Source of the DNA: Thermosulfurimonas marina
GTDB lineage: Bacteria; Desulfobacterota; Thermodesulfobacteria; Thermodesulfobacteriales; Thermodesulfobacteriaceae
Length of the DNA: 64,000 bases
Direction of reading: 5' to 3'
Assembly: GCF_012317585.1 (NCBI RefSeq)
Contig: NZ_CP042909.1
Span: 1,240,001-1,304,000 of the forward strand
Below the pieces are notes generated by a model. It ran no database searches and had not been told where the DNA came from. It saw only the letters and a program-made list of their open reading frames with translations. Within the stretch, counting starts at the first letter, position 1. Each line of letters starts with the position of its first letter. Positions 1-64,000 of the stretch are shown here, piece after piece. The translations under genes were made by a program, and so were the position numbers.

Positions 1-107
1 ACGAAGAACTGACCTTGCTTTACCGGATCACGAGCCTTCTCCGGGCCCGTCTGGAATTCTGGACCGGGGATTTCCTCCAGGAATTGGACCTTACCGGTTA
101 TACTTAG
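1..107 (+). CDS. C-terminal end of an unidentified protein (5' truncated by window)
   Basis: An open frame enters from the left edge (codons begin at base 3) and stops at TAG 105-107, leaving 34 residues that end in LDLTGYT. The segment is helical and amphipathic, with the motif LLRARLEFW. This loosely resembles the last helix of TolC-type outer-membrane proteins, but it is too short to assign. It lies 13 bases upstream of the Pal-like lipoprotein start, on the same strand and probably in the same transcript, so an envelope role is a guess from context. Confidence 0.55.
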   Translation, partial: EELTLLYRITSLLRARLEFWTGDFLQELDLTGYT

Positions 108-120
108 GAGGGGGTGAGCT

Positions 121-726
121 ATGCGTGGGTTAATCTGGATGGTTGTGGGGCTGTTTCTTCTTTCGGCCTGTGCCCAAAAGGAGATTTCTTCGGGGCCCGT
201 GCCTCAGGCCCCGGTCTCTCCGCCGGAAGAGGCCGTAAGCCCTCCTCCGAGCCCTCCGGTGGCCGGGGAAAGGCCTTCCGGGGTGAAGGGCCCGCCGGCC
301 TTTTCCGAAGAGAGTCTCGAGGCCGCGGCCCGCAAGGCCCGGGAACTTCCTCCGGAAGAACGCTTGCGCCTTTACGGGCGGAGCACCCCCCCGCTTAAGG
401 CCATCTTTTTCGATTTCGACGACTACCGGATTCGCCCGGATATGATTCCCCGCCTCGAAGAAGATGCCCGTTTTCTCCTGCAGCATCCGGAATACCGGGT
501 GGAACTTCAGGGAAATTGTGATGAAAGGGGAGACCGGGATTACAACCTGGCCCTCGGCGAAAAACGGGCCCTGGAGGTCAAGAAATATCTGGAAAATCTG
601 GGGGTCTCTCCGGAGAGACTCTCCACGGTAAGTTTTGGCGAGGAACGCCCGCTAGCTCCCGGGCACAATGAGGCGGCCTGGGCCCTTAACCGGCGGGTAG
701 ACCTGGTGATCCTCAAAAATCCCTAA
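121..726 (+). CDS. pal: Peptidoglycan-associated lipoprotein (Pal/OmpA family)
   Basis: A 201-residue outer-membrane lipoprotein predicted to tether the outer membrane to peptidoglycan. The N terminus is a signal peptide ending in a lipobox LSAC, with the acylated Cys at residue 17. A Pro-rich linker follows (about residues 26-60), then an OmpA-like peptidoglycan-binding domain from about residue 95 with the family signatures FDFDDYRIRPD, NCDERGDRDYN, LGEKRALEVKKYL and NRRVDLVI. A ribosome site (GGAGGGGG) precedes the ATG. It is followed by ompH after 11 bases, so the two are probably co-transcribed. No TolB or TolA is visible in the window; a tolQ-like gene lies far away at 28.4-29.1 kb. Confidence 0.93.
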   Translation: MRGLIWMVVGLFLLSACAQKEISSGPVPQAPVSPPEEAVSPPPSPPVAGERPSGVKGPPAFSEESLEAAARKARELPPEERLRLYGRSTPPLKAIFFDFDDYRIRPDMIPRLEEDARFLLQHPEYRVELQGNCDERGDRDYNLALGEKRALEVKKYLENLGVSPERLSTVSFGEERPLAPGHNEAAWALNRRVDLVILKNP

Positions 727-737
727 AGGAGGGCGAG

Positions 738-1271
738 ATGCGTAGAGGATTTTTTCTACTGTTGGTCCTGGGCTTGCTTCTCGGGACCTCGGTCAAGGCT
801 GCGGAGCTGAAGATTGCGGTCATCGATCTGCAGAAGGTGGTGCGTTCTTCCAAGGCCGGACAGGAGGCCATGCAGAAGCTCCAGGCCCGCTTAGAAAAAT
901 GGAAGGCCAAGCTTGAGGCCAAACAGAAAGAGATCAAGGCCTTTCAGGAAGAGATGCAGAAAAAGGCCCCTCTCCTTTCCGAGGAGGCCCGGGCGGAAAA
1001 ACAGCGGGAATATCAGAAGATGCTCCGGGAATTTCGGGCTATGCAGGAGGACGCCCAGTTCGAGATGAAAGAGGAGGAAAAGAAGGCCCTGCAGCCCATC
1101 TTTAAGGATCTGGAAAAGGTCCTCAAGGAGCTGGCCCAGAAGGAGGGCTATGACCTCATTCTCGAAAAGAACATGCCCGGGGTCTACTGGGCCTCTCCCA
1201 AGATCGACATAAGCGAGCACGTAATCCAGCTTTACAATCAGTATCTGACCTCTAAAGGGACCCAAAAGTGA
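738..1271 (+). CDS. ompH: OmpH/Skp-family periplasmic chaperone
   Basis: A 177-residue protein with a cleavable signal peptide (about residues 1-21, ending VKAAE), followed by IAVIDLQKVVRSS, the typical start of the Skp/OmpH fold. A long charged, Lys/Glu/Gln-rich coiled coil occupies residues 45-130. Family members bind unfolded outer-membrane proteins in the periplasm. The AGGAGGG ribosome site precedes ATG. The stop codon overlaps the GTG start of glucokinase, implying translational coupling to a gene of unrelated function. Confidence 0.88.
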   Translation: MRRGFFLLLVLGLLLGTSVKAAELKIAVIDLQKVVRSSKAGQEAMQKLQARLEKWKAKLEAKQKEIKAFQEEMQKKAPLLSEEARAEKQREYQKMLREFRAMQEDAQFEMKEEEKKALQPIFKDLEKVLKELAQKEGYDLILEKNMPGVYWASPKIDISEHVIQLYNQYLTSKGTQK

Positions 1272-2212
1272 TTCTGGCCGCAGACATCGGGGGGACCCGG
1301 TCTCGTTTGGGCCTGGGGACCCTCGAGGGTCCGTTTCGTCTAAGCCGGGTGGAGATCTTGGAAAATGCCGCCTTTAGAAGTCCGAAGACCCTTCTCAAGC
1401 GATACCTTTCCACCCTTTCCGAGGTCCCGGAGATGGGGGTCCTGGCGGTGGCCGGGCCGGTGCAGGGGAGACGGGCCCGGCTTACCAACCTGGGCTGGAA
1501 GGTGGATGCCGGAGAGCTTGAGCGGGCCCTGGGCTTTCCTTTTTTTCTCCTGAACGATCTCGAGGCCGCGGCCTACGGGCTTTTTAAGGTCCCGGCCTCG
1601 GAGGTAGAGAAGATCAAGCCGGGCAGGAGACGCGGGGCGGTGGTGGCGGTCCTGGGGGTGGGGACCGGGCTGGGAGAGGCCCTCCTGGTGCGCCATTTTC
1701 CCCTGGCCCTGGCCAGCGAGGGGGGGCATGCGGAATATCCGGTGGATACCGAGGAGGAATGGGGGCTTTATCGGTTCCTCAAGGGGCGTTTCGGTCACGT
1801 AAGCCTCGAACGGGTGATCTCCGGCCCGGGGCTTTCCAACGTCTATGCCTATTTTTCAGGACGGGAATCTTCTCCGGAAGAGATCCTGGCTGCGGCCCGG
1901 AAGGGAGAAAGGGAGGCCCTTTCGGCGGTGAGACTGGTGGTTCGGGCCCTGGGCCGGGAGGCCTCCTCCCTGGTCCTCAAGGCCCTGGCCCTTTCCGGGG
2001 TCTATCTCCTGGGCGGTCTGGCTCAGGCCTTAAGGCCCTGGCTTGACCGGGAATTTGAGGAGGCCTTTCTAGCCAAGGGCCGGCTGCGGGAGCTTCTCGA
2101 AAAGGTCCCGGTCTATCTGGTCAGGCACCCTTCACCGGCCCTTCTGGGGGCGGCCCTTTACGGTCGTATTCTTCGAGCTCGATTATCCGCTCATTTTCTC
2201 CCGCATACTTAA
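1268..2212 (+). CDS. glk: Glucokinase (Glk family)
   Basis: ATP-dependent phosphorylation of glucose, predicted from a 314-residue protein of the bacterial Glk family (not ROK: the ROK Cys motif is missing). The phosphate-1 motif ADIGGTRSRLGLG is at the N terminus, then LAVAGPVQG, LLNDLEAAAYGL (catalytic Asp region), GVGTGLG and SEGGHAEYP. The start is GTG 1268, overlapping the ompH stop. The 3' end runs 92 bases into the oppositely oriented tsaE gene, and the conserved end ALLGAALYG lies inside that overlap. With phosphofructokinase (11.2 kb) and a class II aldolase (12.6 kb) in the window, upper glycolysis is well represented. Confidence 0.9.
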   Translation: MILAADIGGTRSRLGLGTLEGPFRLSRVEILENAAFRSPKTLLKRYLSTLSEVPEMGVLAVAGPVQGRRARLTNLGWKVDAGELERALGFPFFLLNDLEAAAYGLFKVPASEVEKIKPGRRRGAVVAVLGVGTGLGEALLVRHFPLALASEGGHAEYPVDTEEEWGLYRFLKGRFGHVSLERVISGPGLSNVYAYFSGRESSPEEILAAARKGEREALSAVRLVVRALGREASSLVLKALALSGVYLLGGLAQALRPWLDREFEEAFLAKGRLRELLEKVPVYLVRHPSPALLGAALYGRILRARLSAHFLPHT

Positions 2213-2579
2213 AGCGCACCACAAAGCGGGGGCTCAAGCCCTCGGGAAGCCTTTCGGCCCACTCCACCACCACCACCCCCTGGGAGAGCATCTCCGAGAG
2301 CCCCAGGTCCTCCACCTCCTCCGGAGAGATCCGGTAGAGGTCCACGTGAAAGAGGGGCACCCTCCCCGGGTATTCGTTCACTAGGGTGAAGGAGGGACTG
2401 GTCACATAGATCTCCGGGGGCACTCCCAGACCCCGGGCCAGACCCTGGACGAAGGTGGTCTTTCCGGAGCCGAGGTCCCCGATGAGGGCCACGAGATCGC
2501 CGGCAGAAAGCCTTTGGGCCAGGGCTTCGGCCAGGGCCCGGGTCTCCTCCGGGGAGCGGCTCTTATATATTTCCGGCAT
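2121..2579 (-). CDS. tsaE: tRNA threonylcarbamoyladenosine biosynthesis ATPase TsaE
   Basis: A 152-residue P-loop protein of the TsaE (YjeE) family, which supports t6A modification of tRNA together with TsaB, TsaC and TsaD. The Walker A motif GDLGSGKTTFVQGLARGLG and the family motifs SPSFTLVNEY, HVDLYR and VVVEWAERL are clear. The ATG at 2579 was chosen because the family starts just before the SPEETRALAE segment; the longer upstream frame is antisense extension inside nnr. The gene overlaps the end of nnr by 17 bases, and its own end overlaps glk by 92 bases in convergent orientation. Order acpS-nnr-tsaE is a common bacterial operon. Confidence 0.93.
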   Translation of the reverse strand: MPEIYKSRSPEETRALAEALAQRLSAGDLVALIGDLGSGKTTFVQGLARGLGVPPEIYVTSPSFTLVNEYPGRVPLFHVDLYRISPEEVEDLGLSEMLSQGVVVVEWAERLPEGLSPRFVVRFKYAGENERIIELEEYDRKGPPPEGPVKGA

Positions 2580-4131
2580 AAAGGACCAGCTCGCGAAAGA
2601 GGCGGGGCAGAGCGTCGGCCACCTCTGAGGCCGTAAAACCGAAGGGCCCCACCCGCCGGGAAAGAAGATCCCCTGCGGCTCCGTGAAGATAGACCGCCAG
2701 ACAGGCGGCCTCAAAGGGTTCGTACCCCTGGGCCAGAAGGGCCCCCAGGAGGCCGGAAAGGACATCTCCGGTGCCTCCCTGGGCCAGTCCGGGATTGCCC
2801 GCAGAGTTTACGGCCTCCCGTCCATCCGGAGCGGCCACCACCGTGGCCGCCCCCTTGAGGACCACCACCTGGTGGCTCTTCCGGGCCGCCTCGCGGGCGA
2901 TCTCCAGGCGCCGGGCCTGGATTTCCTCTTTGGGAAGCCCCAGGAGCCGGGCCATCTCTCCGGGATGGGGAGTGAGGACCCGCGGGGCCCGGGCCTCTTT
3001 CAATTCCTCGAGCCTTCCGGAGAGCGCGGTAAGGGCGTCCGCATCGAGCACTGTGGGCACCGGAAGCTCGCGGGCCAGCCTCCGGGCCAGTTGACCGGCC
3101 GCCTCCGAGAGACCGAAACCCGGTCCCAGGACCGCGGCCCGCATTCTTTCGGCCCGGGAAAGGATCTCCCCGGCGCATTCCGGAGAGAGTTCCCCTTCCG
3201 GGGTCTCCGGAGAAAGTCCCCAGGTAAGGGCCTCCGGGAGATAGGAGGCCAGAAGGGGTTGCAGAGAGGCGGCAGAGACCAGGGTAACCAGGCCTACCCC
3301 GGCCCTCAGGGCCCCCCGGGCGCAGAGGACGGCCGCCCCACTTTTTCCTCGCGAGCCCGCGAGCACCAGGAGATGGCCGAAGGTGCCCTTATGGCTTTCT
3401 GGCGGCCGGCCCTTAAGGCAACCCGCGGCCCACTTTCGGGTGAGATAGAAGCGGGCCGGAGCCCTCTCCTCAATGACCCGGGGAGGCATCCCGATATCCA
3501 CCACCCGGAGTTCTCCCACATACTCCCGTCCGGGGTAGATTACTTGCCCCACCTTGGGAAGGGCCATGGTAGCCGTAAGCGTAGCCCGCACGGCCACCCC
3601 CAGGGGACGGCCGGTATCGGCCGAAAGTCCGGAGGGCATATCCACGGCCACCACCGGGGCCGGGGCCTGGTTCATAAGCTCGATGGCCCGGGCAAAGACC
3701 CCGGAGACCTCCCGGGAAAGCCCGGTCCCGAAAAGGGCGTCCACCAGGAGGGGGGCCCCGAGGATCTCCGGGGCCAGGGCCTCCAGGGTAGCCTCGTCCT
3801 GGGCCCGAAGGAGGGGGATTCCGGCGTAGCGGGCCACCCGCAGGTTGATCCCGGCCTCTCCCCGGTATTTTTCCTCCGGAGCCAGGAGGAGGACCTTGAC
3901 CGGGAGTCCCCGCTGATGGAGGTGGCGGGCCACTACCAGGCCGTCTCCTCCGTTATTACCCGGGCCGCAGAGAATCAACGTGCCTCGGCGGGCCTCTTCG
4001 GGAAAGCGGGAAAGGAGAATTTCGGCCACTCCTCGGCCGGCGTTTTCCATCAGGACCTCGGCCGGCACCCCCACTTCCTGGATGGTAAAACGATCCAGGG
4101 CCTGCATCTCCGCCGCATAGACCAGTCTCAT
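2563..4131 (-). CDS. nnr: Bifunctional NAD(P)HX epimerase / ADP-dependent NAD(P)HX dehydratase
   Basis: A 522-residue nicotinamide-nucleotide repair enzyme. The N-terminal half (about residues 1-210) is a YjeF_N epimerase with GPGNNGGDGLVVARHL and VDALFGTGLSR. The C-terminal half is the ribokinase-like dehydratase with VLGPGFGL, VLDADAL, LTPHPGEMARLLG, VVLKGAATVVA and the GTGDVLSG nucleotide-binding motif. It repairs hydrated NADH and NADPH, which form faster at high temperature. It starts 2 bases after acpS ends, in an acpS-nnr-tsaE operon on the minus strand. Confidence 0.95.
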   Translation of the reverse strand: MRLVYAAEMQALDRFTIQEVGVPAEVLMENAGRGVAEILLSRFPEEARRGTLILCGPGNNGGDGLVVARHLHQRGLPVKVLLLAPEEKYRGEAGINLRVARYAGIPLLRAQDEATLEALAPEILGAPLLVDALFGTGLSREVSGVFARAIELMNQAPAPVVAVDMPSGLSADTGRPLGVAVRATLTATMALPKVGQVIYPGREYVGELRVVDIGMPPRVIEERAPARFYLTRKWAAGCLKGRPPESHKGTFGHLLVLAGSRGKSGAAVLCARGALRAGVGLVTLVSAASLQPLLASYLPEALTWGLSPETPEGELSPECAGEILSRAERMRAAVLGPGFGLSEAAGQLARRLARELPVPTVLDADALTALSGRLEELKEARAPRVLTPHPGEMARLLGLPKEEIQARRLEIAREAARKSHQVVVLKGAATVVAAPDGREAVNSAGNPGLAQGGTGDVLSGLLGALLAQGYEPFEAACLAVYLHGAAGDLLSRRVGPFGFTASEVADALPRLFRELVLYAGNI

Positions 4132-4133
4132 TT

Positions 4134-4505
4134 CTAACTCCTTTCCAGGATGACCACCGCGGCGGCTACTCCGGCCTCATGGGTAAGACTTACCCAGGCC
4201 CGGGCCTTTCTTTCCTCAAGGATCCGGGCCACCCGCCCCGAAAGCCGGAGCTCCGGAGCCCCGTTTTCTCGGCGCACCAGGGCCACCTCTCGGGGGGAAA
4301 ACCCGGAAAGGCCCGTGCCCAGGGCCTTACCCAGGGCCTCCTTGGCCGCCCAGGCCCCGGCCAGGGCCTCTGCTCCCCGGGCCCGGCTGCGGGCATAAGC
4401 CACTTCCTCTTCGGCAAAAAAGCGCAAAAACCGCTTTCCGTAACGCTTCCAGAGCCGAGCCACCCGTTCCACCGCCACCAGATCCACACCCACACCCACC
4501 AGCAT
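4134..4505 (-). CDS. acpS: Holo-[acyl-carrier-protein] synthase
   Basis: A 123-residue AcpS that transfers 4'-phosphopantetheine from CoA to the Ser of acyl carrier protein (the acpP at 19.1 kb is its expected substrate). The Mg-binding and catalytic motifs GVGVDLVAVERV, FFAEEEVAYA and AGAWAAKEALGKALG are present, with VSLTHEAGVAAAVVI at the end. It is the first gene of the acpS-nnr-tsaE operon. A TATAAT box on the minus strand ends only 6 bases before the ATG, and no Shine-Dalgarno sequence fits between them, so the mRNA may be leaderless. Confidence 0.95.
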   Translation of the reverse strand: MLVGVGVDLVAVERVARLWKRYGKRFLRFFAEEEVAYARSRARGAEALAGAWAAKEALGKALGTGLSGFSPREVALVRRENGAPELRLSGRVARILEERKARAWVSLTHEAGVAAAVVILERS

Positions 4506-4511
4506 GTTCCC

Positions 4512-4517
4512 ATTATA
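4512..4517 (-). promoter_or_regulatory. -10 box of acpS, leaderless arrangement
   Basis: Perfect TATAAT reading on the minus strand, with 6 bases between it and the acpS ATG. Transcription would start at or within a base or two of the start codon. No convincing -35 hexamer is seen at 16-18 bases upstream. Confidence 0.55.
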
Positions 4518-4633
4518 GTCCCCTTTTTTCCTCCCCCAAACGGGCCCTTCCGGAAAGGCCCGCTTTTGGGTGAGTTGACGGCCTTCTCCTAAAGGGTTTA
4601 AATAAACTTTAATTCGTTTTTTAGGAGGAACCT

Positions 4634-5119
4634 ATGGAAATGACTGTGGGGCCGGATCGGGTAGTTTCTCTTACCTATTCTTTAGATATTGAGGGGGAGG
4701 AGGCCCCGGAATGGTTTAAGCGTCCGCTTCAGGCCTCCTTTATCTTTGGTCGGGAGCCGGTGTTGCCCCTGATCGAGCGGGCCATTGAGGGGGCCCGGGA
4801 GAAGGAGGAAATCACCCTCACCATTCCTCCGGAAGAGGCCTATGGCCCCCATCGGGCCCATCTGGTAAAGGAGATCCCCCTTTCTCGCTTGAAACACCCG
4901 GAGCGGGTAAGGCCCGGGGCCTACTATGAGGAAGAGGGGCCCTTTGGTCAGAAGACCTTTTTCAAAGTGCTCGCGGTGGAGGGCGACCGGGTAAAAGCCG
5001 ACTTTAACCATCCGGCTGCGGGAAAGAACGTGATTATGCGCATCCGGATTGAGGCCGTGCGGGAGGCTACGGCCCAGGAGATCCTGGCGGCCGAGATCCG
5101 GCGCTGCGGCGGGGGTTGA
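4634..5119 (+). CDS. slyD: SlyD-like FKBP-type peptidyl-prolyl isomerase
   Basis: A 161-residue FKBP-fold protein of the SlyD type, with the insert-in-flap domain between the FKBP halves: VSLTYSLDIEGEE, then FIFGREPVLPLIERAIEGA, IPPEEAYGPH, and the diagnostic DFNHPAAGKNVIMRI near residue 135. Members combine prolyl isomerisation with chaperone activity. The His-rich metal-binding tail of E. coli SlyD is absent; the protein ends IRRCGGG with one Cys. The AGGAGG ribosome site is 5 bases before ATG. The stop overlaps the TTG start of the ABC ATPase gene. Confidence 0.88.
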   Translation: MEMTVGPDRVVSLTYSLDIEGEEAPEWFKRPLQASFIFGREPVLPLIERAIEGAREKEEITLTIPPEEAYGPHRAHLVKEIPLSRLKHPERVRPGAYYEEEGPFGQKTFFKVLAVEGDRVKADFNHPAAGKNVIMRIRIEAVREATAQEILAAEIRRCGGG

Positions 5120-6078
5120 GCCTAAGGGTGGAGGGGGTTCCCCTCCTTCAAGTTAAAGGTCTGCGGCTGGGCCTCAGGTCGGGACCGGTTCTGGTAGATG
5201 GAGTAGATTTCGGTCTTGGCCGGGGAGAGATTCTGGGCCTGGTGGGGGAAAGCGGCTGTGGCAAATCCCTGACCGGCCTTTCCTGTTTAGGCCTTTTTCC
5301 CCCGGGAGTGATTCCCTTAGAAGGCCGGGTCCTTTTTCAAAATCAGGACCTCTTAAGCCTTGCTCCGGAGGAGCGCCGTCGCTTTCGGGGCCGACACCTG
5401 GCCCTTATCTTTCAAGAACCCCTGAGTGCCCTCAATCCGGTCTTCACCATCGGTCACCAGATTGAGGAGGTCCTCTCCGAACACCGGGGGCTCCGCGGAG
5501 AGGCGGCCCGGGAGGAGGCCCTGCGGCTTCTGGCCGAAGTGCGCCTGCCGGACCCGGAGGTCCGCTATGGTAACTACCCTCACGAACTTTCCGGGGGAAT
5601 GCGCCAGCGGGCCATGATCGCTATGGCCCTGGCCGGAGAGCCGGAAGTCCTTGTGGCCGACGAACCCACCACCGCGCTTGACGTCACGGTCCAGGCCCAG
5701 ATCCTCGAACTTTTCAGGGAATTGCGCCTTCGGCGCCATCTGGCCCTCCTCTTTATTTCCCACGATCTTTCGGTGATCCGGGAAGTGGCGGATCGGGTGG
5801 CGGTAATGTATGCCGGAGAAATCGTGGAGGAGGCCCCGCGCGAGGCCCTTTTTGAGCAGCCCCTCCATCCTTATACCCGCGGTCTTCTGGCGGCCTTTCC
5901 CCGGCTGGGGGTGAGGCGCCTTGAGGCCCTACCGGGACAGGTACCCTCCCCTGGAAGGTGGCCCTCCGGCTGCCGCTTTGCCCCCCGCTGTCCAGAAAGG
6001 GAGGGCCGCTGTGAGAGAATCCATCCGGAGCTTCGGGAGGTGAGCCCGGGCCGGAAGGTGAGGTGTCTTCGAAGATGA
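5116..6078 (+). CDS. Oligopeptide/dipeptide (or nickel) ABC transporter ATP-binding protein, DppD type
   Basis: A 320-residue ATPase with Walker A GESGCGKSLTG, Q-loop region, signature LSGGMRQRAMIAMAL, Walker B VLVADEPTTALD and the C-terminal oligo_HPY domain with the Cys cluster CRFAPRCPEREGRCE, typical of DppD/OppD (the Cys set often carries an Fe-S cluster). The start is taken as TTG 5116, which overlaps the slyD stop (TTGA); GTG 5128 is an alternative. The stop overlaps the next ATPase (ATGA). No permease or binding protein lies nearby, so the substrate cannot be read from context. Confidence 0.9.
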   Translation: MSLRVEGVPLLQVKGLRLGLRSGPVLVDGVDFGLGRGEILGLVGESGCGKSLTGLSCLGLFPPGVIPLEGRVLFQNQDLLSLAPEERRRFRGRHLALIFQEPLSALNPVFTIGHQIEEVLSEHRGLRGEAAREEALRLLAEVRLPDPEVRYGNYPHELSGGMRQRAMIAMALAGEPEVLVADEPTTALDVTVQAQILELFRELRLRRHLALLFISHDLSVIREVADRVAVMYAGEIVEEAPREALFEQPLHPYTRGLLAAFPRLGVRRLEALPGQVPSPGRWPSGCRFAPRCPEREGRCERIHPELREVSPGRKVRCLRR

Positions 6079-7016
6079 GCGTGCTCGCCCTGCGGGAGGT
6101 GGAAAAGGCTTACGGCCTGCGCCGTTTCTGGGGAAGAGGGCCCCAACTATTAGTCCTTCGAGGGATCAATCTCGAGCTTTCGGAAAACGAGGTCCTGGGG
6201 TTGGTGGGGGAGAGCGGCTGCGGCAAAAGCACCCTGGCCCGGCTGGCCCTGGCCCTGGAGAGACCAGACCGGGGAGAGTTCTACTTTTTGGGGCAACCTT
6301 ACTGGGAGCTTCCCCGTGCGGAAAGGAAACGTTTGCGGCCGGCCCTTCAAGCCGTCTTTCAGGATCCGGCCGCCTCTCTCAATCCCCGCAAGAAGGTGGA
6401 GGATCTGGTTACCGAACCCTTGAGGCTTCTAGGGGTGAGCAAAGCCGAGGCCCGGGAGCGGGCGGCGGAGATGTTGCGCCTGGTGGGGCTGGAGGAGGAT
6501 CTTCTTCCCCGCTTTCCCCATCAACTTTCCGGGGGCCAGCGCCAGCGGGTGGCCCTGGCCCGGGCCCTGGTCACCCGGCCTCGAGCGGTGGTCCTGGATG
6601 AACCCACCTCGGCCCTGGATGTCTCCGTACAGGCCCAGATCCTGGAACTCCTCAAAGAACTTCAGCAACGCTTTCCCATGAGTTATCTTTTTATTTCGCA
6701 CAATCTTCCGGTGGTCCTCTATCTGAGTCATCGGGTGGCGGTCATGTATCTGGGAGAAATTGTGGAGGAGGCCCCGCGGGAGGTCTTTTTGAAGGGATCC
6801 GGGCTTCACCCTTATACCGAGGCCCTGCTGGCCGCAGTCCCCGGGGAAGGACGACCCGGAAGGCCCCTTCCGGGAGAGCCTCCAAGTCTCCTGAAACGCC
6901 CCAGCGGTTGCGTCTTTCACCCCCGCTGCCCGGAAGTCCAGGAGCTCTGTGTTCGGGAAAGGCCCAGGCTCCGGGAGCGAACCCCCGGGCACCGGGTGGC
7001 CTGCCATCGGCGCTAG
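6075..7016 (+). CDS. Oligopeptide/dipeptide ABC transporter ATP-binding protein, DppF type
   Basis: A 313-residue partner ATPase: Walker A GESGCGKSTLARLAL, signature LSGGQRQRVALARAL, Walker B VVLDEPTSALD, and oligo_HPY tail with CVFHPRCPEVQELCVRERP. ATG 6075 overlaps the stop of the DppD-type gene (ATGA); GTG 6063 would add four residues. Together the two genes make a heterodimeric motor, but the membrane and substrate-binding parts must be encoded elsewhere in the genome. The next gene, rtcA, begins 1 base after its TAG. Confidence 0.9.
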   Translation: MSVLALREVEKAYGLRRFWGRGPQLLVLRGINLELSENEVLGLVGESGCGKSTLARLALALERPDRGEFYFLGQPYWELPRAERKRLRPALQAVFQDPAASLNPRKKVEDLVTEPLRLLGVSKAEARERAAEMLRLVGLEEDLLPRFPHQLSGGQRQRVALARALVTRPRAVVLDEPTSALDVSVQAQILELLKELQQRFPMSYLFISHNLPVVLYLSHRVAVMYLGEIVEEAPREVFLKGSGLHPYTEALLAAVPGEGRPGRPLPGEPPSLLKRPSGCVFHPRCPEVQELCVRERPRLRERTPGHRVACHRR

Positions 7017-7017
7017 G

Positions 7018-8058
7018 ATGCTTATCCTTGATGGATCTTACGGAGAGGGCGGGGGACAGATCCTGCGCACGGCCCTTACCCTTTCCCTCCTTACCGGTCG
7101 CTCCTTCCGGCTGGTGAATATCCGGGCCGGACGCCCCCGGCCCGGGCTGCGTCCCCAGCACCTGGCCTGTGTCCTGGGGGCGGCCCGCCTCTCCGGGGCC
7201 GAAGTGGAGGGGGCGGAAAAGGGCTCCCGGGAGATCGTCTTTCGTCCCCGAGCCCCCCGTCCCGGAGCTTATACGCTGGAGATTGGAACCGCCGGGGCTA
7301 CCTCCCTCCTCTTTCAGACCCTCTATCTCCCCCTGGCCCAGGCCGGGGGCGGACGCCTTATCCTTCGCGGAGGAACCCATGTGCCCCAGAGCCCCTGTTT
7401 TCATTATTTGGCCGAGGTCTTCTGGCCGCTGGTGGAGACCATGGGGCTTTCCGGAAGGCTCACCCTGCGCAAATACGGTTTTTATCCCCGGGGAGGAGGG
7501 GAAATCCTGGCCGAGATCGGCCCGGCCCGAGAACTCCGGGGACTGGACCTCGGAGCTCCCCTGCGCCCCGAAGTGACCCGGGTGTTTTCTTTTGTGACCG
7601 CGGACCTTCCCGAGCATATCCGGCGGCGCCAGGCGTCCCGGGCGGAAAAACTCTTGCGCGAGGCCGGGCTTTCGGTGGAAGTTCGTCTGGAGAAGGCCCC
7701 CAGCGCCTCCCCGGGGACCTTCGTGGGGGTAGTGGGACAGGAGGACTTCCGAAGGGCCGGGGTCTTTGCCCTGGGGGCCCGGGGAAAGCCGGCCGAAAAG
7801 GTGGCCGAGGAGGCGGTGGGGCCTTATCTTCAAATCATGGAGAGGGCTTCCTCGGTGGATCAATATCTGGCAGATCAGTTACTCCTTCCTGCGGCTCTGG
7901 CTAAAGGTTTAACACGTTTCCGCACCCCGGCGGTGACCCGCCATCTTTTAACCAACGCCTGGGTCATCCGGCAGTTCCTCCCGGAGGTAAAGATCGAGAT
8001 CCAGGGGGCCGAGGGGGAACCCGGAGAGGTCATGGTCCATGGAAGCGGAACGTTTTGA
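7018..8058 (+). CDS. rtcA: RNA 3'-terminal phosphate cyclase
   Basis: A 346-residue RtcA that uses ATP to convert RNA 3'-phosphate ends into 2',3'-cyclic phosphates. Family marks include LDGSYGEGGGQILRTALTLS, RAGRPRPGLRPQHL, GRLILRGGTHVPQSP and YGFYPRGGGEI, and the nucleophilic His lies at residue 309 in TRHLLTNAWVIRQFL. ATG 7018 is chosen because family proteins start just before the LDGSYGEGGGQ motif and it follows the upstream TAG by 1 base. It overlaps the RNA ligase gene by 20 bases, so the two enzymes of RNA-end metabolism are almost certainly made together. Confidence 0.95.
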   Translation: MLILDGSYGEGGGQILRTALTLSLLTGRSFRLVNIRAGRPRPGLRPQHLACVLGAARLSGAEVEGAEKGSREIVFRPRAPRPGAYTLEIGTAGATSLLFQTLYLPLAQAGGGRLILRGGTHVPQSPCFHYLAEVFWPLVETMGLSGRLTLRKYGFYPRGGGEILAEIGPARELRGLDLGAPLRPEVTRVFSFVTADLPEHIRRRQASRAEKLLREAGLSVEVRLEKAPSASPGTFVGVVGQEDFRRAGVFALGARGKPAEKVAEEAVGPYLQIMERASSVDQYLADQLLLPAALAKGLTRFRTPAVTRHLLTNAWVIRQFLPEVKIEIQGAEGEPGEVMVHGSGTF

Positions 8059-9205
8059 AAGGATCCGAGAGCGATTTTCTCGGATCTATGAGCGCAATCC
8101 GGCCCTAAAAAAGCTCCCTTTAGAGGTCTGGGAGACCGCCTTGGCCGACGCCCGGCTGGTGCCGCTGGCCGGGGTGGAAGAAAACCTCTTTCGCCTACGC
8201 CGAGATTTTCGGGGATTTCCGGAGGGGACCGTCCTGGGGGAGGAGATTTTGGTCCCCGGGTTTCCGCACATCCCCCGCATCTTCCGTTTGACCAGCGGGG
8301 TGCCCCGCTATTTTGCAGGGCCCTTTTTTGCGGAAGAGAAGATCGAAGGCTACAACGTGAGGCTTTTTACGGTGGGCGGAGAGATCCTGGCGGTGACCCG
8401 GCGGGGCTTCGTCTGTCCCTTTGCCACCGACCGCTGGCCGGATTTTTTGCCCCGTCTTCCGGAGTTTTTTGAAGAGCATCCGAATCTGGCGGTCTGCTGT
8501 GAGGTGGCCGGTCCGGGAAACCCCTTTGTGGGAGAATGGCCGTCCTATGTGAAAGAGGACGTGCGGTTTTTTGTCTTTGATCTCCTGCGTTTTCCTGAGG
8601 GCCGCTTCCTTCCCCCGGAGGAGAAGTACGCCCTCTTTGAAGCCTACCAATTCCCCGCTCCGGAGATCTCCGGGCCCTTCGAGCCCGGGGATCTCTCTCC
8701 CCTTCTCGAACTCCTCCGGCGCTACGAGGCCGAGGGACGGGAAGGGGTGGTCCTCAAAGGGGCCTCCGGAAGTCCTTACCTCAAATATGTCACTCCCATC
8801 TCCAACCTGGAAGACCTCCGAGTGGTCTTTCCTTACTTGGGGGAGGTTCCTCCGGAGTACCTCACCCACCGTCTGGTGCGCTATGTCCTCAGTCGCTGGG
8901 AGCTTTTCGGGGACTTTGGACCGGAGGAGGAACGGGCCCTGGCCGGGAGGGTCTTTCGGGGCCTGGCCGAGTTTTTGGAAAGGATTTCCGAGGGGGAGCC
9001 GGTTTCCGAGACCTTTCGGGTGCGCTTTCGCACGGAAAGGGCCTTTCGCGCCCTATTGGCCCATTTTAGACACGCTCAGGTGAAGGTGGAGGTCCTTTCC
9101 GAGGAAAGGAAGAGAGGGTATCTCGAGGTGACCTTTCGGAAGATCTATCCCCGGGCTACGGCCTTCTGGCGCAACAAGCTGGAGGGCTTTTCCGTGGTGG
9201 ACTAA
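8039..9205 (+). CDS. ATP-dependent RNA ligase, Pab1020/Mth Rnl (Rnl3) type
   Basis: A 388-residue nucleotidyltransferase of the archaeal-type RNA ligase family, which adenylates itself on Lys and seals or circularises RNA. Motif I is EEKIEGYNVRL with Lys101. Motifs III (FFVFDLL), IV (EGREGVVLKG) and V (SPYLKYV) follow in order, and a C-terminal helical dimerisation/extension domain fills residues 250-388. The length matches the archaeal proteins (about 380). Translational overlap with rtcA suggests a shared RNA-repair or RNA-processing task. The last 4 bases overlap the convergent permease gene. Confidence 0.88.
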   Translation: MEAERFERIRERFSRIYERNPALKKLPLEVWETALADARLVPLAGVEENLFRLRRDFRGFPEGTVLGEEILVPGFPHIPRIFRLTSGVPRYFAGPFFAEEKIEGYNVRLFTVGGEILAVTRRGFVCPFATDRWPDFLPRLPEFFEEHPNLAVCCEVAGPGNPFVGEWPSYVKEDVRFFVFDLLRFPEGRFLPPEEKYALFEAYQFPAPEISGPFEPGDLSPLLELLRRYEAEGREGVVLKGASGSPYLKYVTPISNLEDLRVVFPYLGEVPPEYLTHRLVRYVLSRWELFGDFGPEEERALAGRVFRGLAEFLERISEGEPVSETFRVRFRTERAFRALLAHFRHAQVKVEVLSEERKRGYLEVTFRKIYPRATAFWRNKLEGFSVVD

Positions 9206-10257
9206 CTCTGACAAGCGCAGCCCGGCTCCCGGTCCTTCCAGAGAGGTTTCCAGAGGATCTCCCGCAGAAGAAGGAGGGCCAGGAGGGCCGCCGAGAGGGT
9301 GTTCAGAAGGCTCGGACCCTCCGGGGCGGAAGGAGAGACCTTGGCCGAAAGGCCGGGGAAAAGGGTATCCAGGGCCAGGCCTGCGGTGAGGGCCGCCAGG
9401 ATAAGGGCCAGAAGATAGAGCGTCACCGTGCGCAGACCGAAAAGCCGGGAAAGTACGGTGATACTGGTAAGGTTAGTGGCTGGTCCGGTCACCAGAAAGA
9501 CCAGCACCGCCCCGGGGCTGAAGCCCTTAAGGAGGAGGGTGTAGGCCAGGGGAATGGAGGCGGTGGCGCACACATAAAGGGGAAGCCCCACCAGGATCAT
9601 GGCCGGATAGACCAATCCGTGGGCCGAAAGCCTTTCGGCCAGCCCCGGAGGAAGGATCAGGGCCACCAGGGCCGCTAGCAGAAAGCCCACGGCCAGAGGC
9701 CGGGACAGATCCGCCAGAAGTTCTTCCACGGCATAGAGCAGGGAGGTCCAGACCCTTTCTCCAAAGGTGTGTTGATGGGAGGTTTCCGCAGCGCAGCAGG
9801 CGCAGGCCGCAAGGGGAGTGGAAGGGGAGGGGCTTTCCCCCACCAGAAAGCGCACCGCAAGGGCCACCCACAGGGCCACCCACAGGGCCGAAAGTGGATA
9901 GGCCAGGGCGAAAACCCCGCCCAGAAGACCGTAGGCCAGGAGGATGGCGTCGGCGCTGGTCTGGGGAGTGGCCACCAGGAAGGCGAAGGTGGCCGGGAGA
10001 CCGGCCCCGGCCCGATAAAGCCCTACCGCTGCCGGCAGAACCCCGCAGGAACAGAGGGGAAGCGGAAGCCCCAGGAGGGCGGCCTTCAGGGCTCCCTTTA
10101 GGGTGTGCCCTCCTAAGTGTCGGCTGAGCCAGTCCTCGGAGACAAAGACCCGCAGGAGTCCGGCCAAAAGGAGGCCCAAAAGGAGATAAGGGGCCGCCTC
10201 CAGGAAGAGCCCTCCCAGTTGGGAGAGATAGAGGAGAAGCCATTTTTCAGAACTCAT
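9202..10257 (-). CDS. Membrane permease, DUF318/SO_0444-like metal efflux family
   Basis: A 351-residue polytopic membrane protein with eight to ten predicted helices. The signatures LGLPLPLCSCGVLPAAVGL and VGLPLYVCATASIPLAYTLL define the DUF318 permease superfamily (ArsP and the SO_0444 Cu/Zn-efflux branch). A His/Cys-rich stretch between the halves (CACCAAETSHQH) and a terminal CACQS are possible metal-binding sites. A second member of the same superfamily sits in the ars island at 53.9 kb. The substrate is not proven; a thiophilic metal or organometal is likely. It diverges from the epimerase gene with a 55-base gap. Confidence 0.82.
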   Translation of the reverse strand: MSSEKWLLLYLSQLGGLFLEAAPYLLLGLLLAGLLRVFVSEDWLSRHLGGHTLKGALKAALLGLPLPLCSCGVLPAAVGLYRAGAGLPATFAFLVATPQTSADAILLAYGLLGGVFALAYPLSALWVALWVALAVRFLVGESPSPSTPLAACACCAAETSHQHTFGERVWTSLLYAVEELLADLSRPLAVGFLLAALVALILPPGLAERLSAHGLVYPAMILVGLPLYVCATASIPLAYTLLLKGFSPGAVLVFLVTGPATNLTSITVLSRLFGLRTVTLYLLALILAALTAGLALDTLFPGLSAKVSPSAPEGPSLLNTLSAALLALLLLREILWKPLWKDREPGCACQS

Positions 10258-10295
10258 ATGGTCAATTTATCATTTCCTTCCCCCGGGGCCAAGTT

Positions 10296-10304
10296 TGGTA
10301 TAAT
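10296..10304 (+). promoter_or_regulatory. Extended -10 promoter (TGG-TATAAT) of the epimerase gene
   Basis: TGG immediately before a perfect TATAAT. The box ends 8 bases before ATG 10313, with no Shine-Dalgarno between, so the transcript probably starts at or next to the start codon. No -35 hexamer is visible, as expected for an extended -10 promoter. Confidence 0.6.
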
Positions 10305-10312
10305 CCCTATTG

Positions 10313-11215
10313 ATGATGAAACGGGTCTTTGTGGCCGGGGGGACGGGCTTTATCGGGGGGCATCTCCTGCGGGCCCTGGTAGAAAAGGGCTTAGAGGTGC
10401 GGGCCCTGGTGCGTTCCCGGGCCAAGGTGGCCCGTCTTCCCCAGGGGGTGCGGGCCGTCCTGGGAGATCCCCTGCGGCCCGGCCCCTGGCAGGAGGAAGC
10501 CGCGACCTGCGAGGTGGCCTTCAACCTTACCGGGGCCAACATCTTCCGTCGCTGGGACGAGGAATACAAAAGGCTCATCCGGGACTCCCGGGTCCTTTCC
10601 TCGCGTCTTCTGGCCGAAACCCTCCCTCCAGGGGGGACCCTGGTAAATGCCTCGGCGGTGGGCTATTACGGGGATACCGGAGAGGAGGAGGTGGACGAGG
10701 ACCATCCCCCGGGAGAGGACTTTTTGGCCCGGGTCTGTCGGGAGTGGGAGGAGGCCGCTTTCTCCGGAGAGCTCCGGGGCTTGAGGGTGGTGGTCGGCCG
10801 TTTTGGCGTGGTCCTGGGGCCGGACGGAGGGGCCCTCCTTAAGATGCTTCCGGCCTTTCGTCTGGGGTTCGGAGGCCCTATCGGGGATGGGCGTCAATGG
10901 TTCCCCTGGATCCACGTGCGCGATCTGGTGGAGGCCCTCCTTTTCCTGGCCGAAAGGCCCGAGGCCCGGGGGCCCTTCAATCTTGTGGCCCCGGAGGTGG
11001 TGCGCCAGAGGGATTTTGCCCGCACCTTGGGACGGGTCTTAAGGCGTCCGGCCTTTCTGCCTACCCCCCGCTGGGCCCTACGCCTGCTTTTCGGGGAGGT
11101 GGCCCAGGTGCTCACCGCCAGTTGTCGGGCCCGGCCCCGGAGGCTGCTTGACCTCGGCTTTCGCTTTCGTTTCCCCCGGCTCTTTGAGGCCCTGGAAGAT
11201 CTTTTAAGGAGGTAG
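10313..11215 (+). CDS. TIGR01777-family NAD-dependent epimerase (YfcH-like SDR)
   Basis: A 300-residue extended short-chain dehydrogenase. The N terminus VFVAGGTGFIGGHLLRALVEKG is the nucleotide-binding Rossmann motif; VAFNLTGANIF, SSRLLAETL, NASAVGYYGDTGEE and FRLGFGGPIGDGRQWFPWIHV are characteristic of the YfcH/TIGR01777 group, whose substrate is not established. Start ATG 10313 (ATG 10316 follows directly; TTG 10310 also possible). It lies behind a likely leaderless promoter and 3 bases before the phosphofructokinase, so the two are probably co-transcribed. Confidence 0.87.
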   Translation: MMKRVFVAGGTGFIGGHLLRALVEKGLEVRALVRSRAKVARLPQGVRAVLGDPLRPGPWQEEAATCEVAFNLTGANIFRRWDEEYKRLIRDSRVLSSRLLAETLPPGGTLVNASAVGYYGDTGEEEVDEDHPPGEDFLARVCREWEEAAFSGELRGLRVVVGRFGVVLGPDGGALLKMLPAFRLGFGGPIGDGRQWFPWIHVRDLVEALLFLAERPEARGPFNLVAPEVVRQRDFARTLGRVLRRPAFLPTPRWALRLLFGEVAQVLTASCRARPRRLLDLGFRFRFPRLFEALEDLLRR

Positions 11216-11218
11216 TAG

Positions 11219-12565
11219 ATGAAGCCCACCTGTTCCCTTTTTGATTTCATCGAAGAGATCCCGGAGGACATCAATACCCAGATTGAAACCCTTGGCCCGG
11301 CCCGCATCGAAAATCCCCTGGATCTTCCGGAAGGCTGTTTTGTGACCGACGAGATGCGCATTAGTCTGCGGGTCTCCGAGGAATTTCTGCGGCAGGCCCT
11401 TGCCGAGGGCCGGTCTTTCCCTGCGGCGGAACTTGCCGGCCCCAGGCCTTACATCTACTTTGATCCGGCCAAGAGCCGGGCGGCTATCGTCACCTGCGGG
11501 GGGCTTTGCCCGGGAATCAACGACGTGATCCGCTCTATCGTCCTCACCCTCTATCACTCCTATGGGGTGCGGCACATCTACGGCATCCGTTACGGACTGC
11601 AGGGCTTCATCCCGGCCTACGGCCACGATGTGCTGGAGCTCAGCCCGGAGGTGGTCTCGGAGATCCACGAGCTGGGGGGGACCTTTCTGGGAACCTCGCG
11701 GGGCCATCAGCCGGTGGACCAGATCGTGGATGCCCTGGAGCGTATGAACGTGAATATCCTTTTTATGATCGGGGGCGACGGGACCTTTCGGGCCGCCACC
11801 AAGATCAAGGAGGAGATCGCCCGCCGGGGGCTCAAGATCGCCGTGGTGGGGGTCCCCAAGACCATTGACAACGACATCTGGCTGGTCTCCCGGACCTTTG
11901 GCTTTGTGACCGCGGTGGAGGAGGCTTGCAAGGCCATCCGCTGCGCCCACACCGAGGCTGTGGGAGCCCCGAACGGAATCGGTCTGGTCAAGGTCATGGG
12001 GCGTTATTCCGGTTTTATCGCCGCCGCGGCCACTTTGGCCACCAAGGAGGTCAATTTCTGTCTCATTCCCGAGGAGGATTTCGATCTTGAGGGCCCCCAG
12101 GGGCTCCTTGCGGCCCTGGAAAGACGCCTCAAAGAGCGCCGGCATGCGGTAATCGTGGTGGCCGAGGGCGCAGGCCAGAAATATGTCCAGCCCGAAAAGC
12201 CGGAATATGATCCCTCAGGCAATATCAAACTCGGAGACATCGGGACCTTCCTGCGGGATCGGATCAAGGCCTACTTCCAGGAGCGGGGCCTGGAGGTCTA
12301 TGTGCGCTACATCGATCCCAGTTACATCATCCGCAGTGTGCCCGCCTCGGTGGACGACCGTATCTATTGCGGCTTTCTAGGGCAGTATGCCGTGCACGCG
12401 GCCATGGCTGGAAAGACCGGGCTCATGATTAGCTACCTCAACCACCACTACGTGCACATTCCTCTGGCGGAGGCCACCAAACGGCGCAAACAGGTCAATA
12501 CCCGTAGCCGCTTCTGGCTCTCGGTGCTCGAGTCCACCGGGCAGGGCCGCCTGCGGAACGACTAG
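11219..12565 (+). CDS. 6-phosphofructokinase (long PfkA clade, probably ATP-dependent)
   Basis: A 448-residue phosphofructokinase of the plant/trypanosome/spirochaete-like clade, with an N-terminal extension of about 85 residues before IVTCGGLCPGIND. The phosphoryl-donor residues are informative. GGDGTFRAA keeps Gly at the position that is Asp in PPi-dependent enzymes, while PKTIDND has the Lys normally seen in PPi enzymes. This Gly/Lys combination is known from ATP-dependent members, so ATP is the better guess. MGRYSGF and PEEDFDLEG contact the substrate. The ribosome site AGGAGG spans the end of the epimerase gene. The last 4 bases overlap the convergent aldolase gene. Confidence 0.9.
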   Translation: MKPTCSLFDFIEEIPEDINTQIETLGPARIENPLDLPEGCFVTDEMRISLRVSEEFLRQALAEGRSFPAAELAGPRPYIYFDPAKSRAAIVTCGGLCPGINDVIRSIVLTLYHSYGVRHIYGIRYGLQGFIPAYGHDVLELSPEVVSEIHELGGTFLGTSRGHQPVDQIVDALERMNVNILFMIGGDGTFRAATKIKEEIARRGLKIAVVGVPKTIDNDIWLVSRTFGFVTAVEEACKAIRCAHTEAVGAPNGIGLVKVMGRYSGFIAAAATLATKEVNFCLIPEEDFDLEGPQGLLAALERRLKERRHAVIVVAEGAGQKYVQPEKPEYDPSGNIKLGDIGTFLRDRIKAYFQERGLEVYVRYIDPSYIIRSVPASVDDRIYCGFLGQYAVHAAMAGKTGLMISYLNHHYVHIPLAEATKRRKQVNTRSRFWLSVLESTGQGRLRND

Positions 12566-13806
12566 CCGCAGAGGGTCTGCACCCGCTCCAGGGTCTCCGT
12601 GACCCGGAGGGCCCGGAAGATCTTTTCGAAGGTCTCTTCCAGGGTCTCGAGAATGGGCCCTTTTACCCCTTGGGGAAGATCCCACCAATCGCGTTTGAAG
12701 ATCCCGAAGGCCTTCTTGCGGGTCTTGTAGAGGAATTGGGATTCGGTCCAGCCTTCCTGCCACTCCTTCCGGAGATTTTCCTTGAGATAGCGGTAAATCT
12801 TCTGGCGGAATTCTTCCGGAAGGGCCGGGTGATCGAAGATGAGGTTCTGAAAGCCTGTGGCCAGGTGAATTTCCGCACAACCCACCTCCGGGAATACATG
12901 AAAATACTCCTCGGGAAGGGTGGAGGCCCCGTGTTGGACGGCTCCAGCCAGGCCGTATTCCCGACGGGCGATCTCGGAAAGCACCCGCAGGGTCTCGAAG
13001 TCTATCTGTACCTTGGCCACCGAACCGTCGGGAAGAACCACCCCTCCGTGGCTCGAGCCGGTCTGCACGCTGATCTTGGAAAGACCCGGCCCGGCGGAAA
13101 AGGCCCGGTTGAAGCCCTCCATAAAGGCCCGCAACTCCTCCGGGGTGCTGTTGTGTCCGCCGATCTCCCCGATCTCTCCGCCGAGGTTTACGGTAATCCC
13201 TTCGGGCTCCAGGGAACGCACGTAGGTGGCCAGTTCTGCGGTAAGTTCATAGTTGGGGCGCTGTTGTTCCTCCAGGGTCTCCTTAGAGAGGTCCACCAGG
13301 GTGGAGGCGTCGATGTCGATATTATAGAAGCCCGCAGAAAGGGCCTCCCGGATGAGGTCTTTTAAGGCCCGTTTTTCGGCCTCGGGGTGGGCCAGGAAGG
13401 CCTTGCGGTTGGCCTGAAAGTGGTCCCCCTGAATAAAGACCGGTCCGGGAAATTCCTCCCGAGCCGCCGCCGCAAGCACCACCGCAGCGTACTCCAGAGG
13501 CCGCTGGCGGGTATAGCCCATCTCCGAGCGGGCGATCTCCAGGATGACCGCTCCTACGGAAAGCCTCTTGGCGGTCCGGAAAAGGGCCCGGGCTACGTCG
13601 TAGGTCATTCCCCGGAGGTTTATGGCCGGGACGGTGAAGCCCGGGAATTCCCGAGCCATTTCCCGATAGAGGGGGTAGATGGAGGCCGGGCGCGCTCCCA
13701 GGGCTTCGGACTTTTCTCTTACGGCCCTAAGCCGGCTCGCCTTTTCTTCTCCCTCGGCAAAGACTGCCTGATAAACTTCCTGGTCCAGGGTTTTCCTTTC
13801 GTCCAT
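12562..13806 (-). CDS. Class II aldolase-like protein, probable fructose-bisphosphate aldolase
   Basis: A 414-residue TIM-barrel protein with metal-ligand-like motifs in class II aldolase order: IQGDHFQAN, NIDIDASTLVDL, VNLGGEIGEIGGHNST, VQTGSSHGG and GAVQHGAST. It is longer than classical FbaA (about 360) and its motifs are diverged from HLDH/EGELG/HGGSG. A role as fructose-1,6-bisphosphate (or other ketose-bisphosphate) aldolase is therefore inferred from the fold motifs and from the phosphofructokinase that ends against it. Start ATG 13806 has GGAGA 7 bases upstream; the longer frame to 13836 has no such site. It lies 33 bases downstream of the TSUP gene. Confidence 0.72.
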   Translation of the reverse strand: MDERKTLDQEVYQAVFAEGEEKASRLRAVREKSEALGARPASIYPLYREMAREFPGFTVPAINLRGMTYDVARALFRTAKRLSVGAVILEIARSEMGYTRQRPLEYAAVVLAAAAREEFPGPVFIQGDHFQANRKAFLAHPEAEKRALKDLIREALSAGFYNIDIDASTLVDLSKETLEEQQRPNYELTAELATYVRSLEPEGITVNLGGEIGEIGGHNSTPEELRAFMEGFNRAFSAGPGLSKISVQTGSSHGGVVLPDGSVAKVQIDFETLRVLSEIARREYGLAGAVQHGASTLPEEYFHVFPEVGCAEIHLATGFQNLIFDHPALPEEFRQKIYRYLKENLRKEWQEGWTESQFLYKTRKKAFGIFKRDWWDLPQGVKGPILETLEETFEKIFRALRVTETLERVQTLCG

Positions 13807-13839
13807 CTTTTTTCTCCTTTCCCGAATGGGCTCCATAAA

Positions 13840-14721
13840 TCATTTATGCCACAGAAGATACTTTAGGGCCACCAGGAGGGTGGCCAGAAAGAGCCCGGCC
13901 TTGATGAGACGTTCGGGGATGCGAGGCTGGAGTCGGGCCCCGAACCAGCCTCCGATAAGGCCCCCCAGGCCCAAAAGGGCGGCCAGCAGAAGATCCGGGC
14001 GGGTCTGCGGTCCGGCTCCGGGCCCGAAGGAATAAAAGAGGACTCCGGCCAGAGAGCCCACGAAGGTGGTGGCCAGGGTGCCCCCGGCGGTTATGTATAT
14101 GGGCAGTCTCAGGACCGCTACCAGAAAAGGGGAGAGAATGGCCCCGCCTCCGATCCCGTAAGCCCCGCCTACCAGGCCTACGAGAAGGCTCAAAAGGAGA
14201 AGCGGGGGGCCCGGGACCCGATAGACCTCCCCTCCGAAAAAGAGACGGATCTCCCGCAAGGAAAAAACCCCCTCGGAGAGGGTGTCTCCTTTTGCAGGAC
14301 GGGGGCGGGTCTGCCGACGGAGGTCCCCCAAAAGCCGCAGGCTGAGGTAGAGGAGGACCAGCCCCACCAGGTAGCGGAAACGGCCCGGAGAGGAAAGAAG
14401 AGAGATCCGCAGGAGGTAGCCCGCAAACATTCCCGGGATCAAGGTGAGAAGCATGGCCAGGGTGAGGGTGCGGGGGAAGCGCCCCTGACGCCGGTAGCGC
14501 CAGAGGGCCGGGGGTATGGTAAAGAGGTTATAAAGGAGATTGGTGGCCGAGACCCCGGGGGTGGTGTAGCCCAGGACCGAAAACTGAAAGGGAAGCAGAA
14601 GAAAGGCCCCGGTGACCCCACCCATGACCCCGAAGAAGGCCAGAGTGAAACCCACAAGTGGGGGAAGAAAGACCCAGGTGGTTACCCCCGAGACCGGGAA
14701 GGTCACCTTTAAAAAGTCCAT
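13840..14721 (-). CDS. TSUP/TauE-SafE family sulfite or organosulfur exporter
   Basis: A 293-residue membrane protein with about eight helices in two repeats. The repeat motifs FFGVMGGVTGAFLLLPF and GGAYGIGGGAILSPFLV are the hallmark of the TauE/SafE family, which moves sulfite, sulfonates or other small anions. A soluble loop at about residues 140-180 separates the halves. It starts divergently from the acyl-CoA dehydrogenase gene. TATAAA on the minus strand ends 5 bases before its ATG, giving another leaderless candidate. It may be co-transcribed with the aldolase gene. Confidence 0.9.
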   Translation of the reverse strand: MDFLKVTFPVSGVTTWVFLPPLVGFTLAFFGVMGGVTGAFLLLPFQFSVLGYTTPGVSATNLLYNLFTIPPALWRYRRQGRFPRTLTLAMLLTLIPGMFAGYLLRISLLSSPGRFRYLVGLVLLYLSLRLLGDLRRQTRPRPAKGDTLSEGVFSLREIRLFFGGEVYRVPGPPLLLLSLLVGLVGGAYGIGGGAILSPFLVAVLRLPIYITAGGTLATTFVGSLAGVLFYSFGPGAGPQTRPDLLLAALLGLGGLIGGWFGARLQPRIPERLIKAGLFLATLLVALKYLLWHK

Positions 14722-14726
14722 GTTTT

Positions 14727-14741
14727 TTTATATGGTATAGG
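14727..14741. promoter_or_regulatory. Overlapping divergent -10 elements for the TSUP exporter (-) and acyl-CoA dehydrogenase (+)
   Basis: Minus strand: TATAAA at 14732-14727, with 5 bases to the TSUP ATG. Plus strand: TGG-TATAGG at 14734-14741, an extended -10 about 25 bases before ATG 14767, leaving room for a short leader with GGGAGG. The two boxes abut, so initiation in the two directions is likely mutually exclusive. Confidence 0.45.
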
Positions 14742-14766
14742 ACACAGGCCGTAAAGGGAGGCCCGC

Positions 14767-15924
14767 ATGTTGAATTATTTTCTATCGGAAGAGGAAAAGC
14801 TTTTAGTGGAGTTGGTAAACCGCATCGGGCGGGACTACATCGCCCCTCACGCCCTCCGCTGGGACGAGGAAGAGGCCTACGATCCCGCCCCCATTCGGGC
14901 CCTGGCCCAGGCCGATCTCTTCGGCCTGGTCATCCCCGAGGAATACGGGGGACTGGGCTGGGGGACCCTGGCCCTCTGCCTGGCGGTGGAACACCTTTCC
15001 CGATACTGTCCTGGGGTGGCCACCACCTATGCGGCCAGCTTTCTCGGGGCCTATCCCATCCTCCTTTTCGGGACCAAGGAGCAGAAGGCCCGCTATCTTC
15101 CGGAGGTGGCCTCCGGGCGCAAGCTCTGCGCCTTTGCCCTCACCGAGCCCCAGGCCGGAAGCGATGCCGCGGCCATTAAGACTCGGGCCGTGCGGGAGGG
15201 GGATCATTACGTACTTAACGGGATCAAGCAATGGATCACCAACGGGGGGATCGCTGACCTTTACGTGATTATTGCCGTGACCGATCCCCGCAAGGGGGCC
15301 CGGGGGGCCAGTGCCTTCATCGTGGAAAAGGGCGATCCGGGCTTTGCCGTGGGACGTCAGGAAAAGAAGATGGGCCTTCGGGCCTCAGTGACCACGGAGC
15401 TCTTCTTCACCGATTGCCGGATCCCGAAGGAACGGCTTTTGGGGCGGGAGGGCCTGGGCTTTATCGTGGCCATGCGCACCCTAGATTATGCCCGGGTGGG
15501 GGTGGGGGCCCAGGCCGTGGGGCTGGCCCAGGGGGCCTTCGAGCGGGCCCTGAACCACGCCCGCCGGAGGGTGCAGTTCGGACAGCCGGTCTATCATTTC
15601 CAGGCCGTGGGGCACACCTTTTCCGAGATGGCCATGCGGATCGAGGCTGCCCGGGCTCTGGTCTATCAGGCCGCCCGCACCATAGATGCCGGGGCCAAGG
15701 AAATCTCCGGTCCTTCAGCCATGGCTAAGGCCTTTGCCACCGACGTGGCCATGTGGGTGGCCGAAAGGGCGGTCCAGATGATGGGGGGCTACGGCTACAT
15801 GCGGGACTACGGGGTGGAAAAACTCATGCGGGACGCCAAGTGTCTTCAGATCTACGAAGGCACCAACGAGATCCAGCGAGAGGTCCTGGCCCGCGAGCTC
15901 CTCAAATATTATCGGGAAGCATGA
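14767..15924 (+). CDS. Acyl-CoA dehydrogenase (FAD)
   Basis: A 385-residue enzyme of the acyl-CoA dehydrogenase family that oxidises an acyl-CoA to the enoyl form and passes electrons to ETF. Motifs: IPEEYGGLGWG, AFALTEPQAGSDAAAI, KQWITNGG, MGLRASVTTELFFTDCRIP, YGYMRDYGVEKLMRDAK and the catalytic Glu region QIYEGTNEIQ. Length is typical (380-390). Its electron acceptor genes etfB and etfA lie just downstream, interrupted only by the damaged MNT/HEPN pair. Acyl-chain specificity cannot be read from sequence alone. Confidence 0.93.
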   Translation: MLNYFLSEEEKLLVELVNRIGRDYIAPHALRWDEEEAYDPAPIRALAQADLFGLVIPEEYGGLGWGTLALCLAVEHLSRYCPGVATTYAASFLGAYPILLFGTKEQKARYLPEVASGRKLCAFALTEPQAGSDAAAIKTRAVREGDHYVLNGIKQWITNGGIADLYVIIAVTDPRKGARGASAFIVEKGDPGFAVGRQEKKMGLRASVTTELFFTDCRIPKERLLGREGLGFIVAMRTLDYARVGVGAQAVGLAQGAFERALNHARRRVQFGQPVYHFQAVGHTFSEMAMRIEAARALVYQAARTIDAGAKEISGPSAMAKAFATDVAMWVAERAVQMMGGYGYMRDYGVEKLMRDAKCLQIYEGTNEIQREVLARELLKYYREA

Positions 15925-16375
15925 TTCGACCTAACCTCCTCTCCCAGCGAATTCTGGCGCGCTTAGAAAAAGAGCTGGTGGAGGATCTTCGTGAATTTTA
16001 CGGAGAGCACCTCCGCGGAGCGGCCCTTTTCGGATCCGTGGTAAAGGGTACTCTGGGAATCTATTCCGACATCGATCTTTTGATTTTGATAGAGACTAGA
16101 AAAACATTGCGCAAGGAACTTGAAGATTTTGAAAGATATTTAGGAGAAAAACTCGAAGAAAAATACGGTTTTTTCTTTTATCCTCAAATTTTAGCCCCGA
16201 AGGACTTAAGGAAGGCCCGCTCTCTAGGATTAGCCCTTCTTGAGGGTGGGAAGGTCCTCTACGATCCGGAGGGGCTTCTTGAAGGTTGGCTAAAAGAACT
16301 TCGGGAAAGCCTCAATCGGGGGAAATTAAAAGATATTCCGGCCAGGGCCAAGTTTACTGGAGGATTAAAGGTTGA
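15921..16375 (+). pseudogene. MNT-type nucleotidyltransferase, frame broken near its 3' end
   Basis: The frame starts at ATG 15921 (ATGA overlap with the dehydrogenase stop) and encodes a minimal nucleotidyltransferase: AALFGSVVKGTLGIYSDIDLLIL holds the GSxxxG...DxD catalytic signature. After SLNRG, at the G5 run 16318-16322, the original frame continues into a tail unlike the family. The +2 frame reads GEIKRYSGQGQVYWRIKG then TGA 16373, a typical MNT C terminus. One extra G would restore a 151-residue protein. Proteins of this type act as adenylyltransferase antitoxins of HEPN toxins. AT content rises here compared with the neighbours, which hints at acquisition. Confidence 0.75.
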
Positions 16376-16500
16376 AAGAAGCCTTTTATGGAGCCGAGGA
16401 TTGGATCCCTTTGGAGGAATATACGCGTGAGGAGGCGGAGGAGGCCCTTTCCTGGGCCCGGGAAATTTATACCCTAGTCAAGGAGGCCCTATGCATCTGA
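16372..16500 (+). CDS. Small HEPN C-terminal-like ORF (toxin remnant or micro-protein)
   Basis: A 42-residue frame from TTG 16372, with GGAGG 8 bases upstream and a TTGA overlap with the restored MNT stop. It reads KEAFYGAEDWIPLEEY followed by TREEAEEALSWAREIYTLV. This resembles only the final helix region of HEPN-domain proteins (normally about 120 residues); the RNase motif Rx4-6H is missing. It overlaps the etfB start by 10 bases. It may be the tail of a deleted HEPN toxin, retained because it couples translation into etfB. No known stand-alone protein of this size is recognised. Confidence 0.5.
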   Translation: MKEAFYGAEDWIPLEEYTREEAEEALSWAREIYTLVKEALCI

Positions 16501-17273
16501 TCGTCTGTGTCAAACCGGTCCCCAAGCCCGGAACGGTCCGGGTGGACCCGGAGACCCACACCCTGCGTCGGGAATCCGCGGAGCTCATCCTCAATCCCCC
16601 GGACCTTTACGCCCTGGAGATGGCGGTGGAACTCCGGGAACGCTATGGAGGAAAGGTCTCGGCCCTGATGATGGGTCCTCCCAATGCCGCGCCCCTTTTG
16701 AGGGAGGCCTTCACCCTGGGGGCCGACGAGATGGTCCTCCTTTCGGATCGAGCCTTTGCCGGCTCGGACACCCTGGCCACCAGTTACGCCCTCTCCCAGG
16801 GCCTGCGCAAACTGGAGCCCTTTGATCTGGTCCTCATGGGCAAGGCCTCGGTGGACGGGGAGACGGCCCAGGTGGGGCCGGAGACTGCGGCCTGGCTGGG
16901 ACTTCCGAGCCTCACCCAAGTGACCCGGATCTTCCGCGAGGGGGATCTTTTCGTGGCCGAAAGGCTCCTTGACGGATATCTGGAAGAAGTGGAGTTTTCG
17001 GGGCCGGCGGTCCTCACCGTGGAGCCCGAGACGGTGTCTCTGCGACCCCCTTCTTTGAAACGCCTGCTTGCGGTAAGAGAACGTGAACCCCGGGTGTTTT
17101 CCGCCGAGGCCCTGGGCTGTGACCCTGAGAAGTTAGGCCTTTCCGGCTCCCCCACCCAGGTCCTTTCGGTCTTTAGCCCAGAGACCGAAAAGGAGCGCCT
17201 CGTACTTTCCGGGGAGCCGGAAGAGGTGGTGGACCAACTGGTATCTCTTCTCCGCGAGCGGGGTCTTATTTAA
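16491..17273 (+). CDS. etfB: Electron transfer flavoprotein beta subunit
   Basis: A 260-residue ETF beta chain: LIVCVKPVPKPGTV at the N terminus, LNPPDLYALEMAVELRERYGG, MGPPNAAPLLREAFTLGADE, and the nucleotide-binding VLMGKASVDGETAQVGPETA. It pairs with EtfA to accept electrons from the acyl-CoA dehydrogenase encoded upstream. CAAGGAGG precedes ATG 16491. Whether it belongs to the simple or the bifurcating type cannot be settled, but no bifurcation-specific dehydrogenase lies alongside. Confidence 0.93.
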   Translation: MHLIVCVKPVPKPGTVRVDPETHTLRRESAELILNPPDLYALEMAVELRERYGGKVSALMMGPPNAAPLLREAFTLGADEMVLLSDRAFAGSDTLATSYALSQGLRKLEPFDLVLMGKASVDGETAQVGPETAAWLGLPSLTQVTRIFREGDLFVAERLLDGYLEEVEFSGPAVLTVEPETVSLRPPSLKRLLAVREREPRVFSAEALGCDPEKLGLSGSPTQVLSVFSPETEKERLVLSGEPEEVVDQLVSLLRERGLI

Positions 17274-17299
17274 GGCCTAAAAGGCAGGGAGGGAATCCC

Positions 17300-18304
17300 A
17301 TGAGCGGTTTCTGGATCTACGGGCAGCGAGAGAAGCAGGGTTTTCATCCGGTGGTCTATGAACTCCTTTCCGTGGCCCGGAAGTTTGCCCCTCGTCTTTC
17401 ACTGGAAGTGACCGTGGTGGTCCTGGGGGACGAGGGGGTGCGGGAGGTGGCCGAGGAGTTGATCGCCTACGGGGCCCAGCGGGTACTCCTTTTGGTGCAT
17501 CCGGAGCTTGCGGACTTTCGGGACGAGGTCTACGCGGAGGTCCTGGCCGGAGAGGTGCGGGAGAGGGCCCCGGAGGTCTTTCTTTTTGGGGCCACGGCCG
17601 AGGGGCAGGCCCTGGCCCCGCGGCTTGCCGGTCTTTTACATCTGGGACTTACGGCCCACTGTACGGCCTTTGAAGTGGACGAAGAAGGGCGTTTTGTGCA
17701 GGTGAGGCCCTCTTTCGGGGAGACGGTCATGGCCCGCATTGTCTCCCGCACCCGGCCCCAGATGGCCACGGTGCGTCCCGGGGTTTTCCGCAAGGCCGAA
17801 AGGATAGAAACCCCCGAGGGGGTGGTGGAGGAGGTCAAGCTCTCCGGGGTGCCCCGGGCCCGAGTGCGCCGGAGGAAGATCAAAGGTCTTCCGCGCCGGG
17901 AAAGTCCTCTTTCCGGGGCCCGGGTGGTGGTGGCCGGGGGCCGGGGCCTCCTTACCAAAGAAAACTTCGAAAAACTCTTTGATCTGGCGGAACTCCTGGA
18001 AGGGGCGGTGGGGGCTACCCGGCCCGTCTGTCACCTGGGATGGGTCTCCGAGGAACACATGATCGGGGTCTCCGGCGAGACCGTGGCCCCTAAGCTTTAC
18101 TTGGGTTTCGGGATCTCCGGGGCCCTGCAGCACACCGTGGGCATGGAGGGCTCGGAGGTGGTGGTGGCGGTGAACCTCGACCCGGAGGCCCCCCTCATGA
18201 AGCGGGCGGACATCGCGGTGGTGGGAGACGCCACCCGCATCCTTCCGCTTCTCATCCAGAGAGTGCGCGAGGTAAAAGGAGGGTTCCATGGAGCTCAAGG
18301 GTAA
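17300..18304 (+). CDS. etfA: Electron transfer flavoprotein alpha subunit
   Basis: A 334-residue ETF alpha chain. The N-terminal domain carries FLFGATAEGQALAPRLAGLLHLGLTAH; the C-terminal FAD domain carries VVVAGGRGL, VGATRPVCHLGW, IGVSGETVAPKLYLGFGISGALQHTVGM and AVNLDPEAPLMKRADIAVVGDA. The FAD-binding domain is complete. It follows etfB by 26 bases and overlaps fabG by 17, so acyl-CoA oxidation and fatty-acid synthesis genes share one transcript. Confidence 0.93.
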   Translation: MSGFWIYGQREKQGFHPVVYELLSVARKFAPRLSLEVTVVVLGDEGVREVAEELIAYGAQRVLLLVHPELADFRDEVYAEVLAGEVRERAPEVFLFGATAEGQALAPRLAGLLHLGLTAHCTAFEVDEEGRFVQVRPSFGETVMARIVSRTRPQMATVRPGVFRKAERIETPEGVVEEVKLSGVPRARVRRRKIKGLPRRESPLSGARVVVAGGRGLLTKENFEKLFDLAELLEGAVGATRPVCHLGWVSEEHMIGVSGETVAPKLYLGFGISGALQHTVGMEGSEVVVAVNLDPEAPLMKRADIAVVGDATRILPLLIQRVREVKGGFHGAQG

Positions 18305-19028
18305 AGTGGCCCTGGTGACCGGGGCCTCGCGGGGGATCGGCCGGGCCGTGGCCCTGGAGCTGGCCCGCTCCGGGGCCCAGGTGGCTGTAAATTATGCGGC
18401 CTCCGAAGGGCCGGCCCAGGAGGTAGTCCGGGAGATCGAGGCCCTGGGAGGGCAAGCCCTGGCGGTGAAATTCGATGTGGCCGACCCCGAGGCCGTATCC
18501 CAGGGGGTAAAGGAGGTGGAGGAGGCCTTGGGAAAAATCGACATCCTGGTCAATAACGCCGGGATCACCCGGGACGGTCTTTGTATGCGGCTCAAGGAGG
18601 AGGACTGGGAGCGGGTCCTTTCGGTAAATCTCAAGGGGGCCTTCCTGGTCACCAAGGCCGTACTCCCGGGAATGATGAAGCGCCGCTGGGGTAGGATCAT
18701 CAATGTTTCCTCGGTGGTGGCCTTTTCCGGAAATCCGGGCCAGACCAACTATGCGGCCTCCAAGGCCGGGCTGGTAGGGTTTAGCCGCTCCCTGGCCCTG
18801 GAGGTAGCTACCCGAGGGATTACAGTGAACGTGGTGGCCCCGGGGTTTATCGAGACGGACATGACCGCGGCCCTTCCGGAGAAGGTCCGCGAGGCCCTCC
18901 TTTCCCGGGTCCCCCTGGGAAGACCCGGCACCCCGGAGGAGGTGGCCTATGCCGTAGTCTTTCTGGCCTCGGAAAAGGCGGCCTACATTACGGGCACGGT
19001 TATTCACGTGAATGGAGGGCTCTGGTAG
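18288..19028 (+). CDS. fabG: 3-oxoacyl-[acyl-carrier-protein] reductase
   Basis: A 246-residue classical SDR that reduces 3-oxoacyl-ACP with NADPH. TGASRGIGRAVALEL binds the cofactor, NNAGITRDGLCMRLKEEDW is FabG-specific, and the catalytic triad is in NVSSVVAF and NYAASKAG (Ser, Tyr, Lys), with VAPGFIETDMTAALP. The ribosome site AGGAGGG is inside etfA. It leads the fabG-acpP-fabF-rpiB-glyA-dCMP deaminase block, an order common in Desulfobacterota. Confidence 0.96.
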   Translation: MELKGKVALVTGASRGIGRAVALELARSGAQVAVNYAASEGPAQEVVREIEALGGQALAVKFDVADPEAVSQGVKEVEEALGKIDILVNNAGITRDGLCMRLKEEDWERVLSVNLKGAFLVTKAVLPGMMKRRWGRIINVSSVVAFSGNPGQTNYAASKAGLVGFSRSLALEVATRGITVNVVAPGFIETDMTAALPEKVREALLSRVPLGRPGTPEEVAYAVVFLASEKAAYITGTVIHVNGGLW

Positions 19029-19108
19029 ACAAAGGCCTTTCCGCCTTGAAAATTTCGGAAGAGTAAGCTAAAAGCAAGCCAAATTTTGGACGGAAAAGGA
19101 GGTGTCGC

Positions 19109-19345
19109 ATGTCGGTGGAGGAAAAGGTGCTGGAGATCATCGCCGAAAAGCTCAACGTCTCCAAAGACCAGCTCAAGCCCGAGGCCTCTTTCGTGGATGA
19201 TCTGGGAGCGGACTCCCTGGACCTGGTGGAGCTGGTCATGGCCATGGAGGAAGAGTTCGGGATGGAGATCTCCGACGAGGAGGCCGAGAAACTGCGCACG
19301 GTGGGAGACGTGTTAAACTACGTGAAAGAGCACGCCCAGGGATAA
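19109..19345 (+). CDS. acpP: Acyl carrier protein
   Basis: A 78-residue acidic four-helix protein with the phosphopantetheine attachment Ser36 in [22 protein letters not shown], the diagnostic ACP motif. AAAAGGAGG lies just upstream of ATG. It carries acyl chains for FabG and FabF encoded on either side, and is activated by AcpS (4.1-4.5 kb). The 80-base gap after fabG is slightly AT-richer and may contain a secondary start site, but no clear promoter hexamers are visible. Confidence 0.97.
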
Positions 19346-19367
19346 CTCAGACGACTGGAGAAGACCT

Positions 19368-20612
19368 ATGAGAAGACGGGTAGTGGTCACCGGGCTGGGG
19401 GCCATCTCTCCGCTGGGGATCGGGGTGGAGGAGACCTGGAAGCGAGCGGTGGCCGGGGAGTCCGGGATCGGCCCCATTACCAAGTTCGACGCCCGGGACC
19501 TTCCGGTGCGCATTGCCGGGGAGGTCAAAGGTTTTCGGGCCGAGGATTTCATGCCCAAGAAGCTGGTCTCCCGGGTGGATGTCTTCATCCAGTATGCCAT
19601 CGCTGCTTCGCGCATGGCCCTGGAGGACGCGGGGTTGCCTTTGGAGAATCTCGGCCCCCGGGCGGGGGTGATTGTCGGGGTGGGTATGGGGGGGATGGGG
19701 ATTGTAGAGCAGTACACCCTGGTGTTGCGCGAGCGGGGCTGGCGCCGGGTGACCCCCTTTTTTATCCCCATGGTCATCCCGAACATGGCCGCGGGCCAGG
19801 TGGCCATCCTCTTCGGGGCCACCGGTCCCAATACCGCGGTTTGTACGGCCTGCGCCGCCGGAAATCACGCCATCGGAGAGGCCTTCCGTCTCATCCGGGA
19901 GGGCCTGGCAGATCTTATGATCTGCGGAGGCACGGAGAGTCTTATCACCCCTCTTTCGGTGAGTGGTTTTGCGGTGATGAAGGCCCTTTCCACCCGCAAT
20001 GAAGCCCCCGAGCGGGCCAGTCGCCCCTTCGATGCCCGGAGGGACGGCTTCGTCATGGCCGAGGGTTGCGGCATCCTGGTGCTGGAGGAGCTGGAACATG
20101 CTCGGGCCCGGGGGGCGCGCATCTATGCCGAACTTGCGGGCTACGGTCTTACCGCTGACGCCTACCACATGACCGCTCCGCATCCCGAAGGAGAGGGCGC
20201 GGCCCGCTGCATGGAAATGGCGCTCGCCGACGCCGGCCTGCGGCCCGAAGACGTAGACTATATCAACGCCCACGGCACCAGTACCCCCCTCAACGATGCG
20301 GCCGAGACCCGGGCCATTAAGCGGGTCTTCGGGGAACACGCCTATCGGCTGGCGGTCTCCTCCACCAAGTCTATGACTGGGCACCTCCTTGGGGGGGCCG
20401 GGGGGCTGGAGGCGGTCCTCACGGTAAAGGCCGTGGCCGAAGACCTGGTACCTCCTACCATCAATTACGAGGAGCCGGATCCGGACTGTGACCTGGACTA
20501 TGTCCCTAACCAGGCCCGGAAGATGCCCGTGCGGGCGGCGATGTCCAACGCCTTCGGCTTCGGAGGGACCAACGCCGTCCTGGTCTTTAAGAAATACGGG
20601 GAGGGCTCATGA
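19368..20612 (+). CDS. fabF: 3-oxoacyl-[acyl-carrier-protein] synthase II
   Basis: A 414-residue condensing enzyme elongating acyl-ACP with malonyl-ACP. RRVVVTGLGAISPLG opens the protein. The nucleophile Cys is in NTAVCTACAAGNHAIGEA, and the two catalytic His residues are in INAHGTSTPLNDAAE and KSMTGHLLGGAGG. SNAFGFGGTNAVLVF ends the fold. Typical length. The stop overlaps rpiB (ATGA). Confidence 0.96.
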   Translation: MRRRVVVTGLGAISPLGIGVEETWKRAVAGESGIGPITKFDARDLPVRIAGEVKGFRAEDFMPKKLVSRVDVFIQYAIAASRMALEDAGLPLENLGPRAGVIVGVGMGGMGIVEQYTLVLRERGWRRVTPFFIPMVIPNMAAGQVAILFGATGPNTAVCTACAAGNHAIGEAFRLIREGLADLMICGGTESLITPLSVSGFAVMKALSTRNEAPERASRPFDARRDGFVMAEGCGILVLEELEHARARGARIYAELAGYGLTADAYHMTAPHPEGEGAARCMEMALADAGLRPEDVDYINAHGTSTPLNDAAETRAIKRVFGEHAYRLAVSSTKSMTGHLLGGAGGLEAVLTVKAVAEDLVPPTINYEEPDPDCDLDYVPNQARKMPVRAAMSNAFGFGGTNAVLVFKKYGEGS

Positions 20613-21070
20613 GGATCGTCCTGGCCTCGGATCACGCGGGCTTTGAACTCAAAGAAAGGATCAAAGAATATCTGCAGGAGATGGGGCACGAGGTCCTGGA
20701 TGTGGGCTGCCACAGTTGCGAGTCCGTGGATTACCCGGTCTTTGGGGCCAAGGGGCTGGAAAAGCTCCTTTCCGGGCAGGCCGAAAGGGGGATCTTTATC
20801 TGCGGGACCGGCCTGGGGATGACCATCATGGCCAACCGGTTTCCCGGCATTCGGGCGGCCCTCTGTCACGACTGTTACACGGCGCGCATGTGTCGGCTCC
20901 ACAACGACGCCAATGTGCTCACCATGGGCGGTCGGGTCATCGGGCCGGCCTTGGCGCTGGAGATCGTGCGGATCTTTTTAGAGACCCCCTTTGAGGACGG
21001 GCGTCACAGCCGGCGCCTGCAGTTGATCGAAGAATATGCGCGGAGTCTGCAAAATGTTCGCCAAGATTAA
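20609..21070 (+). CDS. rpiB: Ribose-5-phosphate isomerase B
   Basis: A 153-residue RpiB/LacAB-family isomerase interconverting ribose 5-phosphate and ribulose 5-phosphate. [17 protein letters not shown] contains the phosphate-binding [32 protein letters not shown] carries the catalytic Cys and GTG loop; [15 protein letters not shown] follows. ATGA overlap with fabF. The next gene, glyA, starts inside its 3' end. Confidence 0.95.
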
Positions 21071-22304
21071 AGAGACCGATCCCGAGGTCTGGGAGATCAT
21101 CCGGGCAGAGACGGAAAGGCTTTCGGGGCAGCTGGAGATGATCGCCTCCGAGAATCTGCCCTCCCGGGCGGTGATGGAGGCCGAGGGCTCCCCTCTCATG
21201 GCCAAATATGCCGAGGGGTATCCGGGGGCCCGCTACTATGGCGGCTGCGAGTTTGTGGATCGGGCCGAGGACCTGGCCCGGGAGCGGCTCCGGATGCTTT
21301 TTGGAGCGGAATACGCCAACGTCCAGCCCCATTCCGGGACCCAGGCCAACATGGCCGTCTATTTCGCGGTGCTCAAACCCGGGGACACCATCCTTTCCAT
21401 GAATCTGGCCCACGGAGGGCATCTCTCCCACGGCTCCCCGGTGAATTTCTCGGGCCAGCTCTATCGCATCGTGCATTATGGAGTCTCCCGGGAGACGGAG
21501 ACCATCGATTACGAAGAGGTGCGGCGTCTGGCCCTGGAGCACCGGCCCAAGATGATCGTGGCCGGGGCCAGCGCCTATCCCCGGGTGATCGATTTTGAGG
21601 CCTTCGCCCGCATCGCCGAGGAAGTGGGGGCCTATCTCCTGGTGGATATGGCCCACATTGCGGGGCTGGTGGCTGCCGGAGTCCATCCTTCTCCCGTCCC
21701 CTATGCGGACTTTGTAACCTCCACCACCCACAAGACCCTGCGGGGCCCGCGAGGGGGCTTCATCCTGGCCCGGGAGAGCTATGCCCGACTTTTGGACAAG
21801 ACGGTCTTTCCCGGGATCCAAGGCGGACCCCACATGAACATCATTGCCGCCAAGGCGGTATGCTTTAAGGAGGCCTTATCTGCGGGATTTAAGAGCTATC
21901 AGCAGCAGGTGGTGGCCAACGCCCGGCGTCTGGCGGAGGTGCTGGCCGCCGAGGGTTTTCGTCTGGTCTCCGGGGGCACGGACAATCACCTCATTCTGGT
22001 GGATCTTACCCCCCAGGGGCTTACCGGGGCCGAGGCCGAAGAACTCCTCTCTCAGGCCGGAATCACGGTCAACAAAAACGCCATTCCCTTTGATCCCCGT
22101 CCGGCCCGGGTTACCAGCGGGATCCGCATTGGCACTCCGGCGGTGACTACTCGGGGGCTTAAAGAGGAACACATGGAGATGATCGGGGAATGGATGGCGG
22201 CCATCCTCAAGAATCCTCAAAAGGAGGCCCTTCGGCGGGAGATTCGGGAGAAGGTCTCCCGACTTTGTGCGGAATTCCCGGTCTATCCGGACCTTTTTTC
22301 ATGA
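21054..22304 (+). CDS. glyA: Serine hydroxymethyltransferase
   Basis: A 416-residue PLP enzyme converting serine and tetrahydrofolate to glycine and methylene-THF. [49 protein letters not shown] and the PLP-lysine motif [15 protein letters not shown] are all present, and [11 protein letters not shown] near the end. ATG 21054 is used; an upstream ATG at 21036 would add six residues. It supplies methylene-THF, the cofactor of the ThyX encoded at 35.8 kb. ATGA overlap with the dCMP deaminase gene. Confidence 0.96.
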
Positions 22305-23236
22305 GGCGTCCTCCCTGGTCGGAATACTTCATGCTGCTGGCTAAGATGGTGGCCCTGCGTTCGGGTTGTAATTCCCGGCCTTCGGGGGCGGTAATTGTTA
22401 AAGACCGACGGATCCTGGCTACCGGCTATAACGGACCCATGCCCGGGGCCTGGCACTGTACCGATCGGGGGCCGGGCTACTGTTTCCGGAGGGACAAGGG
22501 GATCCCGGACATTGACAAATACAACTTCTGCCGGGCCACGCATGCCGAGGCCAACGCCATTGCCCAGGCGGCCCGTTTTGGCATCTCCGTGGAGGGGGCG
22601 GAGCTTTACTGTACGCTGGCCCCCTGCTATGTGTGTCTCAAACTCATCGCTTCGGCAGGCATCCGCAGGGTCTATTACGAATACGACTACGAGAGCCGGG
22701 ATTTTGAGCGCGATCGTTTCTGGCGCGAGGCCATCGCCGAAGCCGGGCTGGAGGAGTTTCGCCAGATCACGGTCTCGGAAGACACCCTCAAAGCCCTTTC
22801 GGAGATCCTGCCTTATCCCACCTCTAAACGTCGTCTTGCCCCCACGGAGTTTCTGGTGCGGTTTGAAAACGGGGGCCGCTTCCGGGTGGCCCATCCCGAG
22901 GCCCTCCTCAACCAGTTGCGCTATCAAGCCCGGGTGTCTCCCCGGTTGGAGTCCGTGACCTTTGAAGTGGAGGGGCCGGGAGAGTTTGAGGAGGATTTTT
23001 CTGGGGAGATCCTTTTTCCGCATCCGGGAGAGAGCCTTCCGGTGACCGTGGCCGGCCGCTCCGGGACCCTGGCCCTCTCTCCGGAAGGACGCCTGGAACT
23101 CCTTTTTGAACACCTGGATCTTTCCGGACTGCGGAAGGTTCTGGCCCTGGCGGTTTCCCTGGCCCGGGAGATGGAGGCCCTGGCCTGTCCCTTTCTTTCC
23201 CTCCACCTGGGGGCCCTTGACCTCTCCGGCGACTAG
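22301..23236 (+). CDS. dCMP deaminase-like protein with C-terminal extension
   Basis: A 311-residue protein. Residues 1 to about 165 form a zinc dCMP/cytidine deaminase domain: [21 protein letters not shown], the ATHAEANAI active site with catalytic Glu, and CTLAPCYVC as zinc ligands, plus an extra Cys/His segment ([10 protein letters not shown]) usual for dCMP deaminases. Residues 166-311 are an additional beta-rich domain ([27 protein letters not shown]) that I do not recognise; ordinary dCMP deaminases stop near 150-170 residues. It would feed dUMP to ThyX. ATG overlaps the glyA stop. It is the last gene before tRNA-Gln. Confidence 0.85.
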
Positions 23237-23256
23237 GATATATTTGGGACGAAGGC

Positions 23257-23331
23257 TGGGGGGTCGTCTAATCGGCAGGACAGTGGGCTCTGGACCCACC
23301 GGTCTAGGTTCGAATCCTAGCCCCCCAGCCA
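23257..23331 (+). tRNA. tRNA-Gln (anticodon CTG)
   Basis: A complete cloverleaf. Acceptor TGGGGGG pairs with CCCCCCA; the anticodon stem-loop is GTGGG-CTCTGGA-CCCAC with CTG at 23290-23292; the T-loop is GGTTCGAATCC. Discriminator G is followed by an encoded CCA. It lies 20 bases after the deaminase stop and 4 bases from the end of the convergent DsrE-like gene. A second tRNA-Gln (TTG) is at 37.3 kb. Confidence 0.95.
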
Positions 23332-23335
23332 ATTT

Positions 23336-23749
23336 TTAGTAGACCAGGACCCGCTTGCTCTCCCAGATCATCTGGTAGAAGGCTTTGCGGCCGGCAGGTG
23401 TGACCTTGGGAGAATGCACTCCGTGCATTCCTAGGGCCTTCTTTCAGCCGTAAAGTCTGCCCCCGGCCCGGAGGAAGTTCTCAATTTTTTGGGCCAGGTC
23501 CACGGGTTCGTTCCCGGCCTTGAGGATCTCCACCCCCTTTCCGGTGAGATAGACCTTTACTTGGTCTCCTTGAGAGAGGGCGAAGTTGGCCAGGCGGAAG
23601 GCCTGCCAGGCCGTTTCTTGATCATTGGTGGTAATGACTATTAAAAGCCCTCTTTGAGCGGCCGAAGAGGATAAAGCTCCTCCCACAAGCCCTATCACCA
23701 AAAATACAAAGATAAGGGTCCCGAGTCTGGCCTTTCTCATCTTTTTCAC
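23336..23749 (-). CDS. DsrE-like sulfur-relay protein, candidate selenoprotein with in-frame UGA
   Basis: The frame from ATG 23749 encodes an N-terminal hydrophobic signal/anchor (TLIFVFLVIGLVGGAL) and a DsrE/DsrF-like domain: GLLIVITTNDQETAWQAFRLA, KVYLTGKGVEIL, FLRAGGRLYG. It then meets TGA at 23446-23444 and continues without interruption as KKALGMHGVHSPKV... AFYQMIWESKRVLVY to TAA 23336, giving 137 residues. The tail has the normal DsrE ending (compare LYELVQESDRVVSF in the neighbouring paralogue). The UGA falls exactly at the first Cys of that paralogue's ACGTC. A SECIS-like hairpin follows. An AGGAGGTG site precedes ATG. If UGA were a stop, the protein would lose its redox residue and last helix. 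Confidence 0.78.
23402..23438 (-). promoter_or_regulatory. Candidate bacterial SECIS element for the DsrE-like gene
   Basis: Thirteen bases after the UGA, a perfect 8-bp stem GAATGCAC/GTGCATTC closes a GGA loop (G first). The loop begins 21 bases after UGA, inside the range known for SelB-dependent elements. A lower stem GGCC/GGTC can close the structure across an internal loop. It lies within the coding frame, as bacterial SECIS elements do. Confidence 0.65.
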
Positions 23750-23763
23750 CTCCTCTGGGGAAT

Positions 23764-24065
23764 TTAAAAACTCACGACCCGATCACTTTCTTGGACCAAT
23801 TCATAGAGGTCCTTGAGGGTGGAAAGGGCTTTTCCCGTAATTTGAGACAGGTCCCGCAGGCCAGGATCTCTCCCCCGGCAGAAAGGAAGTCCTCTAGTTG
23901 TTTGCGCACGTTGAAGGGGCCTTCGGCGATTTCCGGGGCCTCCACTCCTTCCCCCATGAGGAAGACCTTTACCTCATCTCCGGCTTTGAGGGCGAAATTG
24001 GCCAGTCTGACCGCATTCCAGGCCTTTTCAGCCTCTTTAGTGGTGATGATGATTCCGAGTTTCAT
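23764..24065 (-). pseudogene. DsrE-like protein, one base short of an intact frame
   Basis: ATG 24065 (GGAGGTCTCCC upstream) starts a soluble DsrE-family protein: GIIITTKEAEKAWNAVRLANF, KVFLMGEGVEAPEIAEG, LEDFLSAGGEILACGTCLK. After the AAA run (plus 23841-23843) the frame reads an unrelated tail, while the neighbouring frame gives ITGKALSTLKDLYELVQ then ESDRVVSF and TAA 23764. One extra A restores ACGTCLKITGKALSTLKDLY and a 100-residue protein. CxxC (CGTC) is the likely persulfide/redox site. It is a close paralogue of the candidate selenoprotein downstream and overlaps the DUF5714-like gene by 29 bases. Confidence 0.8.
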
Positions 24066-24638
24066 GGGAGACCTCCTTTAGAGGATTTGTACCGGGCCAG
24101 TAGGGGCATTTGCTCTTGCGGCAGCCGTGGGGATGTCTTTCAAACCAGAGACAGGTCACCGGTCCGACCCTTAAGGGGTATTGAGGGAAACTCCGGCGCA
24201 AGAAGTCCACCGCCAGGTCCAGGGCCTTCCAGAGATAGGCCTTGCAGCAACCGGGGCCGGTGATCTCCGCCAAGGCCCTAGAGAGGTTTCCGGCAATTGC
24301 ATGACCTCTCGCTGGGGAGAATCCGTGCCGCACCTGGAGCCCAGGAGATGGGCCAGGACCGCCCCCAAGGCGGGGACTATCCCGCAGACCCCGGTGAGGC
24401 CGCAGAATCCGCTTCGGGCTTGAACCTGGGTGCGGGCGAAGACCTCCAGATCCCTTTCGGAAAGGGTATAACCTGCGGCGGAAAGGGCTCCCAGAAGGGC
24501 CGCGGCCGCGAGATAGGCGTGCTCACAACCGAAGACCTCCTGTCCCTGATCAAGATAACGGAGGGGAAGACCGCAAAAGGCGCAATGTACAACCCCCAGG
24601 GCTGGGGGTTTTGCGGTTTGGCGTCATTGGCGAATCAT
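24037..24638 (-). pseudogene. DUF5714-like Cys-rich protein with an early in-frame UGA and a one-base frame break
   Basis: From ATG 24638 (GGGAGGG upstream) the frame reads M-I-R-Q then TGA 24626-24624, and stays open: VVHCAFCGLPLRYLDQGQEV, FGCEHAYLAAAALLGAL, SGFCGLTGVCGIVPALGAVLAHLLG. Near 24298-24305 the homology passes to another frame: AIAGNLSRALAEITGPGCCK, FLRRSFPQYPLRV, RKSKCPYWPG. One missing base explains the shift and would give about 200 residues. CxxC, CxxxxxC, CC and a terminal CxxxxCPY are as in DUF5714 proteins of methanogens and sulfate reducers, whose role is unknown. Without UGA readthrough, no normal start codon precedes the CxxC. Confidence 0.65.
24591..24610 (-). promoter_or_regulatory. 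Hairpin 13 bases after the early UGA of the DUF5714-like gene
   Basis: AACCCCCAG and CTGGGGGTT form a 9-bp perfect inverted repeat with two bases between (more realistically an 8-bp stem with loop GCCC, G first). Position relative to the UGA matches the DsrE-like SECIS candidate. It could instead be a 5' regulatory hairpin; it lacks a U tract, so it is not a terminator. Confidence 0.45.
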
Positions 24639-24663
24639 CGAACCCTCCCATCCATTTATTAAC

Positions 24664-24691
24664 ATAATAACATCTATTTATATAAAGTCAA
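24664..24691 (-). promoter_or_regulatory. Sigma-70-type promoter of the DUF5714/DsrE operon
   Basis: On the minus strand TTGACT (24691-24686), a 16-base spacer, then TATTAT (24669-24664). The start would lie near 24657, giving a leader of about 20 bases with GGGAGGG before ATG 24638. The region is markedly AT-rich against a GC-rich background. Confidence 0.7.
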
Positions 24692-24720
24692 GTCTCCCTC
24701 TTTTCGAGCGAAAGGAGGGT

Positions 24721-25164
24721 TCAGGATTGGCGGAGGAGTAGACGATGGCGCAGGTAGGTCGCGCCCTCCAGAGGGACTCTCAGACGACGGGCCAGTTCGC
24801 GGTCCGAAAGGTGGGGTTCCTTTTGGAGGACTTTTTGGGCTTCGGCCAGGAGTTCGTCAAGCCACTCCTCAAAAAGGAGCTTGAGCCCCTCGGGGACCTC
24901 CTCGGGGAGAGTTTCGGTCTCGCTCACCGTGGAGACCATGGCTCGGCAGACCGAACGCGGGTCCACGCCCGCGTCAAAGCACTTGGCCAGTCAGTAGTAG
25001 ACCATGGAGGGGACCCGCCCCTCCTCTCCCCGAAAGATCTCTAGAAAAAGTTCCTCCTGGGCCTTTTCGTCCAGGATCTCGTAGAGCTGGCTGAGGAGGG
25101 TCCGCAGGGCAGAACGCATTTCTTCCACTTCGGCCTGCTGGAGCCATTCCTGAAACTTGGTCAT
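24721..25164 (-). CDS. Unknown protein, candidate selenoprotein with in-frame UGA
   Basis: ATG 25164 overlaps the ArsR stop (TGATG). The frame reads 57 residues of helical, acidic protein (TKFQEWLQQAEVEEMRSALR, LYEILDEKAQEELFLEIF, RVPSMVYY), then TGA 24993-24991. It then continues in the same frame as LAKCFDAGVDPRSVCRAMVS ... ELARRLRVPLEGATYLRHRL to the stop at 24721. The total is 147 residues, with helical composition and codon usage unchanged across the TGA. U58, C62 and C72 could form a redox or metal site; the C-terminal 35 residues resemble a helix-turn-helix. I recognise no family. If UGA is a stop, two orphan fragments result. A SECIS-like hairpin follows. Confidence 0.65.
24949..24988 (-). 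promoter_or_regulatory. Candidate SECIS element of the unknown UGA-containing gene
   Basis: ACGCGGG pairs perfectly with CCCGCGT (plus a G-U pair at the base) around a CGTGGA loop with G in second position. The stem starts 16 bases and the loop 23 bases after the UGA. GGCC/GGTC can again form a lower stem, as in the DsrE-like element. Confidence 0.6.
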
Positions 25165-25442
25165 CAGGTATCCTCCCTCAGGGATTGGGCCAGGCGGAAG
25201 AGCTCAAAGACCCGGGAACTTTTCAAACGGTAGAAGACGTAAGGCCCTTCTTTGCGGCTGGTGACCAGGCCAGCGAGTTTGAGTTCCCTCAGGTGATGGG
25301 AGACCAGGGGCTGGGAGAGTTCCAGCCGGCTCACCAACTCTCCCACCGAAAGCTCCCCCTCCTTCAGGGCCTCAAGGATTCGCAGGCGATTTTCCTCCCC
25401 CAGGGCCTTAAAAAAATGGGCCAGGGTCTTGAGCTCTCCCAT
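25164..25442 (-). CDS. ArsR-family transcriptional regulator
   Basis: A 92-residue winged helix-turn-helix protein: FFKALGEENRLRILEALKEG, LSVGELVSRLELSQPLVSHHLRELK (recognition helix) and LVTSRKEGPYVFYRL (wing). It has no Cys, so a classical thiolate metal site is lacking; a persulfide-, oxidant- or other-ligand sensor is possible. It heads the operon with the unknown UGA-containing gene (TGATG overlap) and diverges from the aminotransferase gene. TATAAA ends 6 bases before its ATG, so its mRNA may be leaderless. Confidence 0.88.
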   Translation of the reverse strand: MGELKTLAHFFKALGEENRLRILEALKEGELSVGELVSRLELSQPLVSHHLRELKLAGLVTSRKEGPYVFYRLKSSRVFELFRLAQSLREDT

Positions 25443-25448
25443 GGGCCT

Positions 25449-25496
25449 TTTATACCATAGGATGGCCTTTTGTTTAGCCGCCTCCGGTGGTATAGG
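25449..25496. promoter_or_regulatory. Divergent extended -10 promoters for arsR-like (-) and aminotransferase (+)
   Basis: Minus: TGG-TATAAA at 25457-25449, 6 bases from the ArsR ATG. Plus: TGG-TATAGG at 25488-25496, about 27 bases before ATG 25524. Both share the TGGTATA core also seen at 10296 and 14734. ArsR autoregulation from this 30-base interval is plausible. Confidence 0.5.
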
Positions 25497-25523
25497 GTAT
25501 CTACCTTGGAGGAGGGGAGATCT

Positions 25524-26708
25524 ATGGCTTACCTTAAGGATCTGGGGGAGCTTTATCTGGCTCAGAATTATCGGCGCTTTCCCGTAGCCTTCGTAGAGGG
25601 AAAGGGGGCCCGTCTTTTCGATGAGGAGGGTCGGGAGTACCTCGACTTCTGTGCGGGGATTGCCGTTTGCGCCCTGGGGCATTCTCCCCCGGAGGTAGTC
25701 TCGGCCATAAAGGAACAGGCTGCGCGCCTCCTTCATGTGTCTAACCTTTACTGGACCGAGCCCCAGGCCCGCCTGGCCCAGGTTCTGGTGGAAAATTCCT
25801 TTGCCGACCGGGTCTTTTTCTGTAATTCCGGGGCCGAGGCCGTGGAGGCGGCCCTCAAACTGGCCCGCCGTTACGCCTGGCTCCGCCATGGCCCGGGAAA
25901 GACCAAGATCGTGGCCCTGGAGAATTCCTTTCACGGGCGCACCTACGGGGCCCTTTCCGCCACCGGCCAGCCGGCCTACTGGGAGGGCTTCGAGCCCCTG
26001 GTGCCGGATTTCGTACACGTGCCGCCCAACGACCTCGAGGCCCTTCGGGAGGCGGTGGACGAGCGTACCTGTGCGGTGATCCTGGAGCCCATCCTGGGGG
26101 AGGGCGGGGTGATCCCTCTTGAGCGGGAATTTTTAGAGACCGCTCGCCGTCTCTGTGACCAGGCAGGGGCCCTTCTCATTCTGGACGAGATCCAGACCGG
26201 GGTGGGCCGTACCGGCCAACTTTTTGCCTACCAGCACTATGGCGTGGAGCCGGAGGTGATGTGCCTGGCCAAGGGGCTGGCCGGGGGGCTTCCTTTGGGG
26301 GCCATGCTCGCCAAGGCCGAGGTGATGGAGGTCCTCTCCCCGGGCTCGCATGCCTCCACTTTCGGGGGAAATCCGGTGTGCTGTGCGGCGGCCCTTGCGG
26401 TCTTGGAGCGGGTGCGGGATCCGGATTTTCTGGCCGAGGTGCGCCTCAAGGGCGAGGCCCTGCGCAAGGGGCTCCTGGGACTCTGCGAAAAATTTCCGGA
26501 AAAACTCAAGGGGGTGCGCGGGCTGGGACTCCTTCTAGCCCTGGAGACCCGCATTCCAGCCCCTGAACTCATGCAGGCCCTTTTTGAGCGCCGTATCCTG
26601 ACTACGGCCCCCAAGCCCGAGGCCCTGCGCCTCACCCCGCCGCTTACCATCTCTTACCGGGAGATCGACGCCCTGCTTTCCGCCCTGGAGGAGATCCTGA
26701 AGGCCTAG
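25524..26708 (+). CDS. argD: Acetylornithine-type class III aminotransferase
   Basis: A 394-residue class III PLP transaminase. FDEEGREYLDFCAGIAVCALGH, FFCNSGAEAVEAALKLAR, ALENSFHGRTYGALSATGQP, VILEPILGEGGV, LLILDEIQTGVGRTG and the Schiff-base Lys in MCLAKGLAGGLPLGAM match acetylornithine/succinyl-DAP aminotransferase. ATG 25524 has GGAGGAGGGGAG just upstream. With DapL (47.2 kb) also present, the arginine role is the more likely one. A GC-rich hairpin follows the stop at 26726-26741. Confidence 0.9.
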   Translation: MAYLKDLGELYLAQNYRRFPVAFVEGKGARLFDEEGREYLDFCAGIAVCALGHSPPEVVSAIKEQAARLLHVSNLYWTEPQARLAQVLVENSFADRVFFCNSGAEAVEAALKLARRYAWLRHGPGKTKIVALENSFHGRTYGALSATGQPAYWEGFEPLVPDFVHVPPNDLEALREAVDERTCAVILEPILGEGGVIPLEREFLETARRLCDQAGALLILDEIQTGVGRTGQLFAYQHYGVEPEVMCLAKGLAGGLPLGAMLAKAEVMEVLSPGSHASTFGGNPVCCAAALAVLERVRDPDFLAEVRLKGEALRKGLLGLCEKFPEKLKGVRGLGLLLALETRIPAPELMQALFERRILTTAPKPEALRLTPPLTISYREIDALLSALEEILKA

Positions 26709-26725
26709 CTTTCCGGAAGGGAACC

Positions 26726-26741
26726 CGCCCTCAAGGGGGCG
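26726..26741 (+). terminator. Weak hairpin after the aminotransferase gene
   Basis: CGCCC/GGGCG-type stem with a short loop, 18 bases after the stop codon. There is no U tract behind it, so intrinsic termination would be weak; a Rho-type or attenuating role is equally possible. Confidence 0.3.
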
Positions 26742-26772
26742 CTCCCCTCAAAGCAAATGTAGATTTTGTGGC

Positions 26773-26801
26773 TTGACAATATCCAACTTAATTGCTAAAG
26801 T
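26773..26801 (+). promoter_or_regulatory. Promoter of the rubredoxin-ferritin operon
   Basis: Perfect TTGACA (26773-26778), 17-base spacer, TAAAGT (26796-26801). The start is expected near 26808, followed by AAGGAGG and ATG 26834. The interval is AT-rich. No Fur-type 19-bp palindrome or other operator was recognised. Confidence 0.7.
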
Positions 26802-26833
26802 GAAAGAGTCAAAATTACAGTAAGGAGGAGATC

Positions 26834-27034
26834 ATGAACTACGAAGGGGCCTGGATCTGTTCCACCAGCAACTGTGGCTACATGTATGTGCCGGCCAAGG
26901 GGGACCGCAAGGGCAAGATCCCTCCCGGGACCCCCTTTGAGGAGTTGCCCGAGGACTGGCGTTGTCCGGTCTGTGGGGCCAGCAAAAAGGCCTTCCGGCC
27001 CATGGGAGAAGTAGAGAAAGGAGGTGAGAAATAA
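26834..27034 (+). CDS. Rubredoxin-like protein with a CX4C first metal motif
   Basis: A 66-residue single-iron electron carrier. The second Fe site [13 protein letters not shown] is canonical, but the first motif is [17 protein letters not shown], i.e. C-X4-C instead of C-X2-C, as in the unusual second rubredoxin reported from Desulfovibrio. The loop insertion should change redox potential. First gene of an operon with a desulforedoxin-like protein, an XXXCH protein and ferritin; a TAATG overlap couples it to the next gene. It probably donates electrons in oxygen or peroxide defence. Confidence 0.9.
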
Positions 27035-27339
27035 TGCGGATCGAGATCGAAGGCCAGGTGGTCTATTTCATTCCGGAAAACGAGCGCGAGGTCCAGGAGC
27101 TTGACCGCCTCTGGAAGATCCTTACCGTCTGTGAAGGAGAGAACCGGAGGATTCAGCCCATGGGGATCTTTACCCCCGGGGCTACGGAGGCGGCCCAGTT
27201 TTTCATCGAGGGGGTCAAGCCTGCGGTAAGTTCCGAAAAGACCATCCGCTACGTGTGCATGACCTGCAACCGTATGGAGGAACATCCGGCGGGTCAGGCT
27301 CCCATCTGTTGCGGCCAGCCCATGATCCCTATGGACTAG
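27034..27339 (+). CDS. Small protein with C-terminal desulforedoxin-like Cys domain
   Basis: A 101-residue protein with an uncharacterised N-terminal part (IEIEGQVVYFIPENEREVQE). Its end, YVCMTCNRMEEHPAGQAPICCGQPM, resembles the desulforedoxin fold (CxxC ... CCGxPM), which binds a single FeS4 centre in desulfoferrodoxin. In desulfoferrodoxin this domain is N-terminal; here it is at the C terminus and the superoxide-reductase His set is missing. Not a known named family to me. Its place between rubredoxin and ferritin suggests a partner in iron or oxygen handling. Confidence 0.7.
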   Translation: MRIEIEGQVVYFIPENEREVQELDRLWKILTVCEGENRRIQPMGIFTPGATEAAQFFIEGVKPAVSSEKTIRYVCMTCNRMEEHPAGQAPICCGQPMIPMD

Positions 27340-27348
27340 GAGGGCCCC

Positions 27349-27882
27349 ATGAAGGTCAAACGGAAGGAGCGTCTGTCTCTTTCCGCCATGGCGGAAAGGT
27401 TGCGCTCCGTGGCCGAGGAGGTGGCCTCCGGGCGGCTGGCCCTCCCGGAGGGGATCTTCGAGGTCCCCGGCCAGGAAGGGCTCTTTTCCCTCAAGGTAAA
27501 ACAGGAAGAAGGGGAACTGGAAATCGAGCTCAAGCTGGAATTCGAGGTCGCGGGGGCCGAACCTTCCGAGGGCCAAAGGGAAACTCCCCGCGAGCCCTCC
27601 TCCAGGGCCCTCAAAAAGGAGATGGAGGCCCTGTTTAAGGCCCTCGGTCGGGAGCTTTCCGGGGGAGGCCTTCCGGATCCGGCCTTAGCCGAGCGCTTCC
27701 TTGAGGTCCACCGCCTCTACGATCCCTACGCCACGGAATTCAAAAGCGCCTGGGAGGAGGCCACCCGGCTGGCCGAAGACCTCCTTTCGGCAGTCCAGGA
27801 GGGGAATCTGGACACCGCCCGGGAGATCTTCCAGAAGATTGCCCTTTCCAAAAAAACATGCCATAAACTCTACAAAAAATAG
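27349..27882 (+). CDS. Amphi-Trp/XXXCH-domain protein (GAK-system-like)
   Basis: A 177-residue protein. Residues 1-65 resemble an amphi-Trp-type domain (SAMAERLRSVAEEVASGRL then FSLKVKQEEGELEIELKLEF). Residues 85-177 form a helical bundle ending SKKTCHKLYKK, the XXXCH signature described for proteins of the GAK system. It looks like a cytochrome-c'-type fold whose CxxCH has lost the first Cys (KKTCH), so covalent haem is unlikely. No signal peptide. It sits 9 bases after the desulforedoxin-like gene and 12 before ferritin. The function is unknown. Confidence 0.72.
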   Translation: MKVKRKERLSLSAMAERLRSVAEEVASGRLALPEGIFEVPGQEGLFSLKVKQEEGELEIELKLEFEVAGAEPSEGQRETPREPSSRALKKEMEALFKALGRELSGGGLPDPALAERFLEVHRLYDPYATEFKSAWEEATRLAEDLLSAVQEGNLDTAREIFQKIALSKKTCHKLYKK

Positions 27883-27894
27883 GAGGTGAGAGAC

Positions 27895-28416
27895 ATGCTT
27901 TCCCCCAAGATGGAAGAGGCCCTCAACGAACAGATCAAGTGGGAGCTTTATTCGGCCTATCTTTATCTTTCCATGGCCGCCTATTTTGAGGACCTGGGGC
28001 TTGAGGGATTTGCCCACTGGATGAAGGCCCAGACCGCCGAAGAGGTCCTGCACGCCATGAAGTTTTACAAGTTCGTGAACGAACGCGGGGGACGGGTGCG
28101 GCTCCAGGAGATCCCCCAGCCCCCCACGGAGTGGGAATCCCCTCTGGCCTGCATCGAGTACGCCCTGAATCACGAAAGGGAGGTCACCCGGCGCATCAAC
28201 AACCTCATGAGTTTCGCCAAGGAGGAGGGGGACCACGCCACGGAGATCTTCCTCCAGTGGTTTGTCTCCGAACAGGTGGAAGAGGAGGACTCCTTCGGAC
28301 GCCTGGTGAACCAGATGAAGCTGATCCAGGACTCCCCCCAGGGGCTCTTTCATCTAGACCGGGAGCTTTCCTCCCGGCCGCTAGACCTAAACCTCCTGGC
28401 CCAAGGCCTGGCTTAA
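27895..28416 (+). CDS. ftn: Bacterial non-haem ferritin
   Basis: A 173-residue ferritin storing iron and consuming oxidant. The four-helix ferroxidase ligands appear in NEQIKWELYSAYLYLSMAAYF, KAQTAEEVLHAMKFYKFVNERGG and FLQWFVSEQVEEEDSF. The start is ATG 27895 with GGAGGTG 8 bases upstream. It is the last gene of the rubredoxin operon. Its 3' end overlaps the convergent tolQ-like gene by 30 bases. Confidence 0.95.
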   Translation: MLSPKMEEALNEQIKWELYSAYLYLSMAAYFEDLGLEGFAHWMKAQTAEEVLHAMKFYKFVNERGGRVRLQEIPQPPTEWESPLACIEYALNHEREVTRRINNLMSFAKEEGDHATEIFLQWFVSEQVEEEDSFGRLVNQMKLIQDSPQGLFHLDRELSSRPLDLNLLAQGLA

Positions 28417-29091
28417 GAGCTCTCGCTCACAGAGGACCAGGAGACGTCTTTCCAGGCGGGAGAGGTCTTCCAGGAAGGCCTCTCCCGCGCGGGTGAAGTA
28501 ATTGTAGGCCACCACCGCCGGGATGGCTGCAAAAAGGCCCATGGCCGTGGCGATGAGGGCCTCGGCAATGCCCGGGGCCACGGTGGCCAGGGTGGCGTTG
28601 CCTTTGAGTCCGATGCGGTGAAAGGCGGCCATGATGCCCCAGACCGTACCGAAAAGGCCGATAAAAGGGGCGGTATTTCCTACCGTGGCCAGGAACCCGA
28701 GATAGCTTGGAAAATCTCGGGTGCGTTCCTCTCGGATCCTTTCCCATTCGGAGAGAAGAAGGGTCCGCAGACCGGAAAACCAGAGGGTGCGCAGCTCCAG
28801 GGCCTCGGGCCGGGCGTATTCTTTTTTAAGGCGGGAATAGGCCCGCAGATAGTCCTTGAGGATCTGGCGCAGGAGCCCCTCCGGGATCTTCTCCAGAAGG
28901 GCAGCCAGGGAAGCGGCCCCTTTCTCTTCGCCGAAGGCCTCCTCCAGGGCCGCGAGACCTCTCCGGGCCCGGCGGACCGCCTGCCATTTGGCCAGGATGA
29001 CCGCCCAGGTGAAGACCGAAAGGAGAAAGAGGAGGCCCAGGGTGAATTTTCCCATAGGGCCTACGGAAAGGATGAGGTGCCAGAGGCTCAT
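28387..29091 (-). CDS. TolQ/ExbB/MotA-family proton channel protein
   Basis: A 234-residue inner-membrane protein with three helices: residues 16-38 (TLGLLFLLSVFTWAVILAKW), then around residues 140-160 and 180-205. The family motif TVGNTAPFIGLFGTVWGIMAAFHRIG and APGIAEALIATAMGLFAAIPAVVAYNYF identify TolQ/ExbB. It energises an outer-membrane system (Tol-Pal or Ton). No TolR/ExbD gene follows: the operon ends here against ferritin. ATGA overlap with mqnD. Pal is encoded at the window's left end, compatible with a Tol-Pal system split across loci. Confidence 0.85.
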   Translation of the reverse strand: MSLWHLILSVGPMGKFTLGLLFLLSVFTWAVILAKWQAVRRARRGLAALEEAFGEEKGAASLAALLEKIPEGLLRQILKDYLRAYSRLKKEYARPEALELRTLWFSGLRTLLLSEWERIREERTRDFPSYLGFLATVGNTAPFIGLFGTVWGIMAAFHRIGLKGNATLATVAPGIAEALIATAMGLFAAIPAVVAYNYFTRAGEAFLEDLSRLERRLLVLCERELLSQALGQEV

Positions 29092-29915
29092 CTTTCCCCC
29101 CATACGAGATCCCGGGCCCCTTTGGCCCCGGCCCGGTGGACCAGCTCCTGGAGGGCCCTTTGTCCTTCCTCCCCCAGATCCTCGGTGTATTCGTTCACGT
29201 AAGTGGAGATGTGGGTGGAAATTACCTCGCGGGAAAGATCCTGGGCGTAAGACCGAATGAAGGGAAGAAGCTCCGGGAAGCGTTCCCGGGCCAGCCTCAG
29301 GGACTCCCGCACGGCCCGGGTCAGGGCAGATTTGAGGCCTTCTGGGAGATCCCGTCGCACCACCGGTCCCCCTAAGGGAAGGGGAAGCCCAGTCTCCTCC
29401 TCCCACCAGGCCCCGAGATCCCGCACTAGATAGAGCCCCCGCTTCTCGTAGACAAAACGTTCCTCGTGGATGAGGACCCCAGCCCGGGCCTTTCCGGAAA
29501 TCAGGGCCGGAAGGATTTCGTGATAGAGGACAAAACGTCGGTGTCGAGCCTCCGGAAAGGCCAGACGGAAGAGAAGATGGGCCGTGGTGTGCTCTCCGGG
29601 AAGCCAGACCTCCACTCGGGAAAGGTCTTCCGGGGAAAGGGGCTCGGAGGCCACCAGAAGGGGGCCGCAGCCCCGTCCCAGAGCGGCTCCCACCGGGAGG
29701 GCTTGATAACGCTCCCAGACCTCTGGAAAAAGGGCGTAGGAGATTTTGATCAGGGGGATCTCTCCCCTCAGGGCCAGGCGGTTCAGGGTCTCGATATCTT
29801 CAAAGACCCACCGGAGTCTTACCGGGATTTTTACCCAGCCCAAGACCAGAGGGCCGAAGGTAAAGGTGTCGTTGGGGCAGGGAGAAAGGGCTACCGTAAG
29901 TTCCTCCAAAGACAA
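29088..29915 (-). CDS. mqnD: 1,4-dihydroxy-6-naphthoate synthase (futalosine pathway)
   Basis: A 275-residue MqnD that converts cyclic dehypoxanthine futalosine to 1,4-dihydroxy-6-naphthoate in menaquinone synthesis. VALSPCPNDTFTFGPLVLG is the family hallmark, with LIKISYALFPEV, LPGEHTTAHLLFRLAFPE, GVLIHEERFVYEKRGL and PLPLGGPVVRRDL. The start is taken as TTG 29915 with GGAGG six bases upstream inside mqnB; TTG 29909 is also possible. Co-location with mqnB shows the futalosine route and hence menaquinone-based respiration. Confidence 0.88.
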   Translation of the reverse strand: MSLEELTVALSPCPNDTFTFGPLVLGWVKIPVRLRWVFEDIETLNRLALRGEIPLIKISYALFPEVWERYQALPVGAALGRGCGPLLVASEPLSPEDLSRVEVWLPGEHTTAHLLFRLAFPEARHRRFVLYHEILPALISGKARAGVLIHEERFVYEKRGLYLVRDLGAWWEEETGLPLPLGGPVVRRDLPEGLKSALTRAVRESLRLARERFPELLPFIRSYAQDLSREVISTHISTYVNEYTEDLGEEGQRALQELVHRAGAKGARDLVWGER

Positions 29916-30508
29916 AGCAGGGCCTCCTTCAGGGCGTAAAGGGCCTTTTCTATTTCCCAGGGATCTTCCGGTTTTTCCAAAAGATTGCTTATGGCTCGCA
30001 GTTCCAAGAGGGGCACCCCGGCCCTTTCTGCGGCCAGGGCCACTCCGAAGCCCTCCATGTTTTCGGCCAGCGCCCGGTGCCGCAGGGCCAGGAGCCGGGC
30101 CCGGGCTACATCCCGGCTGGCACAGCAGACCGTAACCAGAGGACCGGCCTCCACCTCCTGGCCTTCCTTTTCCAGGATGGTGATGGCCTTCTCCAGCCAG
30201 GGACCGCGCAGAGAGAGCCTTTCTCGCTGCGGGAGCTTTCGGGAAAGGGGCCGCAGCCCTTCGGGGAAACACAGGGCCAGATCCCCGAAGACTTCCTCGG
30301 TGGCTACCACCAGATCCCCTGGGGCCAGCCCTCTCTCCGGATAGGCCCCGGCCAGCCCGGCGAGCACCGCAAGCTCCGGCCTCTGGCGGGAAAGGATTTC
30401 GGCGGCCCGGAGGGCGGATTCTACCGGGCCAAAACCCACGATTTCCAAAGGGATCCCGGCCTCCCTCAAAGGAGAGGCCTCCGTCTCCGTGGGGACCAGA
30501 AGGAGCAT
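29891..30508 (-). CDS. mqnB: Futalosine hydrolase
   Basis: A 205-residue nucleoside-phosphorylase-fold enzyme releasing hypoxanthine from futalosine. LLLVPTETEASPLREAG at the N terminus, VESALRAAEIL, LAGLAGAYPERGLAPGDLVV, VTVCCASRDVARAR and ENMEGFGVALAAERAGVPLLELRAISN (catalytic Glu/Met region) match MqnB rather than MTA/SAH nucleosidase. TGATG overlap with the ymdB stop. The tail overlaps mqnD by 25 bases. Confidence 0.88.
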   Translation of the reverse strand: MLLLVPTETEASPLREAGIPLEIVGFGPVESALRAAEILSRQRPELAVLAGLAGAYPERGLAPGDLVVATEEVFGDLALCFPEGLRPLSRKLPQRERLSLRGPWLEKAITILEKEGQEVEAGPLVTVCCASRDVARARLLALRHRALAENMEGFGVALAAERAGVPLLELRAISNLLEKPEDPWEIEKALYALKEALLCLWRNLR

Positions 30509-31287
30509 CAACTCTCCTCCCGCCGAAAGGTCTCTATCCGCAAGGCCCGGCCGCTTTCCTCCTCCAACTCCAAAAAGACCCCCTCCGCCTTGACCGTCCC
30601 CTTTTTGGGGACCTCCAGTCTGCGGGGCACCTGGGTGAGGTACATCTCCAGGGCCTGCTTCCGGTCCATGCCGATGACCCCGTCCCTGAGGCCACACATC
30701 CCGGCGTCGGAAAGATAGGCTGTCCCCTGGGGGAGGATGCGGGCGTCGGCGGTCTGCACATGGGTGTGGGTACCGATAAGGGCCGAGACCCGACCGTCCA
30801 GATACCAGGAGAGGGCAATCTTTTCCGAGGTGGCCTCGGCATGGAAGTCCACCAGGATACAGGGGGTCTCAAGGCGCAGTTCCTCGGCCAGGGCCGCCGC
30901 CGTACGGAAGGGACACTGCAGGGCCCGCATGAAGACCCGACCCTCAAGATTGATCACCGCAAGCTTCCGGCCATCCTTCTCCAGGACGGTCGCGCCCCTT
31001 CCCGGGGCCCCCTCTGGATAGTTGGCTGGCCGCAAAACCCGCTCGCTCCGAGCCAGATAGGGAAGAAACTCCCGCTTCCAAATATGATTCCCCGAGGTGA
31101 GAAGGTCCAGTCCCAAAGCAAAGAGTTCCTCGGCGATCTTTTCCGTAAGGCCGTATCCCCCGGCGGCATTTTCCGCATTTCCGATGACGAAATGGGGCCG
31201 GAACTCCTCCAAAAGCCCGGGAAGAAAGAGCCTCAGGGCCTTGCGGCCAGGGCTTCCCACGATGTCTCCCAGAAAAAGTACCCGCAT
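30508..31287 (-). CDS. ymdB: YmdB-family calcineurin-like metallophosphoesterase
   Basis: A 259-residue metallophosphoesterase of the TIGR00282/YmdB family: MRVLFLGDIVGSPGRKAL, GNAENAAGGYGLTEKIAEEL, LTSGNHIWK, VDFHAEATSEKIALSWYLDG and IGTHTHVQTADARILP supply the two-metal site. In Bacillus, YmdB hydrolyses cyclic nucleotides and is encoded next to RNase Y, as here. ATG 31287 is chosen because family proteins start with MRVLFLGD; GTG 31296 is possible. 9 bases after rny. Confidence 0.93.
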   Translation of the reverse strand: MRVLFLGDIVGSPGRKALRLFLPGLLEEFRPHFVIGNAENAAGGYGLTEKIAEELFALGLDLLTSGNHIWKREFLPYLARSERVLRPANYPEGAPGRGATVLEKDGRKLAVINLEGRVFMRALQCPFRTAAALAEELRLETPCILVDFHAEATSEKIALSWYLDGRVSALIGTHTHVQTADARILPQGTAYLSDAGMCGLRDGVIGMDRKQALEMYLTQVPRRLEVPKKGTVKAEGVFLELEEESGRALRIETFRREES

Positions 31288-31296
31288 GGCGCCCAC

Positions 31297-32895
31297 CTAT
31301 TTGGCATATTCCACGGCCCGGGTTTCCCGAATTACCGTGACCTTGATCACCCCGGGGAACTTCATCTCTTCTTCGATTTTCTTAGCGATGTCCCGGGCCA
31401 GAAGTATGGCCTCTTCGTCCCGGATCTTTCCGCTGTCCACGATTACCCGTACTTCACGGCCGGCCTGGATGGCGTAGGCCTTTTGGACTCCGTTAAAGGA
31501 GGTGGCGATATTTTCCAGGTCCTGGAGGCGTTTGATGTAGGTCTCCAGCAATTCCCGACGCGCCCCGGGACGGGCCCCGGAGACGGCGTCAGCGGCCTGC
31601 ACCAGGATGGCGAGCACCGACCCCGCCGGCACATCCTCGTGATGGGCGGCGATGGCGTTTACGATCTCCTCGTCCTCTCCATACTTGCGGGCCAGATCCG
31701 CTCCGATGAGGGCGTGAGGACCTTCCTGTTCGAAGTCTACGGCCTTACCGATATCGTGAAGAAGCCCCGCTCGCTTGGCCTTCTTTACATCCAGGCCCAG
31801 CTCTCCGGCCATGACCCCGCAGATAAAGGCCACTTCCAGAGAATGCTGGAGGACATTCTGGCCGTAGCTGGTCCGATAACGCAGTTTTCCGAGGAGTTTG
31901 ATCAGCTCTGGATGCAGTCCATAGACTCCCACATCGAAGGCGGCCTTTTCTCCGGTCTCCTTGATGGTGGTTTCCATTTCTTCTTCCACTTTTTTGACCA
32001 CCTCTTCGATGCGGGCCGGATGGATGCGCCCGTCGGCCACCAGGCGTTCCATGGCCAGGCGGGCGATCTCCCGACGGATGGGGTTGAAGCAGGAAAGGAC
32101 CACCACCTCCGGGGTATCGTCGATGAGGACATCCACTCCGGTGGCGGCCTCAAAGGCCCGGATGTTCCGGCCTTCCCGCCCAATGATGCGTCCTTTCATC
32201 TCTTCACTGGGAAGCGGTACCACAGAGACCGTCTTTTCGGTGACGAATTCGGCCGCGCAGCGGGAGATAGCCAGGGCCAGGATCTCCTGAGCCTTCCGAC
32301 GGGCCTCCTCCTTGGTTTCGGCCTCCACCCGCATGAGGACCCGGGCCGCTTCCTCCCGGGCCTCCTCCTCTACCCGGGAAAGGAGGAGTTCCCGGGCCTC
32401 AGCCTCGCTCAGGTGGGCGAGCTCCTCCAGTTTGCGTTTTTCTTCCGCGATGAGCCCGCGGAGTTCTTCCTGCTGGCGGGCCAGTTCCTCCCGCAGGCCG
32501 GCGATCTCCCGGCTGCGGGCCTCAAGCTCTCCCTCTTTCTTCTCCAGCTCTCCTTCTCGCCGGGCAAGCTCGCCCTCCCGACGGGCCAGGGCCTTTTCCT
32601 TTTCCTGGAGCTCCTCCCGCCGGTGGCGGTATTCTTCTTCCAGTTTTTCTTGTTTGCGGCGATATTCTTCCTCCAGTTTCTCCTTGGCTTGAAGGAGTTC
32701 CTCTTTGGCCCGGATGCGGGCCTCCTGGGTAATACTTTCGGCCTCCCTCCTGGCCCGCTCCAGGATCAGACGGGCTTCTTCTTCGGCCCGTCGCCTTTCC
32801 TCCCTTTCCACAGACTCCTTGCGCCGCGAGCCTAACACAAAACCCGCCCCCGCTCCCACGAGGAGGGCCACCAGGGCCACGACCACCACTTCCAT
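31297..32895 (-). CDS. rny: Ribonuclease Y
   Basis: A 532-residue membrane-anchored endoribonuclease starting mRNA decay. Residues 4-24 form the N-terminal transmembrane anchor ([20 protein letters not shown]). A long coiled coil of Glu/Arg-rich heptads occupies 25-200. A KH domain follows around 215-275 ([19 protein letters not shown]), then the HD domain with [11 protein letters not shown] and AIAAHHEDV, and a family-specific C terminus ending [12 protein letters not shown]. The gene starts downstream of the 6S RNA and zapAB and leads ymdB-mqnB-mqnD-tolQ. Confidence 0.96.
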
Positions 32896-32953
32896 GATCA
32901 GACCTCCTGCGTCTATTCTTTCCGCAGGAGAGGAAGGGAGGGTTGGGTAAAGA

Positions 32954-33117
32954 GGGGCCCAGGGTGCCGTGTCAGCCGGCCCGCTTCGAGGACCGCAGTC
33001 CTACTTTAGGGGGCGTCCACCCCTTCGGCTTCTCCGGCTGTCGCGGCCGGAGCATGCACCAGGGTGGAGAGGCCCCCTTTGCGGGCTCGGGTGTTGCCTC
33101 GGCGGGCGTAAAGGCCG
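32954..33117 (-). ncRNA. ssrS: 6S RNA (ssrS), between zapA and rny
   Basis: The roughly 220-base non-coding gap between zapA and rny folds on the minus strand like 6S RNA. The apical stem is CTCCGGC-CGCGACA-GCCGGAG (33032-33052), extended by CCACCC/GGGGTGG and GGGGGC/GCCCCC. A central bubble contains a small 3'-side hairpin AGGAC-TGCG-GTCCT (32989-33002), and an outer stem pairs AGCCCGC with GCGGGCC. Linkage to zapA is the classical position of ssrS. 6S RNA mimics an open promoter and sequesters housekeeping RNA polymerase. Ends are approximate. Confidence 0.82.
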
Positions 33118-33118
33118 A

Positions 33119-33415
33119 TCACGCACACCCCAGGCATTTCAATTCCTCATCAATGGCCTTACTCAAACGTATGGCCTCTCTCCCAATCTTCTCCGAAAGG
33201 AGCCGGTACTCCCGCCTGAGTCTTATGTAATCGGCCGCCGCCTCCAGCAGGAGTACCACCGCCATCTTCAACGGGGAAAGATTTCTCTTCCCCCGGAGGC
33301 CTAACTTCTTCTCCTCCAAGTAGTCCAAAATTTGTTCTATTTCTTCTTCCGGGAGATCCGCCCGGAAGGTAAAACGGTTGCCGGCAAACTCAAATTCTAT
33401 AAGCCTTTCCGGCAA
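33119..33415 (-). CDS. zapA: Cell division protein ZapA
   Basis: A 98-residue ZapA-like protein that binds FtsZ: LIEFEFAGNRFTFRADLPEEEIEQILDYLEEKK (N-terminal globular domain), then a C-terminal helix ending KAIDEELKCLGCA. Length and position before 6S RNA agree with ZapA. It starts 4 bases after the zapB-like gene. Confidence 0.85.
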   Translation of the reverse strand: MPERLIEFEFAGNRFTFRADLPEEEIEQILDYLEEKKLGLRGKRNLSPLKMAVVLLLEAAADYIRLRREYRLLSEKIGREAIRLSKAIDEELKCLGCA

Positions 33416-33419
33416 AACT

Positions 33420-33653
33420 CTAAGCTCCTTCCTCGGAGAATTGGGAGAGCCGGCTGATCAAATGTTCGATCCTTTCCTTAACGGCCCTCCGTTCTTCCTC
33501 CCTGCGGTTAAGCTCTTCTCTAAGCCGAGAAACCTCGGCTTCTTTTTCCTGTAAACGCAACTGCAATTCTTCCCGTTCCGCGCGCAGACGATTAACCACC
33601 TGCAAAAGCTTCTCAATCTTTTCTTCCAGAACCGAAAGATCTTGAATTTCCAT
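33420..33653 (-). CDS. zapB: ZapB-like coiled-coil cell division protein
   Basis: A 77-residue protein that is almost entirely coiled coil (LEEKIEKLLQVVNRLRAERE, LRLQEKEAEVSRLREELNRR), as in ZapB. ATG 33653 preceded by GGAGGAGGCGGAG is chosen over an ATG six codons upstream. Coiled coils are weak evidence; the assignment rests mainly on the adjacent zapA. Confidence 0.72.
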   Translation of the reverse strand: MEIQDLSVLEEKIEKLLQVVNRLRAEREELQLRLQEKEAEVSRLREELNRREEERRAVKERIEHLISRLSQFSEEGA

Positions 33654-33695
33654 CTCCGCCTCCTCCTCCAAGCTTATGAGGGTTTGGGGGTCCGG

Positions 33696-35126
33696 TCAAG
33701 AGGCCGGAGATTCCACCACGGCTTCCAGGCGGATGGTCTTCCTTTCTCCATTTTGCAGGTGAAAACGCCAGCGGGCCCGCCCTTCGGGAGAAAGTTCCTC
33801 CCAGGGCGGCTCGGCCTTGACCTCCACCCGGATCTCCTTTCGGTGGCTCACCGGGACCCTCTCGTAGAGGGTTACCGGAAGACCCTGCTGGTGATGATAA
33901 TCCAGGATGATTTGCCAGACACGCGTTCGGCGTCTGGTTTTGCGAACCACCCCTACCGTTTCTTCATAATCCTTGAGGACCTCTTCTTCCACCTTCACCC
34001 AGGGATCCGTCCCCAGATAGAAGGTATAGTCTTTTCCGGGCTTGAGGTCTGGAAAGGGCCTTTGGGAAAGGAGAGTCTCTCCCAGAAAGATCCGGGTGCG
34101 GGCGGCGGGAAGATAAGTCCCCGGTTTGAAGGAGACCGCTAGATAAGCCCGGGGCCGAAAGTAGGCCGGAACCTCTACCCGGAACTCTCCGGAAAGCTTC
34201 CGTTCTTCCAGGGGAAAGATCTCCGGGATCCCGGGCCGTAGAGAGAGCCCGGAAAGACGGTAGATCTTTCCGAAAGGGACCGGCTCCGGCCCGGAAGGAA
34301 GGGCCTCGGCCTTTCTTCCCGCCTGGACCAGGGTCCGGAACTGGGGGCCATCCACCCACCAGGGGGTAAAAGGCGGGGGTTCAAAGATCTCTATCCCTTG
34401 AGGGAAGGTCTCCCAGACCACCTCTAACCCTTCAAGGGGGATCCCCAAGGTCTCTTTGAGACGCAGGAAATCACGCACGATCAGTTGTCCCTGGCCCGGA
34501 AGGACCCGCAATTCCCTTTCCCGTGCGAACCTTACCCCCTCTACGGGGTATTCCACCAAGAGTTCTAGGGGGCGGGGACGCTCGCAGGAGGCCTGTAGAC
34601 GGAAATAGGAAAATTCTTTGGGGCTCAAGGCCCGGCGTAACCTGGTCTCCTGGAGGTGAAGTTTGGATAGGTGTTCCTTGAGAGACCGTTCTTTTTTGAG
34701 GATTTCGCGATAACGGACGGAAAGGTCTTCCAGGAATTCTCCGGCCCTTTCTCCGGGAAGCCGTCTGAGGCCCTCGAGATGTTTTTTGGCCAGGGAAAGG
34801 GCCGCAAGTTCTCCCCTGACCTCTCCGATTTCCTTCTCTAGGGCGGCCAGTTTTTCGGCCACCGGGCCGGCCGGAGGCCCGGCTCCAAGGGGCTCCCAGA
34901 CTATCCGACAGTCCTCCGGCTTGCGGAGCACCCGAAAATCTTCTTCCTTAAAGCGGGCCGGGAACCAGAGGGTGACCCCCTTCCACTCTTCCGGAAAGAG
35001 TCGCAGGGTTTCTCGGAGGTGGGCCCCCTGGGGAGAAAGGAAAAGCCCCTGGGGGACTCTTTCCAGGGCCGAGGCCACCCCCAGAGATAAGAGCCAGCTA
35101 AAGAATAAAAGGAGCCCTCTTTTCAT
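33696..35126 (-). CDS. Exported DUF4139-domain (MuiA-like) protein
   Basis: A 476-residue protein with a signal peptide (MKRGLLLFFSWLLSLGVASA). An N-terminal domain follows, then a coiled coil at about 110-190 (EKLAALEKEIGEVRGELAAL) and a beta-rich C-terminal DUF4139 domain (AYLAVSFKPGTYLPAARTRIF, YTFYLGTDPWVKVEEEVLKD, VTLYERVPVSHRKEIRVEV). DUF4139 proteins are secreted or periplasmic and of unknown function. A TTGCTT-N17-TATAAA promoter ends 7 bases before ATG 35126, so translation is probably leaderless. It is the first gene of the zapB-zapA-6S-rny series. Confidence 0.82.
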   Translation of the reverse strand: MKRGLLLFFSWLLSLGVASALERVPQGLFLSPQGAHLRETLRLFPEEWKGVTLWFPARFKEEDFRVLRKPEDCRIVWEPLGAGPPAGPVAEKLAALEKEIGEVRGELAALSLAKKHLEGLRRLPGERAGEFLEDLSVRYREILKKERSLKEHLSKLHLQETRLRRALSPKEFSYFRLQASCERPRPLELLVEYPVEGVRFARERELRVLPGQGQLIVRDFLRLKETLGIPLEGLEVVWETFPQGIEIFEPPPFTPWWVDGPQFRTLVQAGRKAEALPSGPEPVPFGKIYRLSGLSLRPGIPEIFPLEERKLSGEFRVEVPAYFRPRAYLAVSFKPGTYLPAARTRIFLGETLLSQRPFPDLKPGKDYTFYLGTDPWVKVEEEVLKDYEETVGVVRKTRRRTRVWQIILDYHHQQGLPVTLYERVPVSHRKEIRVEVKAEPPWEELSPEGRARWRFHLQNGERKTIRLEAVVESPAS

Positions 35127-35133
35127 GTTTTCT

Positions 35134-35162
35134 TTTATAAAAAAACTCTTTAAGATAAGCAA
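35134..35162 (-). promoter_or_regulatory. Promoter of the DUF4139 gene, leaderless arrangement
   Basis: Minus strand TTGCTT (35162-35157), 17-base spacer, TATAAA (35139-35134), then 7 bases to ATG. The transcript should begin at or next to the start codon; no Shine-Dalgarno is present. Confidence 0.65.
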
Positions 35163-35164
35163 GC

Positions 35165-35314
35165 ATGAGCCGGATTCGGCGGGAGGAGGCCCTGCGGTGG
35201 CTCAGGGAAAGACTTCCGGGACTCGCCCCCGGGGAGTGCCTGGATTTTCTCTGCAAGAAGCGCAACCGTCTGGTGCGGGTGAGTCGGGCGTGGGCCACCG
35301 GCGCCAGGGCCTGA
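35165..35314 (+). CDS. Small Arg-rich protein of unknown function
   Basis: ATG 35165 opens a 49-residue frame: MSRIRREEALRWLRERLPGL, GECLDFLCKKRNRLVRVSRA, WATGARA. Codon choice (GC-rich third positions, GAG/CGG/CTG) resembles real genes here. It is very basic with two Cys. No Shine-Dalgarno is visible; the start lies within 3 bases of the divergent -35 element. It could be a nucleic-acid-binding micro-protein or a chance frame; no homologue is recognised. Confidence 0.4.
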   Translation: MSRIRREEALRWLRERLPGLAPGECLDFLCKKRNRLVRVSRAWATGARA

Positions 35315-35341
35315 GGATTTTTCCTTTTCCCCCTTTCGGGG

Positions 35342-35347
35342 TATAAA
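35342..35347 (+). promoter_or_regulatory. -10 box 7 bases before dut
   Basis: TATAAA followed by GGAAGGC and ATG 35355. Either transcription starts at the ATG (leaderless) or GGAAGG acts as ribosome site for a transcript from further upstream. A CCCC-TTTC-GGGG hairpin lies directly before the box. Confidence 0.4.
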
Positions 35348-35354
35348 GGAAGGC

Positions 35355-35798
35355 ATGAAGATCCGGGTCTGGCGCAAGGACCCTCGGGCAAGGCTTCCGG
35401 AGAGGGCCTCGGAAGGAGCCGTGGGCTTTGATCTTTTCGCCCTGGAGGACCAGGAGATCCCTCCGGCAGAGCCCACCTTTGTGCGCACCGGGCTGGTCAT
35501 TCAGACCGAAAGACCTTACGCCCTTTTCATCTTTCCCCGCTCCAGTCTCTTCCGGAAAAAAGGGCTCATCTTTCCTCATTCGGCCGGGGTCATCGACTTT
35601 GATTACTGTGGAGAGGAGGACGAATTGAAGATCTTGGTCCTCAACCTCCGGGGGGAGGTGGTGAAGGTGGCTGCCGGCGAGCGCTTGGCCCAGATGGTCC
35701 TCCTGGGGGTGGCCCCGGAGGTAGAGCTCGAAGAGGTCTCGGGTCCTCCGGCAGAAAATTCCCGAGGGGGTTTCGGGAGCACTGGAGGTTATCGATGA
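35355..35798 (+). CDS. dut: dUTP diphosphatase
   Basis: A 147-residue trimeric-type dUTPase hydrolysing dUTP to dUMP. Motif 1 AVGFDLFA, motif 2 PRSSLF, motif 3 GVIDFDYCGEEDE (catalytic Asp kept; the usual YRGE is YCGE), motif 4 GERLAQMVLLGV and motif 5 RGGFGSTGGY are in order. It overlaps thyX (ATGA), so dUMP production and its methylation are coupled. Confidence 0.92.
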   Translation: MKIRVWRKDPRARLPERASEGAVGFDLFALEDQEIPPAEPTFVRTGLVIQTERPYALFIFPRSSLFRKKGLIFPHSAGVIDFDYCGEEDELKILVLNLRGEVVKVAAGERLAQMVLLGVAPEVELEEVSGPPAENSRGGFGSTGGYR

Positions 35799-36757
35799 AG
35801 GATCTGCGCCCTTTTTTCCGGGAAAGGGCCCGGGAATTTCTTCTAGGTCTAGTTAGGGAGCGGGGAGGGGAGGCCTTTCGGCGCACCCTCTTTTTGAGTT
35901 TCCTCGGAGCCCGCATTTGTTATGCCGAAAGTCCTCCCCTTTCGCTTTTTGCCGAAGAACGCTTTCGGGATCCCGAACGCCTGCGGTCCTTCCTGATTTA
36001 TCTCCAGAAGGCCGGACACGGAAGTGTTTTTGCCCATTCTCCCCTTACGGTGGAGCTTTCCTCTCCTTCGGCCGACCTTCTTTCGGCCCTCTACAAGGCC
36101 TGGTACGATCCGGAGACCGCGTGTGTCCAGCTTAATCTTCGCCATTTCGCCGAGGTCCTCACCCCGGAAGAGTTTCAGGAATTGCTTGAGCCCGGAGTGG
36201 CGGATCGGGAGTTTCTTTCATTTCCTGCCGTCCTTTTTGAGGGCCCGGAACTTCAGAAGACCTACGAGGGACCTCTCGAAGGACTCCTTCCCCGGGCGGA
36301 AGCTCCGGGAGAGAATCTCCTGGCCCGTCCCCGGGTAAGTGTAATCCGGGTGCCGGACGAAGAGCCTTTTGGTTGGTTTGCGGTGGTGGTGGAGGGGTTT
36401 TCCCGGCTTTTTTCTCACCAATTCGTGCGGCATACCTGGCTCAATTTCAACCAACGTTCCCATCGTTACACCGCGGTGGATCAGTTTGTCGAGCCCCCTT
36501 CCTTTGAGGTGACCCCCGGGGCTGGTGAGCTTTATCGGAAAGAGATCGAAAGGGGTCTTGCGGCCTATCGCCGGCTGGTCTCCTTGGGGATAAAGAAGGA
36601 AGATGCCCGCTTTGTGACCCCTCAAGGGGCGGCCACCACGGTGCTGGCCACCGGGCCTTACTTTGTCTGGCGAGACTTTATTGAAAAACGGGCCCATCCC
36701 CGGGCCCAGTGGGAAATCCGGCATCTGGCCCAGGCCTTGGGAGAGGTCATCTCCTGA
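35795..36757 (+). CDS. thyX: Flavin-dependent thymidylate synthase
   Basis: A 320-residue ThyX making dTMP from dUMP with methylene-THF, NADPH and FAD. The ThyX signature RHRxxSxNxxSxR appears as RHTWLNFNQRSHRYT, with the Arg-His start and final Ser-x-Arg conserved but Asn replacing the first Ser. SFLGARICYAESP, AGHGSVFAHSPLTVEL and FVTPQGAATTVLATGPYFVWRDFIEKRAHPRAQWEIR support the fold. It is longer than many ThyX proteins (220-260). TGATG overlap with the methyltransferase gene. Confidence 0.88.
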   Translation: MKDLRPFFRERAREFLLGLVRERGGEAFRRTLFLSFLGARICYAESPPLSLFAEERFRDPERLRSFLIYLQKAGHGSVFAHSPLTVELSSPSADLLSALYKAWYDPETACVQLNLRHFAEVLTPEEFQELLEPGVADREFLSFPAVLFEGPELQKTYEGPLEGLLPRAEAPGENLLARPRVSVIRVPDEEPFGWFAVVVEGFSRLFSHQFVRHTWLNFNQRSHRYTAVDQFVEPPSFEVTPGAGELYRKEIERGLAAYRRLVSLGIKKEDARFVTPQGAATTVLATGPYFVWRDFIEKRAHPRAQWEIRHLAQALGEVIS

Positions 36758-37332
36758 TGGCTCACCGTTTTGATCCCCGAGAAAAACACAAGTTGGAGTC
36801 CGAAGAAAGGCGAAAACACCTTCCCCCGGAAGCCGTCCTTGATCTGCTGGAGCTTTCCTTGGGGGAGACTCTGGTGGATCTAGGCTGCGGTCCGGGTTAT
36901 TTTGCCTTGCCGGCGGCCGAAAGAGTAGGGCCCCAGGGACAAGTGTTTGCGGTGGATGTGGAAGAGGAGATGCTGCGGGCCTTAGAGGAAAAACTCCCCT
37001 CCCGCGGCGTTTCTAACGTGAAGACCGTTCGTTCCGAGACCTATCGGGTGCCCCTCCCGGATGGGGTGGCCGAGGCCCTCCTTCTGGCCTTTGTCCTTCA
37101 TGAGGTTGAATCTCCGAAGCGCTTAGCGGCTGAGGCCTCACGCCTCCTCCGTCCCGGAGGGCGGGTTTTGGTCCTGGAATGGCAGAGGAAGGAAACACCC
37201 ATGGGGCCACCCCTTTCCGAAAGACTTACCGAGGAAGAGGTGCTGGAGATCCTCAAGGACTCCGGCCTTAAGATCCGGGACTCCGGTCCCTTTCGGGAGT
37301 GGTTCTTCTTCGTGCGGGCCCAAAAAGCCTAA
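36757..37332 (+). CDS. Class I SAM-dependent methyltransferase
   Basis: A 191-residue methyltransferase. LVDLGCGPGYFALPAAERVG is motif I, VFAVDVEEEMLRAL motif post-I, ALLLAFVLHEVESPKRLAAE motif II and SRLLRPGGRVLVLEW motif III. Similar to the UbiE/arsenite-methyltransferase-like group, but lacks their Cys set, so the substrate is unknown. ATG chosen by overlap with the thyX stop. Just upstream of the convergent tRNA-Gln. Confidence 0.85.
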   Translation: MAHRFDPREKHKLESEERRKHLPPEAVLDLLELSLGETLVDLGCGPGYFALPAAERVGPQGQVFAVDVEEEMLRALEEKLPSRGVSNVKTVRSETYRVPLPDGVAEALLLAFVLHEVESPKRLAAEASRLLRPGGRVLVLEWQRKETPMGPPLSERLTEEEVLEILKDSGLKIRDSGPFREWFFFVRAQKA

Positions 37333-37334
37333 AT

Positions 37335-37409
37335 TGGTTCCGGGGCCTGGATTCGAACCAGGATTCTGGGAGCCAAAGTCCCATGTCCTGCCAGTTAGAC
37401 GACCCCGGA
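37335..37409 (-). tRNA. tRNA-Gln (anticodon TTG)
   Basis: Minus strand cloverleaf: acceptor TCCGGGG/CCCCGGA, anticodon arm TGGGA-CTTTGGC-TCCCA with TTG, T-loop GGTTCGAATCC, discriminator A and encoded CCA. The D-arm GTCTAACTGGCAGGAC closely matches that of the first tRNA-Gln at 23.3 kb. Confidence 0.95.
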
Positions 37410-37465
37410 ACCCTCTATTAAACTTTAACGGTGAGTCCAAGAATGTAAAGAGGCCCCCTCTTGGC

Positions 37466-37493
37466 TTGACAGGTGAGGCAAGACCCGTAAAAA
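37466..37493 (+). promoter_or_regulatory. Promoter of the rplU-rpmA operon
   Basis: Perfect TTGACA (37466-37471), 16-base spacer, TAAAAA (37488-37493). The start is near 37500, giving a 25-base leader with GAGGAGG before GTG 37525. The preceding inverted repeat CCAAGA...TCTTGG (37437-37464) may form a hairpin of unknown use. Confidence 0.65.
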
Positions 37494-37524
37494 TGCGATG
37501 ACTCCGCAAGAGGAGGTGGCTAAA

Positions 37525-37839
37525 GTGTTTGCGGTGATCAAGACCGGCGGCAAGCAGTACAAGGTCGCTCCCGGAGACACCCTGCGGGTAGAAAAACTCC
37601 CTGGAGAGCCGGGAGAGACGGTGGAGATCGGAGAGGTCCTCCTGGTGGCTGACGAGGAAGAGCTGAAAGTAGGGGCCCCGGTGGTGGAGGGCGCCCGGGT
37701 GAAGGCCACCATTGTGGAACAGGGACGCAGCCGCAAGATTGTGGTCTTCAAAAAGAAGCGCCGCAAGAACTATCGGCGCAAAAAGGGGCATCGGCAGTAC
37801 TATACCGTGCTGCGTATTGATGAAATTCAGGTCCAGTAA
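37525..37839 (+). CDS. rplU: 50S ribosomal protein L21
   Basis: A 104-residue L21: [25 protein letters not shown] at the N terminus, [20 protein letters not shown], and [23 protein letters not shown] binding rRNA. GTG 37525 is the start because GGAGG lies 8 bases upstream and family proteins begin at this residue; the frame is open nine codons further but without a ribosome site. Confidence 0.96.
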
Positions 37840-37850
37840 GGAGGTGGGCC

Positions 37851-38120
37851 ATGGCCCATAAAAAGTCCGGTGGAGCCTCGCGTAACGGTCGGGATAGTCA
37901 GAGCAAGCGTCTCGGGGTAAAGCGTTACGACGGACAGGTGGTCAAGGCCGGCAATATCCTGGTGCGTCAGCGGGGCACCAAAATCCGTCCGGGTTTCAAT
38001 GTAGGTATGGGGCGGGATTTCACCCTCTTTGCCAAGATCGACGGGGTAGTCAAGTACGAGACCCGCGGTGGCCGCAGGGTGGTGAGTGTTTACCCCCTGG
38101 AAAGCGCCCAGGCGGCCTAA
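37851..38120 (+). CDS. rpmA: 50S ribosomal protein L27
   Basis: An 89-residue L27: [64 protein letters not shown]. No N-terminal cleavage extension of the Firmicutes type. AAGGAGG before ATG; 11 bases after rplU. The usual next gene, obgE, is absent; mfd follows instead. Confidence 0.97.
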
Positions 38121-38132
38121 AGTGTTTCCTGA

Positions 38133-41100
38133 GTGGAGCTTCCGAAAAGGCTTGAGGCCCTGCGCAAACTCCTGGCCGAGGGCCGGGGTGTCCTCGAAGT
38201 GGGTGGGGTGCATCCTGCGGCCCTGGCCCTGGTCCTGGCCTCTTTTTCTCTAGAAAAACCCCTTCTTCTCCTTTTTCCGGAGGAAGACCCGGCTCGCCGT
38301 TTCGTGCGGGCCTTTAACTTTTTCTCTGGAAGCCTTCCGGAGATCTTTCCCGCCCCGGAGACTCCACCCCTTTCCGAGGTCCTGCCTTCTCCGGAGACGG
38401 CCTCCCAGCGTATGGCGGTCCTGGCCGGGCTCCTTCTGGGCCGAACCCGGATGGTGGTGACCTCTGTGGCCGCCCTCCTGCGGCGACTCCCCCCTCCGGA
38501 GACCCTGCGGGAGGCCTACGAGTATCTTCTTTGTGGGGAGGAAATCCCGCGGGAGCGCTTGCGGGAGAGATTGGTGTCCTTGGGTTATGAAAGGGTGGGC
38601 CGGGTGGAGGGGGTGGGAGAGTTTGCCGTGCGCGGAGGAGTAATCGATCTCTGGCCTCCGGGCTATGAAAATCCCCTAAGGCTGGATTTTTTCGGAGACC
38701 AACTGGAGACCCTCCGCACCTTTGACCCCCGAACGCAGAGGGGGCTCAAGCCCTTGGAAGAGGCCTATATCTTTCCGGCCAGAGAAACCTTTGTGACCGG
38801 AGATCCGGAGGCCCTTTATGAAAGGCTTCTTTTGCGGGCCGAGCGCCATCGGGTGCCCTCCCGGGAGGTGGAGGCCTTGCGCGAGGCCCTTTCTCTCAAG
38901 CGTTTCCTCGAGCCGGAAGAGTTCTGGCTCCCGGTGCTCTTTGAAAGGCTAGTGGATTTTCGGGCCTATCTTCCCCCGGAAACGGTGTTGGTAATCTGGG
39001 AGCCCGAGCAAGTCCAGGCCCAGGCCGAAAGCTTCTGGGGCCGAGTGCTCTCCGGGGCCCGGAGGGCCAAGCGCCGGCTCCTTTTTGAGCCCGAAGAGGT
39101 CTTTTTGCCTCCGGAGGAATGGAAGGACCTCCTCGAGAAGACCTTTGAAGGACGATTACTGGCTCGGGAGCTTCCGGTGGCCGAAAAGGGAATCACCCTT
39201 TCCCTTCGCCCCCCGGAGACCCTTCTTCCTCCTGGAGACCAATCTCGGGGACTTTCTCGGGGTCTGCTTCTGGTCCGGGAGGCCTTAAAGAGCGGAGACC
39301 ACGTGGTGCTCGCCCTTTCTGCACCGACCTCGGCCGAGCGTGTGCGGGAGCTCCTCTTTGAGGAGGGACTGGTGAAAGAAAAACCTCCGGTGCGGGAGGC
39401 CCCTTTCCGAGAACCGGAGCGCTCCCTTCCCCTGGAACTCTATGTGGGGGATCTCCCGGAGGGCCTTTGGTGGCCGGAGTTGGCCCTGATCCTTCTTTCG
39501 GAGGCCGAACTTTTTGGAAAGCGCCGTCCGGAGGTGGCCCGCCGGCCACGGCTTCCCGGAATCCGCCTGGAAGATCTCAAACCCGGAGACTATGTGGTTC
39601 ATCGGGAGCACGGGATCGGGATCTATCGGGGACTGGTGCGTCTGGAAGTGGGCGGAGTCCCGGGAGAGTTTTTGTTGGTGGAGTATGCCGGAGGGGATCG
39701 GCTCTATCTTCCCGTGGATCGCCTGGGGGAGATCCATCGCTATGTGGGGGTGGATGAAAGACCTCCGGCGCTCGATCGCCTGGGAGGCAAGGGATTTGCC
39801 CGCCGGAAGGAGAAGGTCCGGCGGGCCATCCAGGAGATTGCCCAGGAACTGGTGGCCCTCTATGCGGCCCGACGGGTGGCCCGAGGGCACGCCTTCTCTC
39901 CCCCGGATCTGGTCTTCCGAGAGTTTGAGGCCGCCTTCCCCTACCAGGAAACTCCGGACCAGGAAGCGGCTATCGAGGAGGTCCTGGCAGACATGCAGAG
40001 CCCTCGGCCTATGGATCGCCTGCTGGCCGGGGATGTGGGCTACGGGAAGACCGAGGTAGCCCTGCGGGCGGCCATGCTTGCCGTACGAGACGGCAAACAG
40101 GTAGCGGTCCTGGTCCCCACCACCGTGCTGGCCGAACAGCATTATCGCACCTTCCGCGAAAGGCTCTCCCCTTTTGGAGTACGGGTAGGGGTGCTTTCCC
40201 GGCTGAGGCCTCCGGCCGAGCAAAGGCAAACCCTTAAGGCCCTGGCTGCGGGGGAGATCCAGGTGGTCATCGGCACCCATCGCCTGCTTTCCACCGATGT
40301 GCGTTTTCGGGATCTAGGACTGCTTATCGTGGACGAAGAACACCGCTTCGGGGTGCGCCACAAGGAACGCCTGAAGGAACTCAAGAAGACCGTGGACGTA
40401 CTTTCCCTTTCGGCTACCCCCATCCCCCGCACTCTGCAGATGTCCCTTCTGGGGATCCGGGATCTTTCGGTGATCGAGACCCCCCCTCCCGGGCGACTTC
40501 CGGTAAAGACCATCCTGGCCAAGATGGAACCGGAGATCGTGGAGGAGGCCATAAGACGGGAGTTGGCCCGAGGCGGGCAGGTCTTTTTTGTCTATCCTCG
40601 GGTAAAGGGCCTTGCGGCCCTGGCCGGATGGGTGCGTCGGCTGGTTCCGGAGGCCCGAGTGGCCCTGGCCCACGGACAGATGCCCCCCCGCCAGCTGGAA
40701 GAGGTCATGGGCCGCTTTGTGCGGGGGGAGATCGATGTCCTGGTCTGCACCACCATCATCGAAAGCGGTCTGGATATCCCTTCAGCCAACACCATTATCA
40801 TCTGCCGGGCCGATCGTCTGGGACTGGCCGAGATCTATCAACTCCGGGGTCGGGTGGGCCGGGGTCCTGTCCAGGCCTACGCTTACCTTCTGGTCCCTTC
40901 GCTTTCAGGGCTTACGGAGGAGGCCCGCAAACGCCTGCGGGCCCTCATGCAGTTTACGGAACTGGGCTCGGGTTTCCGGCTGGCCTTAAGCGATCTCAAG
41001 ATCCGCGGGGCAGGCAATCTTCTGGGGACCTCCCAGTCCGGCCATATCGCCGCCGTGGGCTATGATCTCTACCTGGAAATCCTGGAGAGTGCCATCCGGG

Positions 41101-41579
41101 AACTCAAGGGAGAAAAGGTGGAGGAGGTCCCGGAGCCGGAGGTGCGCCTCAATCTCCCGGCCTACTTCCCCGAAAGTTATGTTCCGGACGTGGAGGAGCG
41201 GTTGCACCTTTACCGGGAGCTTTCCCTGGTGAAAGATGAGGAAGATCTGGCCCGTTTTGAAGAGGCCCTTAAGGACCGTTTTGGGGAGCCTCCGGCCGAG
41301 GGAGGCCATCTCCTGGCCCTCACCCGGCTGAAGATCTTTTTGCGGGCCCTGAGGATCCTCAAGCTGGAGGCCCGGGGGGCGGAACTGATCTTCCATCTGG
41401 GCCACGATCCCGCTTATTATGAGCCGGGGATCAGGGCCCTTTCCCGAGAATTTCGTCACCTGCGCCTTACCCGGGAAGGGCGCCTCCGGGTAAAGGTGGA
41501 GGGCCCGCTTCTTTTCCAGGCCCTTAAAATTTCCCAAATCCTCAGAGAAAAGATTTTACAAGACCAAAAAAAAGAATAA
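38133..41579 (+). CDS. mfd: Transcription-repair coupling factor
   Basis: A 1148-residue Mfd that displaces stalled RNA polymerase and recruits UvrA. The N-terminal UvrB-like region (GRVEGVGEFAVRGGVIDLWPPG) is followed by the RNA-polymerase-interacting CarD-like domain (LKPGDYVVHREHGIGIYRGL). The RecG-like translocase carries GDVGYGKTEVALRAAM (Walker A), VDEEHRFGVRHKERLK, SLSATPIPRTLQMS, LVCTTIIESGLDIPSANTII and QLRGRVGRG, and a TRCF C-terminal domain ends the protein. GTG 38133 is the start. All motor motifs are intact. Confidence 0.96.
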   Translation: MELPKRLEALRKLLAEGRGVLEVGGVHPAALALVLASFSLEKPLLLLFPEEDPARRFVRAFNFFSGSLPEIFPAPETPPLSEVLPSPETASQRMAVLAGLLLGRTRMVVTSVAALLRRLPPPETLREAYEYLLCGEEIPRERLRERLVSLGYERVGRVEGVGEFAVRGGVIDLWPPGYENPLRLDFFGDQLETLRTFDPRTQRGLKPLEEAYIFPARETFVTGDPEALYERLLLRAERHRVPSREVEALREALSLKRFLEPEEFWLPVLFERLVDFRAYLPPETVLVIWEPEQVQAQAESFWGRVLSGARRAKRRLLFEPEEVFLPPEEWKDLLEKTFEGRLLARELPVAEKGITLSLRPPETLLPPGDQSRGLSRGLLLVREALKSGDHVVLALSAPTSAERVRELLFEEGLVKEKPPVREAPFREPERSLPLELYVGDLPEGLWWPELALILLSEAELFGKRRPEVARRPRLPGIRLEDLKPGDYVVHREHGIGIYRGLVRLEVGGVPGEFLLVEYAGGDRLYLPVDRLGEIHRYVGVDERPPALDRLGGKGFARRKEKVRRAIQEIAQELVALYAARRVARGHAFSPPDLVFREFEAAFPYQETPDQEAAIEEVLADMQSPRPMDRLLAGDVGYGKTEVALRAAMLAVRDGKQVAVLVPTTVLAEQHYRTFRERLSPFGVRVGVLSRLRPPAEQRQTLKALAAGEIQVVIGTHRLLSTDVRFRDLGLLIVDEEHRFGVRHKERLKELKKTVDVLSLSATPIPRTLQMSLLGIRDLSVIETPPPGRLPVKTILAKMEPEIVEEAIRRELARGGQVFFVYPRVKGLAALAGWVRRLVPEARVALAHGQMPPRQLEEVMGRFVRGEIDVLVCTTIIESGLDIPSANTIIICRADRLGLAEIYQLRGRVGRGPVQAYAYLLVPSLSGLTEEARKRLRALMQFTELGSGFRLALSDLKIRGAGNLLGTSQSGHIAAVGYDLYLEILESAIRELKGEKVEEVPEPEVRLNLPAYFPESYVPDVEERLHLYRELSLVKDEEDLARFEEALKDRFGEPPAEGGHLLALTRLKIFLRALRILKLEARGAELIFHLGHDPAYYEPGIRALSREFRHLRLTREGRLRVKVEGPLLFQALKISQILREKILQDQKKE

Positions 41580-41599
41580 AATTTTGGGAGGAGGTGGCC

Positions 41600-42523
41600 A
41601 TGAAAATTCGTTTTTTGCTCTTGCTTTTCCTTTTTTCTTTTTCGACTGCCCTTGGCGCCCGGGAGGTTCAGCTCGTGGATCGTATTGCCGCGGTAGTCAA
41701 CGACGAGGTCATCACCCTTTCGGAGGTGGATGAGGCGGCCCTTCCCCTTTATCAAAAGTATCTGGCCGGGGTGACCGATCCGGAGGAAGAGTCTCGGCGC
41801 ATGCAAAAGATCCGCAAAGAGGTCCTGGAACGCCTCATTGAGGAAAAGCTCATCGCCCAGGAGATCCGAAAGTACAAGATCAAGGTGAGCGACGAGGAGG
41901 TGGAGGGCTTTATTCAGGAGATAAAGACGCGTCTCGGAGGAGAAGAGGCCTTTCGGGATTTCTTAAACGCTCAGGGGCTCACGGAGGAGGAATATCGGGA
42001 GCAGGTGCGCCAGCAACTCCAGCGCCTGAAGCTCATTCGGGGGAGCGTGCAGGCCCGGATCGTGATTACCGATGAAGAGGTGCGCCGTTACTATGAAGAA
42101 CACTACCTGAAAGGGACGGAAAAGACCCTGCGGCTTGCGGCCATCGTGACCTCCGAGGAGGCCCGCATCCGGGAGGCGGAAAAGGCCCTGGCCCAAGGGA
42201 AGGACTTTTCCGAGGTGGCCCGCAAGTATTCCGAGATTCCGGGAAGCGGAGAGAGCTTCGGGACCTTCAAGCTCTCGGAGCTGGCCCCGGAGTTGCGCAG
42301 GGTCCTGGCAAAAAGACGTCCCGGGGAGGTGACCCCTCCCGTGGCCTCCGGGGGACGCTGGTTCATCTTCAAGGTCCTCTCTATAGAAAACGCCACCAAA
42401 CCCTTTGAGGCCGTGAAAGAAGAAATTAGACAAAACCTTTATCAAAAAGCCCTTGACGAATATTTCCAGAAGTGGCTAAAAGGATTGAAAGAGAGGGCTT
42501 TTATCCAGGTTTTTTTGAAATGA
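41600..42523 (+). CDS. SurA-like periplasmic peptidyl-prolyl isomerase/chaperone
   Basis: A 307-residue exported protein: signal peptide MKIRFLLLLFLFSFSTALGA, a SurA N-terminal chaperone domain (VDRIAAVVNDEVITLSEVDE, RLIEEKLIAQEIRKYKI), and a single parvulin domain at about 175-265 (FSEVARKYSEIPGSGESFGTF, PGEVTPPVASGGRWFIFKVL). E. coli SurA has two parvulin domains; one is common in this phylum. GGAGGAGGTGG precedes ATG 41600. ATGA overlap with the HTH gene. Confidence 0.87.
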   Translation: MKIRFLLLLFLFSFSTALGAREVQLVDRIAAVVNDEVITLSEVDEAALPLYQKYLAGVTDPEEESRRMQKIRKEVLERLIEEKLIAQEIRKYKIKVSDEEVEGFIQEIKTRLGGEEAFRDFLNAQGLTEEEYREQVRQQLQRLKLIRGSVQARIVITDEEVRRYYEEHYLKGTEKTLRLAAIVTSEEARIREAEKALAQGKDFSEVARKYSEIPGSGESFGTFKLSELAPELRRVLAKRRPGEVTPPVASGGRWFIFKVLSIENATKPFEAVKEEIRQNLYQKALDEYFQKWLKGLKERAFIQVFLK

Positions 42524-42879
42524 AAGCCGAAATCGGGCTGGGAGAATATCTCCGGAAGATGCGCGAGGCGCAGGGGAAGACCCTGGCGGAGATCGCCGAG
42601 GAGACCAAGATCAATTGCCGCTATCTGGAAGCCCTGGAAAAGGAGGCCTGGGAGGAACTTCCGGCGGAGGTCTTTGTCCGGGGTTATCTTCGGGCCTATG
42701 CCCTGGCCCTGGGTCTCGATCCCGAAGACGTTTTGCGCCGTTATCGCGAGTCTCGACCGCAAGGAGGGGAGGATCCCGGGGAATCCTTATCCGGGGGGAA
42801 AAAGTCCCGGGGCCTCTGGCCCTGGGTGCTCCTCCTTCTGGTGTTGGTTTCCCTAGTGCTTCTTTGGCTCCTTCGTTGA
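42520..42879 (+). CDS. RodZ-like HTH membrane protein
   Basis: A 119-residue protein: an N-terminal Cro/Xre-type helix-turn-helix of the RodZ subtype (GEYLRKMREAQGKTLAEIAEETKI, RYLEALEKEAWEELPAEVFVRGYLRAYA), a basic linker, and one C-terminal transmembrane helix (WVLLLLVLVSLVLLWLLR). RodZ anchors MreB for rod shape; the periplasmic domain of longer RodZ proteins is missing here. ATG 42520 overlaps the stop of the surA-like gene. Confidence 0.82.
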   Translation: MKAEIGLGEYLRKMREAQGKTLAEIAEETKINCRYLEALEKEAWEELPAEVFVRGYLRAYALALGLDPEDVLRRYRESRPQGGEDPGESLSGGKKSRGLWPWVLLLLVLVSLVLLWLLR

Positions 42880-42880
42880 G

Positions 42881-43666
42881 ATGTTAAAACCCCGCGAGGT
42901 CCTTCTCCTTTCGGTGAGGGAGGTGGCCGAAAGTGATCTCCTTTTGAGTTTTCTTTCTCCTCGGGCGGGGCGTTTTTTGGCGGTGGCCAAAGGGGGACGC
43001 CGCAGCCTCCGGCGGTTTGTGAATAAGCTCGAAGCCGGCCATCTCCTGAGGGTTTATCTTCGCCGGGGCCGGGCCGGTTTGGCTCCCATCCTGGAGGCCG
43101 CCGATCTCCTCTGGGCTCCGGAAAGAGTGCGTGCGGATCCCCGGGCCTTTGCCCTGGCCGGGTATTTTCTAGAGCTTGCGGAACGTTCTTCGCCTCCGGC
43201 CGAAGGCCGGGAGGTCTTCCCCCTTCTCCTGGAGAGTCTGCGTTTTCTGGAGGACCACGGCCCTTCGGGCCTTCTTGCGGCCTTTTTCGAGTTGCGCCTC
43301 CTGGGGCTTCTGGGCTGGGCCCCGGAGCTTTCCCGGTGTCTGGGCTGCGGGGCCCCGCTCCTTGAGGGAGGGGCCTTTTTTCCGGAAAAGGGCGGGGTCC
43401 TCTGCAGAAAATGTGCTCCGGAAGGGGGAAGACCCCTTTCGGCCCGTTCTTTGGCCCTTCTTCAGGGTTTGAGGCGTCTTACTCTGGCCGGCCTTTCTCG
43501 GGTGAAGGCCCGCCCCGAAGACCTTTTTGCGGTTTCTCAAGCCCTGCGGACCTTCTTGCAGGGGGTTCTCGACCAGGATATAAAGGCCCTTAAAGTGCTT
43601 GAGGCCTTGGAATCTTCGGGAGGGGTCCATGAAGCGAGAGATGGAGGAAAAGCAGTATGTCCTTAA
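42881..43666 (+). CDS. recO: DNA repair protein RecO
   Basis: A 261-residue RecO: N-terminal OB fold (EVLLLSVREVAESDLLLSFLSP, FLAVAKGGRRS), helical core (FFELRLLGLLGWAPELSRC) and a C4 zinc site (CLGCG ... CRKC). It assists RecA loading through RecF/RecR. It starts 1 base after the HTH gene. The 3' end overlaps the LOG-family gene by 38 bases. Confidence 0.92.
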   Translation: MLKPREVLLLSVREVAESDLLLSFLSPRAGRFLAVAKGGRRSLRRFVNKLEAGHLLRVYLRRGRAGLAPILEAADLLWAPERVRADPRAFALAGYFLELAERSSPPAEGREVFPLLLESLRFLEDHGPSGLLAAFFELRLLGLLGWAPELSRCLGCGAPLLEGGAFFPEKGGVLCRKCAPEGGRPLSARSLALLQGLRRLTLAGLSRVKARPEDLFAVSQALRTFLQGVLDQDIKALKVLEALESSGGVHEARDGGKAVCP

Positions 43667-44297
43667 CGGGCTTGCCGCTCGGGAGTCCTGGCGCCTTTTC
43701 AAGATCATGGCCGAATTCGTGGAGGGCTTTGAGGAACTCCCCAAGGTCTATCCCGCGGTGACCATCTTTGGTTCCACCCGGGTCCGCCCCGGGGATCCCT
43801 GTTACGCGCAGGCCGAGGAGATCGCCCGGGAGCTGGTGCGGGCGGGCTTTTCGGTGATTACCGGAGGAGGCCCGGGGGTGATGGAGGCCGCCAACAAGGG
43901 GGCCGCGGAGGAAGGGGGCTGGTCGGTGGGGATCAATATCCGTCTTCCCCTGGAGCAGGAGCCCAACCCCTACGCCAATGTGCGCCTTGAGGTGCGGTAT
44001 TTCTTCGTGCGCAAGGTCATGATGGCCAAGTACGCCGTGGGTTTTGTCTTTCTGCCTGGAGGTTACGGGACTTTGGACGAACTTTTTGAGATCCTCACCC
44101 TGGTCCAGACCCGCAAGATCCGGCCGGTACCGGTAGTCCTGGTGGGCGGCCATTACTGGGATCCTCTGGTGAAGTGGCTTCGGGAGACCGTACTCGCCGG
44201 AGGAAAGATCTCCCCGCAAGATTTAGAGCTTTTTAAAGTGCTTGACGATCCCCGGGAAGTGGTGGCCTACATCCGGGAAAAGGCCCTTTTACGCTAG
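43629..44297 (+). CDS. LOG-family protein (TIGR00730-like nucleotide phosphoribohydrolase)
   Basis: A 222-residue Rossmann-fold protein once named lysine decarboxylase. VTIFGSTRVRPGD, FSVITGGGPGVMEAANKGA and VFLPGGYGTLDELFEILTLVQT (PGGxGTxxE) are the LOG motifs; characterised members cleave cytokinin-type or purine nucleoside monophosphates. ATG 43629 with GGGAGGGG upstream is preferred. Convergent 4-base overlap with the histidine kinase gene. Confidence 0.88.
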   Translation: MKREMEEKQYVLNGLAARESWRLFKIMAEFVEGFEELPKVYPAVTIFGSTRVRPGDPCYAQAEEIARELVRAGFSVITGGGPGVMEAANKGAAEEGGWSVGINIRLPLEQEPNPYANVRLEVRYFFVRKVMMAKYAVGFVFLPGGYGTLDELFEILTLVQTRKIRPVPVVLVGGHYWDPLVKWLRETVLAGGKISPQDLELFKVLDDPREVVAYIREKALLR

Positions 44298-45745
44298 CTT
44301 TGAAAGAGGGGAAAGGCGATCCGAAAGAGGGTCCCTTTCCCCGGGGTGCTCTGGACTTCGATTTCTCCCCCCAGGGCCTTTACCAGTCCGTAAACCACGG
44401 AGAGTCCCAGCCCGGAGCCCAGTTCTTTGGTAGTGAAGAAGGGGTCAAAGATATGCGGAAGGTTTTCAGAAGGGATCCCCACTCCGGTATCTTCTATCTC
44501 GAGAAGGGCTCTCTGCCCATCTTTTCGTAAGCCTATCCACAGTTCCCCTCCTTGAGGCATGGCTTCCCGGGCGTTAGTGACCAGATTGAGAAGGATCTGG
44601 GTAAGGTCATCTTCACTTGCCAGAACATGGAGAGGTTCCTCCGGGGCCTCAAGTTTCAGGCGCACCCCTTCTCCCGCGGTGAGGCGCAAGAGCTCTTCGG
44701 ATTCCCGGAAAAAACGGACTAAGTCTATGGGATAGCTTTCTTGGGGGTATTTTTTGACGAAGGTTAAGAGCTTGCGCACGATTTCAGCCGCACGCTCCGA
44801 AGACTTGTAGGCCTTGCGGAGGTAGGAGTTTACCGGATGTCTCTCTCCCAGTTTCATCTGGGCCAGGGTAATAAAGCCCTGGATCCCCATCAGGATATTA
44901 TTGAAATCATGGGCCAGACCGGCCGTGAGCCGTCCCAAGGTTTCCATCTTCTGAGCTTGAAGAAGTTTACGTTCCAGATTTTTGAGGGGGGTGATGTCGA
45001 AGTAATACTCTACTCGCCCGCCTTGATAAAGGCCATGCCTCAGAGGGGTGCTGAAGTGTTCCACCCAGCGCTCCGGCCTTTCCTTGGGGAGGATATGACA
45101 GACGAGATTTTCCACGTAAGCATGTTTTTGGTATGCTTGAAGAATTTTTTGGGAGAATTCTTCAGATTTTTCCATAAGAGGAGCTATTTTTTCTTGAATA
45201 AGGCCTCTCATATCTTCTCCCAGGACCTCCGCTCGCGTAAGACCGAAAAATTCTTCTATAGCCCGGCTGGCCCAGACTACTCGAAACCTGGAATCCAGGA
45301 TAAAGGCTCCCACCCGCGGGACTTCTAAGGCCTCAAGGAGGGATTCGGCCCGGGCCCGGGCCTCAACTTCGGCTTTTACTTCAGAGGAGATGTCCACCAG
45401 GATTTCCACTATTCCGGCCACCTCTCCTCGGCTGTCCCGAACAGGAAGAGCCAAAATCTTTTCGTAGAGGAGCTCCTCTCCCTTGTGACGGTGAATACAG
45501 ACCGTGGCTTTCCCTTGTTCAAGGACCTTCCTCAGGGGACATTCTTCCCCCTCCTGGGAACAGGGGTGATTTAGCTCATGGGTTAGCCGGTAGCAGGGGA
45601 CAGGGAGGGGGCCGTGGTAGGCGTATTTTTCTCGGGCTTTTTCATTGAGATAAATAACTTGAAAATTTCGATCAATCACCAGGAGGGGTTCGGCCTCGCA
45701 TTCCACGTATAAGGCCCCTTCTGGAATCTCGATTTTAAGGCCCAT
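44294..45745 (-). CDS. Soluble PAS-PAS sensor histidine kinase
   Basis: A 483-residue kinase with no transmembrane segment. PAS1 (about residues 20-135) contains a Cys-rich loop, CYRLTHELNHPCSQEGEECP, that could bind an Fe-S cluster or react with oxidants. PAS2 (about 145-260) has FGLTRAEVLGEDMRGL. The phosphorylation His is in LGRLTAGLAHDFNNIL, with ATP-binding boxes NLVTNAREAM (N), DTGVGIP (G1), FDPFFTTKELGSGLGLS (F/G2). No response regulator is adjacent. ATG 45745 has a GGAGAGG site upstream, though spaced loosely. Confidence 0.88.
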   Translation of the reverse strand: MGLKIEIPEGALYVECEAEPLLVIDRNFQVIYLNEKAREKYAYHGPLPVPCYRLTHELNHPCSQEGEECPLRKVLEQGKATVCIHRHKGEELLYEKILALPVRDSRGEVAGIVEILVDISSEVKAEVEARARAESLLEALEVPRVGAFILDSRFRVVWASRAIEEFFGLTRAEVLGEDMRGLIQEKIAPLMEKSEEFSQKILQAYQKHAYVENLVCHILPKERPERWVEHFSTPLRHGLYQGGRVEYYFDITPLKNLERKLLQAQKMETLGRLTAGLAHDFNNILMGIQGFITLAQMKLGERHPVNSYLRKAYKSSERAAEIVRKLLTFVKKYPQESYPIDLVRFFRESEELLRLTAGEGVRLKLEAPEEPLHVLASEDDLTQILLNLVTNAREAMPQGGELWIGLRKDGQRALLEIEDTGVGIPSENLPHIFDPFFTTKELGSGLGLSVVYGLVKALGGEIEVQSTPGKGTLFRIAFPLFQS

Positions 45746-45791
45746 GAGATCTAGACCTCTCCGCAAGCTTTTTACTATTTTAACAAAAATT

Positions 45792-45815
45792 AAAAAAATC
45801 GGAACTTTTTTCCGA
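45792..45815 (-). terminator. Intrinsic terminator after the lytic transglycosylase gene
   Basis: On the minus strand TCGGAA-AAAAG-TTCCGA forms a perfect 6-bp stem followed directly by seven T residues, 9 bases after the transglycosylase stop. This is the clearest intrinsic terminator in the window. Confidence 0.8.
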
Positions 45816-45823
45816 AGAAATTC

Positions 45824-46399
45824 TTAACGGGAACGATAAAGCCGGTAATATTGCAGGACACGGGTTACGTAGCGGCGGGTCTCGGGGAAGGGAGGAAGGC
45901 CTTGGTAGCGGCGCACGGCCTCGGGGCCGGCGTGGTAGGCCGCCAGGGCCAGACGCAGGTCTCCGAACTCCAGAAGAAGCCTCTTGAGAAAGCGGGCCGC
46001 GGCCCGGAGATTTTCCCGGGGGTTAAAGGGTTGGCTTACCCCGAGGGTTTTTGCGGTCTCAGGCATGAGTTGCATGAGCCCCAGGGCCCCCTTGGGGGAG
46101 ACCGCCCGGGGATTGAAGCCGGACTCCACCCGGGCCACCGCCTTAAGGAGCGCCGCATCCAGGCCCTCGGCCCGGGCCACCTCCTCAAAGAGAGCTTCCC
46201 AGGGGGTGGCCCTTCGGGGCCTGGGGCGAGGGGTACGCAGGTAAAGTTTCCAGCCGGGCCCCAGAGGAACATTGGTAAAGTAAACCCTTCCCTGAGGATC
46301 CACGTAGCGATAAATGTCGGCCCGGGCCGGGGCGGCCCAGAGGCCCAGACCTCCCAGGATCAGGATCAGGCCGAGGCTTCGAGAAAGGCCTTGCGGCAT
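45824..46399 (-). CDS. Lytic transglycosylase (SLT domain) with DUF4124
   Basis: A 191-residue exported muramidase-like enzyme: signal peptide (LGLILILGGLGLWAAPARA), a short DUF4124 segment (DIYRYVDPQGRVYFTN), then the SLT fold with catalytic Glu in AVARVESGFNPRAVSPKGALGLMQLMPETA and ALAAYHAGPEAVRRYQGLPP, ETRRYVTRVLQYY. It cuts peptidoglycan to leave 1,6-anhydromuramic ends. Its start overlaps the upstream YHS-like gene by 34 bases, and a strong terminator follows. Confidence 0.92.
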   Translation of the reverse strand: MPQGLSRSLGLILILGGLGLWAAPARADIYRYVDPQGRVYFTNVPLGPGWKLYLRTPRPRPRRATPWEALFEEVARAEGLDAALLKAVARVESGFNPRAVSPKGALGLMQLMPETAKTLGVSQPFNPRENLRAAARFLKRLLLEFGDLRLALAAYHAGPEAVRRYQGLPPFPETRRYVTRVLQYYRLYRSR

Positions 46400-46623
46400 T
46401 TCTCACTGCAAAAATAATGGGTTTTTCCCTCTCGGGTAAGGGAAAGGGCCGAGCTTTTGGGACAGTAAACCCCGCAGACCGGGTCTTGGACCAACTCATC
46501 GGAAAGGGGCGCCGGCCCGGAGGGCTCCCGGCGGCCGAAAAGCCCCTTGAGGTCCTGAACCAGCCCCCGAGCTGCCCAGAAGACCAGAAAGATAAGTAGA
46601 AGAAGTAATCCCAGTCTCAGCAT
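46366..46623 (-). CDS. Membrane-anchored YHS/TRASH-like metal-binding protein
   Basis: An 85-residue protein: N-terminal transmembrane helix (LGLLLLLIFLVFWAARGL), a linker, then DPVCGVYCPKSSALSLTREG and KTHYFCSEKCRKAFL, which resembles a YHS/TRASH zinc- or copper-binding unit (CxxxC ... CxxxC). Similar PP0621-type proteins occur in many Gram-negative bacteria without known function. It overlaps the transglycosylase gene. Confidence 0.82.
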   Translation of the reverse strand: MLRLGLLLLLIFLVFWAARGLVQDLKGLFGRREPSGPAPLSDELVQDPVCGVYCPKSSALSLTREGKTHYFCSEKCRKAFLEASA

Positions 46624-46659
46624 GGCTTTCCCCTCTTAGGGAGGGTAATCCTCCGCCCT

Positions 46660-47160
46660 TTAAAGGTCAAGCGGAAAGGGGCCCAGGCGCAGGATGCGGG
46701 GGCCGGGGGGCAGGGCCTTGAGGAGTTCGCCTGGGGTGCGGTCGAGGAGGGGGTGCCGCAGGTCCGGGGCGATTTCCGCCAGGGGGGCCAGCACAAAGGC
46801 CCGCTGGTGAAGCCGTGGATGGGGGACCTCTAAGACGCGCGCCCTGATCACCTCCTCTCCGTAGAGGAGAAGGTCAATGTCCAGCCTGCGGTCGGACATC
46901 TGGCCCGTGCGCACCCGTCCCAGGCGGGCCTCGATGGTCCAGCCCGCAAGGGCCAGCTCCCAGGCAGAAAGGCTCGTGCGCACGGCCACCACCAGGTTGT
47001 AAAACCAGTTTTCCGAAGAAAAACCCACGGGCTCGGTGAGGTAAACGGAGGAGACCGCGAGGATAGAAACCCCAGCCAGGGCCCGGAGATGCTCTAAGGC
47101 CTGCCGGAGATTTTCCTTCCGGTCTCCCAGATTGGAGCCCAGCCCCAGATAGGCCGTGAC
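46660..47160 (-). CDS. folK: 2-amino-4-hydroxy-6-hydroxymethyldihydropteridine pyrophosphokinase (start codon unclear)
   Basis: HPPK of folate synthesis. AYLGLGSNLGDRKENLRQAL, TEPVGFSSENWFYNLVVAV, GRVRTGQMSDRRLDIDLLLYG and VPHPRLHQRAFVLAPLAEIAP are the family motifs, so the gene begins no later than about 47160. In that frame there is no ATG, GTG or TTG before AYLGLGSN; the codon at 47160 is GTC, right after the dapL stop (TAG-TC). Either a non-standard start is used or one base differs from a TAGTG overlap. An internal start at 47028 would delete the pterin-binding motif. The C terminus is complete. Confidence 0.8.
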   Translation of the reverse strand, partial: VTAYLGLGSNLGDRKENLRQALEHLRALAGVSILAVSSVYLTEPVGFSSENWFYNLVVAVRTSLSAWELALAGWTIEARLGRVRTGQMSDRRLDIDLLLYGEEVIRARVLEVPHPRLHQRAFVLAPLAEIAPDLRHPLLDRTPGELLKALPPGPRILRLGPFPLDL

Positions 47161-48323
47161 TAAAGGTTTAGGGAGGCCAGCCGTGTGAGGGCCTCCTCCA
47201 GGCGTTCTTTTCCTACGGTAAGGGCGATGCGGAAATAGCCCTCCCCCGGGGACCCGAAGCCGTTTCCCGGGGTGACCACGATCCCGGCCTCTTCGATGAG
47301 CCGGGCACAGAACTCCGCGGAGGTATATCCTTCGGGGACCCGCACCCAGAGGTAGAAGGTGGCCTTGGGGGGATAGACCTCAAAGCCGAGCCTGCGCAGC
47401 CCTTCGAGCATTACCCGTCGGCGCTCGTCAAAGATGCGCCGGTGCTCGGCTACACAGTCCTGGGGGCCGCTCAAGGCGGCAATTCCCGCCTCCTGCACCG
47501 CCTGAAAGCAGCCGGAGTCCACGTTATTCTTTACCGTAAGGAGGCCCTTTACCAGTTCGGGATTCCCCACGGCAAAGCCGATCCGCCAGCCGGTCATGCA
47601 GTAGGTCTTGGAAAGGCTGTGAAACTCGATGGCCACCTCTTTGGCCCCGGGGACCTCGAGGATGCTCGGGGGAAGGTAGTCCTCGTAGTAGAGCTCGCTA
47701 TAGGCCGCATCATGGGCCACGATGAGGCCGTGCTCCCGGGCAAAGGACACCACCTCGGCCAGCCACTCGCGGGTGACCACCGCGGTGGTGGGGTTGTTGG
47801 GGTAGTTGAGCCAGAGGATCTTGGCCCGGGAAAGTACTTCTTCGGGAATGCGGGCGAGCTCCGGCCGAAAGTCGTTTTCGGCCAGAAGGGGAAGATAGTA
47901 GGTCTCCCCTCCGGCAAAGAGGGTCCCGATGTGGTAGACCGGATAGGCCGGAGTAGGGACCAGGACCACCTCTCCGGGATTCACGAAGGCCAGCGGGAAA
48001 TGGGCGATGGCCTCCTTGGAGCCGATGAGGGTCACCACCTCGGTGGCCGGGTTCAGTTTCACCCCGAAACGGCGTGCGAACCACTCCGCCGCGGCCTCCC
48101 GGAAGGCTGGAAGCCCCGCACTGGAGGGGTAACGGTGATTTTCGGGCTTTTCCAGGGCCCGCTTTCCGGCCTCCACGATATGGGAAGGGGTGGGGAGATC
48201 CGGGTCCCCCACCCCGAGGTCGATCACGTCCACCCCTCGGGCGCGGGCCTCGGCCTTCTTGCGGTCCAGCTCCACGAAAAGATAAGGGGGAAGGGCCTTG
48301 AGCCGCTCGGAGAACTCAAACAT
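47160..48323 (-). CDS. dapL: LL-diaminopimelate aminotransferase-type class I transaminase
   Basis: A 387-residue PLP enzyme. IDLGVGDPDLPTPSHIVEAG, SAGLPAFREAAAEWFARRFG, WLNYPNNPTTAVVTREWL, AHDAAYSELYYEDYLPPSIL and the PLP-Lys motif FHSLSKTYCMTGWRIGFAVG match the DapL group (direct conversion of tetrahydrodipicolinate to LL-DAP, for lysine and peptidoglycan). Other class I transaminases share parts of these motifs, so DapL is likely but not certain. It precedes folK. Confidence 0.85.
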   Translation of the reverse strand: MFEFSERLKALPPYLFVELDRKKAEARARGVDVIDLGVGDPDLPTPSHIVEAGKRALEKPENHRYPSSAGLPAFREAAAEWFARRFGVKLNPATEVVTLIGSKEAIAHFPLAFVNPGEVVLVPTPAYPVYHIGTLFAGGETYYLPLLAENDFRPELARIPEEVLSRAKILWLNYPNNPTTAVVTREWLAEVVSFAREHGLIVAHDAAYSELYYEDYLPPSILEVPGAKEVAIEFHSLSKTYCMTGWRIGFAVGNPELVKGLLTVKNNVDSGCFQAVQEAGIAALSGPQDCVAEHRRIFDERRRVMLEGLRRLGFEVYPPKATFYLWVRVPEGYTSAEFCARLIEEAGIVVTPGNGFGSPGEGYFRIALTVGKERLEEALTRLASLNL

Positions 48324-48345
48324 TCCGGACCTCCTTATCCCACGG

Positions 48346-49002
48346 TCAGGCCACGATAACCTGCAGGTCTTCGGCCTTCCGGCGGGCCCCTTCGGTGATC
48401 CTCTCGCCGATGACCACCGGCAGTACCGGACAATCCAGGAGGCGGTTCAAAACCTCGTCCCGTCGCGCCGCACGCTCCACATCCTCCACATCCACCGTAA
48501 GGGAAACCTCCGCCGCCAGACAGGCCTCCACCCGGGATTCCTTGAGTTTTCCCTTCACCAGAACATCCAGCCGCAGAACCTCCAGGCGCTCCTCTTCGGT
48601 GATCCGTCCCTCCTCAAAGGCCTCATCCACCAGTTCCGCCACCTCTTCAGCCGCAATCACCCGACAGCGAAGAAGGATCCTCCCGAAATAGGAGGGCACC
48701 TTCTCCCTCACTTTGCGTTCAAAATTATCTCCCTTAAGCCTCGCCACGTCCTTCTTTAACTGTTTCACGTCCCTCTTTAATTCCTCCATATCCCTTTCCA
48801 GGCGGGACAGGCGGAACTCTTGGGCCCCCATGCGTCTTTCCAGTTCAGGATACCGATGTCTTAGGAATTCCTCAAATTTGCGGGGAAGCTCCAGAAGATC
48901 CGCCGTAAGGAGCACGGAACGCAGCTCCTCCAGCCACTCCGGATGGGTCCGGAGGACCCGCAAAAGATCACTGAAAGTACGGATCTCCGGGCTACCGCTC
49001 AC
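48346..49002 (-). CDS. Coiled-coil protein with degenerate PD-(D/E)XK-nuclease-like domain
   Basis: A 218-residue protein: an N-terminal helical part (TFSDLLRVLRTHPEWLEELR), a coiled coil (RLERDMEELKRDVKQLKKDV), FERKVREKVPSYFG, and a C-terminal alpha/beta domain with LRLDVLVKG ... CLAAEVSLTVDVEDVERAARR. This layout is common in thermophile and cyanobacterial DUF3782-like proteins related to PD-(D/E)XK nucleases, but the expected E-x-K is E-V-S, so nuclease activity is doubtful. It overlaps ino1 by 11 bases. The function is unknown. Confidence 0.6.
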   Translation of the reverse strand: MSGSPEIRTFSDLLRVLRTHPEWLEELRSVLLTADLLELPRKFEEFLRHRYPELERRMGAQEFRLSRLERDMEELKRDVKQLKKDVARLKGDNFERKVREKVPSYFGRILLRCRVIAAEEVAELVDEAFEEGRITEEERLEVLRLDVLVKGKLKESRVEACLAAEVSLTVDVEDVERAARRDEVLNRLLDCPVLPVVIGERITEGARRKAEDLQVIVA

Positions 49003-50101
49003 GCTTGCCCTCGATGAACTCCAGGACCATTTGGCGGGCCTTCCAGTCCGGATACTGCTCCGGCGGGTGCTTCATGGTGTAGGCGGAGATGGAAAGAAGG
49101 GGCCCGCCGATTCCCCGATCCTTGGCCAGTTTGGCACAGCGGATGGCGTCCATGGCCGAGCCCGCGGAATTGGGAGAGTCCTCCACGCTGAGCTTGAGTT
49201 CGATATACATGGGCACCCCGCCGAAGAGTTCCCCCTCCAGGCGAATGTAGGCGATCTTGTTGTCCTTGAGCCAGGGCACATAGTCCGAGGGACCGATATG
49301 GATGTTCTCCTCCCCGAGGTCATAGGGGATGAGGCTTGAGACGGCCTCGGTCTTGGAGACCTTCTTGGTCTTAAGGCGCTCCCGGGCCAGCATGTTGAGA
49401 AAGTCCGTGTTCCCCCCGAAGTTGAGCTGATAGGTGCGCTTGATGGGCACCCCGCGGTCGATCATGAGCTGGGCCAGCGTGCGGTGGACAATGGTGGCCC
49501 CCACCTGGCTTTTGATGTCGTCGCCCACGGCGGGGATGCCCTCCTTGGCGAAGCGTTCCCCCCACTGGCGGTCCGAGACGATAAAGGTGGGCATAGCGTT
49601 CACGAAGGCCACCCCGGCCTTAAGACAGGCCTCGGCGTAAAAGCGGGCGGCCTCCTCCGAGCCTACGGGCACATAATTAATGAGCACATCAGCCCCGGTG
49701 TCTTTGAGCACGGCCACCACGTCCTCCAGTTCGTCCTCCTTCTGGTCGGAGAGCACGAAGGTGCGTCCCTCGGGATATTCCCTCATGTGGGAGGCGCAGC
49801 CGTCCAGGGTCTTTCCCCGGCGTACCGTGACCCCGGTCTTCGGGACATTCGGGTAAAAAACGGTGGTGCAGTTGGGAGGGGCGAAGATGGCTTCGGCCAC
49901 GTCCTTGCCGACCTTGCGGGCGTCCACGTCCCAGGCGGCCACCACCTCTACATCCCAGGGGTGATAACCGCCGATGTCCGGGAACATCACGCCCTTGACC
50001 GCCTCAAGCCCCTTTTCTTTGTAATAGTAGATTCCCTGAATGAGGGAGCTGGCACAGTTTCCGACGCCCACTACGGCAAGCCTGACCTTCTTTTCCGCCA
50101 T
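48992..50101 (-). CDS. ino1: myo-inositol-1-phosphate synthase
   Basis: A 369-residue NAD-dependent synthase converting glucose 6-phosphate to L-myo-inositol 1-phosphate. VRLAVVGVGNCASSLIQGI is the NAD site; FVNAMPTFIVSD, GDDIKSQVGATIVHRTLAQL, YQLNFGGNTDFLNML and KLSVEDSPNSAGSAMDAIR are family hallmarks. In hyperthermophiles this feeds di-myo-inositol phosphate, a heat-stress solute; inositol lipids are another possible fate. No DIP synthase is visible nearby. A TTGCCT-N17-TATAGT promoter lies upstream. Confidence 0.94.
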   Translation of the reverse strand: MAEKKVRLAVVGVGNCASSLIQGIYYYKEKGLEAVKGVMFPDIGGYHPWDVEVVAAWDVDARKVGKDVAEAIFAPPNCTTVFYPNVPKTGVTVRRGKTLDGCASHMREYPEGRTFVLSDQKEDELEDVVAVLKDTGADVLINYVPVGSEEAARFYAEACLKAGVAFVNAMPTFIVSDRQWGERFAKEGIPAVGDDIKSQVGATIVHRTLAQLMIDRGVPIKRTYQLNFGGNTDFLNMLARERLKTKKVSKTEAVSSLIPYDLGEENIHIGPSDYVPWLKDNKIAYIRLEGELFGGVPMYIELKLSVEDSPNSAGSAMDAIRCAKLAKDRGIGGPLLSISAYTMKHPPEQYPDWKARQMVLEFIEGKRER

Positions 50102-50190
50102 TTCCTCCCCTCCTTTCCCAGATTTTTTCCAAAAGCCGCGGGGAAAAAACGCTCAATAGAACGCCCTTCCCACGGACGCGGGCTACTTAG

Positions 50191-50219
50191 ACTATAAATT
50201 TCCTCCGGCAAAAAGGCAA
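50191..50219 (-). promoter_or_regulatory. Promoter of ino1
   Basis: Minus strand TTGCCT (50219-50214), 17-base spacer, TATAGT (50196-50191). The start is expected near 50184, leaving a leader of about 80 bases with GGAGGGGAGG before the ATG. Confidence 0.6.
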
Positions 50220-50285
50220 GAACTCGGGCTTCTCCAGTGGTCTATATACAGGGTTTCCCTAAAGGATTCTTTTTGGCAGAGTGTT

Positions 50286-50318
50286 GACAATTTTTGTCGA
50301 AGAAAGACAATTTTTGCC
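50286..50318 (+). promoter_or_regulatory. Two tandem near-identical palindromes, probable activator (PilR-like) sites
   Basis: GACAATTTTTGTC (50286-50298) is a perfect palindrome with a 3-base centre, repeated as GACAATTTTTGCC at 50306-50318. They are spaced 20 bases apart (two helical turns, same face of the DNA) and lie about 75-105 bases before the -24/-12 promoter, the normal position for sigma-54 enhancer sites. TGTC half-sites are typical of PilR. Confidence 0.65.
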
Positions 50319-50396
50319 ACAAAGGGAAGGGCCTTGGGCGGAGGTGTTCTCTATATTTACGTCTTTCTTTGGAGAGAGACTATCCCCTTTGTGGCA
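50315..50396. repeat. 12-bp inverted repeat flanking the pilin promoter region
   Basis: TGCCACAAAGGG (50315-50326) and CCCTTTGTGGCA (50385-50396) are perfect inverted copies 58 bases apart. The right arm overlaps the -24 element of the sigma-54 promoter and the left arm overlaps the second palindrome. It could form a looped structure or provide paired protein sites. Confidence 0.75.
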
Positions 50397-50407
50397 CGGC
50401 CTTTGCT
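50392..50407 (+). promoter_or_regulatory. Sigma-54 (RpoN) promoter of the pilin operon
   Basis: TGGCACG-GCCT-TTGCT matches the -24/-12 consensus TGGCACG-N4-TTGCW at every position, with correct GG-GC spacing. The start is expected near 50418, then GTTAGGAGGTGTAAGCC and ATG 50449. RpoN/PilR control of the major pilin is established in many Proteobacteria; the activator gene is not in this window. Confidence 0.92.
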
Positions 50408-50448
50408 TAAAATAAGGTGGCCAAAAATTCTGTTAGGAGGTGTAAGCC

Positions 50449-50886
50449 ATGGTTAGGAAGGTTAGGGAAAGGCAGGAAAGGGAGAAGGGTTTTACCCTGG
50501 TGGAGCTGATGATCGTCATCGCCATCATCGCCATCCTGGCGGCGGTGGCCCTCAGCCAGTACAGCTCCTACAAGAACAAGGCCAAGGCCAAAGATCTGGT
50601 AGGGATAGCCCGTTCATGTGTCATGGAGATCGTAACTGAGTGTCAAGCTGATCCTTCTTTTAATAATGCGACCAGTTTGGAAAGCTGCCAGGACGCCACT
50701 TATGCTAACGGAACCAAGTATCTACAATCGGGCACTATAAAGTTTACTAATAGTTTTTCCAGTTGTAGTTCTAATTTTGACGTGACGGTGGAAGGTCAGA
50801 TCGTAGGTGGACCTACTTATGAAGTTACTTGTACTTACGATGTAAATACAAATGATGTTTCTTGCGGGGCACCGCGTAAACAATAA
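50449..50886 (+). CDS. pilA: Type IV major pilin-like protein
   Basis: A 145-residue prepilin: basic leader of 14 residues ending in Gly, cleaved before FTLVELMIVIAIIAILAAVALSQY (Glu5 of the mature chain present). The C-terminal globular domain has six Cys (SCVMEIVTECQ, ESCQDA, SSCSSN, VTCTYD, SCGAP), suggesting disulfides. TAGGAGGTG ribosome site; expressed from a sigma-54 promoter. The 3' half is AT-richer than the surrounding genes, common for surface-exposed pilins. TAATG overlap with the next pilin. Confidence 0.93.
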   Translation: MVRKVRERQEREKGFTLVELMIVIAIIAILAAVALSQYSSYKNKAKAKDLVGIARSCVMEIVTECQADPSFNNATSLESCQDATYANGTKYLQSGTIKFTNSFSSCSSNFDVTVEGQIVGGPTYEVTCTYDVNTNDVSCGAPRKQ

Positions 50887-51299
50887 TGTCTAACCGGGCC
50901 TTTACTCTGGTAGAACTTTTGGTAGTAGTGGCCATCCTGGCTATCCTGGCCGGGGTGGCCCTTTCTCAGTATTCCGCCTACAAAAATCGGGCCCGGGCCA
51001 AGGATCTTATTTCCTTGGCCGGGGCCTGTATCCACGAGATTCTGGCCTATTGTACTACGGATGCGGATTTTTCCTCTCCGCAGGATCTGGAAAACTGCCG
51101 CTCGCGCAACGCCACCCGTTGGCTTGAAACTGTAAGTTTCAACGCCACTCCGCCCTTTTCCAGTTTCTCCTGTAACCAGACCTTTACGGTTACCGCCAGT
51201 GCCCGCCTCAAGGGGACCGGCTTGACTTACGCGGTCTCCTGCACCTATGATGTTCAGGAGAAGGCCATTTCCTGTACCGGAGCACAGAAGGTTCCATGA
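50886..51299 (+). CDS. Type IV pilin paralogue with Ala before the cleavage site
   Basis: A 137-residue prepilin with a 5-residue leader (MSNRA) before FTLVELLVVVAILAILAGVALSQYSAYKN. The -1 residue is Ala rather than the near-invariant Gly. The C-terminal domain parallels the major pilin (ISLAGACIHEILAYCTTDADF, DLENCRS, AVSCTYDVQEKAISC), so this is a tandem duplicate with GC-richer codons. It overlaps both neighbours (1 and 4 bases). Confidence 0.9.
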   Translation: MSNRAFTLVELLVVVAILAILAGVALSQYSAYKNRARAKDLISLAGACIHEILAYCTTDADFSSPQDLENCRSRNATRWLETVSFNATPPFSSFSCNQTFTVTASARLKGTGLTYAVSCTYDVQEKAISCTGAQKVP

Positions 51300-51757
51300 G
51301 ACGGGAGGCCTTTACCCTGGTGGAACTCATGATGGTGGTGGCCATTTTGGCCATCTTAGGGGCCGTCTCTTTTGTCGTCTATCGTCACTACTTCCGGGCG
51401 GCCTTCGAGGTGGACCCGGTCCAGGTCCTCCTTTCGGCCAAGCTGGCCGAAGAAGAATATTATGCCGACAACGGCCGCTATGCCTGCCAGATCGAGGACC
51501 TCTCGGGCTTTAACGACGGCAGTGCAGATAACAAATACTACCTGAACCAGGACAAAGATCCCCGCCGAAGGTTCTATGTTGAAGTGAGCGACTGTCCGGA
51601 TAACGGGACCACCGGCTACACCCTGCATGTGAAAAACGAAACCACCGATCCCCAGTGGCAGATCGAGTGGGAGCTTTCCTGCAACGCTACGGCCAGCCTC
51701 GGGGCCTGCAAGCCCGTCCAGACCAAAGGGACCAGCATTTTCCGCAGCCTCTTTTAA
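51296..51757 (+). CDS. Type IV pilin-like protein (third of tandem)
   Basis: A 153-residue prepilin: leader MRREA, then FTLVELMMVVAILAILGAVSFVVYRHY. Again Ala at -1. The C-terminal region has EEYYADNGRYACQIEDLSGF, typical of minor pilins or pseudopilins, and four Cys. ATG overlaps the second pilin's stop (ATGA). It may be a minor or tip pilin of the same fibre. Confidence 0.88.
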   Translation: MRREAFTLVELMMVVAILAILGAVSFVVYRHYFRAAFEVDPVQVLLSAKLAEEEYYADNGRYACQIEDLSGFNDGSADNKYYLNQDKDPRRRFYVEVSDCPDNGTTGYTLHVKNETTDPQWQIEWELSCNATASLGACKPVQTKGTSIFRSLF

Positions 51758-51807
51758 ACTCCCGGCCTAAAACCCTGGCGCACTCTTCCCTGACCTCTTT
51801 CCGCAAG

Positions 51808-51861
51808 GCTCCCTCCCTCACCGCCTTCGAACCATTTTCCGCAAGAGGGAGCGATCTTTTT
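51808..51861 (+). terminator. Long-loop inverted repeat with T tract after the pilins
   Basis: GCTCCCTC (51808-51815) and GAGGGAGC (51845-51852) form a perfect 8-bp stem with a 29-base loop, followed by GATC and TTTTT. The loop is long for an intrinsic terminator, but position and T run fit. TTTCCGCAAG occurs twice here (near 51799 and 51836). No gene is seen in 51758-51911. Confidence 0.5.
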
Positions 51862-51911
51862 AAAGCCTAAAACATTGAAATGGTCCAAAAGGTCACAACA
51901 TCATGAAATAA

Positions 51912-52138
51912 CTAACCTTCCTCCAAAAGAGTGGTGAACTCTTCTCTGGATAGTCCTGCGTCTTTAAGGATTCTGAGTAAGAGTCCTCTTTTGATGGTTT
52001 TGTGTCGGGGAATCGTAAGTGGTGGTTTGCCCGGTGCTTTAAGACGGACATGGCTTCCTTTTGTCTTGCTACATAGTAGCCGATCTTTTCCAATATCTTG
52101 ATGAGATCGTCTCCGGATATTACGGGAAGTTTGCTCAT
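51912..52138 (-). pseudogene. hicA: HicA-type mRNA interferase toxin, one base short of an intact frame
   Basis: ATG 52138 starts LPVISGDDLIKILEKIGYYVARQK, then the frame breaks at the AAAA run (plus 52059-52062). The adjacent frame continues GSHVRLKAPGKPPLTIPRHK, IKRGLLLRILKDAGLSREEF to a stop at 51912. One extra A gives a 75-residue HicA with the catalytic His in KGSHVRL. As read, the toxin is truncated before its active site. It overlaps hicB by 4 bases; antitoxin-first order. Confidence 0.85.
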
Positions 52139-52371
52139 CGAAGAGAAACGGACACCGTGGAAACCAGCACTTGCCGTGGTTCAGGAAGGGGCTCTCGGGA
52201 GTCCGCAAGATCTTCAAGGGTCAGAAGGATGGCTTCTTTTATGTTCTCCAGGGCCTCCCCTACGGTTTCCCCCTGGCTGTAACATCCAGGCAGTTCGGGA
52301 CAGGAGACCACATAACCGCCCGAGGGATCGGGCTCCAGGATCACCGTAAAGTTCAAGACCTTATCTTTCAT
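52135..52371 (-). CDS. hicB: HicB-type antitoxin
   Basis: A 78-residue protein with the HicB fold: FTVILEPDPSGGYVVSCPELPGCYSQGET and GEALENIKEAILLTLEDL. No C-terminal DNA-binding extension is present, so it resembles the short, RNase H-like-only class. GGGAGGGTAAGG precedes ATG. It pairs with HicA encoded immediately downstream. Confidence 0.92.
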   Translation of the reverse strand: MKDKVLNFTVILEPDPSGGYVVSCPELPGCYSQGETVGEALENIKEAILLTLEDLADSREPLPEPRQVLVSTVSVSLR

Positions 52372-52421
52372 ACCTTACCCTCCCTCACCCGTCCCGAATT
52401 CCCCGGGAATTTCCTCAACCC

Positions 52422-52498
52422 TGGCGCGCCCGGGAGGAGTCGAACCCCCAACCCTGGGATCCGAAGTCCCACGCTCTATCCAGTTGAGCTACGGGCGC
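52422..52498 (-). tRNA. tRNA-Arg (anticodon TCG)
   Basis: Minus strand: acceptor GCGCCCG/CGGGCGC, D-arm AGCTCAACTGGATAGAGC, anticodon arm GTGGGA-CTTCGGA-TCCCA with TCG, T-arm GGGGGTTCGACTCC, discriminator G and encoded CCA. It is located between hicB and the MBL hydrolase gene, 11 bases after the latter's stop. Confidence 0.95.
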
Positions 52499-52509
52499 GC
52501 TTTTAAAGT

Positions 52510-53295
52510 TTAATCTTCTTCCCGGGGAAGGGAAAGGCGGTCCCAGTCATCGGGAATGGTCTCGATGCGGGCCAGCTGCGGTTCGTGGAGGGGAAGAATA
52601 AGGTCGGCCATCTTCTTTATCCGCAGGGTCTGTTCGTAGGCCAGATAGGCGTCGGTGTGCACCCCGGGAGGGATGACCTCCCAGCCCAGGGCGCGCACCC
52701 GCCGTGGGGGCCAGTAATTCTCAAACAGGGTGCAGACTCCGGCAATGGCCGCCCGGCCCCGTTCGGTCTCTACCAGAACCGTCATGCCCCCCTTGGTGTG
52801 CCCCGGGGTGTGGATCATCCAGATTCCGGGAAGGATCTCCCGGTCCTCGGTGAGTTTCACGAACTGGCCTGCCTGGTCCAACTCCTCCACGAAGTCCGGG
52901 GCGTAGCGGAAATCAAGGGGGTGACCCCCATAGAGGGCTTCGAATTCCAGTTCGTGGGCGTAAAAGACCGCATTTTCGCATTTGAAATCGTTTTCACAGT
53001 GGTCGTTATGGAGATGGGTATGGAGAACAATATCGATATCTTTGGGGCTGAGGCCATAACGGGAAAGGGCCTCCTCAAAGCGATAAATCTTGGCCCCCAG
53101 GGCCTCTTCCCGGGCCTCGGTGATCACCGGCCCCAGGTAGCCGGTGTCCACTAAGACGGTCTTTTCCCCGCCCTCAATGAGCCAGCCGAAGACCGGCACA
53201 TGGATCTCTTCTCCGTAACCGTATTGATAGGTCATGGTCCCCTTGTCAAAGATCTTGCTCCCCAGGACCAGGGGATGAATCCGATACCTGGCCAT
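52510..53295 (-). CDS. MBL-fold metallo-hydrolase (AHL-lactonase-like)
   Basis: A 261-residue metallo-beta-lactamase-fold enzyme: VLVDTGYLG, the zinc motif IDIVLHTHLHNDHCEND (HxHxDH), IHTPGHTKGGMTVLVETERG and IAGVCTLFENYWPP. The domain architecture is near N-acyl-homoserine-lactonase-like proteins, but substrate choice in this fold cannot be read from these motifs. Monocistronic, with a TTGACG-N17-CATTAT promoter. Confidence 0.85.
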   Translation of the reverse strand: MARYRIHPLVLGSKIFDKGTMTYQYGYGEEIHVPVFGWLIEGGEKTVLVDTGYLGPVITEAREEALGAKIYRFEEALSRYGLSPKDIDIVLHTHLHNDHCENDFKCENAVFYAHELEFEALYGGHPLDFRYAPDFVEELDQAGQFVKLTEDREILPGIWMIHTPGHTKGGMTVLVETERGRAAIAGVCTLFENYWPPRRVRALGWEVIPPGVHTDAYLAYEQTLRIKKMADLILPLHEPQLARIETIPDDWDRLSLPREED

Positions 53296-53325
53296 GGCCC
53301 CACCTCCTTGCTTTCTCTTTCTCCA

Positions 53326-53354
53326 ATAATGGGTTTTCCGGGGGGCTTCGTCAA
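53326..53354 (-). promoter_or_regulatory. Promoter of the MBL hydrolase gene
   Basis: Minus strand TTGACG (53354-53349), 17-base spacer, CATTAT (53331-53326), followed by GGAGGTGGGG and the ATG at 53295. Confidence 0.55.
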
Positions 53355-53510
53355 GGATATTTGAGGTCGAAAAAGAAACATTTTGAAAGAAAATTAAAGA
53401 TCGTGAAGTAATGCGCGAAAGCCCACCAAGAAAATAGATCTCCTGCGGAGGTTCCTAAAAGTGGCCCTTTGGGCTCCTTTTTGGGAGGAGGGAAGCCTCT
53501 GGTAAGCTTC

Positions 53511-53539
53511 TTGACTTTTTAGCCATTTGGCTATATAAG
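53511..53539 (+). promoter_or_regulatory. ars operon promoter with palindromic operator in the spacer
   Basis: TTGACT (53511-53516), 17-base spacer, TATAAG (53534-53539). The spacer contains the palindrome AGCCA-TT-TGGCT (53521-53532), a good ArsR-dimer operator that would block RNA polymerase when occupied. Leader of about 23 bases with AAGGAGG before GTG 53569. The remaining 53355-53510 stretch shows no gene. Confidence 0.72.
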
Positions 53540-53568
53540 TTAGAAAACCAAAACCCGAAAAGGAGGCG

Positions 53569-53955
53569 GTGGTGAAGCGGCTTGCCCGACGCCTGAAGGC
53601 CCTCGCCGACGGGACCCGCTTGAGGATCCTGGGGCTCCTTTCCGTGCGGCCCTGCTGTGTGTGTGAGCTGGCGGCCATCCTTGAGGTCTCCCAGCCCACG
53701 GTGACCCGACACCTTCAAAAACTGGCGGATGCCGGCTTCGTGCGGGCGGAAAGGCGGGGTTTTTTCCAGATCTATAGCCTCCACCCGGAGGACGAGGAGG
53801 CTGCGGCCTTTCTTTCTCTGGTTCTCGGGAGGCTTTCGGCTTCTCCGGAGATGGAGGACCTCCGGGAAAGGCTACGGCGGCTTGAGGTGGGCCCGCCCTT
53901 TTTGAGGGAGGCGGGCTGTGGATGCCCGGAGGAGGTGGAGCATGAAGGGGCTTAA
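53569..53955 (+). CDS. arsR: Arsenic-responsive ArsR repressor
   Basis: A 128-residue winged-helix repressor: [31 protein letters not shown] holds the thiolate pair CVC in the ELCVCDL-like position that binds As(III) in Ars[26 protein letters not shown] is the DNA-reading part. Extra Cys near the end (EAGCGCPEE) may add ligands. Start GTG 53569 (GTG 53572 adjacent). First gene of the island; overlaps the permease gene by 14 bases. Confidence 0.92.
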
Positions 53956-55228
53956 GCGGCCTTTAGAGGTGGGACTTGCGGCGGTGGTCTTTCTTTTCTT
54001 CTACTTTTTCCCGGCCCGGGAGAGGGTCCTTTCCGGAGCCCAGGAGGCTCTCCTTCTTACGCACTGGTATGCCCGAGAACACGTGATCTTTTGCCTCATT
54101 CCGGCCTTTTTCATCGCCGGGGCCATCAGTGTCTTCGTTTCTAAGGAATCGGTCATGCGCTATCTCGGTCCCCAGGCCCCGAAACCCCTGGCCTACGGGG
54201 TGGCCTCGGTCTCGGGAACCATCCTGGCGGTCTGCTCCTGCACCGTGCTTCCCCTCTTTGCCGGAATCTATCTGAACGGAGCGGGTCTCGGTCCGGCCAC
54301 CACCTTTCTCTATTCCGGGCCGGCCATAAACGTGCTGGCCATCGTCCTTACGGCTAGGGTCTTGGGGGCCTCCCTGGGGATGGCCCGGGCGGTGGGGGCC
54401 ATCGGAGCGAGTATCCTCATCGGGCTTTTCATGGCCCTCCTTTTCCGGCATGAAGAGCGGGCTCGACTGGCGGAGTTCGCCCTGGAGGAGGTCCCCGAGG
54501 GGCGTCCCCTCTGGCAGAGCGTGCTTTTTATGGCCACTCTGGTGGCCATCCTGATCTTTGCCACCTGGGGGCACGGGACCGGGCTGTGGGCGAAGATCTA
54601 CGCCTTCAAGTGGAAACTGGTGGCCCTTTCGGCGGCGGCCCTGCTGGTGGAACTTTACGCCTTTTTCGGGGTGGGGCTGGCCTGGCTTCTGGCCACGGTG
54701 GCCGTGGTGGCCTTCTTTGAGGGACTCTTTCCCGGGCACGCCTTTTCCTTTCTTTCCGGGGTAGCGGTACTTTCCCTGGCCCTGTGGCGCACCGGGGGTG
54801 AGGCCCGGGAATGGTTCGAGTCCTCCTACTGGCTGGGCCGACAGATCCTGCCCCTCCTTTTTGCCGGGGTGCTGGCGGCCGGATTTTTCCTGGGGCGGCC
54901 CGGGCACGAGGCCTTCATCCCCTCGCGCCTGGTGGCCGAGCTGGTGGGAGGAAACGGGCTAGCGGCCAATTTCTTCGCCGCCATCTCCGGGGCCTTCATG
55001 TACTTCGCCACCCTCACCGAGGTGCCCATTCTCCAGGGGCTTATCGGGGCCGGGATGGGGAAGGGGCCGGCCCTGGCCCTGCTTCTGGCCGGACCAGCGG
55101 TATCTCTTCCCAGCATGCTGGTTATTCGTTCGGTTTTGGGCACTAAGAAGACCGCGGCCTACGTGGCCCTGGTGGTGGTGATTTCCACCCTCTGCGGTTG
55201 GTTCTATGGCCATGTTTTCGGGGGCTAG
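53942..55228 (+). CDS. ArsP/DUF318-family permease of the ars island
   Basis: A 428-residue membrane protein with about ten helices. [42 protein letters not shown] (CSC motif) and the repeat [20 protein letters not shown] place it in the DUF318/ArsP permease group, members of which export trivalent organoarsenicals or other metal(loid)s. ATG 53942 has GGAGGTGG upstream. The context (ArsR, ArsC, Acr3) supports arsenic. Confidence 0.85.
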
Positions 55229-55277
55229 AGGACAAATGATTATCAAGGGATGAAAAATCTGTAAAGGAGGTGGAGTT

Positions 55278-55520
55278 ATGGCCAAGGAGATTAAGGTTCT
55301 CGGTCCGGGGTGTCCGCGGTGCGAAAGCCTTTACGACCATGTGGTCCTGGCCCTGGAGGAGTTGGGCCTTGAGGCCACGGTGGAGAAGGTCAAGGATCTG
55401 GGCCAGATTGCGGCCCACGGGGTGGTGAAGACCCCGGCCCTGGTGGTGGACGGAAAGGTGGTCTCCCAGGGTAAGGTCCTTTCCGTGGAGGAGATCAAAA
55501 AGCTCCTGAGTCAGAGCTAG
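55278..55520 (+). CDS. Small thioredoxin-like protein (redox-active disulfide family)
   Basis: An 80-residue thioredoxin fold with CPRC: EIKVLGPGCPRCESLYDHVV, then VKTPALVVDGKVVSQGKVLS with cis-Pro. It resembles the MTH895/TM0996 mini-thioredoxins often found in ars and permease operons. It may reduce the disulfide of ArsC (next gene) or serve the permease. GGAGGTGG before ATG. Confidence 0.9.
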   Translation: MAKEIKVLGPGCPRCESLYDHVVLALEELGLEATVEKVKDLGQIAAHGVVKTPALVVDGKVVSQGKVLSVEEIKKLLSQS

Positions 55521-55567
55521 GCCCTCTAAAAGGTCTTTCCTAAAGGCTTGGGTGAGAAGGGGGCCGT

Positions 55568-55984
55568 ATGGCGAAGAGGGTCCTTTTTGTCTGCACGGAA
55601 AACGCCTGTCGGTCTCAGATGGCCGAGGCCCTGGCCAACCACTTTTTCAGGGACCGGGTTCGGGCCTTTTCCGCCGGGGTGCGTCCCAAGGAGGTGCACC
55701 CCCTGGCCCGGGAGGTCCTTTCCGAGCTGGGGATCGAGACCTCGGGCCTGCGTAGCAAGCACCTTGACGAGTTTTCCGGGGAGGAATTCGACCTGGTGGT
55801 TACCCTTTGCGATTCTGCGGCCGCGGAATGTCCCTACTTTCCCGGGGCCCGGCGGCGGATCCATCTTCCCTTTCCGGATCCGTCCCGGGAGGGCACGCCC
55901 GAGGCCTTCCGGCGGGTGCGGGATCTGATCCTGGCCGAACTCCGCAAACTTTTCGAGAAGGAGGGGCATTATGGCGGAACGTAA
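55568..55984 (+). CDS. arsC: Arsenate reductase, low-molecular-weight phosphatase type
   Basis: A 138-residue ArsC of the thioredoxin-coupled class: P-loop [15 protein letters not shown] (CX5RS), [21 protein letters not shown], and [17 protein letters not shown] with the second and third redox Cys. It reduces As(V) to As(III) for export by Acr3. The adjacent mini-thioredoxin is a likely reductant. It overlaps acr3 by 14 bases. Confidence 0.93.
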
Positions 55985-57010
55985 GAAACTGCGCTTTTTT
56001 GACCGTTACCTCACCTTGTGGATCTTCCTGGCCATGGTCTTCGGGGTCCTTTTAGGAAAGTTCGTCCCGGGGACGGCCCAGTTCCTGGAGCGCTTCCAGG
56101 TGGGGACCACCTCTATTCCTATTGCTATCGGGCTCATCCTCATGATGTATCCGCCTCTGGCTAAGGTGGCCTATGAGGAGCTCCCGGTGGTCTTTTCCAA
56201 CAAACGCATGCTCCCCTCATCCAGAACTGGATCGTGGGGCCGGTGGTCATGTTCGTGCTGGCGGTCCTCCTTCTTCCGGATCATCCGGACTACATGATGG
56301 GGGTCATCCTGGTGGGGCTGGCCCGCTGCATCGCCATGGTCCTGGTGTGGAACGATCTGGCCGACGGCGACCGGGATCTGGCCGCGGGTCTGGTGGCCTT
56401 TAACGCCCTCTTCCAGGTCCTCACTTACTCCCTTTACGCCTACATCTTCCTTTACGTCATTGCCTGCCACCTGGGGCTTAAGGGCTGTATCGTCAAGGTC
56501 TCCATGTGGGAGGTGGCCAAGTCCGTCCTCATTTACCTGGGAATTCCCTTCGTGGCCGGACTTCTTTCCAACCAGATCCTCCGGCGCACCAAGGGCGACA
56601 CCTGGTACTTCACCCGCTTCATCCCCCGTATCTCCTGGCTCACCCCCATCGCCCTCCTTTTCACCATCGTGGTCATGTTCTCCCTCAAAGGGCAATTTAT
56701 CGTGGACCTTCCGGTGCACGTCCTGCGGGTGGCCCTGCCTTACATCGGCTACTTCTTCATCATGTGGTTTGCCACCTTTTTTATCGCCTACAAGATGGGA
56801 GTCGACTATCCCAAGACCACGGCCGTGGCCTTTACCGCGGCCAGCAACGACTTCGAGCTGGCCATCGCCGTGGCCGTGGCGGTCTTCGGTTTGCAGTCCG
56901 GCCAGGCCTTCGCCACGGTGATCGGGCCTCTGGTGGAGGTCCCGGTCCTCATTTCCCTGGTGAACGTGGCCTGGTACTTCCGTCGGAGGCTTTACGGTGA
57001 AACCTCTTAG
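55971..57010 (+). pseudogene. acr3: Acr3-type arsenite efflux permease, one base short of an intact frame
   Basis: ATG 55971 begins a normal Acr3: [49 protein letters not shown]. After the CCCC run 56213-56216 the frame leaves the family, while the +2 frame continues [40 protein letters not shown] (the Acr3 Cys motif), [20 protein letters not shown] to TAG 57010. One extra C restores 346 residues and all ten helices. As read, arsenite export would be lost unless the second part is made separately from GTG 56234. Confidence 0.88.
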
Positions 57011-58340
57011 TCTGATTCTTTTGGTCCTTTTTGGTTTTCTCTCCCCGGCCCTGGCCGGGGAGACCCTTACCCTGGAGGAGGCCCGGCATCTGGCCCTCAA
57101 GGCCAATCCGGAGATCCTGGCCCGGGGGCACGAAGTCTCTGCGGCCCGGGCCGCCCGTCGGGCAGAATGGGGAAGGCTCCTTCCCCAGGTGGATCTTCTG
57201 GCCCAGTATCGGCGCCTGAGCGATCCCCAGGCGGTGATCCCCATCAAGGGGCCCGGACAGTTCCCGGCCTTTAGTCGTGATCTTTACGATTTCGCCTTTA
57301 CCCTGAGCCTTCCGCTTTACGAGGGTGGGCGTCTCCGGCGTCGGGTGCGCATTGCCGAGCTGGAGACCGCTTTTCGGGAGAGCCTCCGTCGCCAGACGGC
57401 CCTTGACCTTCTGGCCAATGTGGAGGAGACCTTCTATCTGGGTCTCTACCTTAAGGACCTCATCTCTGCCCAGGAAAAGAGCCTGGAGGCCTTGCGGAGG
57501 CTTTATCGGGAGACCCGGCTCAAGGAGCGGCTCGGAAGGGTTCCGCCCCTTGATCGTTTGCGCATGGAGACCCAGCTCAAGGCCGAGGAGGCCGCCCTTG
57601 CGGCAAGCCGCGAGGCCCTGGTGCGGGCCAAGGAGGCCCTGGCGGTCCTCCTGGGCCGGCCCCCGGCCACGGACTTTGAGCTTTCGGGGGAGCTTCCCTC
57701 AGCTGAAGGAGCCCCTCCGGAGCCGGACTGGGAGAGGGTGCTTTCCTGCCGTCCGGATCTGGCTGCGGCCCGGGCTGCCCTTTCCCAGGCCCGGGAGGCC
57801 GTGCGCCTGGCCTGGGGGGAGCACCTTCCGGCCCTGGAGCTCTTTTCCGATTATGGACGGCGCGCCGGAGCGGGGCTCAACCATAGCGAGGAGGTCTGGG
57901 AGGCGGGGCTGCGCTTACGGCTTAACCTTTTCAGCGGAGGGACCATTTCCTCCCGGGTGGCCGAGGCCCGGGCCCGGGAGCTTGCCGCCCGGGAACGCCT
58001 GCGGGCCACGGAGCTTTCCGCCCGCAGGGAGGTGGCCGCGGCCTTAAGTCTCCTTTCCCAAAGCCTGGCCGAGGTCGAGCACTACCGGGCGGCCCTGGCC
58101 AGCGCCCGGGAGGCTTTTCGGGTGGAAAGCCTCAAATACCGCACCGGAGCCGGCACGGTCACGGACACCCTCTTGGCGCAGGCGGCCTGGTTTCAGGCCG
58201 AGGCCGATCTCCACCGGGCCTTCTTTGACTATGCCAAGGCCTGGGTAGCCTACCGCCGGGCCACGGCCGGGATCGCCGGAAGCCTCCTCAAGCTTCCCTG
58301 TGCGGTAGCCCAAAGTGCCGAAAAAGGAGTCCAGCCATGA
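56997..58340 (+). CDS. TolC-family outer-membrane efflux protein
   Basis: A 447-residue TolC-type channel: signal peptide ([17 protein letters not shown]), then two TolC repeats: [21 protein letters not shown] with a long helical hairpin, and a second half with [56 protein letters not shown]. It starts at GTG inside the acr3 end, so ars and efflux genes form one transcript. It works with the adaptor and RND pump that follow. Confidence 0.92.
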
Positions 58341-59452
58341 AGCGTTTTTTCAGGATCCTGGTGCCCGTTTTCGTTTTGATCCTTCTGGTGGCCGGAGGGG
58401 TGAGGCTCATCAAAAGGCGCCGGGCGGCTTTAAGGAAGCTCCCTCCGCCCCAGGCTGCGCCCCTGCCCCTTGAGGCCGCCCGGGTGCAGGTGGGGCCCTT
58501 TGAGGTCACGGAGCACTACCTGGGGGAGATCCGGCCCTTCCTTTCCGCGCGCCTCTCCTCCCGTCTTTCCGGCTATCTCCTTGAGGTGCGGAAGTACGAG
58601 GGGGACCCAGTGAGAAAGAGCGAGGTGCTTGCCCGCATCGACGACCACGAACTTCAGGCCCGCATCCAGAGCCTTGAAAGACAGGTGGCCGCGGCGGAGG
58701 CCGAATTCCTGGCTCGCAAACACACCTTCGAACGCGACCGGGTCCTTTACCAGAACCGGGCCATCTCTCAGGAGGCCTTTGAGAATTCCCGGGCGGCCTT
58801 CAAAAAGGCGGAGGCCACTTTGCACACCCTTCGGGCGGAACTGGCCTCGGCCCGGGCCGATCTAACCTATACCCTGATCCGGGCCCCATTTTCGGGGGTG
58901 ATCACCCGCAGGCTCAAAGAGCCCGGGGACCTGGTGACCCCGGGGACCCCCATCCTGGAAATGGAGGCTCCGGAGAAGGGCTACCGCATCTTTGTCTCCG
59001 TACCCCAGGCGCGGGCGGCGGCCCTCCGAGCGGGAACCCGGGCTTATCTCCGAGAGGACAGACAAAGGCTTCCGGTGAAGGTCTTCAGGGTGCATCCGGC
59101 GGTGGGGGCCGGGGAATTGGCCACGGTGGAGATCCGGGTGGCGAAGCGGCCCTTCGGGCTTCCCTCCGGGGCCCGGGTGGGGGTGGACCTGGTGGTCAAA
59201 GATCTGCCCCGGGCCGCCATCGTGCCCCTTAAGAGTCTTCTGGAAAATGTGAATCGGGCCTACGTTTTCCGTTTAAGGCCGGAGAAGGGAGCGCTCGCCC
59301 AGGTGGAGGTGGTGCCGGTGAGGGTCCTGGGTCGCTCCGGGGAAAGGGTGGCGGTCTCCGGGGCCCTTTCCCAGGGGGATCTGGTGGCCGTGGCCGAGGA
59401 ATCTACCCTCCTTCGCCTTCATCCGGGGGAAGTGGTGAGGGTGGTGCCATGA
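58337..59452 (+). CDS. RND efflux periplasmic adaptor (membrane fusion protein)
   Basis: A 371-residue adaptor: N-terminal anchor (FRILVPVFVLILLVAGGVRL), lipoyl halves (SGYLLEVRKYEGDPVRKSEVLARIDD ... YTLIRAPFSGVITRRLKEPGDLV), an alpha-hairpin (SLERQVAAAEAEFLARKHTFE) and beta-barrel domains. It joins the TolC-type and RND proteins encoded on either side. ATGA overlaps at both ends. Confidence 0.92.
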   Translation: MKRFFRILVPVFVLILLVAGGVRLIKRRRAALRKLPPPQAAPLPLEAARVQVGPFEVTEHYLGEIRPFLSARLSSRLSGYLLEVRKYEGDPVRKSEVLARIDDHELQARIQSLERQVAAAEAEFLARKHTFERDRVLYQNRAISQEAFENSRAAFKKAEATLHTLRAELASARADLTYTLIRAPFSGVITRRLKEPGDLVTPGTPILEMEAPEKGYRIFVSVPQARAAALRAGTRAYLREDRQRLPVKVFRVHPAVGAGELATVEIRVAKRPFGLPSGARVGVDLVVKDLPRAAIVPLKSLLENVNRAYVFRLRPEKGALAQVEVVPVRVLGRSGERVAVSGALSQGDLVAVAEESTLLRLHPGEVVRVVP

Positions 59453-62400
59453 CCTTCGTTGAGCGTTATTTGCGCAATCCTTATCTGGTCACCCCCTTTC
59501 TCCTCCTGGGGGTCATTCTGGGCTTCCTGAGTTTCCGGAAGCTTCCCCTGAACCTCTTTCCGGACGTAAACTACCCGCGCATCGCCGTGGTTCTGGTCTG
59601 GCCCGGGGCCTCGGCCGAGGATATGGCCGACAAGGTGGCCCGGCCGGTGGAAAAGGAGCTTTCCACCCTGGACCTGGTGCGCAAGGTGGAGTCCTCCTCG
59701 CGGGACGAGGTCTCTGCAGTCTCCGTGGAGTTTGACTATAAGAAGGGGCTCGACTCCGCGGAGGTGGATGTGCAGGCGGCGCTGAACCGCATCTGGGCCT
59801 CCCTTCCCCGGGGGCTCCTGCCGCCCCGTATTTTTCGGGTAAGTGATGCCACGGTGCCTGCGGTTACCCTGGCCGTTTCCCCTAAGCCGGGAAGCCACCT
59901 GGATCTGGCCAAGGTGCGCCAGATCGCAGACAACGAACTGCGGGAGGCCCTGCTGCGTATTCCGGAGATCGCCCAGGCCGAGGTCTTCGGGGGGTACTTC
60001 CCGGAGGTGCGGCTGGAGGTGGACCGCGACCGCCTCAAGCGCTACGGTCTCACCTTGGCCCAGGTGCTGGCCGCAGTTTACGCCCAGAACCGCAATCTCC
60101 CCGCGGGAGTCATCTACCGTACCCGGGACCAGATCCTGATCAAGGTGGCTGGCGAACGGCTGGAAAAGCGCCGGCTGGAGGACCTGGTGGTGGCCGAAAG
60201 GGGCGGGGCGGAGATCCATCTGCGGGATGTGGCCCGGGTGCGCACCCTTTACGCCGAAAGGCTCAGTTTCTTTCATGGAAACGGTCGGCCGGCCATCGGG
60301 ATCAACCTCTTGCGCGCAGAAAAAGGCCATGTGACCGAGGTCTTCCGCGCCCTTCATCGGGAGCTTCCTCGCCTGAAAAAGGAGTTTCCGGAGCTTTCCT
60401 TCGAGATCGCCGACACCCAGGAGAACCTCATTCACACCTCCATCTCCAACATGATCGATGCCCTGCGGGATGCGGTAATCCTTACCGTGGCCGTGATCTT
60501 CTTCTTCCTGGCCCGCATCCGGCTGACCCTCCTTGCGGCCATCTCCATCCCCTTCACTTACTTCATGACCTTTTTCGGCATGCGGCTCCTGGGCTTTGAG
60601 CTCAACATCGTGACCCTCACCGCGGTGATCGTGGCCGTGGGTCTTCTCCTCGATGACGCCATCGTGGTCATGGAAAACATCGAGCGCCATACCCGCCTGG
60701 GGCTTACCCCGCGTCAGGCGGCCATCTCCGGAACCAACGAGATCTGGCTGGCGGACTTTGCCGGGACCTTCACCACGGTGATCGTTCTCATTCCCATTAT
60801 GTTCATCGGGGGCTACGTGCAGCGGGTCCTGCGCCAATTCACCGTGGTTTTGGCCCTGGCCCTTCTGGCCTCCTACGTGGTCTCCATCACGGTCATTCCC
60901 CTTCTCTCCCAGTACCTCCTTAAACGGGGCGAGGAATTCAACTTCCTGGAAAGGCTGGTCTCCCGGGCCAATCATCTTCTTCTAACCCCGCTTCAGGACT
61001 TTTTCGTGGGTCTTTTCCACCGGGCCAGGCGCCTGCGGGTGCTCTGGATCCCTCCGGCCATGATCCTCCTCATGATCTCCATGCGGGTGGTGATGCCCCT
61101 TGCCGGTCGGGACCTCATGCCTCCCATGGACACGGGGATCATCAAGATTTCCTTTGAGACGGGGCCCAATCTCTCCCTGGACCAGGTGGAGGCCATCGTA
61201 AGCCGCATGGAGCAGATCATCCAGAAGTCGCCGGGCTATCTGCGCATGGCCACCATGGTGGGAAGTGAGCCGGGGGTGATCAGCTTCGGGGCCGAGCGCA
61301 CCCCTCAGCAGGGCCTCATCACCGTCCATTTCGTGGACCGCTTCCACCGTAAGGAGAGTATCTGGGAGATCGAAGAGCGCCTGCGCCGGGAGTTTTCCAA
61401 GATCCCCGGCCTCAAGTATGCCCATGTTTACGATTTCGGGGCCACGCCCTTTTCCTCCATCGCCGCCCCGGTGGACGTGATGATCAGTGGTCCGGACCCT
61501 CAAGTGCTCGATCACTTGGCCGAGGAGGTGAAGTCCCGGCTCCTTAAAGTGCGGGGGCTGACCACGGTCTCCCGTAGTTGGGATATGGAAAAGCGTGAGG
61601 TCTGGGTGATCCTGGATCTCGAACGCCTCCAACACTACGGTTTAAATCCTCTTGAGGTCTCCCAGGCCCTGCGAGCGGCCTTCTCCGGAGCTATAGCCGG
61701 CATATTGCGCGTCCCGGGAGAGGACGGCTACACCCTCCGGGTGCGCTTTCGGGAGGAGGCCCGGGTGCGGCTTTCGGATCTGCGCACCTTCCTCCTTTCC
61801 AGTCCCCGCGGGCCGGTGCCCCTTTCGGAAGTGGCCCGTTTTCGCCTGGTGAAGACCCTCACCGTATGGCAGCGGGAAAACCTTCTGCCGGTGGTGGATG
61901 TTCTGGGCTACCGGGCCACTTCGGCCATCACCCATCTCCAGACCCAGGTGAATCGCCTCCTGGCGGGCCTTCCTCTCCCTCCGGGCTACCGCATAAGCCA
62001 GGAGGGGGAGATCAAACCCATGAAAGAGGCCTTCGGGCGCCTGCGCAAGGCCCTGATTATTGCCCTCATCCTCCTCTACTTCTCCCTGGTTCCCACCTTT
62101 CGGTCCTTCCTTACCCCGGTGACCATCATGGTGGCCATACCCCTTTCCCTCATCGGGGCGGCCTGGGCGCTACTCATTATGGGCAAGCACTTCTGTATGC
62201 CGGCCATGATGGGGGTGATCCTTCTGGCAGGGGTCGTGGTCAACAACTCCATCATCCTTATCGACTTTATTGAGAAGGCCCGGGCCGCGGGCAAGGACCG
62301 ACTCACGGCCATTGAGGAATCCATCCGGGTGCGCACCCGGCCCATCCTCATGACCGCCGCAGGAACCATCACCGGCATGCTCCCTATTGCCGCCGAAAGG

Positions 62401-62547
62401 GCCCTGGGCCTGGAAAGGTTGTCACCACTTGCGGTGGTGGCCATCGGGGGTCTGGCGGTTTCCACCTTGCTAACCCTCTTTTACGTGCCTCTCTTTTATA
62501 CCCTGCTGGAGGACCTGCGAAATAAGATCCTCGGGAGGAAGCCATGA
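59449..62547 (+). CDS. RND-family multidrug/solute efflux pump (AcrB type)
   Basis: A 1032-residue inner-membrane antiporter with twelve helices and two large periplasmic loops. The proton-relay Asp pair is in AVGLLLDDAIVVMENIERH. VFFFLARIRLTLLAAISIPFTY, LILLYFSLVPTFRSFLTPVTIM, IPLSLIGAAWALLIMG, GVILLAGVVVNNSIILIDFIE and RVRTRPILMTAAGTITGMLPI are HAE/RND landmarks. The Met relay of CusA metal pumps is not evident, so the substrate is open; position suggests a link to metalloid stress. Confidence 0.93.
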   Translation: MTFVERYLRNPYLVTPFLLLGVILGFLSFRKLPLNLFPDVNYPRIAVVLVWPGASAEDMADKVARPVEKELSTLDLVRKVESSSRDEVSAVSVEFDYKKGLDSAEVDVQAALNRIWASLPRGLLPPRIFRVSDATVPAVTLAVSPKPGSHLDLAKVRQIADNELREALLRIPEIAQAEVFGGYFPEVRLEVDRDRLKRYGLTLAQVLAAVYAQNRNLPAGVIYRTRDQILIKVAGERLEKRRLEDLVVAERGGAEIHLRDVARVRTLYAERLSFFHGNGRPAIGINLLRAEKGHVTEVFRALHRELPRLKKEFPELSFEIADTQENLIHTSISNMIDALRDAVILTVAVIFFFLARIRLTLLAAISIPFTYFMTFFGMRLLGFELNIVTLTAVIVAVGLLLDDAIVVMENIERHTRLGLTPRQAAISGTNEIWLADFAGTFTTVIVLIPIMFIGGYVQRVLRQFTVVLALALLASYVVSITVIPLLSQYLLKRGEEFNFLERLVSRANHLLLTPLQDFFVGLFHRARRLRVLWIPPAMILLMISMRVVMPLAGRDLMPPMDTGIIKISFETGPNLSLDQVEAIVSRMEQIIQKSPGYLRMATMVGSEPGVISFGAERTPQQGLITVHFVDRFHRKESIWEIEERLRREFSKIPGLKYAHVYDFGATPFSSIAAPVDVMISGPDPQVLDHLAEEVKSRLLKVRGLTTVSRSWDMEKREVWVILDLERLQHYGLNPLEVSQALRAAFSGAIAGILRVPGEDGYTLRVRFREEARVRLSDLRTFLLSSPRGPVPLSEVARFRLVKTLTVWQRENLLPVVDVLGYRATSAITHLQTQVNRLLAGLPLPPGYRISQEGEIKPMKEAFGRLRKALIIALILLYFSLVPTFRSFLTPVTIMVAIPLSLIGAAWALLIMGKHFCMPAMMGVILLAGVVVNNSIILIDFIEKARAAGKDRLTAIEESIRVRTRPILMTAAGTITGMLPIAAERALGLERLSPLAVVAIGGLAVSTLLTLFYVPLFYTLLEDLRNKILGRKP

Positions 62548-62750
62548 ATTCCGCCCTCCTTCCGCATCTTTCTACGGCCCACTGGGAACCTGTCCTCACC
62601 CTTTCCCTCATCGGGGCCGGGGTGGTGGGGGCCTTCCTGGGGGCCCGCTTCACCAGTCTTTACGTGCCGGGGAATCGTCTGAAACAGCTTTTCGGGATCT
62701 TGATCGTGGTCATGACCGCTTACAAAGTTTATACTCTGCTAGGAGGTTAG
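62544..62750 (+). CDS. Short TSUP (TauE/SafE) C-terminal-like protein
   Basis: A 68-residue frame with two predicted helices. GVVGAFLGARFTSLYVPGNRLKQLFGILIVVMTAYKVYTLL matches only the last quarter of TSUP exporters (compare GGWFGARLQPRIPERLIKAG in the full TSUP at 13.8 kb). ATGA overlap with the RND gene and an AGGAGG site leading into the next gene show it is translated. A deletion relic or a genuine mini-subunit; the rest of a TSUP protein is not present nearby. Confidence 0.7.
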   Translation: MNSALLPHLSTAHWEPVLTLSLIGAGVVGAFLGARFTSLYVPGNRLKQLFGILIVVMTAYKVYTLLGG

Positions 62751-63481
62751 TGATGAGAAGAAGGGTGGCTATACTTTTGGTGATCTGCTTTTGGGCGGGG
62801 GCGGCCTTCGCCGCGGAAGGGTCCACGGACAATACTCCGGACTGGTTCTTTCCGGAGTGGGCGGCCCGGGCCCCGAACAATAGGCCTATTCGAGTGCTGG
62901 ATACCGACTCCCCTCTGGGGCGCTATTCCCTCAAGACCAAGGAGATCGGGCTCAAGGATCTGGCCCGCATGCACGGGCATCTCTGCGACGGGCTGGTGAT
63001 GGCCTTTCTGGGTATCCGTTATGCCTTGGAGCATCTCTTTCCCCAGGGGGTGGTGGACCGCACAGACCTCCGCGTGGTCACCCGTAACAGTCCCTGCTTT
63101 GTGGACGCAGCCACCCTTATGACCGGGGCCCGGATCAACTTCATGACCGTAAGGATGGACAATTCCCTTAAAAGGGAGTGGATCGTGCAGCGCATTTCCA
63201 CCGGGGAGACCTATCATGTAAGGCTCCGTCCGGGAGTCTTTCCTCCGAATTTGGCCCGATTGGAAAAAAAGATCAAAGAAATGCGCAAGAAAGGTCTGCC
63301 GGTTTCTGCTGAATTGATAGACCGTTATGAAGCTGCCATGTGGGCCTACAATCGTAAGCTCCTTTATACTCCGGTCCAAGAACTCTTTGAAATAAAAAAA
63401 GCTCCCCCATTACAAATTCCATTTTCTGGATCTCTTTGGCCCCCGGGGAGACATAATCAACAAGAACATGCCCCGGAGTAA
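62750..63481 (+). CDS. Exported FmdE-domain protein
   Basis: A 243-residue protein with a signal peptide (RVAILLVICFWAGAAFAAEG), then an FmdE domain: MHGHLCDGLVMAFLGIRYAL (HGHxC metal motif), RVVTRNSPCFVDAATLMTGAR. FmdE domains occur with molybdenum enzymes and in metal/thiol-binding proteins of sulfate reducers; a periplasmic version at the end of an efflux operon is unusual. The C terminus becomes AT-rich and charged (RHNQQEHAPE). TAGTGATG junction with the mini-TSUP gene. Confidence 0.78.
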   Translation: MMRRRVAILLVICFWAGAAFAAEGSTDNTPDWFFPEWAARAPNNRPIRVLDTDSPLGRYSLKTKEIGLKDLARMHGHLCDGLVMAFLGIRYALEHLFPQGVVDRTDLRVVTRNSPCFVDAATLMTGARINFMTVRMDNSLKREWIVQRISTGETYHVRLRPGVFPPNLARLEKKIKEMRKKGLPVSAELIDRYEAAMWAYNRKLLYTPVQELFEIKKAPPLQIPFSGSLWPPGRHNQQEHAPE

Positions 63482-63494
63482 AGCAACACAATAA

Positions 63495-64000
63495 ATGAAA
63501 AAAGAGATCCTCAAGTTTGTAAGGGAGAGGGAAAAGGTCGAGGGGGGCTTTGGGGCTACGCCACGGCTTCCGGCCACGGTGGAGGACACCTATTTTGCGG
63601 TGCGCACCCTGGAGGAGCTTTCCGCCCTCACCCCGAGGACCCTTTCCGGAGTCAGGGCCTTCCTGGAAAAGAACCTTCCCGGGCGCACCACTCAGCCCCC
63701 GGTCCTCAGACGCTGGCTCTGGCTGGCCCGAAGGGTGGGACTCAAGCCCCCGGAAAAACTAAAAGATCTTCTTTCCGGCTTTCTGCGCCGGATTCCTCCC
63801 CGCCGGGGAAAACCCGAGGTCCTCTCCGCCCTTTACGAGAGTGCGCTTCTTCTGGGCCTTCCGGCCCCTGAGGGTCTCCGGAAGGCCGCCTGCGCCCTCC
63901 GCCCCCGCACCCTCTTTGACCTCTACCATCTGGCGCGGGTGGCCCCGGAGCTCCTCACCGAAGAGCGTCTCCGGTGGGTGCTTGCGGCCCGCAATCCGGA
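63495..64000 (+). CDS. Unidentified protein, prenyltransferase/squalene-cyclase-repeat-like start (3' cut by window)
   Basis: ATG 63495 opens a frame that runs uninterrupted off the right edge (168 residues). It starts KKEILKFVREREKVEGGFGA, TPRLPATVEDTYFAVRTLEE; the GGFG...P-PATVEDTY-A pattern recalls prenyltransferase or terpene-cyclase helical repeats (QDGGFGG-like). Leucine/arginine-rich helices continue to the end. The name is only a similarity guess. No strong ribosome site (ACAATAA before ATG). Same strand as the efflux operon, 13 bases after the FmdE-like gene. Confidence 0.6.
   Translation, partial: MKKEILKFVREREKVEGGFGATPRLPATVEDTYFAVRTLEELSALTPRTLSGVRAFLEKNLPGRTTQPPVLRRWLWLARRVGLKPPEKLKDLLSGFLRRIPPRRGKPEVLSALYESALLLGLPAPEGLRKAACALRPRTLFDLYHLARVAPELLTEERLRWVLAARNP

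Follow-up and report, generated by a model that had tools for sequence, protein, structure and literature searches.

The genes for RNA 3'-terminal phosphate cyclase (rtcA) and for an ATP-dependent RNA ligase of the Pab1020/MthRnl type (rnl3) are intact and overlapping in the thermophilic bacterium Thermosulfurimonas marina, and they are held together across the order Thermodesulfobacteriales, also after a change of gene neighbourhood. We propose that in this order they make up a conserved bicistronic cassette for the processing and sealing of RNA ends, a reading to which we give about even chances. The window, which is the whole stretch of 64,000 nucleotides that was analysed (G000:C1:1240001-1304000), comes from a genome of 1.76 Mb in a single contig. 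The features of the locus are, in window positions:

4634..5119, + strand: SlyD/FKBP-type peptidyl-prolyl isomerase, heading the co-directional run (FKBP_C, 27.2 bits)
5116..6078, + strand: oppD-like ABC ATPase, overlapping oppF and co-directional with oppF-rtcA (Pfam annotation)
6063..7016, + strand: oppF-like ABC ATPase (Pfam ABC_tran and oligo_HPY)
ATG 7018 to stop 8058, + strand: rtcA, RNA 3'-terminal phosphate cyclase, 346 aa, nucleophile His309 (TIGR03399, Pfam, PDB 4o89)
8023..8029, + strand: GGAGAGG, a Shine-Dalgarno-like run within rtcA, 9 nt 5' of the ligase ATG (read from the sequence)
8039..8058, + strand: overlap of the rtcA and rnl3 reading frames, 20 nt (ORF coordinates)
ATG 8039 to stop 9205, + strand: rnl3, ATP-dependent RNA ligase, 388 aa, nucleophile Lys101 (TIGR01209, Pfam, PDB 2vug)

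The slyD-like, oppD-like and oppF-like genes (4634-7016) form a five-gene co-directional run with rtcA and rnl3, in which a single base separates oppF (ending at 7016) from rtcA (starting at 7018). No permease or binding-protein genes are interspersed in the stretch before rtcA. A search for sigma-70-like promoters across 4500-9500 found none, and the five terminator-like sites in the same interval were fewer than in shuffled sequence, neither result being proof of an operon. The common direction, the overlap and the lack of a promoter-like site at 4500-9500 suggest that rtcA and rnl3 are made together. The 20-nt overlap and the two nucleophiles had been pointed out in an earlier note on this DNA, and we found all three at the positions given there: 8039-8058 on the + strand, His309 within TRHLLTN and Lys101 within EEKIEGYN. 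In 28 of 34 Thermodesulfobacteriales pair loci the candidate ligase start, as set by the reading frame, overlaps rtcA by 7-23 nt. Since this holds at protein identities down to 42% for RtcA and 49% for Rnl3 across these loci, a chance overlap is excluded.

Family models, motifs and structural matches supported the identification of both enzymes made in the earlier note, and both belong clearly to known families. RtcA scored 345.8 bits against TIGR03399 (cut-off 250.05) and just below the narrower model PRK04204.1-2 (337.3 vs 352); Pfam RTC and RTC_insert domains were both found, and the best PDB match was 4o89 (E 6e-68), with a further match to 1qmh, which we take to be E. coli RtcA. Members of the RtcA family catalyse ATP-dependent cyclisation of 3'-phosphate RNA ends, and Rcl1-type paralogues are not known to have the nucleophilic His309, which was histidine in 68 of 68 aligned RtcA sequences. 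The ligase scored 296.6 bits against TIGR01209 (cut-off 136.9) and carries the RNA_ligase (PF09414) and Lig_C (PF18330) domains, that is, a nucleotidyltransferase plus a C-terminal region. Its best PDB match was PAB1020 (2vug, E 5e-71), followed by 3qwu (E 1e-67), presumably from Aquifex, and 5d1o, presumably MthRnl; its nearest named relatives were from Thermosulfurimonas and other Thermodesulfobacteriota. Rnl3 ligases are homodimers that circularise RNA with 5'-phosphate and 3'-OH ends. Seven residues taken as motif residues (E99, K101, G104, E155, E235, K240 and K249) were invariant in 88 of 88 aligned Rnl3 sequences. Degeneration of the enzymes was ruled out, as the catalytic motifs of both are intact, and from their sequences both proteins should be active.

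All 41 Thermodesulfobacteriales genomes available to the analysis were searched, as part of a phylum sample with 19 others. The order includes cultured strains of Thermodesulfobacterium, Thermodesulfatator and Thermosulfurimonas. Rnl3 was found above the cut-off in 38 of the 41 genomes and in none of the 19 others (0/19). Both genes were present in 37 of 41 (G004 being counted from a contig-cut rtcA fragment), and in these they were directly adjacent (HMM gap <400 nt) in 32 and no more than 10 kb apart in 34; in G030, G036 and G040 both are present but apart. The earlier note had proposed a neighbourhood survey, and had named absence of co-occurrence in other genomes as a result that would refute its coupled pair; this objection falls, because both genes are carried by 37 of the 41 genomes, and in 32 they are adjacent. 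A named collection of loci, which mostly repeats the genomes of the order sample, had rtcA directly upstream of rnl3 in 26 of 30 order loci (a script identified 24; L126 and L127 were added, as their open frames run past its limit); two of the remaining four lie at contig edges, and two have the genes apart. One of the 30 loci (L135) is on a contig filed as Candidatus Heimdallarchaeota, and its rnl3 falls inside the Thermodesulfobacteriales clade; the contig is probably mis-binned. In G014 a PMT_2-type glycosyltransferase gene lies between rtcA and rnl3 in the same direction (L107 8038-9582). In G033 about 1.1 kb without a recognised gene separates rnl3 and rtcA (L085 8488-9613); this insert had no Rfam match, and the single frame tested had no Pfam match.

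Literature searches among open-licence papers brought up no report of an rtcA-rnl3 pairing. RtcA operons were reportedly the topic of work by Das and Shuman in 2013, which may discuss other partners. The pair is an unusual, order-wide putative operon of ordinary enzymes that was not found described in the literature searched.

Four further RNA genes were located in the same genome, all of them away from the pair:

G000:C1:980014-981309: rtcB, about 266 kb from rtcA
G000:C1:1057547-1058095: ThpR-type phosphodiesterase gene, presumably active on cyclic ends
G000:C1:1184298-1184676: RNase P RNA
G000:C1:1642017-1642568: HARP, protein-only RNase P (L244; PF08745, 204.9 bits), about 393 kb from the ligase

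The presence of RtcB, HARP, ThpR and RNase P RNA in one genome is in keeping with the proposed cassette, and the genome has both HARP and RNase P RNA. All four of rtcA, rnl3, rtcB and HARP were found in 34 of the 41 order genomes. As stated in the earlier note, the partner of RtcA in E. coli is RtcB; here rtcB occupies a separate locus, and rtcA does not lie beside it. The RtcA-RtcB repair operon of E. coli and other bacteria likewise couples an RtcA gene to an RNA ligase gene, but the ligase in the window is the ATP-dependent Rnl3, which has a lysine nucleophile and joins 5'-phosphate to 3'-OH ends, and not the GTP-dependent RtcB, which is unlinked. No rtcR-like gene was seen among the eight annotated neighbours. 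Proximity within 10 kb was almost confined to the pair under study, with 34 of 37 genomes for rtcA-rnl3 against 0/44 for rtcA-rtcB, 0/35 for rnl3-rtcB, 0/35 for rtcA-HARP and 1/36 order genomes (G030) for rnl3-HARP, and this difference from the control pairs supports the cassette. Two explanations based on a missing enzyme were ruled out. RtcA-Rnl3 does not replace an absent RtcB, which was found in 55 of 60 genomes. Nor is HARP the sole RNase P, which would have explained a special need, as a search of 42 genomes found RNase P RNA in 37, among them 32 of the 37 order genomes included.

HARP is the published partner of Rnl3. Among HARP-positive genomes Rnl3 was present in 665 of 751, and the two were co-localised in 127 of 164 bacterial cases (PMC12153264, Seshadri and Gopalan), with a proposed role in C/D-box sRNA maturation. 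A word search of the main text of that paper gives no RtcA, cyclase or "Thermodesulfobacteri-", and Thermodesulfobacteriales is absent from the bacterial orders listed there. HARP has been named in Thermodesulfobacteria, with both types of RNase P in Thermodesulfatator indicus (PMC10941002). The window ligase is of the same family as the published pair (TIGR01209, PF18330) and HARP occurs in the same genomes; however, in the arrangement described in PMC12153264 the ligase has HARP next to it, for the most part in the opposite orientation. The window ligase instead has a co-directional, overlapping rtcA upstream, and its genome encodes HARP at another locus, more than 5 kb away.

It is conceivable that HARP and Rnl3 are the real functional unit, as in PMC12153264, with HARP making a 5'-phosphate end, Rnl3 circularising or repairing the product, and rtcA incidental. 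Both genes occur in 36 of the 41 order genomes, they are side by side in G030 and in 34 of 50 named loci outside the order (HARP ≤1.5 kb downstream of rnl3), and they are jointly absent from G026 and G007. We nevertheless think this reading rather unlikely, since 35 of 36 order genomes have HARP at a distance from rnl3 while rtcA is near it in 34 of 37, and since fibrillarin, the partner of the published substrate class (C/D-box sRNA), was not found here. Separate loci are compatible with joint action of HARP and Rnl3, and also with RtcA as a third member. G026 (99% complete) and G007 (64%) lack rtcA as well as rnl3 and HARP and keep RtcB, and in G026 this suggests joint loss of the three genes in a single event. 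The shared absence also counts in favour of the cassette.

The proposed cassette draws further support from the two neighbourhoods in which the pair is found. Fourteen loci (context A) retain one or more of the genes slyD, oppD, oppF, arsP, sdr and pfk that neighbour the pair in the window, the slyD-like gene in 10 of the 14, some loci being cut by contig ends. In 20 loci of the Caldimicrobium/Thermodesulfobacterium type (context B) none of ten window neighbours is present and the pair is retained, with a siroheme-synthase gene 3' of rnl3 in all 20. The link between rtcA and rnl3 is the only one of the cluster seen in both contexts, and this is its distinguishing mark.

The oppD-oppF genes directly precede rtcA also in G030, G036 and G040, where rnl3 sits elsewhere, indicating that the order oppD-oppF-rtcA is older than the rtcA-rnl3 link; the opp genes are not shown to be part of an RNA function. 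The rnl3 gene of G030 converges on HARP (333344/333354). This genome was sister to the rest of the order in both trees, where the order clade had support of 100/100 (Rnl3) and 100/98 (RtcA); in the Rnl3 tree the node excluding G030 was weak (83/88), and L081 sat on a long branch. HARP lies beside Rnl3 so often outside the order and in one of 36 genomes inside it, and Rnl3 therefore seems to have left HARP and joined oppDF-rtcA once. By parsimony, the simplest history would start from an ancestral oppDF-rtcA and a separate rnl3-HARP, with rnl3 joining rtcA once; the pair would later have left the opp genes together, and G036 and G040 would have lost the link. As the pair probably formed once, the adjacency in 32 genomes should not be counted as 32 separate origins. 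The interpretation in the earlier note is partly borne out: its coupled pair is supported by conservation across the order, but the note had missed HARP as the published partner of Rnl3, the separate HARP gene of this genome and the tie of rtcA to oppD-oppF.

Stable linkage of unrelated neighbours suggests that part of the rtcA-rnl3 linkage may be operon inertia. In the extreme case, rnl3 landed behind rtcA once in an ancestor and was kept there by inertia and overlapping frames with no shared function, a serious possibility, though one we lean against. Unrelated genes have been equally persistent, namely siroheme synthase in context B and oppF-rtcA in G030, G036 and G040, so that retention alone is weak evidence of function; the trees fit one origin of the pair, and adjacency is absent from the Thermococcus phylum. 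What a mere bystander does not readily account for is that rtcA-rnl3 alone spans both neighbourhoods, that rtcA, rnl3 and HARP are missing together from G026, and that six Aquificota also have rtcA and rnl3 in one co-directional run, with a different RtcA lineage.

In those six Aquificota (G069, G072, G076, G096, G100 and G101) rtcA and rnl3 share a strand, with rtcA about 3-6 kb upstream; in G100 just a partial rtcA at a contig edge was seen. This arrangement also speaks for the cassette. Their RtcA is another lineage in the tree, and the proximity to rnl3 therefore seems to have arisen separately. In five Aquificota loci (L165, L235-L238) gyrA and a PurQ-like gene lie between the two; these families were tested in L165, and L235-L238 were read by eye from similar starts. 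The rtcA-gyrA-purQ-rnl3 genes of these loci are co-directional and converge on HARP, and the gyrA genes of L235 and L237, two long copies that were tested, contain inteins. The Aquifex-type Rnl3 (PDB 3qwu, deposited as a DNA ligase) is likewise the Rnl3 of a bacterial thermophile, but the Aquificota ligase gene converges on HARP and, in some, has rtcA 3-6 kb upstream past gyrA and purQ, unlike the window. Elsewhere the association of the two genes is looser, which speaks against the cassette, as does their separation in G030, G036 and G040. In the 50 named loci outside the order rtcA was directly upstream of rnl3 in none; 28 of these Rnl3 genomes had an rtcA match (25 above cut-off) and 22 had none. 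Among 115 genomes of the Thermococcus phylum, 77 had both genes above cut-off and none had them adjacent (0/77), the closest being 7.9 kb apart. Of the 55 with both genes on one contig, 33 have rtcA on the strand of rnl3 and 8-31 kb upstream of it, a spacing that is loose but conserved.

The archaeal Rnl3 enzymes (Pab1020, MthRnl, TkoRnl) share family and catalytic motifs with the window ligase and circularise RNA in vitro, and a knockout showed that the Thermococcus enzyme circularises C/D-box sRNA (PMC9014305). The present host, in contrast, is a bacterium without fibrillarin and, unlike the Thermococcus genomes, has rtcA adjacent. Fibrillarin was above cut-off in none of 42 genomes, 37 of them Thermodesulfobacteriales; weak matches in 8 of the 42 were short stretches, taken as other methyltransferases. 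C/D-box sRNA was therefore rejected as the main substrate. The candidates of the earlier note, namely rRNA fragments, tRNA halves and circular RNA, may still apply. An anti-phage role was also set aside, since PADLOC gave no match for RtcA or Rnl3; the two ABC ATPases matched models of defence-system ATPase subunits, which we take as shared ATPase folds. A close-relative scan of viral contigs found no viral carriage of Rnl3.

RtcA acts on 3'-phosphate, 2'-phosphate and 5'-phosphate ends and makes cyclic and 5'-App ends, according to a review (PMC8131947). MthRnl ligates 5'-phosphate to 3'-OH ends and does not circularise 3'-phosphate RNA; it takes off a 3' adenosine leaving a cyclic phosphate, and can turn a 3'-phosphate into a cyclic phosphate (PMC5599603). 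In the proposed cassette, RtcA would convert 3'-phosphate or 2'-phosphate ends, through an adenylate, to 2',3'-cyclic phosphates; it could also adenylylate 5'-phosphates. Rnl3 would adenylate 5'-phosphate ends and ligate these to 3'-OH ends of the same or of another RNA. With these chemistries the pair would sort RNAs, whether broken or processed, according to their ends. RNAs with 3'-OH and 5'-phosphate ends would be sealed or circularised by Rnl3, and phosphorylated 3' ends would be blocked by RtcA against Rnl3 and kept sealable by RtcB, which would be expected, in place of Rnl3, to join the cyclic phosphates that RtcA makes. The 2'-phosphates left by the ThpR-type phosphodiesterase could be recovered through RtcA, and HARP or other nucleases may be the source of the 5'-phosphate ends. 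Judged from the encoded enzymes, end sorting would be the most economical model. Against the cassette, adjacency is not the same as expression or a shared substrate, and since Rnl3 does not join RtcA-made ends, the two chemistries have no obvious hand-over.

A hand-over would exist if RtcA fed Rnl3, with RtcA adenylylating 5'-phosphate ends and Rnl3 carrying out only the final joining, or if both left an A(5')pp(5')RNA cap-like end. RtcA adenylylates 5'-phosphates in vitro and both types of enzyme are listed as possible makers of A-pp-RNA (PMC8131947), and Pfu Rnl adenylates very efficiently (PMC9303275). However, Rnl3 has its own ligase motifs and should need no help with adenylation, and the 5' activity was reported for E. 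coli RtcA in vitro; we hold such feeding to be very improbable. In its boldest form, to which we give little credence, the end-sorting cassette would be a dedicated bacterial pathway of RNA circularisation or end-capping run by this order, with a single message for RtcA and Rnl3 and with 5'-phosphates perhaps supplied by HARP. Each processed RNA would become a circle, a 5'-adenylated RNA or an RNA with a 2',3'-cyclic-phosphate end, and HARP would have been exchanged for RtcA as genomic partner since the cyclase and the ligase share their RNA targets.

With the putative rtcA-rnl3 operon, Rnl3 has a conserved genomic partner in addition to HARP, and RtcA has a ligase partner in addition to RtcB. 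It thus bears on the in-cell substrate of bacterial Rnl3 and on the purpose of RtcA.

Follow-up and report, generated by a model that had tools for sequence, protein, structure and literature searches.

A predicted exported, cysteine-free DsrE-like selenoprotein encoded in a Tso-like operon of Thermosulfurimonas marina

DsrE-like selenoproteins have been described in the literature, and the published ones carry the motif UxxC (PMC1088965, PMC2398784, PMC1794560, PMC9312934, PMC13188914). In related DsrE complexes, the sulfur-transfer residue is the DsrE cysteine (PMC13293266). The protein described here is encoded on the minus strand at positions 23740 to 23336 of the window, by which we mean the whole 64,000-nucleotide stretch of Thermosulfurimonas marina DNA that was analysed. 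It resembles the UxxC proteins in that it belongs to the DsrE family, has selenocysteine (Sec) at the first active-site cysteine and comes from a group of hosts that includes sulfur bacteria. It differs from them in that it is predicted to be exported, has the active-site motif UKKA without a resolving cysteine and falls in a separate clade adjoining an exported Cys DsrE protein. A later cysteine has been lost as well, and the protein, with UKKA and no cysteine anywhere, does not match the published UxxC motif. In the literature examined on DsrE-like selenoproteins, we found no description of an exported, Cys-free DsrE selenoprotein. With DsrE of DsrEFH and TusD of TusBCD the protein shares the fold and the position of the reactive residue, but it is predicted to be exported, has Sec in place of Cys and is not encoded in a gene trio; it gave no match to TIGR03012 (TusD/DsrE), and an E-F-H trio is absent from the operon. 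The best sequence match among solved structures is E. coli YchN (1jx7; E 3e-05), which differs in being a cytoplasmic Cys protein of unknown role that lacks Sec. The host bacterium is related to sulfur-disproportionating thermophiles. The YTD cluster (PMC8780430) also contains a DsrE-type gene in related sulfur-disproportionating bacteria, whereas the operon described here has neither a yedE-like nor a tusA gene.

The gene probably starts at the ATG at 23740, which is preceded by AGGAGGTG; a GTG at 23749 is less likely. It encodes 134 residues, with TGA at 23446 to 23444 as codon 99 and TAA at 23338 to 23336 as the stop. The original prediction held that this TGA is the only interruption of the frame and that reading through it gives a complete DsrE-type protein. 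Both points were borne out: the frame is otherwise open, and the read-through product, which has one UGA codon and zero cysteines, matches Pfam family PF02635 (DsrE) over the whole domain with 40.6 bits, against a curated cut-off of 22.7 bits. The AlphaFold2 model (pLDDT 87) confidently predicts a DsrE fold in which a strand ends at Sec99 and the final strands and helix consist wholly of sequence encoded behind the UGA. Its best PDB matches in a Foldseek search are DsrE-type proteins, including 2hy5_B of DsrEFH. At the N-terminus, about 28 residues (23657 to 23740, minus strand) are a putative signal peptide, with a hydrophobic core and small-x-small sites in the five orthologues, and this part is modelled as a low-confidence helix separate from the domain. 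The protein had been proposed to be exported and membrane anchored. Export can indeed be inferred from the hydrophobic N-terminus, but this segment is more probably a cleavable signal peptide than an anchor. A tRNA-Gln(CTG) gene on the plus strand (23257 to 23331) faces the stop codon of the Sec DsrE gene head-on at a distance of five bases, and the same tRNA gene apparently lies at the equivalent spot at three other loci (L002, L004, and L005). We put the probability that the selenoprotein identity, the export and the operon of this gene are all as described at about 0.9, a figure that leaves the substrate aside.

The operon has five genes on the same strand, in the order ArsR regulator, TsoA-like selenoprotein, DUF5714, Cys DsrE and, last, the exported Sec DsrE. 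The first (25164 to 25442) encodes an ArsR/SmtB-type regulator (NF033788, 96.4 bits; cut-off 55) without any cysteine, and its stop overlaps the start of the TsoA-like gene. It resembles TsoR, with a match to NF045707 (TsoR) of 89.1 bits that lies under the cut-off of 115. The TsoA-like gene (24721 to 25164) has a UGA at 24993 to 24991 in the sequence YYULAKC, and this UGA is kept in eight relatives and across the wider family; a strong SECIS-like hairpin is predicted at 24954 to 24975. Its product matches NF045695 (LULAXC selenoprotein TsoA) over the full length, including ULAKC, at 94.6 bits, under the cut-off of 170. TsoB is absent from the genome (best match, E 1.2e-6 and 26.6 bits versus a cut-off of 805). 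As portrayed in a review (PMC13188914) and in the curated models, the three selenoprotein operon Tso likewise has a regulator followed by a TsoA-like ULAxC gene with selenoprotein genes alongside. Here, compared with that description, TsoA and TsoR score under the curated cut-offs, TsoB is absent and DsrE genes follow instead. Judged by these models, the operon is Tso-like, yet it falls outside Tso. An imperfect 12-base inverted repeat (25451 to 25462 and 25483 to 25494) just ahead of the regulator gene is too weak for an operator call.

Similar arrangements were found in other genomes. Using tblastn, TsoR, TsoA, Cys DsrE and exported Sec DsrE were seen in this order in four relatives (G001, G003, G004, and G008), with DUF5714 sitting within the order in G004 and G008. 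In three more (G002, G005, and G025), TsoR and TsoA are followed by a cytosolic Sec DsrE. Overall, 8 of 41 relatives have TsoA, with a Sec DsrE shortly downstream in all eight. Across the phylum there were TsoA matches in 45 of 395 genomes, nearly always with TsoR ahead in the loci examined. A UGVC DsrE lies within 1 kb at 6 of 30 TsoA loci of the phylum, and the direct order TsoR-TsoA-DsrE occurs in G385 (Sec) and G179 (Cys).

Two genes of the operon have decayed in the window genome. The DUF5714/MbdU-like gene (24037 to 24602, minus strand), intact in relatives, is a remnant that has lost its N-terminal half and misses one base near 24295. We rejected it as a member of the MbdU double-selenoprotein family, as it reaches 72 of 600 bits. 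A MIRQ-UGA near its start was also rejected as a third Sec codon: it precedes the part that aligns with homologues, and UGA is absent at this place in relatives. The adjacent Cys DsrE gene (23764 to 24065, minus strand) is a degenerate copy, since a deletion of 19 bases between 23829 and 23828, after CGTCLKLREK, shifts its frame; it is intact in G001, G003, G004, and G008. This paralogue had been offered as an internal control for the position of the UGA. It is itself a broken copy, but its four intact orthologues align in the same way. The Sec DsrE and TsoA-like genes are both intact. With DUF5714 and Cys DsrE broken, the exported Sec protein is thus retained here without both companions, and the operon may be losing function in this genome.

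What the protein does can be suggested from its fold and family. UGA codon 99 would be decoded as Sec by SelB and tRNA-Sec with the help of the SECIS hairpin just downstream, and the signal peptide would direct the DsrE-fold product outside the cytoplasm. Sec99 would occupy the reactive-Cys position of DsrE proteins and, because the usual partner cysteines are gone, an internal selenenylsulfide could not form. It may instead accept one sulfane sulfur from a polysulfide or persulfide and hold it or hand it on, with release by an outside thiol or a partner protein, in parallel to the persulfide on the DsrE cysteine. A single-Sec carrier of sulfane sulfur outside the cytoplasm is the functional reading that we prefer, tentatively and at somewhat less than even odds. 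The regulator has no cysteine and the substrate is putative, so that the case for a sulfur carrier is drawn from the fold and family of the protein. It is a rather doubtful suggestion that a Tso-like pathway dependent on selenium has the exported, Cys-free DsrE at its outer end, and that a selenosulfide relay through Sec99 replaces the Cys persulfide relay. Sec99 would then capture extracytoplasmic polysulfide or sulfane sulfur as a selenosulfide and pass it to a partner in sulfur-disproportionating thermophiles.

Alternatively, the same selenoprotein could trap or deliver a soft metal or metalloid that Sec99 binds outside the cytoplasm, with the ArsR regulator sensing the metal. Other selenoprotein operons have been tied to metals (PMC13188914), and this operon has an ArsR/SmtB-type regulator as well as a DUF5714 gene related to MbdU, which is named as metal binding. 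We nevertheless consider metal binding unlikely: the fold is that of DsrE, with nearest structures of the sulfurtransferase type, the regulator lacks cysteine, a lone Sec makes a poor metal site and this genome retains the Sec protein but has a broken DUF5714 gene. Slightly less probable again is an activity as reductase or peroxidase in which Sec99 attacks and an outside thiol resolves. Thiol-dependent selenoproteins are mostly redox enzymes, and single-Sec catalysis without a resolving cysteine is common. However, DsrE proteins are not known as reductases, and the fold is not thioredoxin-like.

The sulfur, metal and redox readings all take the protein to be the same selenoprotein, and here the comparative evidence bears most directly. 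A search of 41 related genomes gave four orthologues (G001, G003, G004, and G008; 62 to 63% identity), each with one internal TGA, at the codon that corresponds to codon 99 here. Including the window protein, the five sequences all continue for 35 codons past the UGA to an identical end point, with 23 of these 35 residues identical in all of them. The variable sites at the first, second and third codon positions number 30/15/61 in the 67 codons before the UGA and 8/7/25 in the 35 codons after it, a pattern from which it follows that constraint at the level of the protein is the same on both sides of the UGA. In an alignment of 14 family members, the UGA column is otherwise an invariant Cys column, which agrees with the proposal that UGA replaces the first redox cysteine. 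Distant DsrE homologues, whether Cys or Sec forms, share the C-terminal strand and helix and the C-terminus of the window protein, and none ends at the position of the UGA. A wider contig scan for exported Sec forms returned only three close records, from Thermosulfurimonas dismutans S95 and two MAGs, and these correspond to three of the four orthologues. Because five related species retain the in-frame UGA and the coding sequence beyond it, we regard it as almost certain that the exported DsrE-type protein carries Sec as its sole thiol-like residue. A pseudogene or natural stop, with the part behind the UGA left unread, might have been suspected from the two broken neighbours, but it is very improbable given the UGA and the constraint kept in five genomes, and truncation would cost the fold its last strands and one helix. 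For the same reason, that five genomes keep it, we rejected decay as the origin of this UGA.

The genome also has the machinery for Sec. Matches were found for selA (620 bits), selB (379 bits) and tRNA-Sec (83.9 bits; anticodon TCA), and selD is present (L034, G000:C1:297108-298037) with a UGA of its own close to the start, in KAAG-U-AAK. This UGA presumably stands at the catalytic position, and its presence would make the selenophosphate synthetase itself a selenoprotein. With this machinery, the shared UGA codon and the constrained coding behind it, the candidate of the original prediction is well supported as a selenoprotein. Decoding of UGA as an ordinary amino acid, by an altered genetic code or plain suppression, would equally explain the coding past it and is the least probable explanation of all, as UGA is a normal stop elsewhere (it ends the TsoA-like gene and the L003 orthologue, on which grounds we rejected a changed code), the Sec machinery is complete and this UGA coincides exactly with a Cys column and is followed by a hairpin at the spacing of a SECIS element.

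The hairpin itself, predicted as an 8-bp stem with a GGA loop 21 bases from the UGA, is present at 23411 to 23431 (minus strand) with nine contiguous pairs; the loop (23422 to 23420) begins 21 nucleotides after the UGA. This agrees with the SECIS criterion of a G within the first two bases of a loop that lies 16 to 37 nucleotides after the UGA. Most of the Sec DsrE genes that were examined have a loop beginning 18 to 22 nucleotides after the UGA, with a G among its first two bases; the minimum-energy fold differs at L002, L009, L010, L014, and L024. Over eight ungapped sequences a 7-pair stem is 92.9% paired, versus 21 to 59% for slid versions, and three of the eight have a compensatory G-C to C-G exchange. 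A loosely SECIS-like hairpin lies beside 6.2% of the 1,323 TGA triplets in the window, whereas a GG loop at precisely +21 occurs at just 2 of the 1,323. An equally long stem appears in 10% of synonymous reshuffles of the protein and the folding energy is ordinary; we therefore rejected the hairpin as stand-alone proof, and taken alone, given the protein sequence, it is weak evidence. The conserved UGA and the constrained coding sequence behind it, unlike the hairpin, are decisive evidence for a selenoprotein.

Cytosolic DsrE genes containing UGA are widespread in the phylum, with the motifs UGVC, UGKC, UGKL, UGAC, and ULTC in separate clades (L009, L010, L012-L015, L025, L066, L108-L126, and L132-L148). 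The UGKL proteins are cytosolic Sec forms that also lack the resolving cysteine. Among the sequences examined, exported Sec DsrE proteins were found only in the window genome and the four orthologues. In a tree of 35 sequences with an arbitrary root, these five form one clade (support 100/99) that adjoins an exported Cys protein from G025 (100/96), while the UGVC and UGK clades lie elsewhere in the tree. That the Sec clade adjoins this exported Cys protein indicates that DsrE proteins have switched between Cys and Sec on more than one occasion; with its arbitrary root, the tree is compatible with either direction.

Annotation with the standard code would truncate both selenoprotein genes of the operon at the UGA. 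Our results tie DsrE proteins to the uncharacterised TsoR-TsoA operon in several sulfur-bacterial families, which may give a lead to the role of this operon. One of the exchanges between Cys and Sec fell in an exported lineage that has lost all its other cysteines. A Cys-free Sec DsrE would therefore allow the contribution of selenium to DsrE chemistry to be studied cleanly at a single residue.

Follow-up and report, generated by a model that had tools for sequence, protein, structure and literature searches.

The ArsR-coupled gene at 24721-25164 of the Thermosulfurimonas marina window, interrupted by an in-frame UGA at codon 58, is a real selenoprotein gene, as judged from sequence comparison; its 147-residue product almost certainly is a selenoprotein of the TsoA superfamily belonging to a separate thermodesulfobacterial branch. 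The role we prefer for this protein, a selenocysteine-based sensing partner of the adjoining ArsR repressor, is proposed tentatively, at well under even confidence, and the full explanation (selenoprotein identity together with sensor role) falls somewhat short of an even chance.

All coordinates refer to the window, the whole 64,000-nt stretch of DNA analysed (NZ_CP042909.1, GCF_012317585.1, positions 1,240,001 to 1,304,000; Table 1). The preliminary description of this DNA had placed the start codon at 25164, overlapping the ArsR stop, in a frame open for 147 codons save one TGA at codon 58, with a hairpin behind that TGA; each of these points held on the window sequence. The last A of the ArsR stop (TGA 25166-25164) is the first base of the selenoprotein ATG (25164-25162), an overlap of one base, and the frame ends at TGA 24723-24721, with TGA 24993-24991 as its sole internal TGA. 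The hairpin, ACGCGGG-CGUGGA-CCCGCGU (24974-24955), starts its stem 16 nt past the UGA and places its loop 23 nt past it; a rule test run on the sequence found agreement with the published rules for bacterial SECIS elements (bSECIS-type). Selenocysteine machinery was found in the same genome (1.76 Mb, one contig): tRNA-Sec (83.9 bits), SelA (620 bits), SelB (379 bits) and SelD (360 bits), the last itself with an in-frame UGA.

Table 1 Features of the selenoprotein locus (window coordinates)
Feature	Position	Strand	Description
ArsR-family repressor gene	25164..25442	-	92 aa, no cysteine; PF01022 9.4e-17
TsoA-like selenoprotein gene	24721..25164	-	147 residues, predicted Sec at 58, Cys62, Cys73
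UGA codon 58, predicted to be read as selenocysteine	24991..24993	-	TGA present in all relatives
bSECIS hairpin	24955..24974	-	7-bp stem, loop CGUGGA, 23 nt after UGA
Putative C-terminal helix-turn-helix region, ~residues 101-147	24724..24864	-	Model pLDDT 80-95, HTH matches
Decayed DUF5714 (MbdU-like) gene	24037..24637	-	PF18978 in two frames, NF045648
DsrE-family gene, C-terminal frameshift vs homologues	23772..24065	-	PF02635
Second DsrE-family gene, in-frame UGA 23444-23446	23336..23749	-	PF02635 3.4e-10 across UGA

We examined conservation of the UGA among relatives at several depths. A search with the read-through protein found a homologue in 10 of 99 relatives, each with exactly one in-frame TGA, and a search with the TsoA model across the phylum led to 45 genomes; in all 44 aligned full-length members (8 from the close branch and 36 further) TGA stands at the Sec58 column. 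An independent scan, which used one genome per species and peptide patterns leaving out the Sec position, returned relatives mostly from Desulfobacterota (one is labelled Nitrospirae), and TGA occupied the Sec column in 80/80 loci examined, the best 80 of 123 relatives. The column aligns across the TsoA superfamily with conserved flanks, invariant residues lie on both sides of UGA58, and the UGA is kept across the phylum in all relatives. Neither Cys nor Trp occurred at the Sec column among these best 80 of 123 relatives or the 44 aligned members; the Cys homologues at residue 58 that the preliminary description had anticipated were thus not found, apart at most from an ambiguous Cys in distant Met-rich relatives, whose alignment at this column is uncertain. 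The outcomes that had been named as refuting the selenoprotein reading (Trp, an unrelated residue, or two separate proteins) were looked for in the relatives and none was seen.

We then evaluated the hairpin as a SECIS element. Its fold energy is ordinary for GC-rich DNA (z -0.69), in which single-sequence folding is uninformative and was rejected as proof; codon shuffling gave p 0.026 for the window gene and weak values for individual relatives (p 0.06-0.11). Among eight members of the close branch with 45-66% amino acid identity to the window protein, compared over 43 invariant-residue columns (Met and Trp left out), a single codon was used in all eight genomes at 6/43 columns, namely the five stem codons and the codon right after the UGA; single-codon use was therefore 5/5 for stem columns against 1/38 for the other invariant-residue columns (hypergeometric chance ~6e-6), and both loop codons vary. 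In the canonical family the SECIS stem sequence differs from that of the window branch, and there is covariation between columns 20 and 33, numbered from the T of TGA (A-U 16, G-C 15, G-U 2, A-C 0; p 1.5e-7, uncorrected for the relatedness of the sequences). Across 17 distinct sequences, 98% of stem pairs were standard, versus at most 52% in slid controls, and three pairs had changed on both sides. Conservation of the UGA, frozen stem codons and covariation in the wider family place the hairpin above chance. Freezing within the branch and compensatory changes within the family thereby bear out the earlier SECIS claim and, with UGA present in every full-length relative, the selenoprotein reading itself.

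Two sequence-level alternatives bear on this identity. If UGA58 were a true stop, the locus would be a degraded gene or encode two separate small proteins; translation from an internal GTG (24966) would yield an 81-aa product, and decayed genes do lie nearby in the window, but the phylum-wide UGA, the invariant residues on both sides and the conserved SECIS make this reading very improbable. A base-calling error or a Trp codon at position 58 has a negligible probability: the identical TGA recurs in independently sequenced genomes (80/80 of the best 80 of 123 relatives) with no TGG, nothing was found in support, and genome comparison refutes it.

The preliminary description recognised no family and suggested a new selenoprotein family, which proved wrong. 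NCBIfam NF045695 (TsoA, 'LULAXC motif selenoprotein') matches residues 5-142 of the window protein at 6.8e-27 and matches all 44 aligned relatives, and a review lists TsoA, Tso denoting an operon of three selenoproteins (PMC13188914); because of this match and this listing, the family counts as already known. TsoA is attributed to Haft and Tolstoy 2025, as cited in that review (PMC13188914). The window protein shares with TsoA full-length homology, Sec at the same column, the UxxxC and GVDP motifs, a SECIS shortly 3' of the UGA and an ArsR gene directly upstream. It differs in scoring 94.6 bits against an equivalog cut-off of 170, and in reading YULAKC where the model has LULAxC; U, L, A and C are kept, and the first motif residue is Tyr in all eight branch members. 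Its hairpin is GC-rich, with the loop 3 nt farther from the UGA; a stem so shifted and GC-rich plausibly suits a thermophile. TsoB and TsoC adjoin TsoA in canonical genomes, whereas profile searches of the T. marina genome and its branch gave nothing above cut-off for TsoB and no match at all for TsoC. In the tree the window protein groups with TsoA-type sequences, its clade (support 100) standing apart from the canonical TsoA clade (support 98); among its named members are Thermosulfurimonas dismutans and further genomes of Thermosulfurimonas or Thermodesulfatator. The low score, YULAKC, the 3-nt hairpin shift, the lack of TsoB and TsoC and the DUF5714/DsrE partners lead us to place the gene in a separate Thermosulfurimonas/Thermodesulfobacteria branch of the superfamily. 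The family is not new; branch and operon are a variant outside the curated TsoA model, extending this recently named family to a thermophilic branch.

The coupling to ArsR proposed earlier was confirmed well beyond the window, with an ArsR gene immediately preceding the selenoprotein gene on its strand in 75/75 loci having enough upstream sequence. Only ArsR is shared as a partner by canonical TsoA, the window branch and the Met-rich distant relatives; the invariant partner of TsoA is therefore ArsR, not TsoB or TsoC, which points to a regulatory role. The window ArsR contains no cysteine, and no conserved cysteine was found among the partner ArsR proteins (best column 20/78). SqrR and BigR are thiol-based ArsR sensors. 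The window ArsR resembles them in its fold family and in a likely sulfur-related operon; it differs in having no cysteine, with the reactive residues sitting in the neighbouring selenoprotein.

Sec58 and Cys62 are invariant in the alignment and Cys73 is nearly so. The predicted model is all-helical (pLDDT 76.7 overall, pTM 0.44) and most confident in its C-terminal helix-turn-helix (pLDDT 80-95), less certain in the middle and at ~60 around the Sec region; in it, Sec58 and Cys62 are spaced by one helical turn and Cys73 lies on the next helix. Fold comparison retrieved the DNA-binding domains of Lrp, FapR, DeoR and MarR over 40-51 residues at Z 5-7, values which by themselves are no proof of a DNA-binding domain. 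HTH_24 matched the window protein weakly (E 0.056, below the Pfam cut-off) and reached the cut-off only in one short relative; a sequence search of solved structures gave only weak helix-turn-helix matches and one designed repeat protein. Structure and fold searches found no enzyme fold for the selenoprotein.

In the mechanism we propose, UGA58 would be decoded by SelB and Sec-tRNA through the hairpin behind it, and the co-translated selenoprotein would act as the sensing partner of the ArsR repressor. Sec58, Cys62 and Cys73, on two adjacent predicted helices, may constitute a chalcogen site reactive towards sulfane sulfur, selenium or a soft metal, and the putative C-terminal helix-turn-helix may touch DNA or ArsR. 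With a cysteine-free repressor, it would be the selenoprotein that lets the signal in, and the signal would set expression of the downstream DUF5714, DsrE and DsrE-Sec genes; the sensor assignment is inferred from a repressor without a thiol beside a partner with Sec, two Cys and a putative helix-turn-helix. The more specific idea of a two-protein switch, in which a Sec-containing helix-turn-helix protein senses sulfur, selenium or metals on behalf of a cysteine-free ArsR, appears doubtful at present. To our knowledge, there is no example of a selenocysteine-based transcription regulator; if true, the proposal would mean that selenocysteine is used in signal sensing for transcription. The signal is likely reactive sulfur, considering the DsrE and TsoB neighbours and the sulfur-disproportionating hosts (PMC12998232), with metals and selenium as alternatives.

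An ArsR-controlled enzyme or metal chaperone would give the identical gene order, and both are serious rivals to the sensor role. The protein could be a selenol/thiol redox enzyme or a sulfur carrier working with DsrE sulfurtransferases, with Cys62 or Cys73 as the resolving residue for Sec58 and ArsR merely as operon regulator. The DsrE and DsrE-Sec neighbours, the TsoB rhodanese/DsbD partner of the canonical operon and the judgement that most uncharacterized selenoproteins are likely redox proteins (PMC13188914) all speak for this; set against the missing enzyme fold, the helix-turn-helix-like C-terminus and a UxxxC rather than the usual UxxC motif, we regard it as somewhat unlikely. Less probable again is that the protein binds soft metals or metalloids, as a chaperone or a resistance factor, with Sec and Cys serving as the ligands: its ArsR partner, the Met-rich distant relatives that likewise adjoin ArsR and the DUF5714/MbdU neighbour, annotated 'metal-binding', fit such a function, but no conserved metal transporter or reductase lies beside the gene in the branch, and a Cys-free ArsR is unlikely to be a metal sensor on its own.

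Two groups of Met-rich relatives were observed. Three short ones (L164, L165 and L193, in G308 and G268) adjoin ArsR and carry an in-frame UGA of their own (MVER-U-MQMC), behind which stands a strong hairpin showing a single change from U-G to U-A; they are possibly another selenoprotein form, the correspondence of their UGA column to TsoA Sec58 being ambiguous. Three others (L073, L049 and L077, in G277, G352 and G101) are free of UGA, are related to the C-terminal half and come immediately after ArsR; their Met-rich stretch suggests soft-metal binding.

Downstream, the branch shows the order DUF5714, DsrE and a second DsrE that carries a UGA of its own; order and content vary somewhat. The window DUF5714 gene, intact in relatives, lacks ~65 internal residues and changes frame near 24330. 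A UGA in MIRQUR (near 24624, upstream of the DUF5714 remnant) was rejected as a selenocysteine codon, since nothing equivalent to it occurs in relatives and their DUF5714 genes have no UGA. In the first DsrE gene the frame changes after CGTCLKLRE, the expected C-terminus LYELVQESDRVVSF lying in another frame, which reflects either decay or an assembly indel. The second DsrE gene encodes a hydrophobic N-terminal segment, and its UGA stands in the context YGUKKA. DsrE-like selenoproteins of the PF02635 group are listed with the motif UxxC (PMC13188914); the window gene resembles them as a DsrE protein gene with an in-frame UGA and differs in having YGUKKA and no UxxC. DsrE proteins with a UGA at one site recur adjoining TsoA across the family, and because its UGA is kept in branch relatives and many other TsoA loci, the gene likely encodes a DsrE selenoprotein that lacks the listed UxxC.
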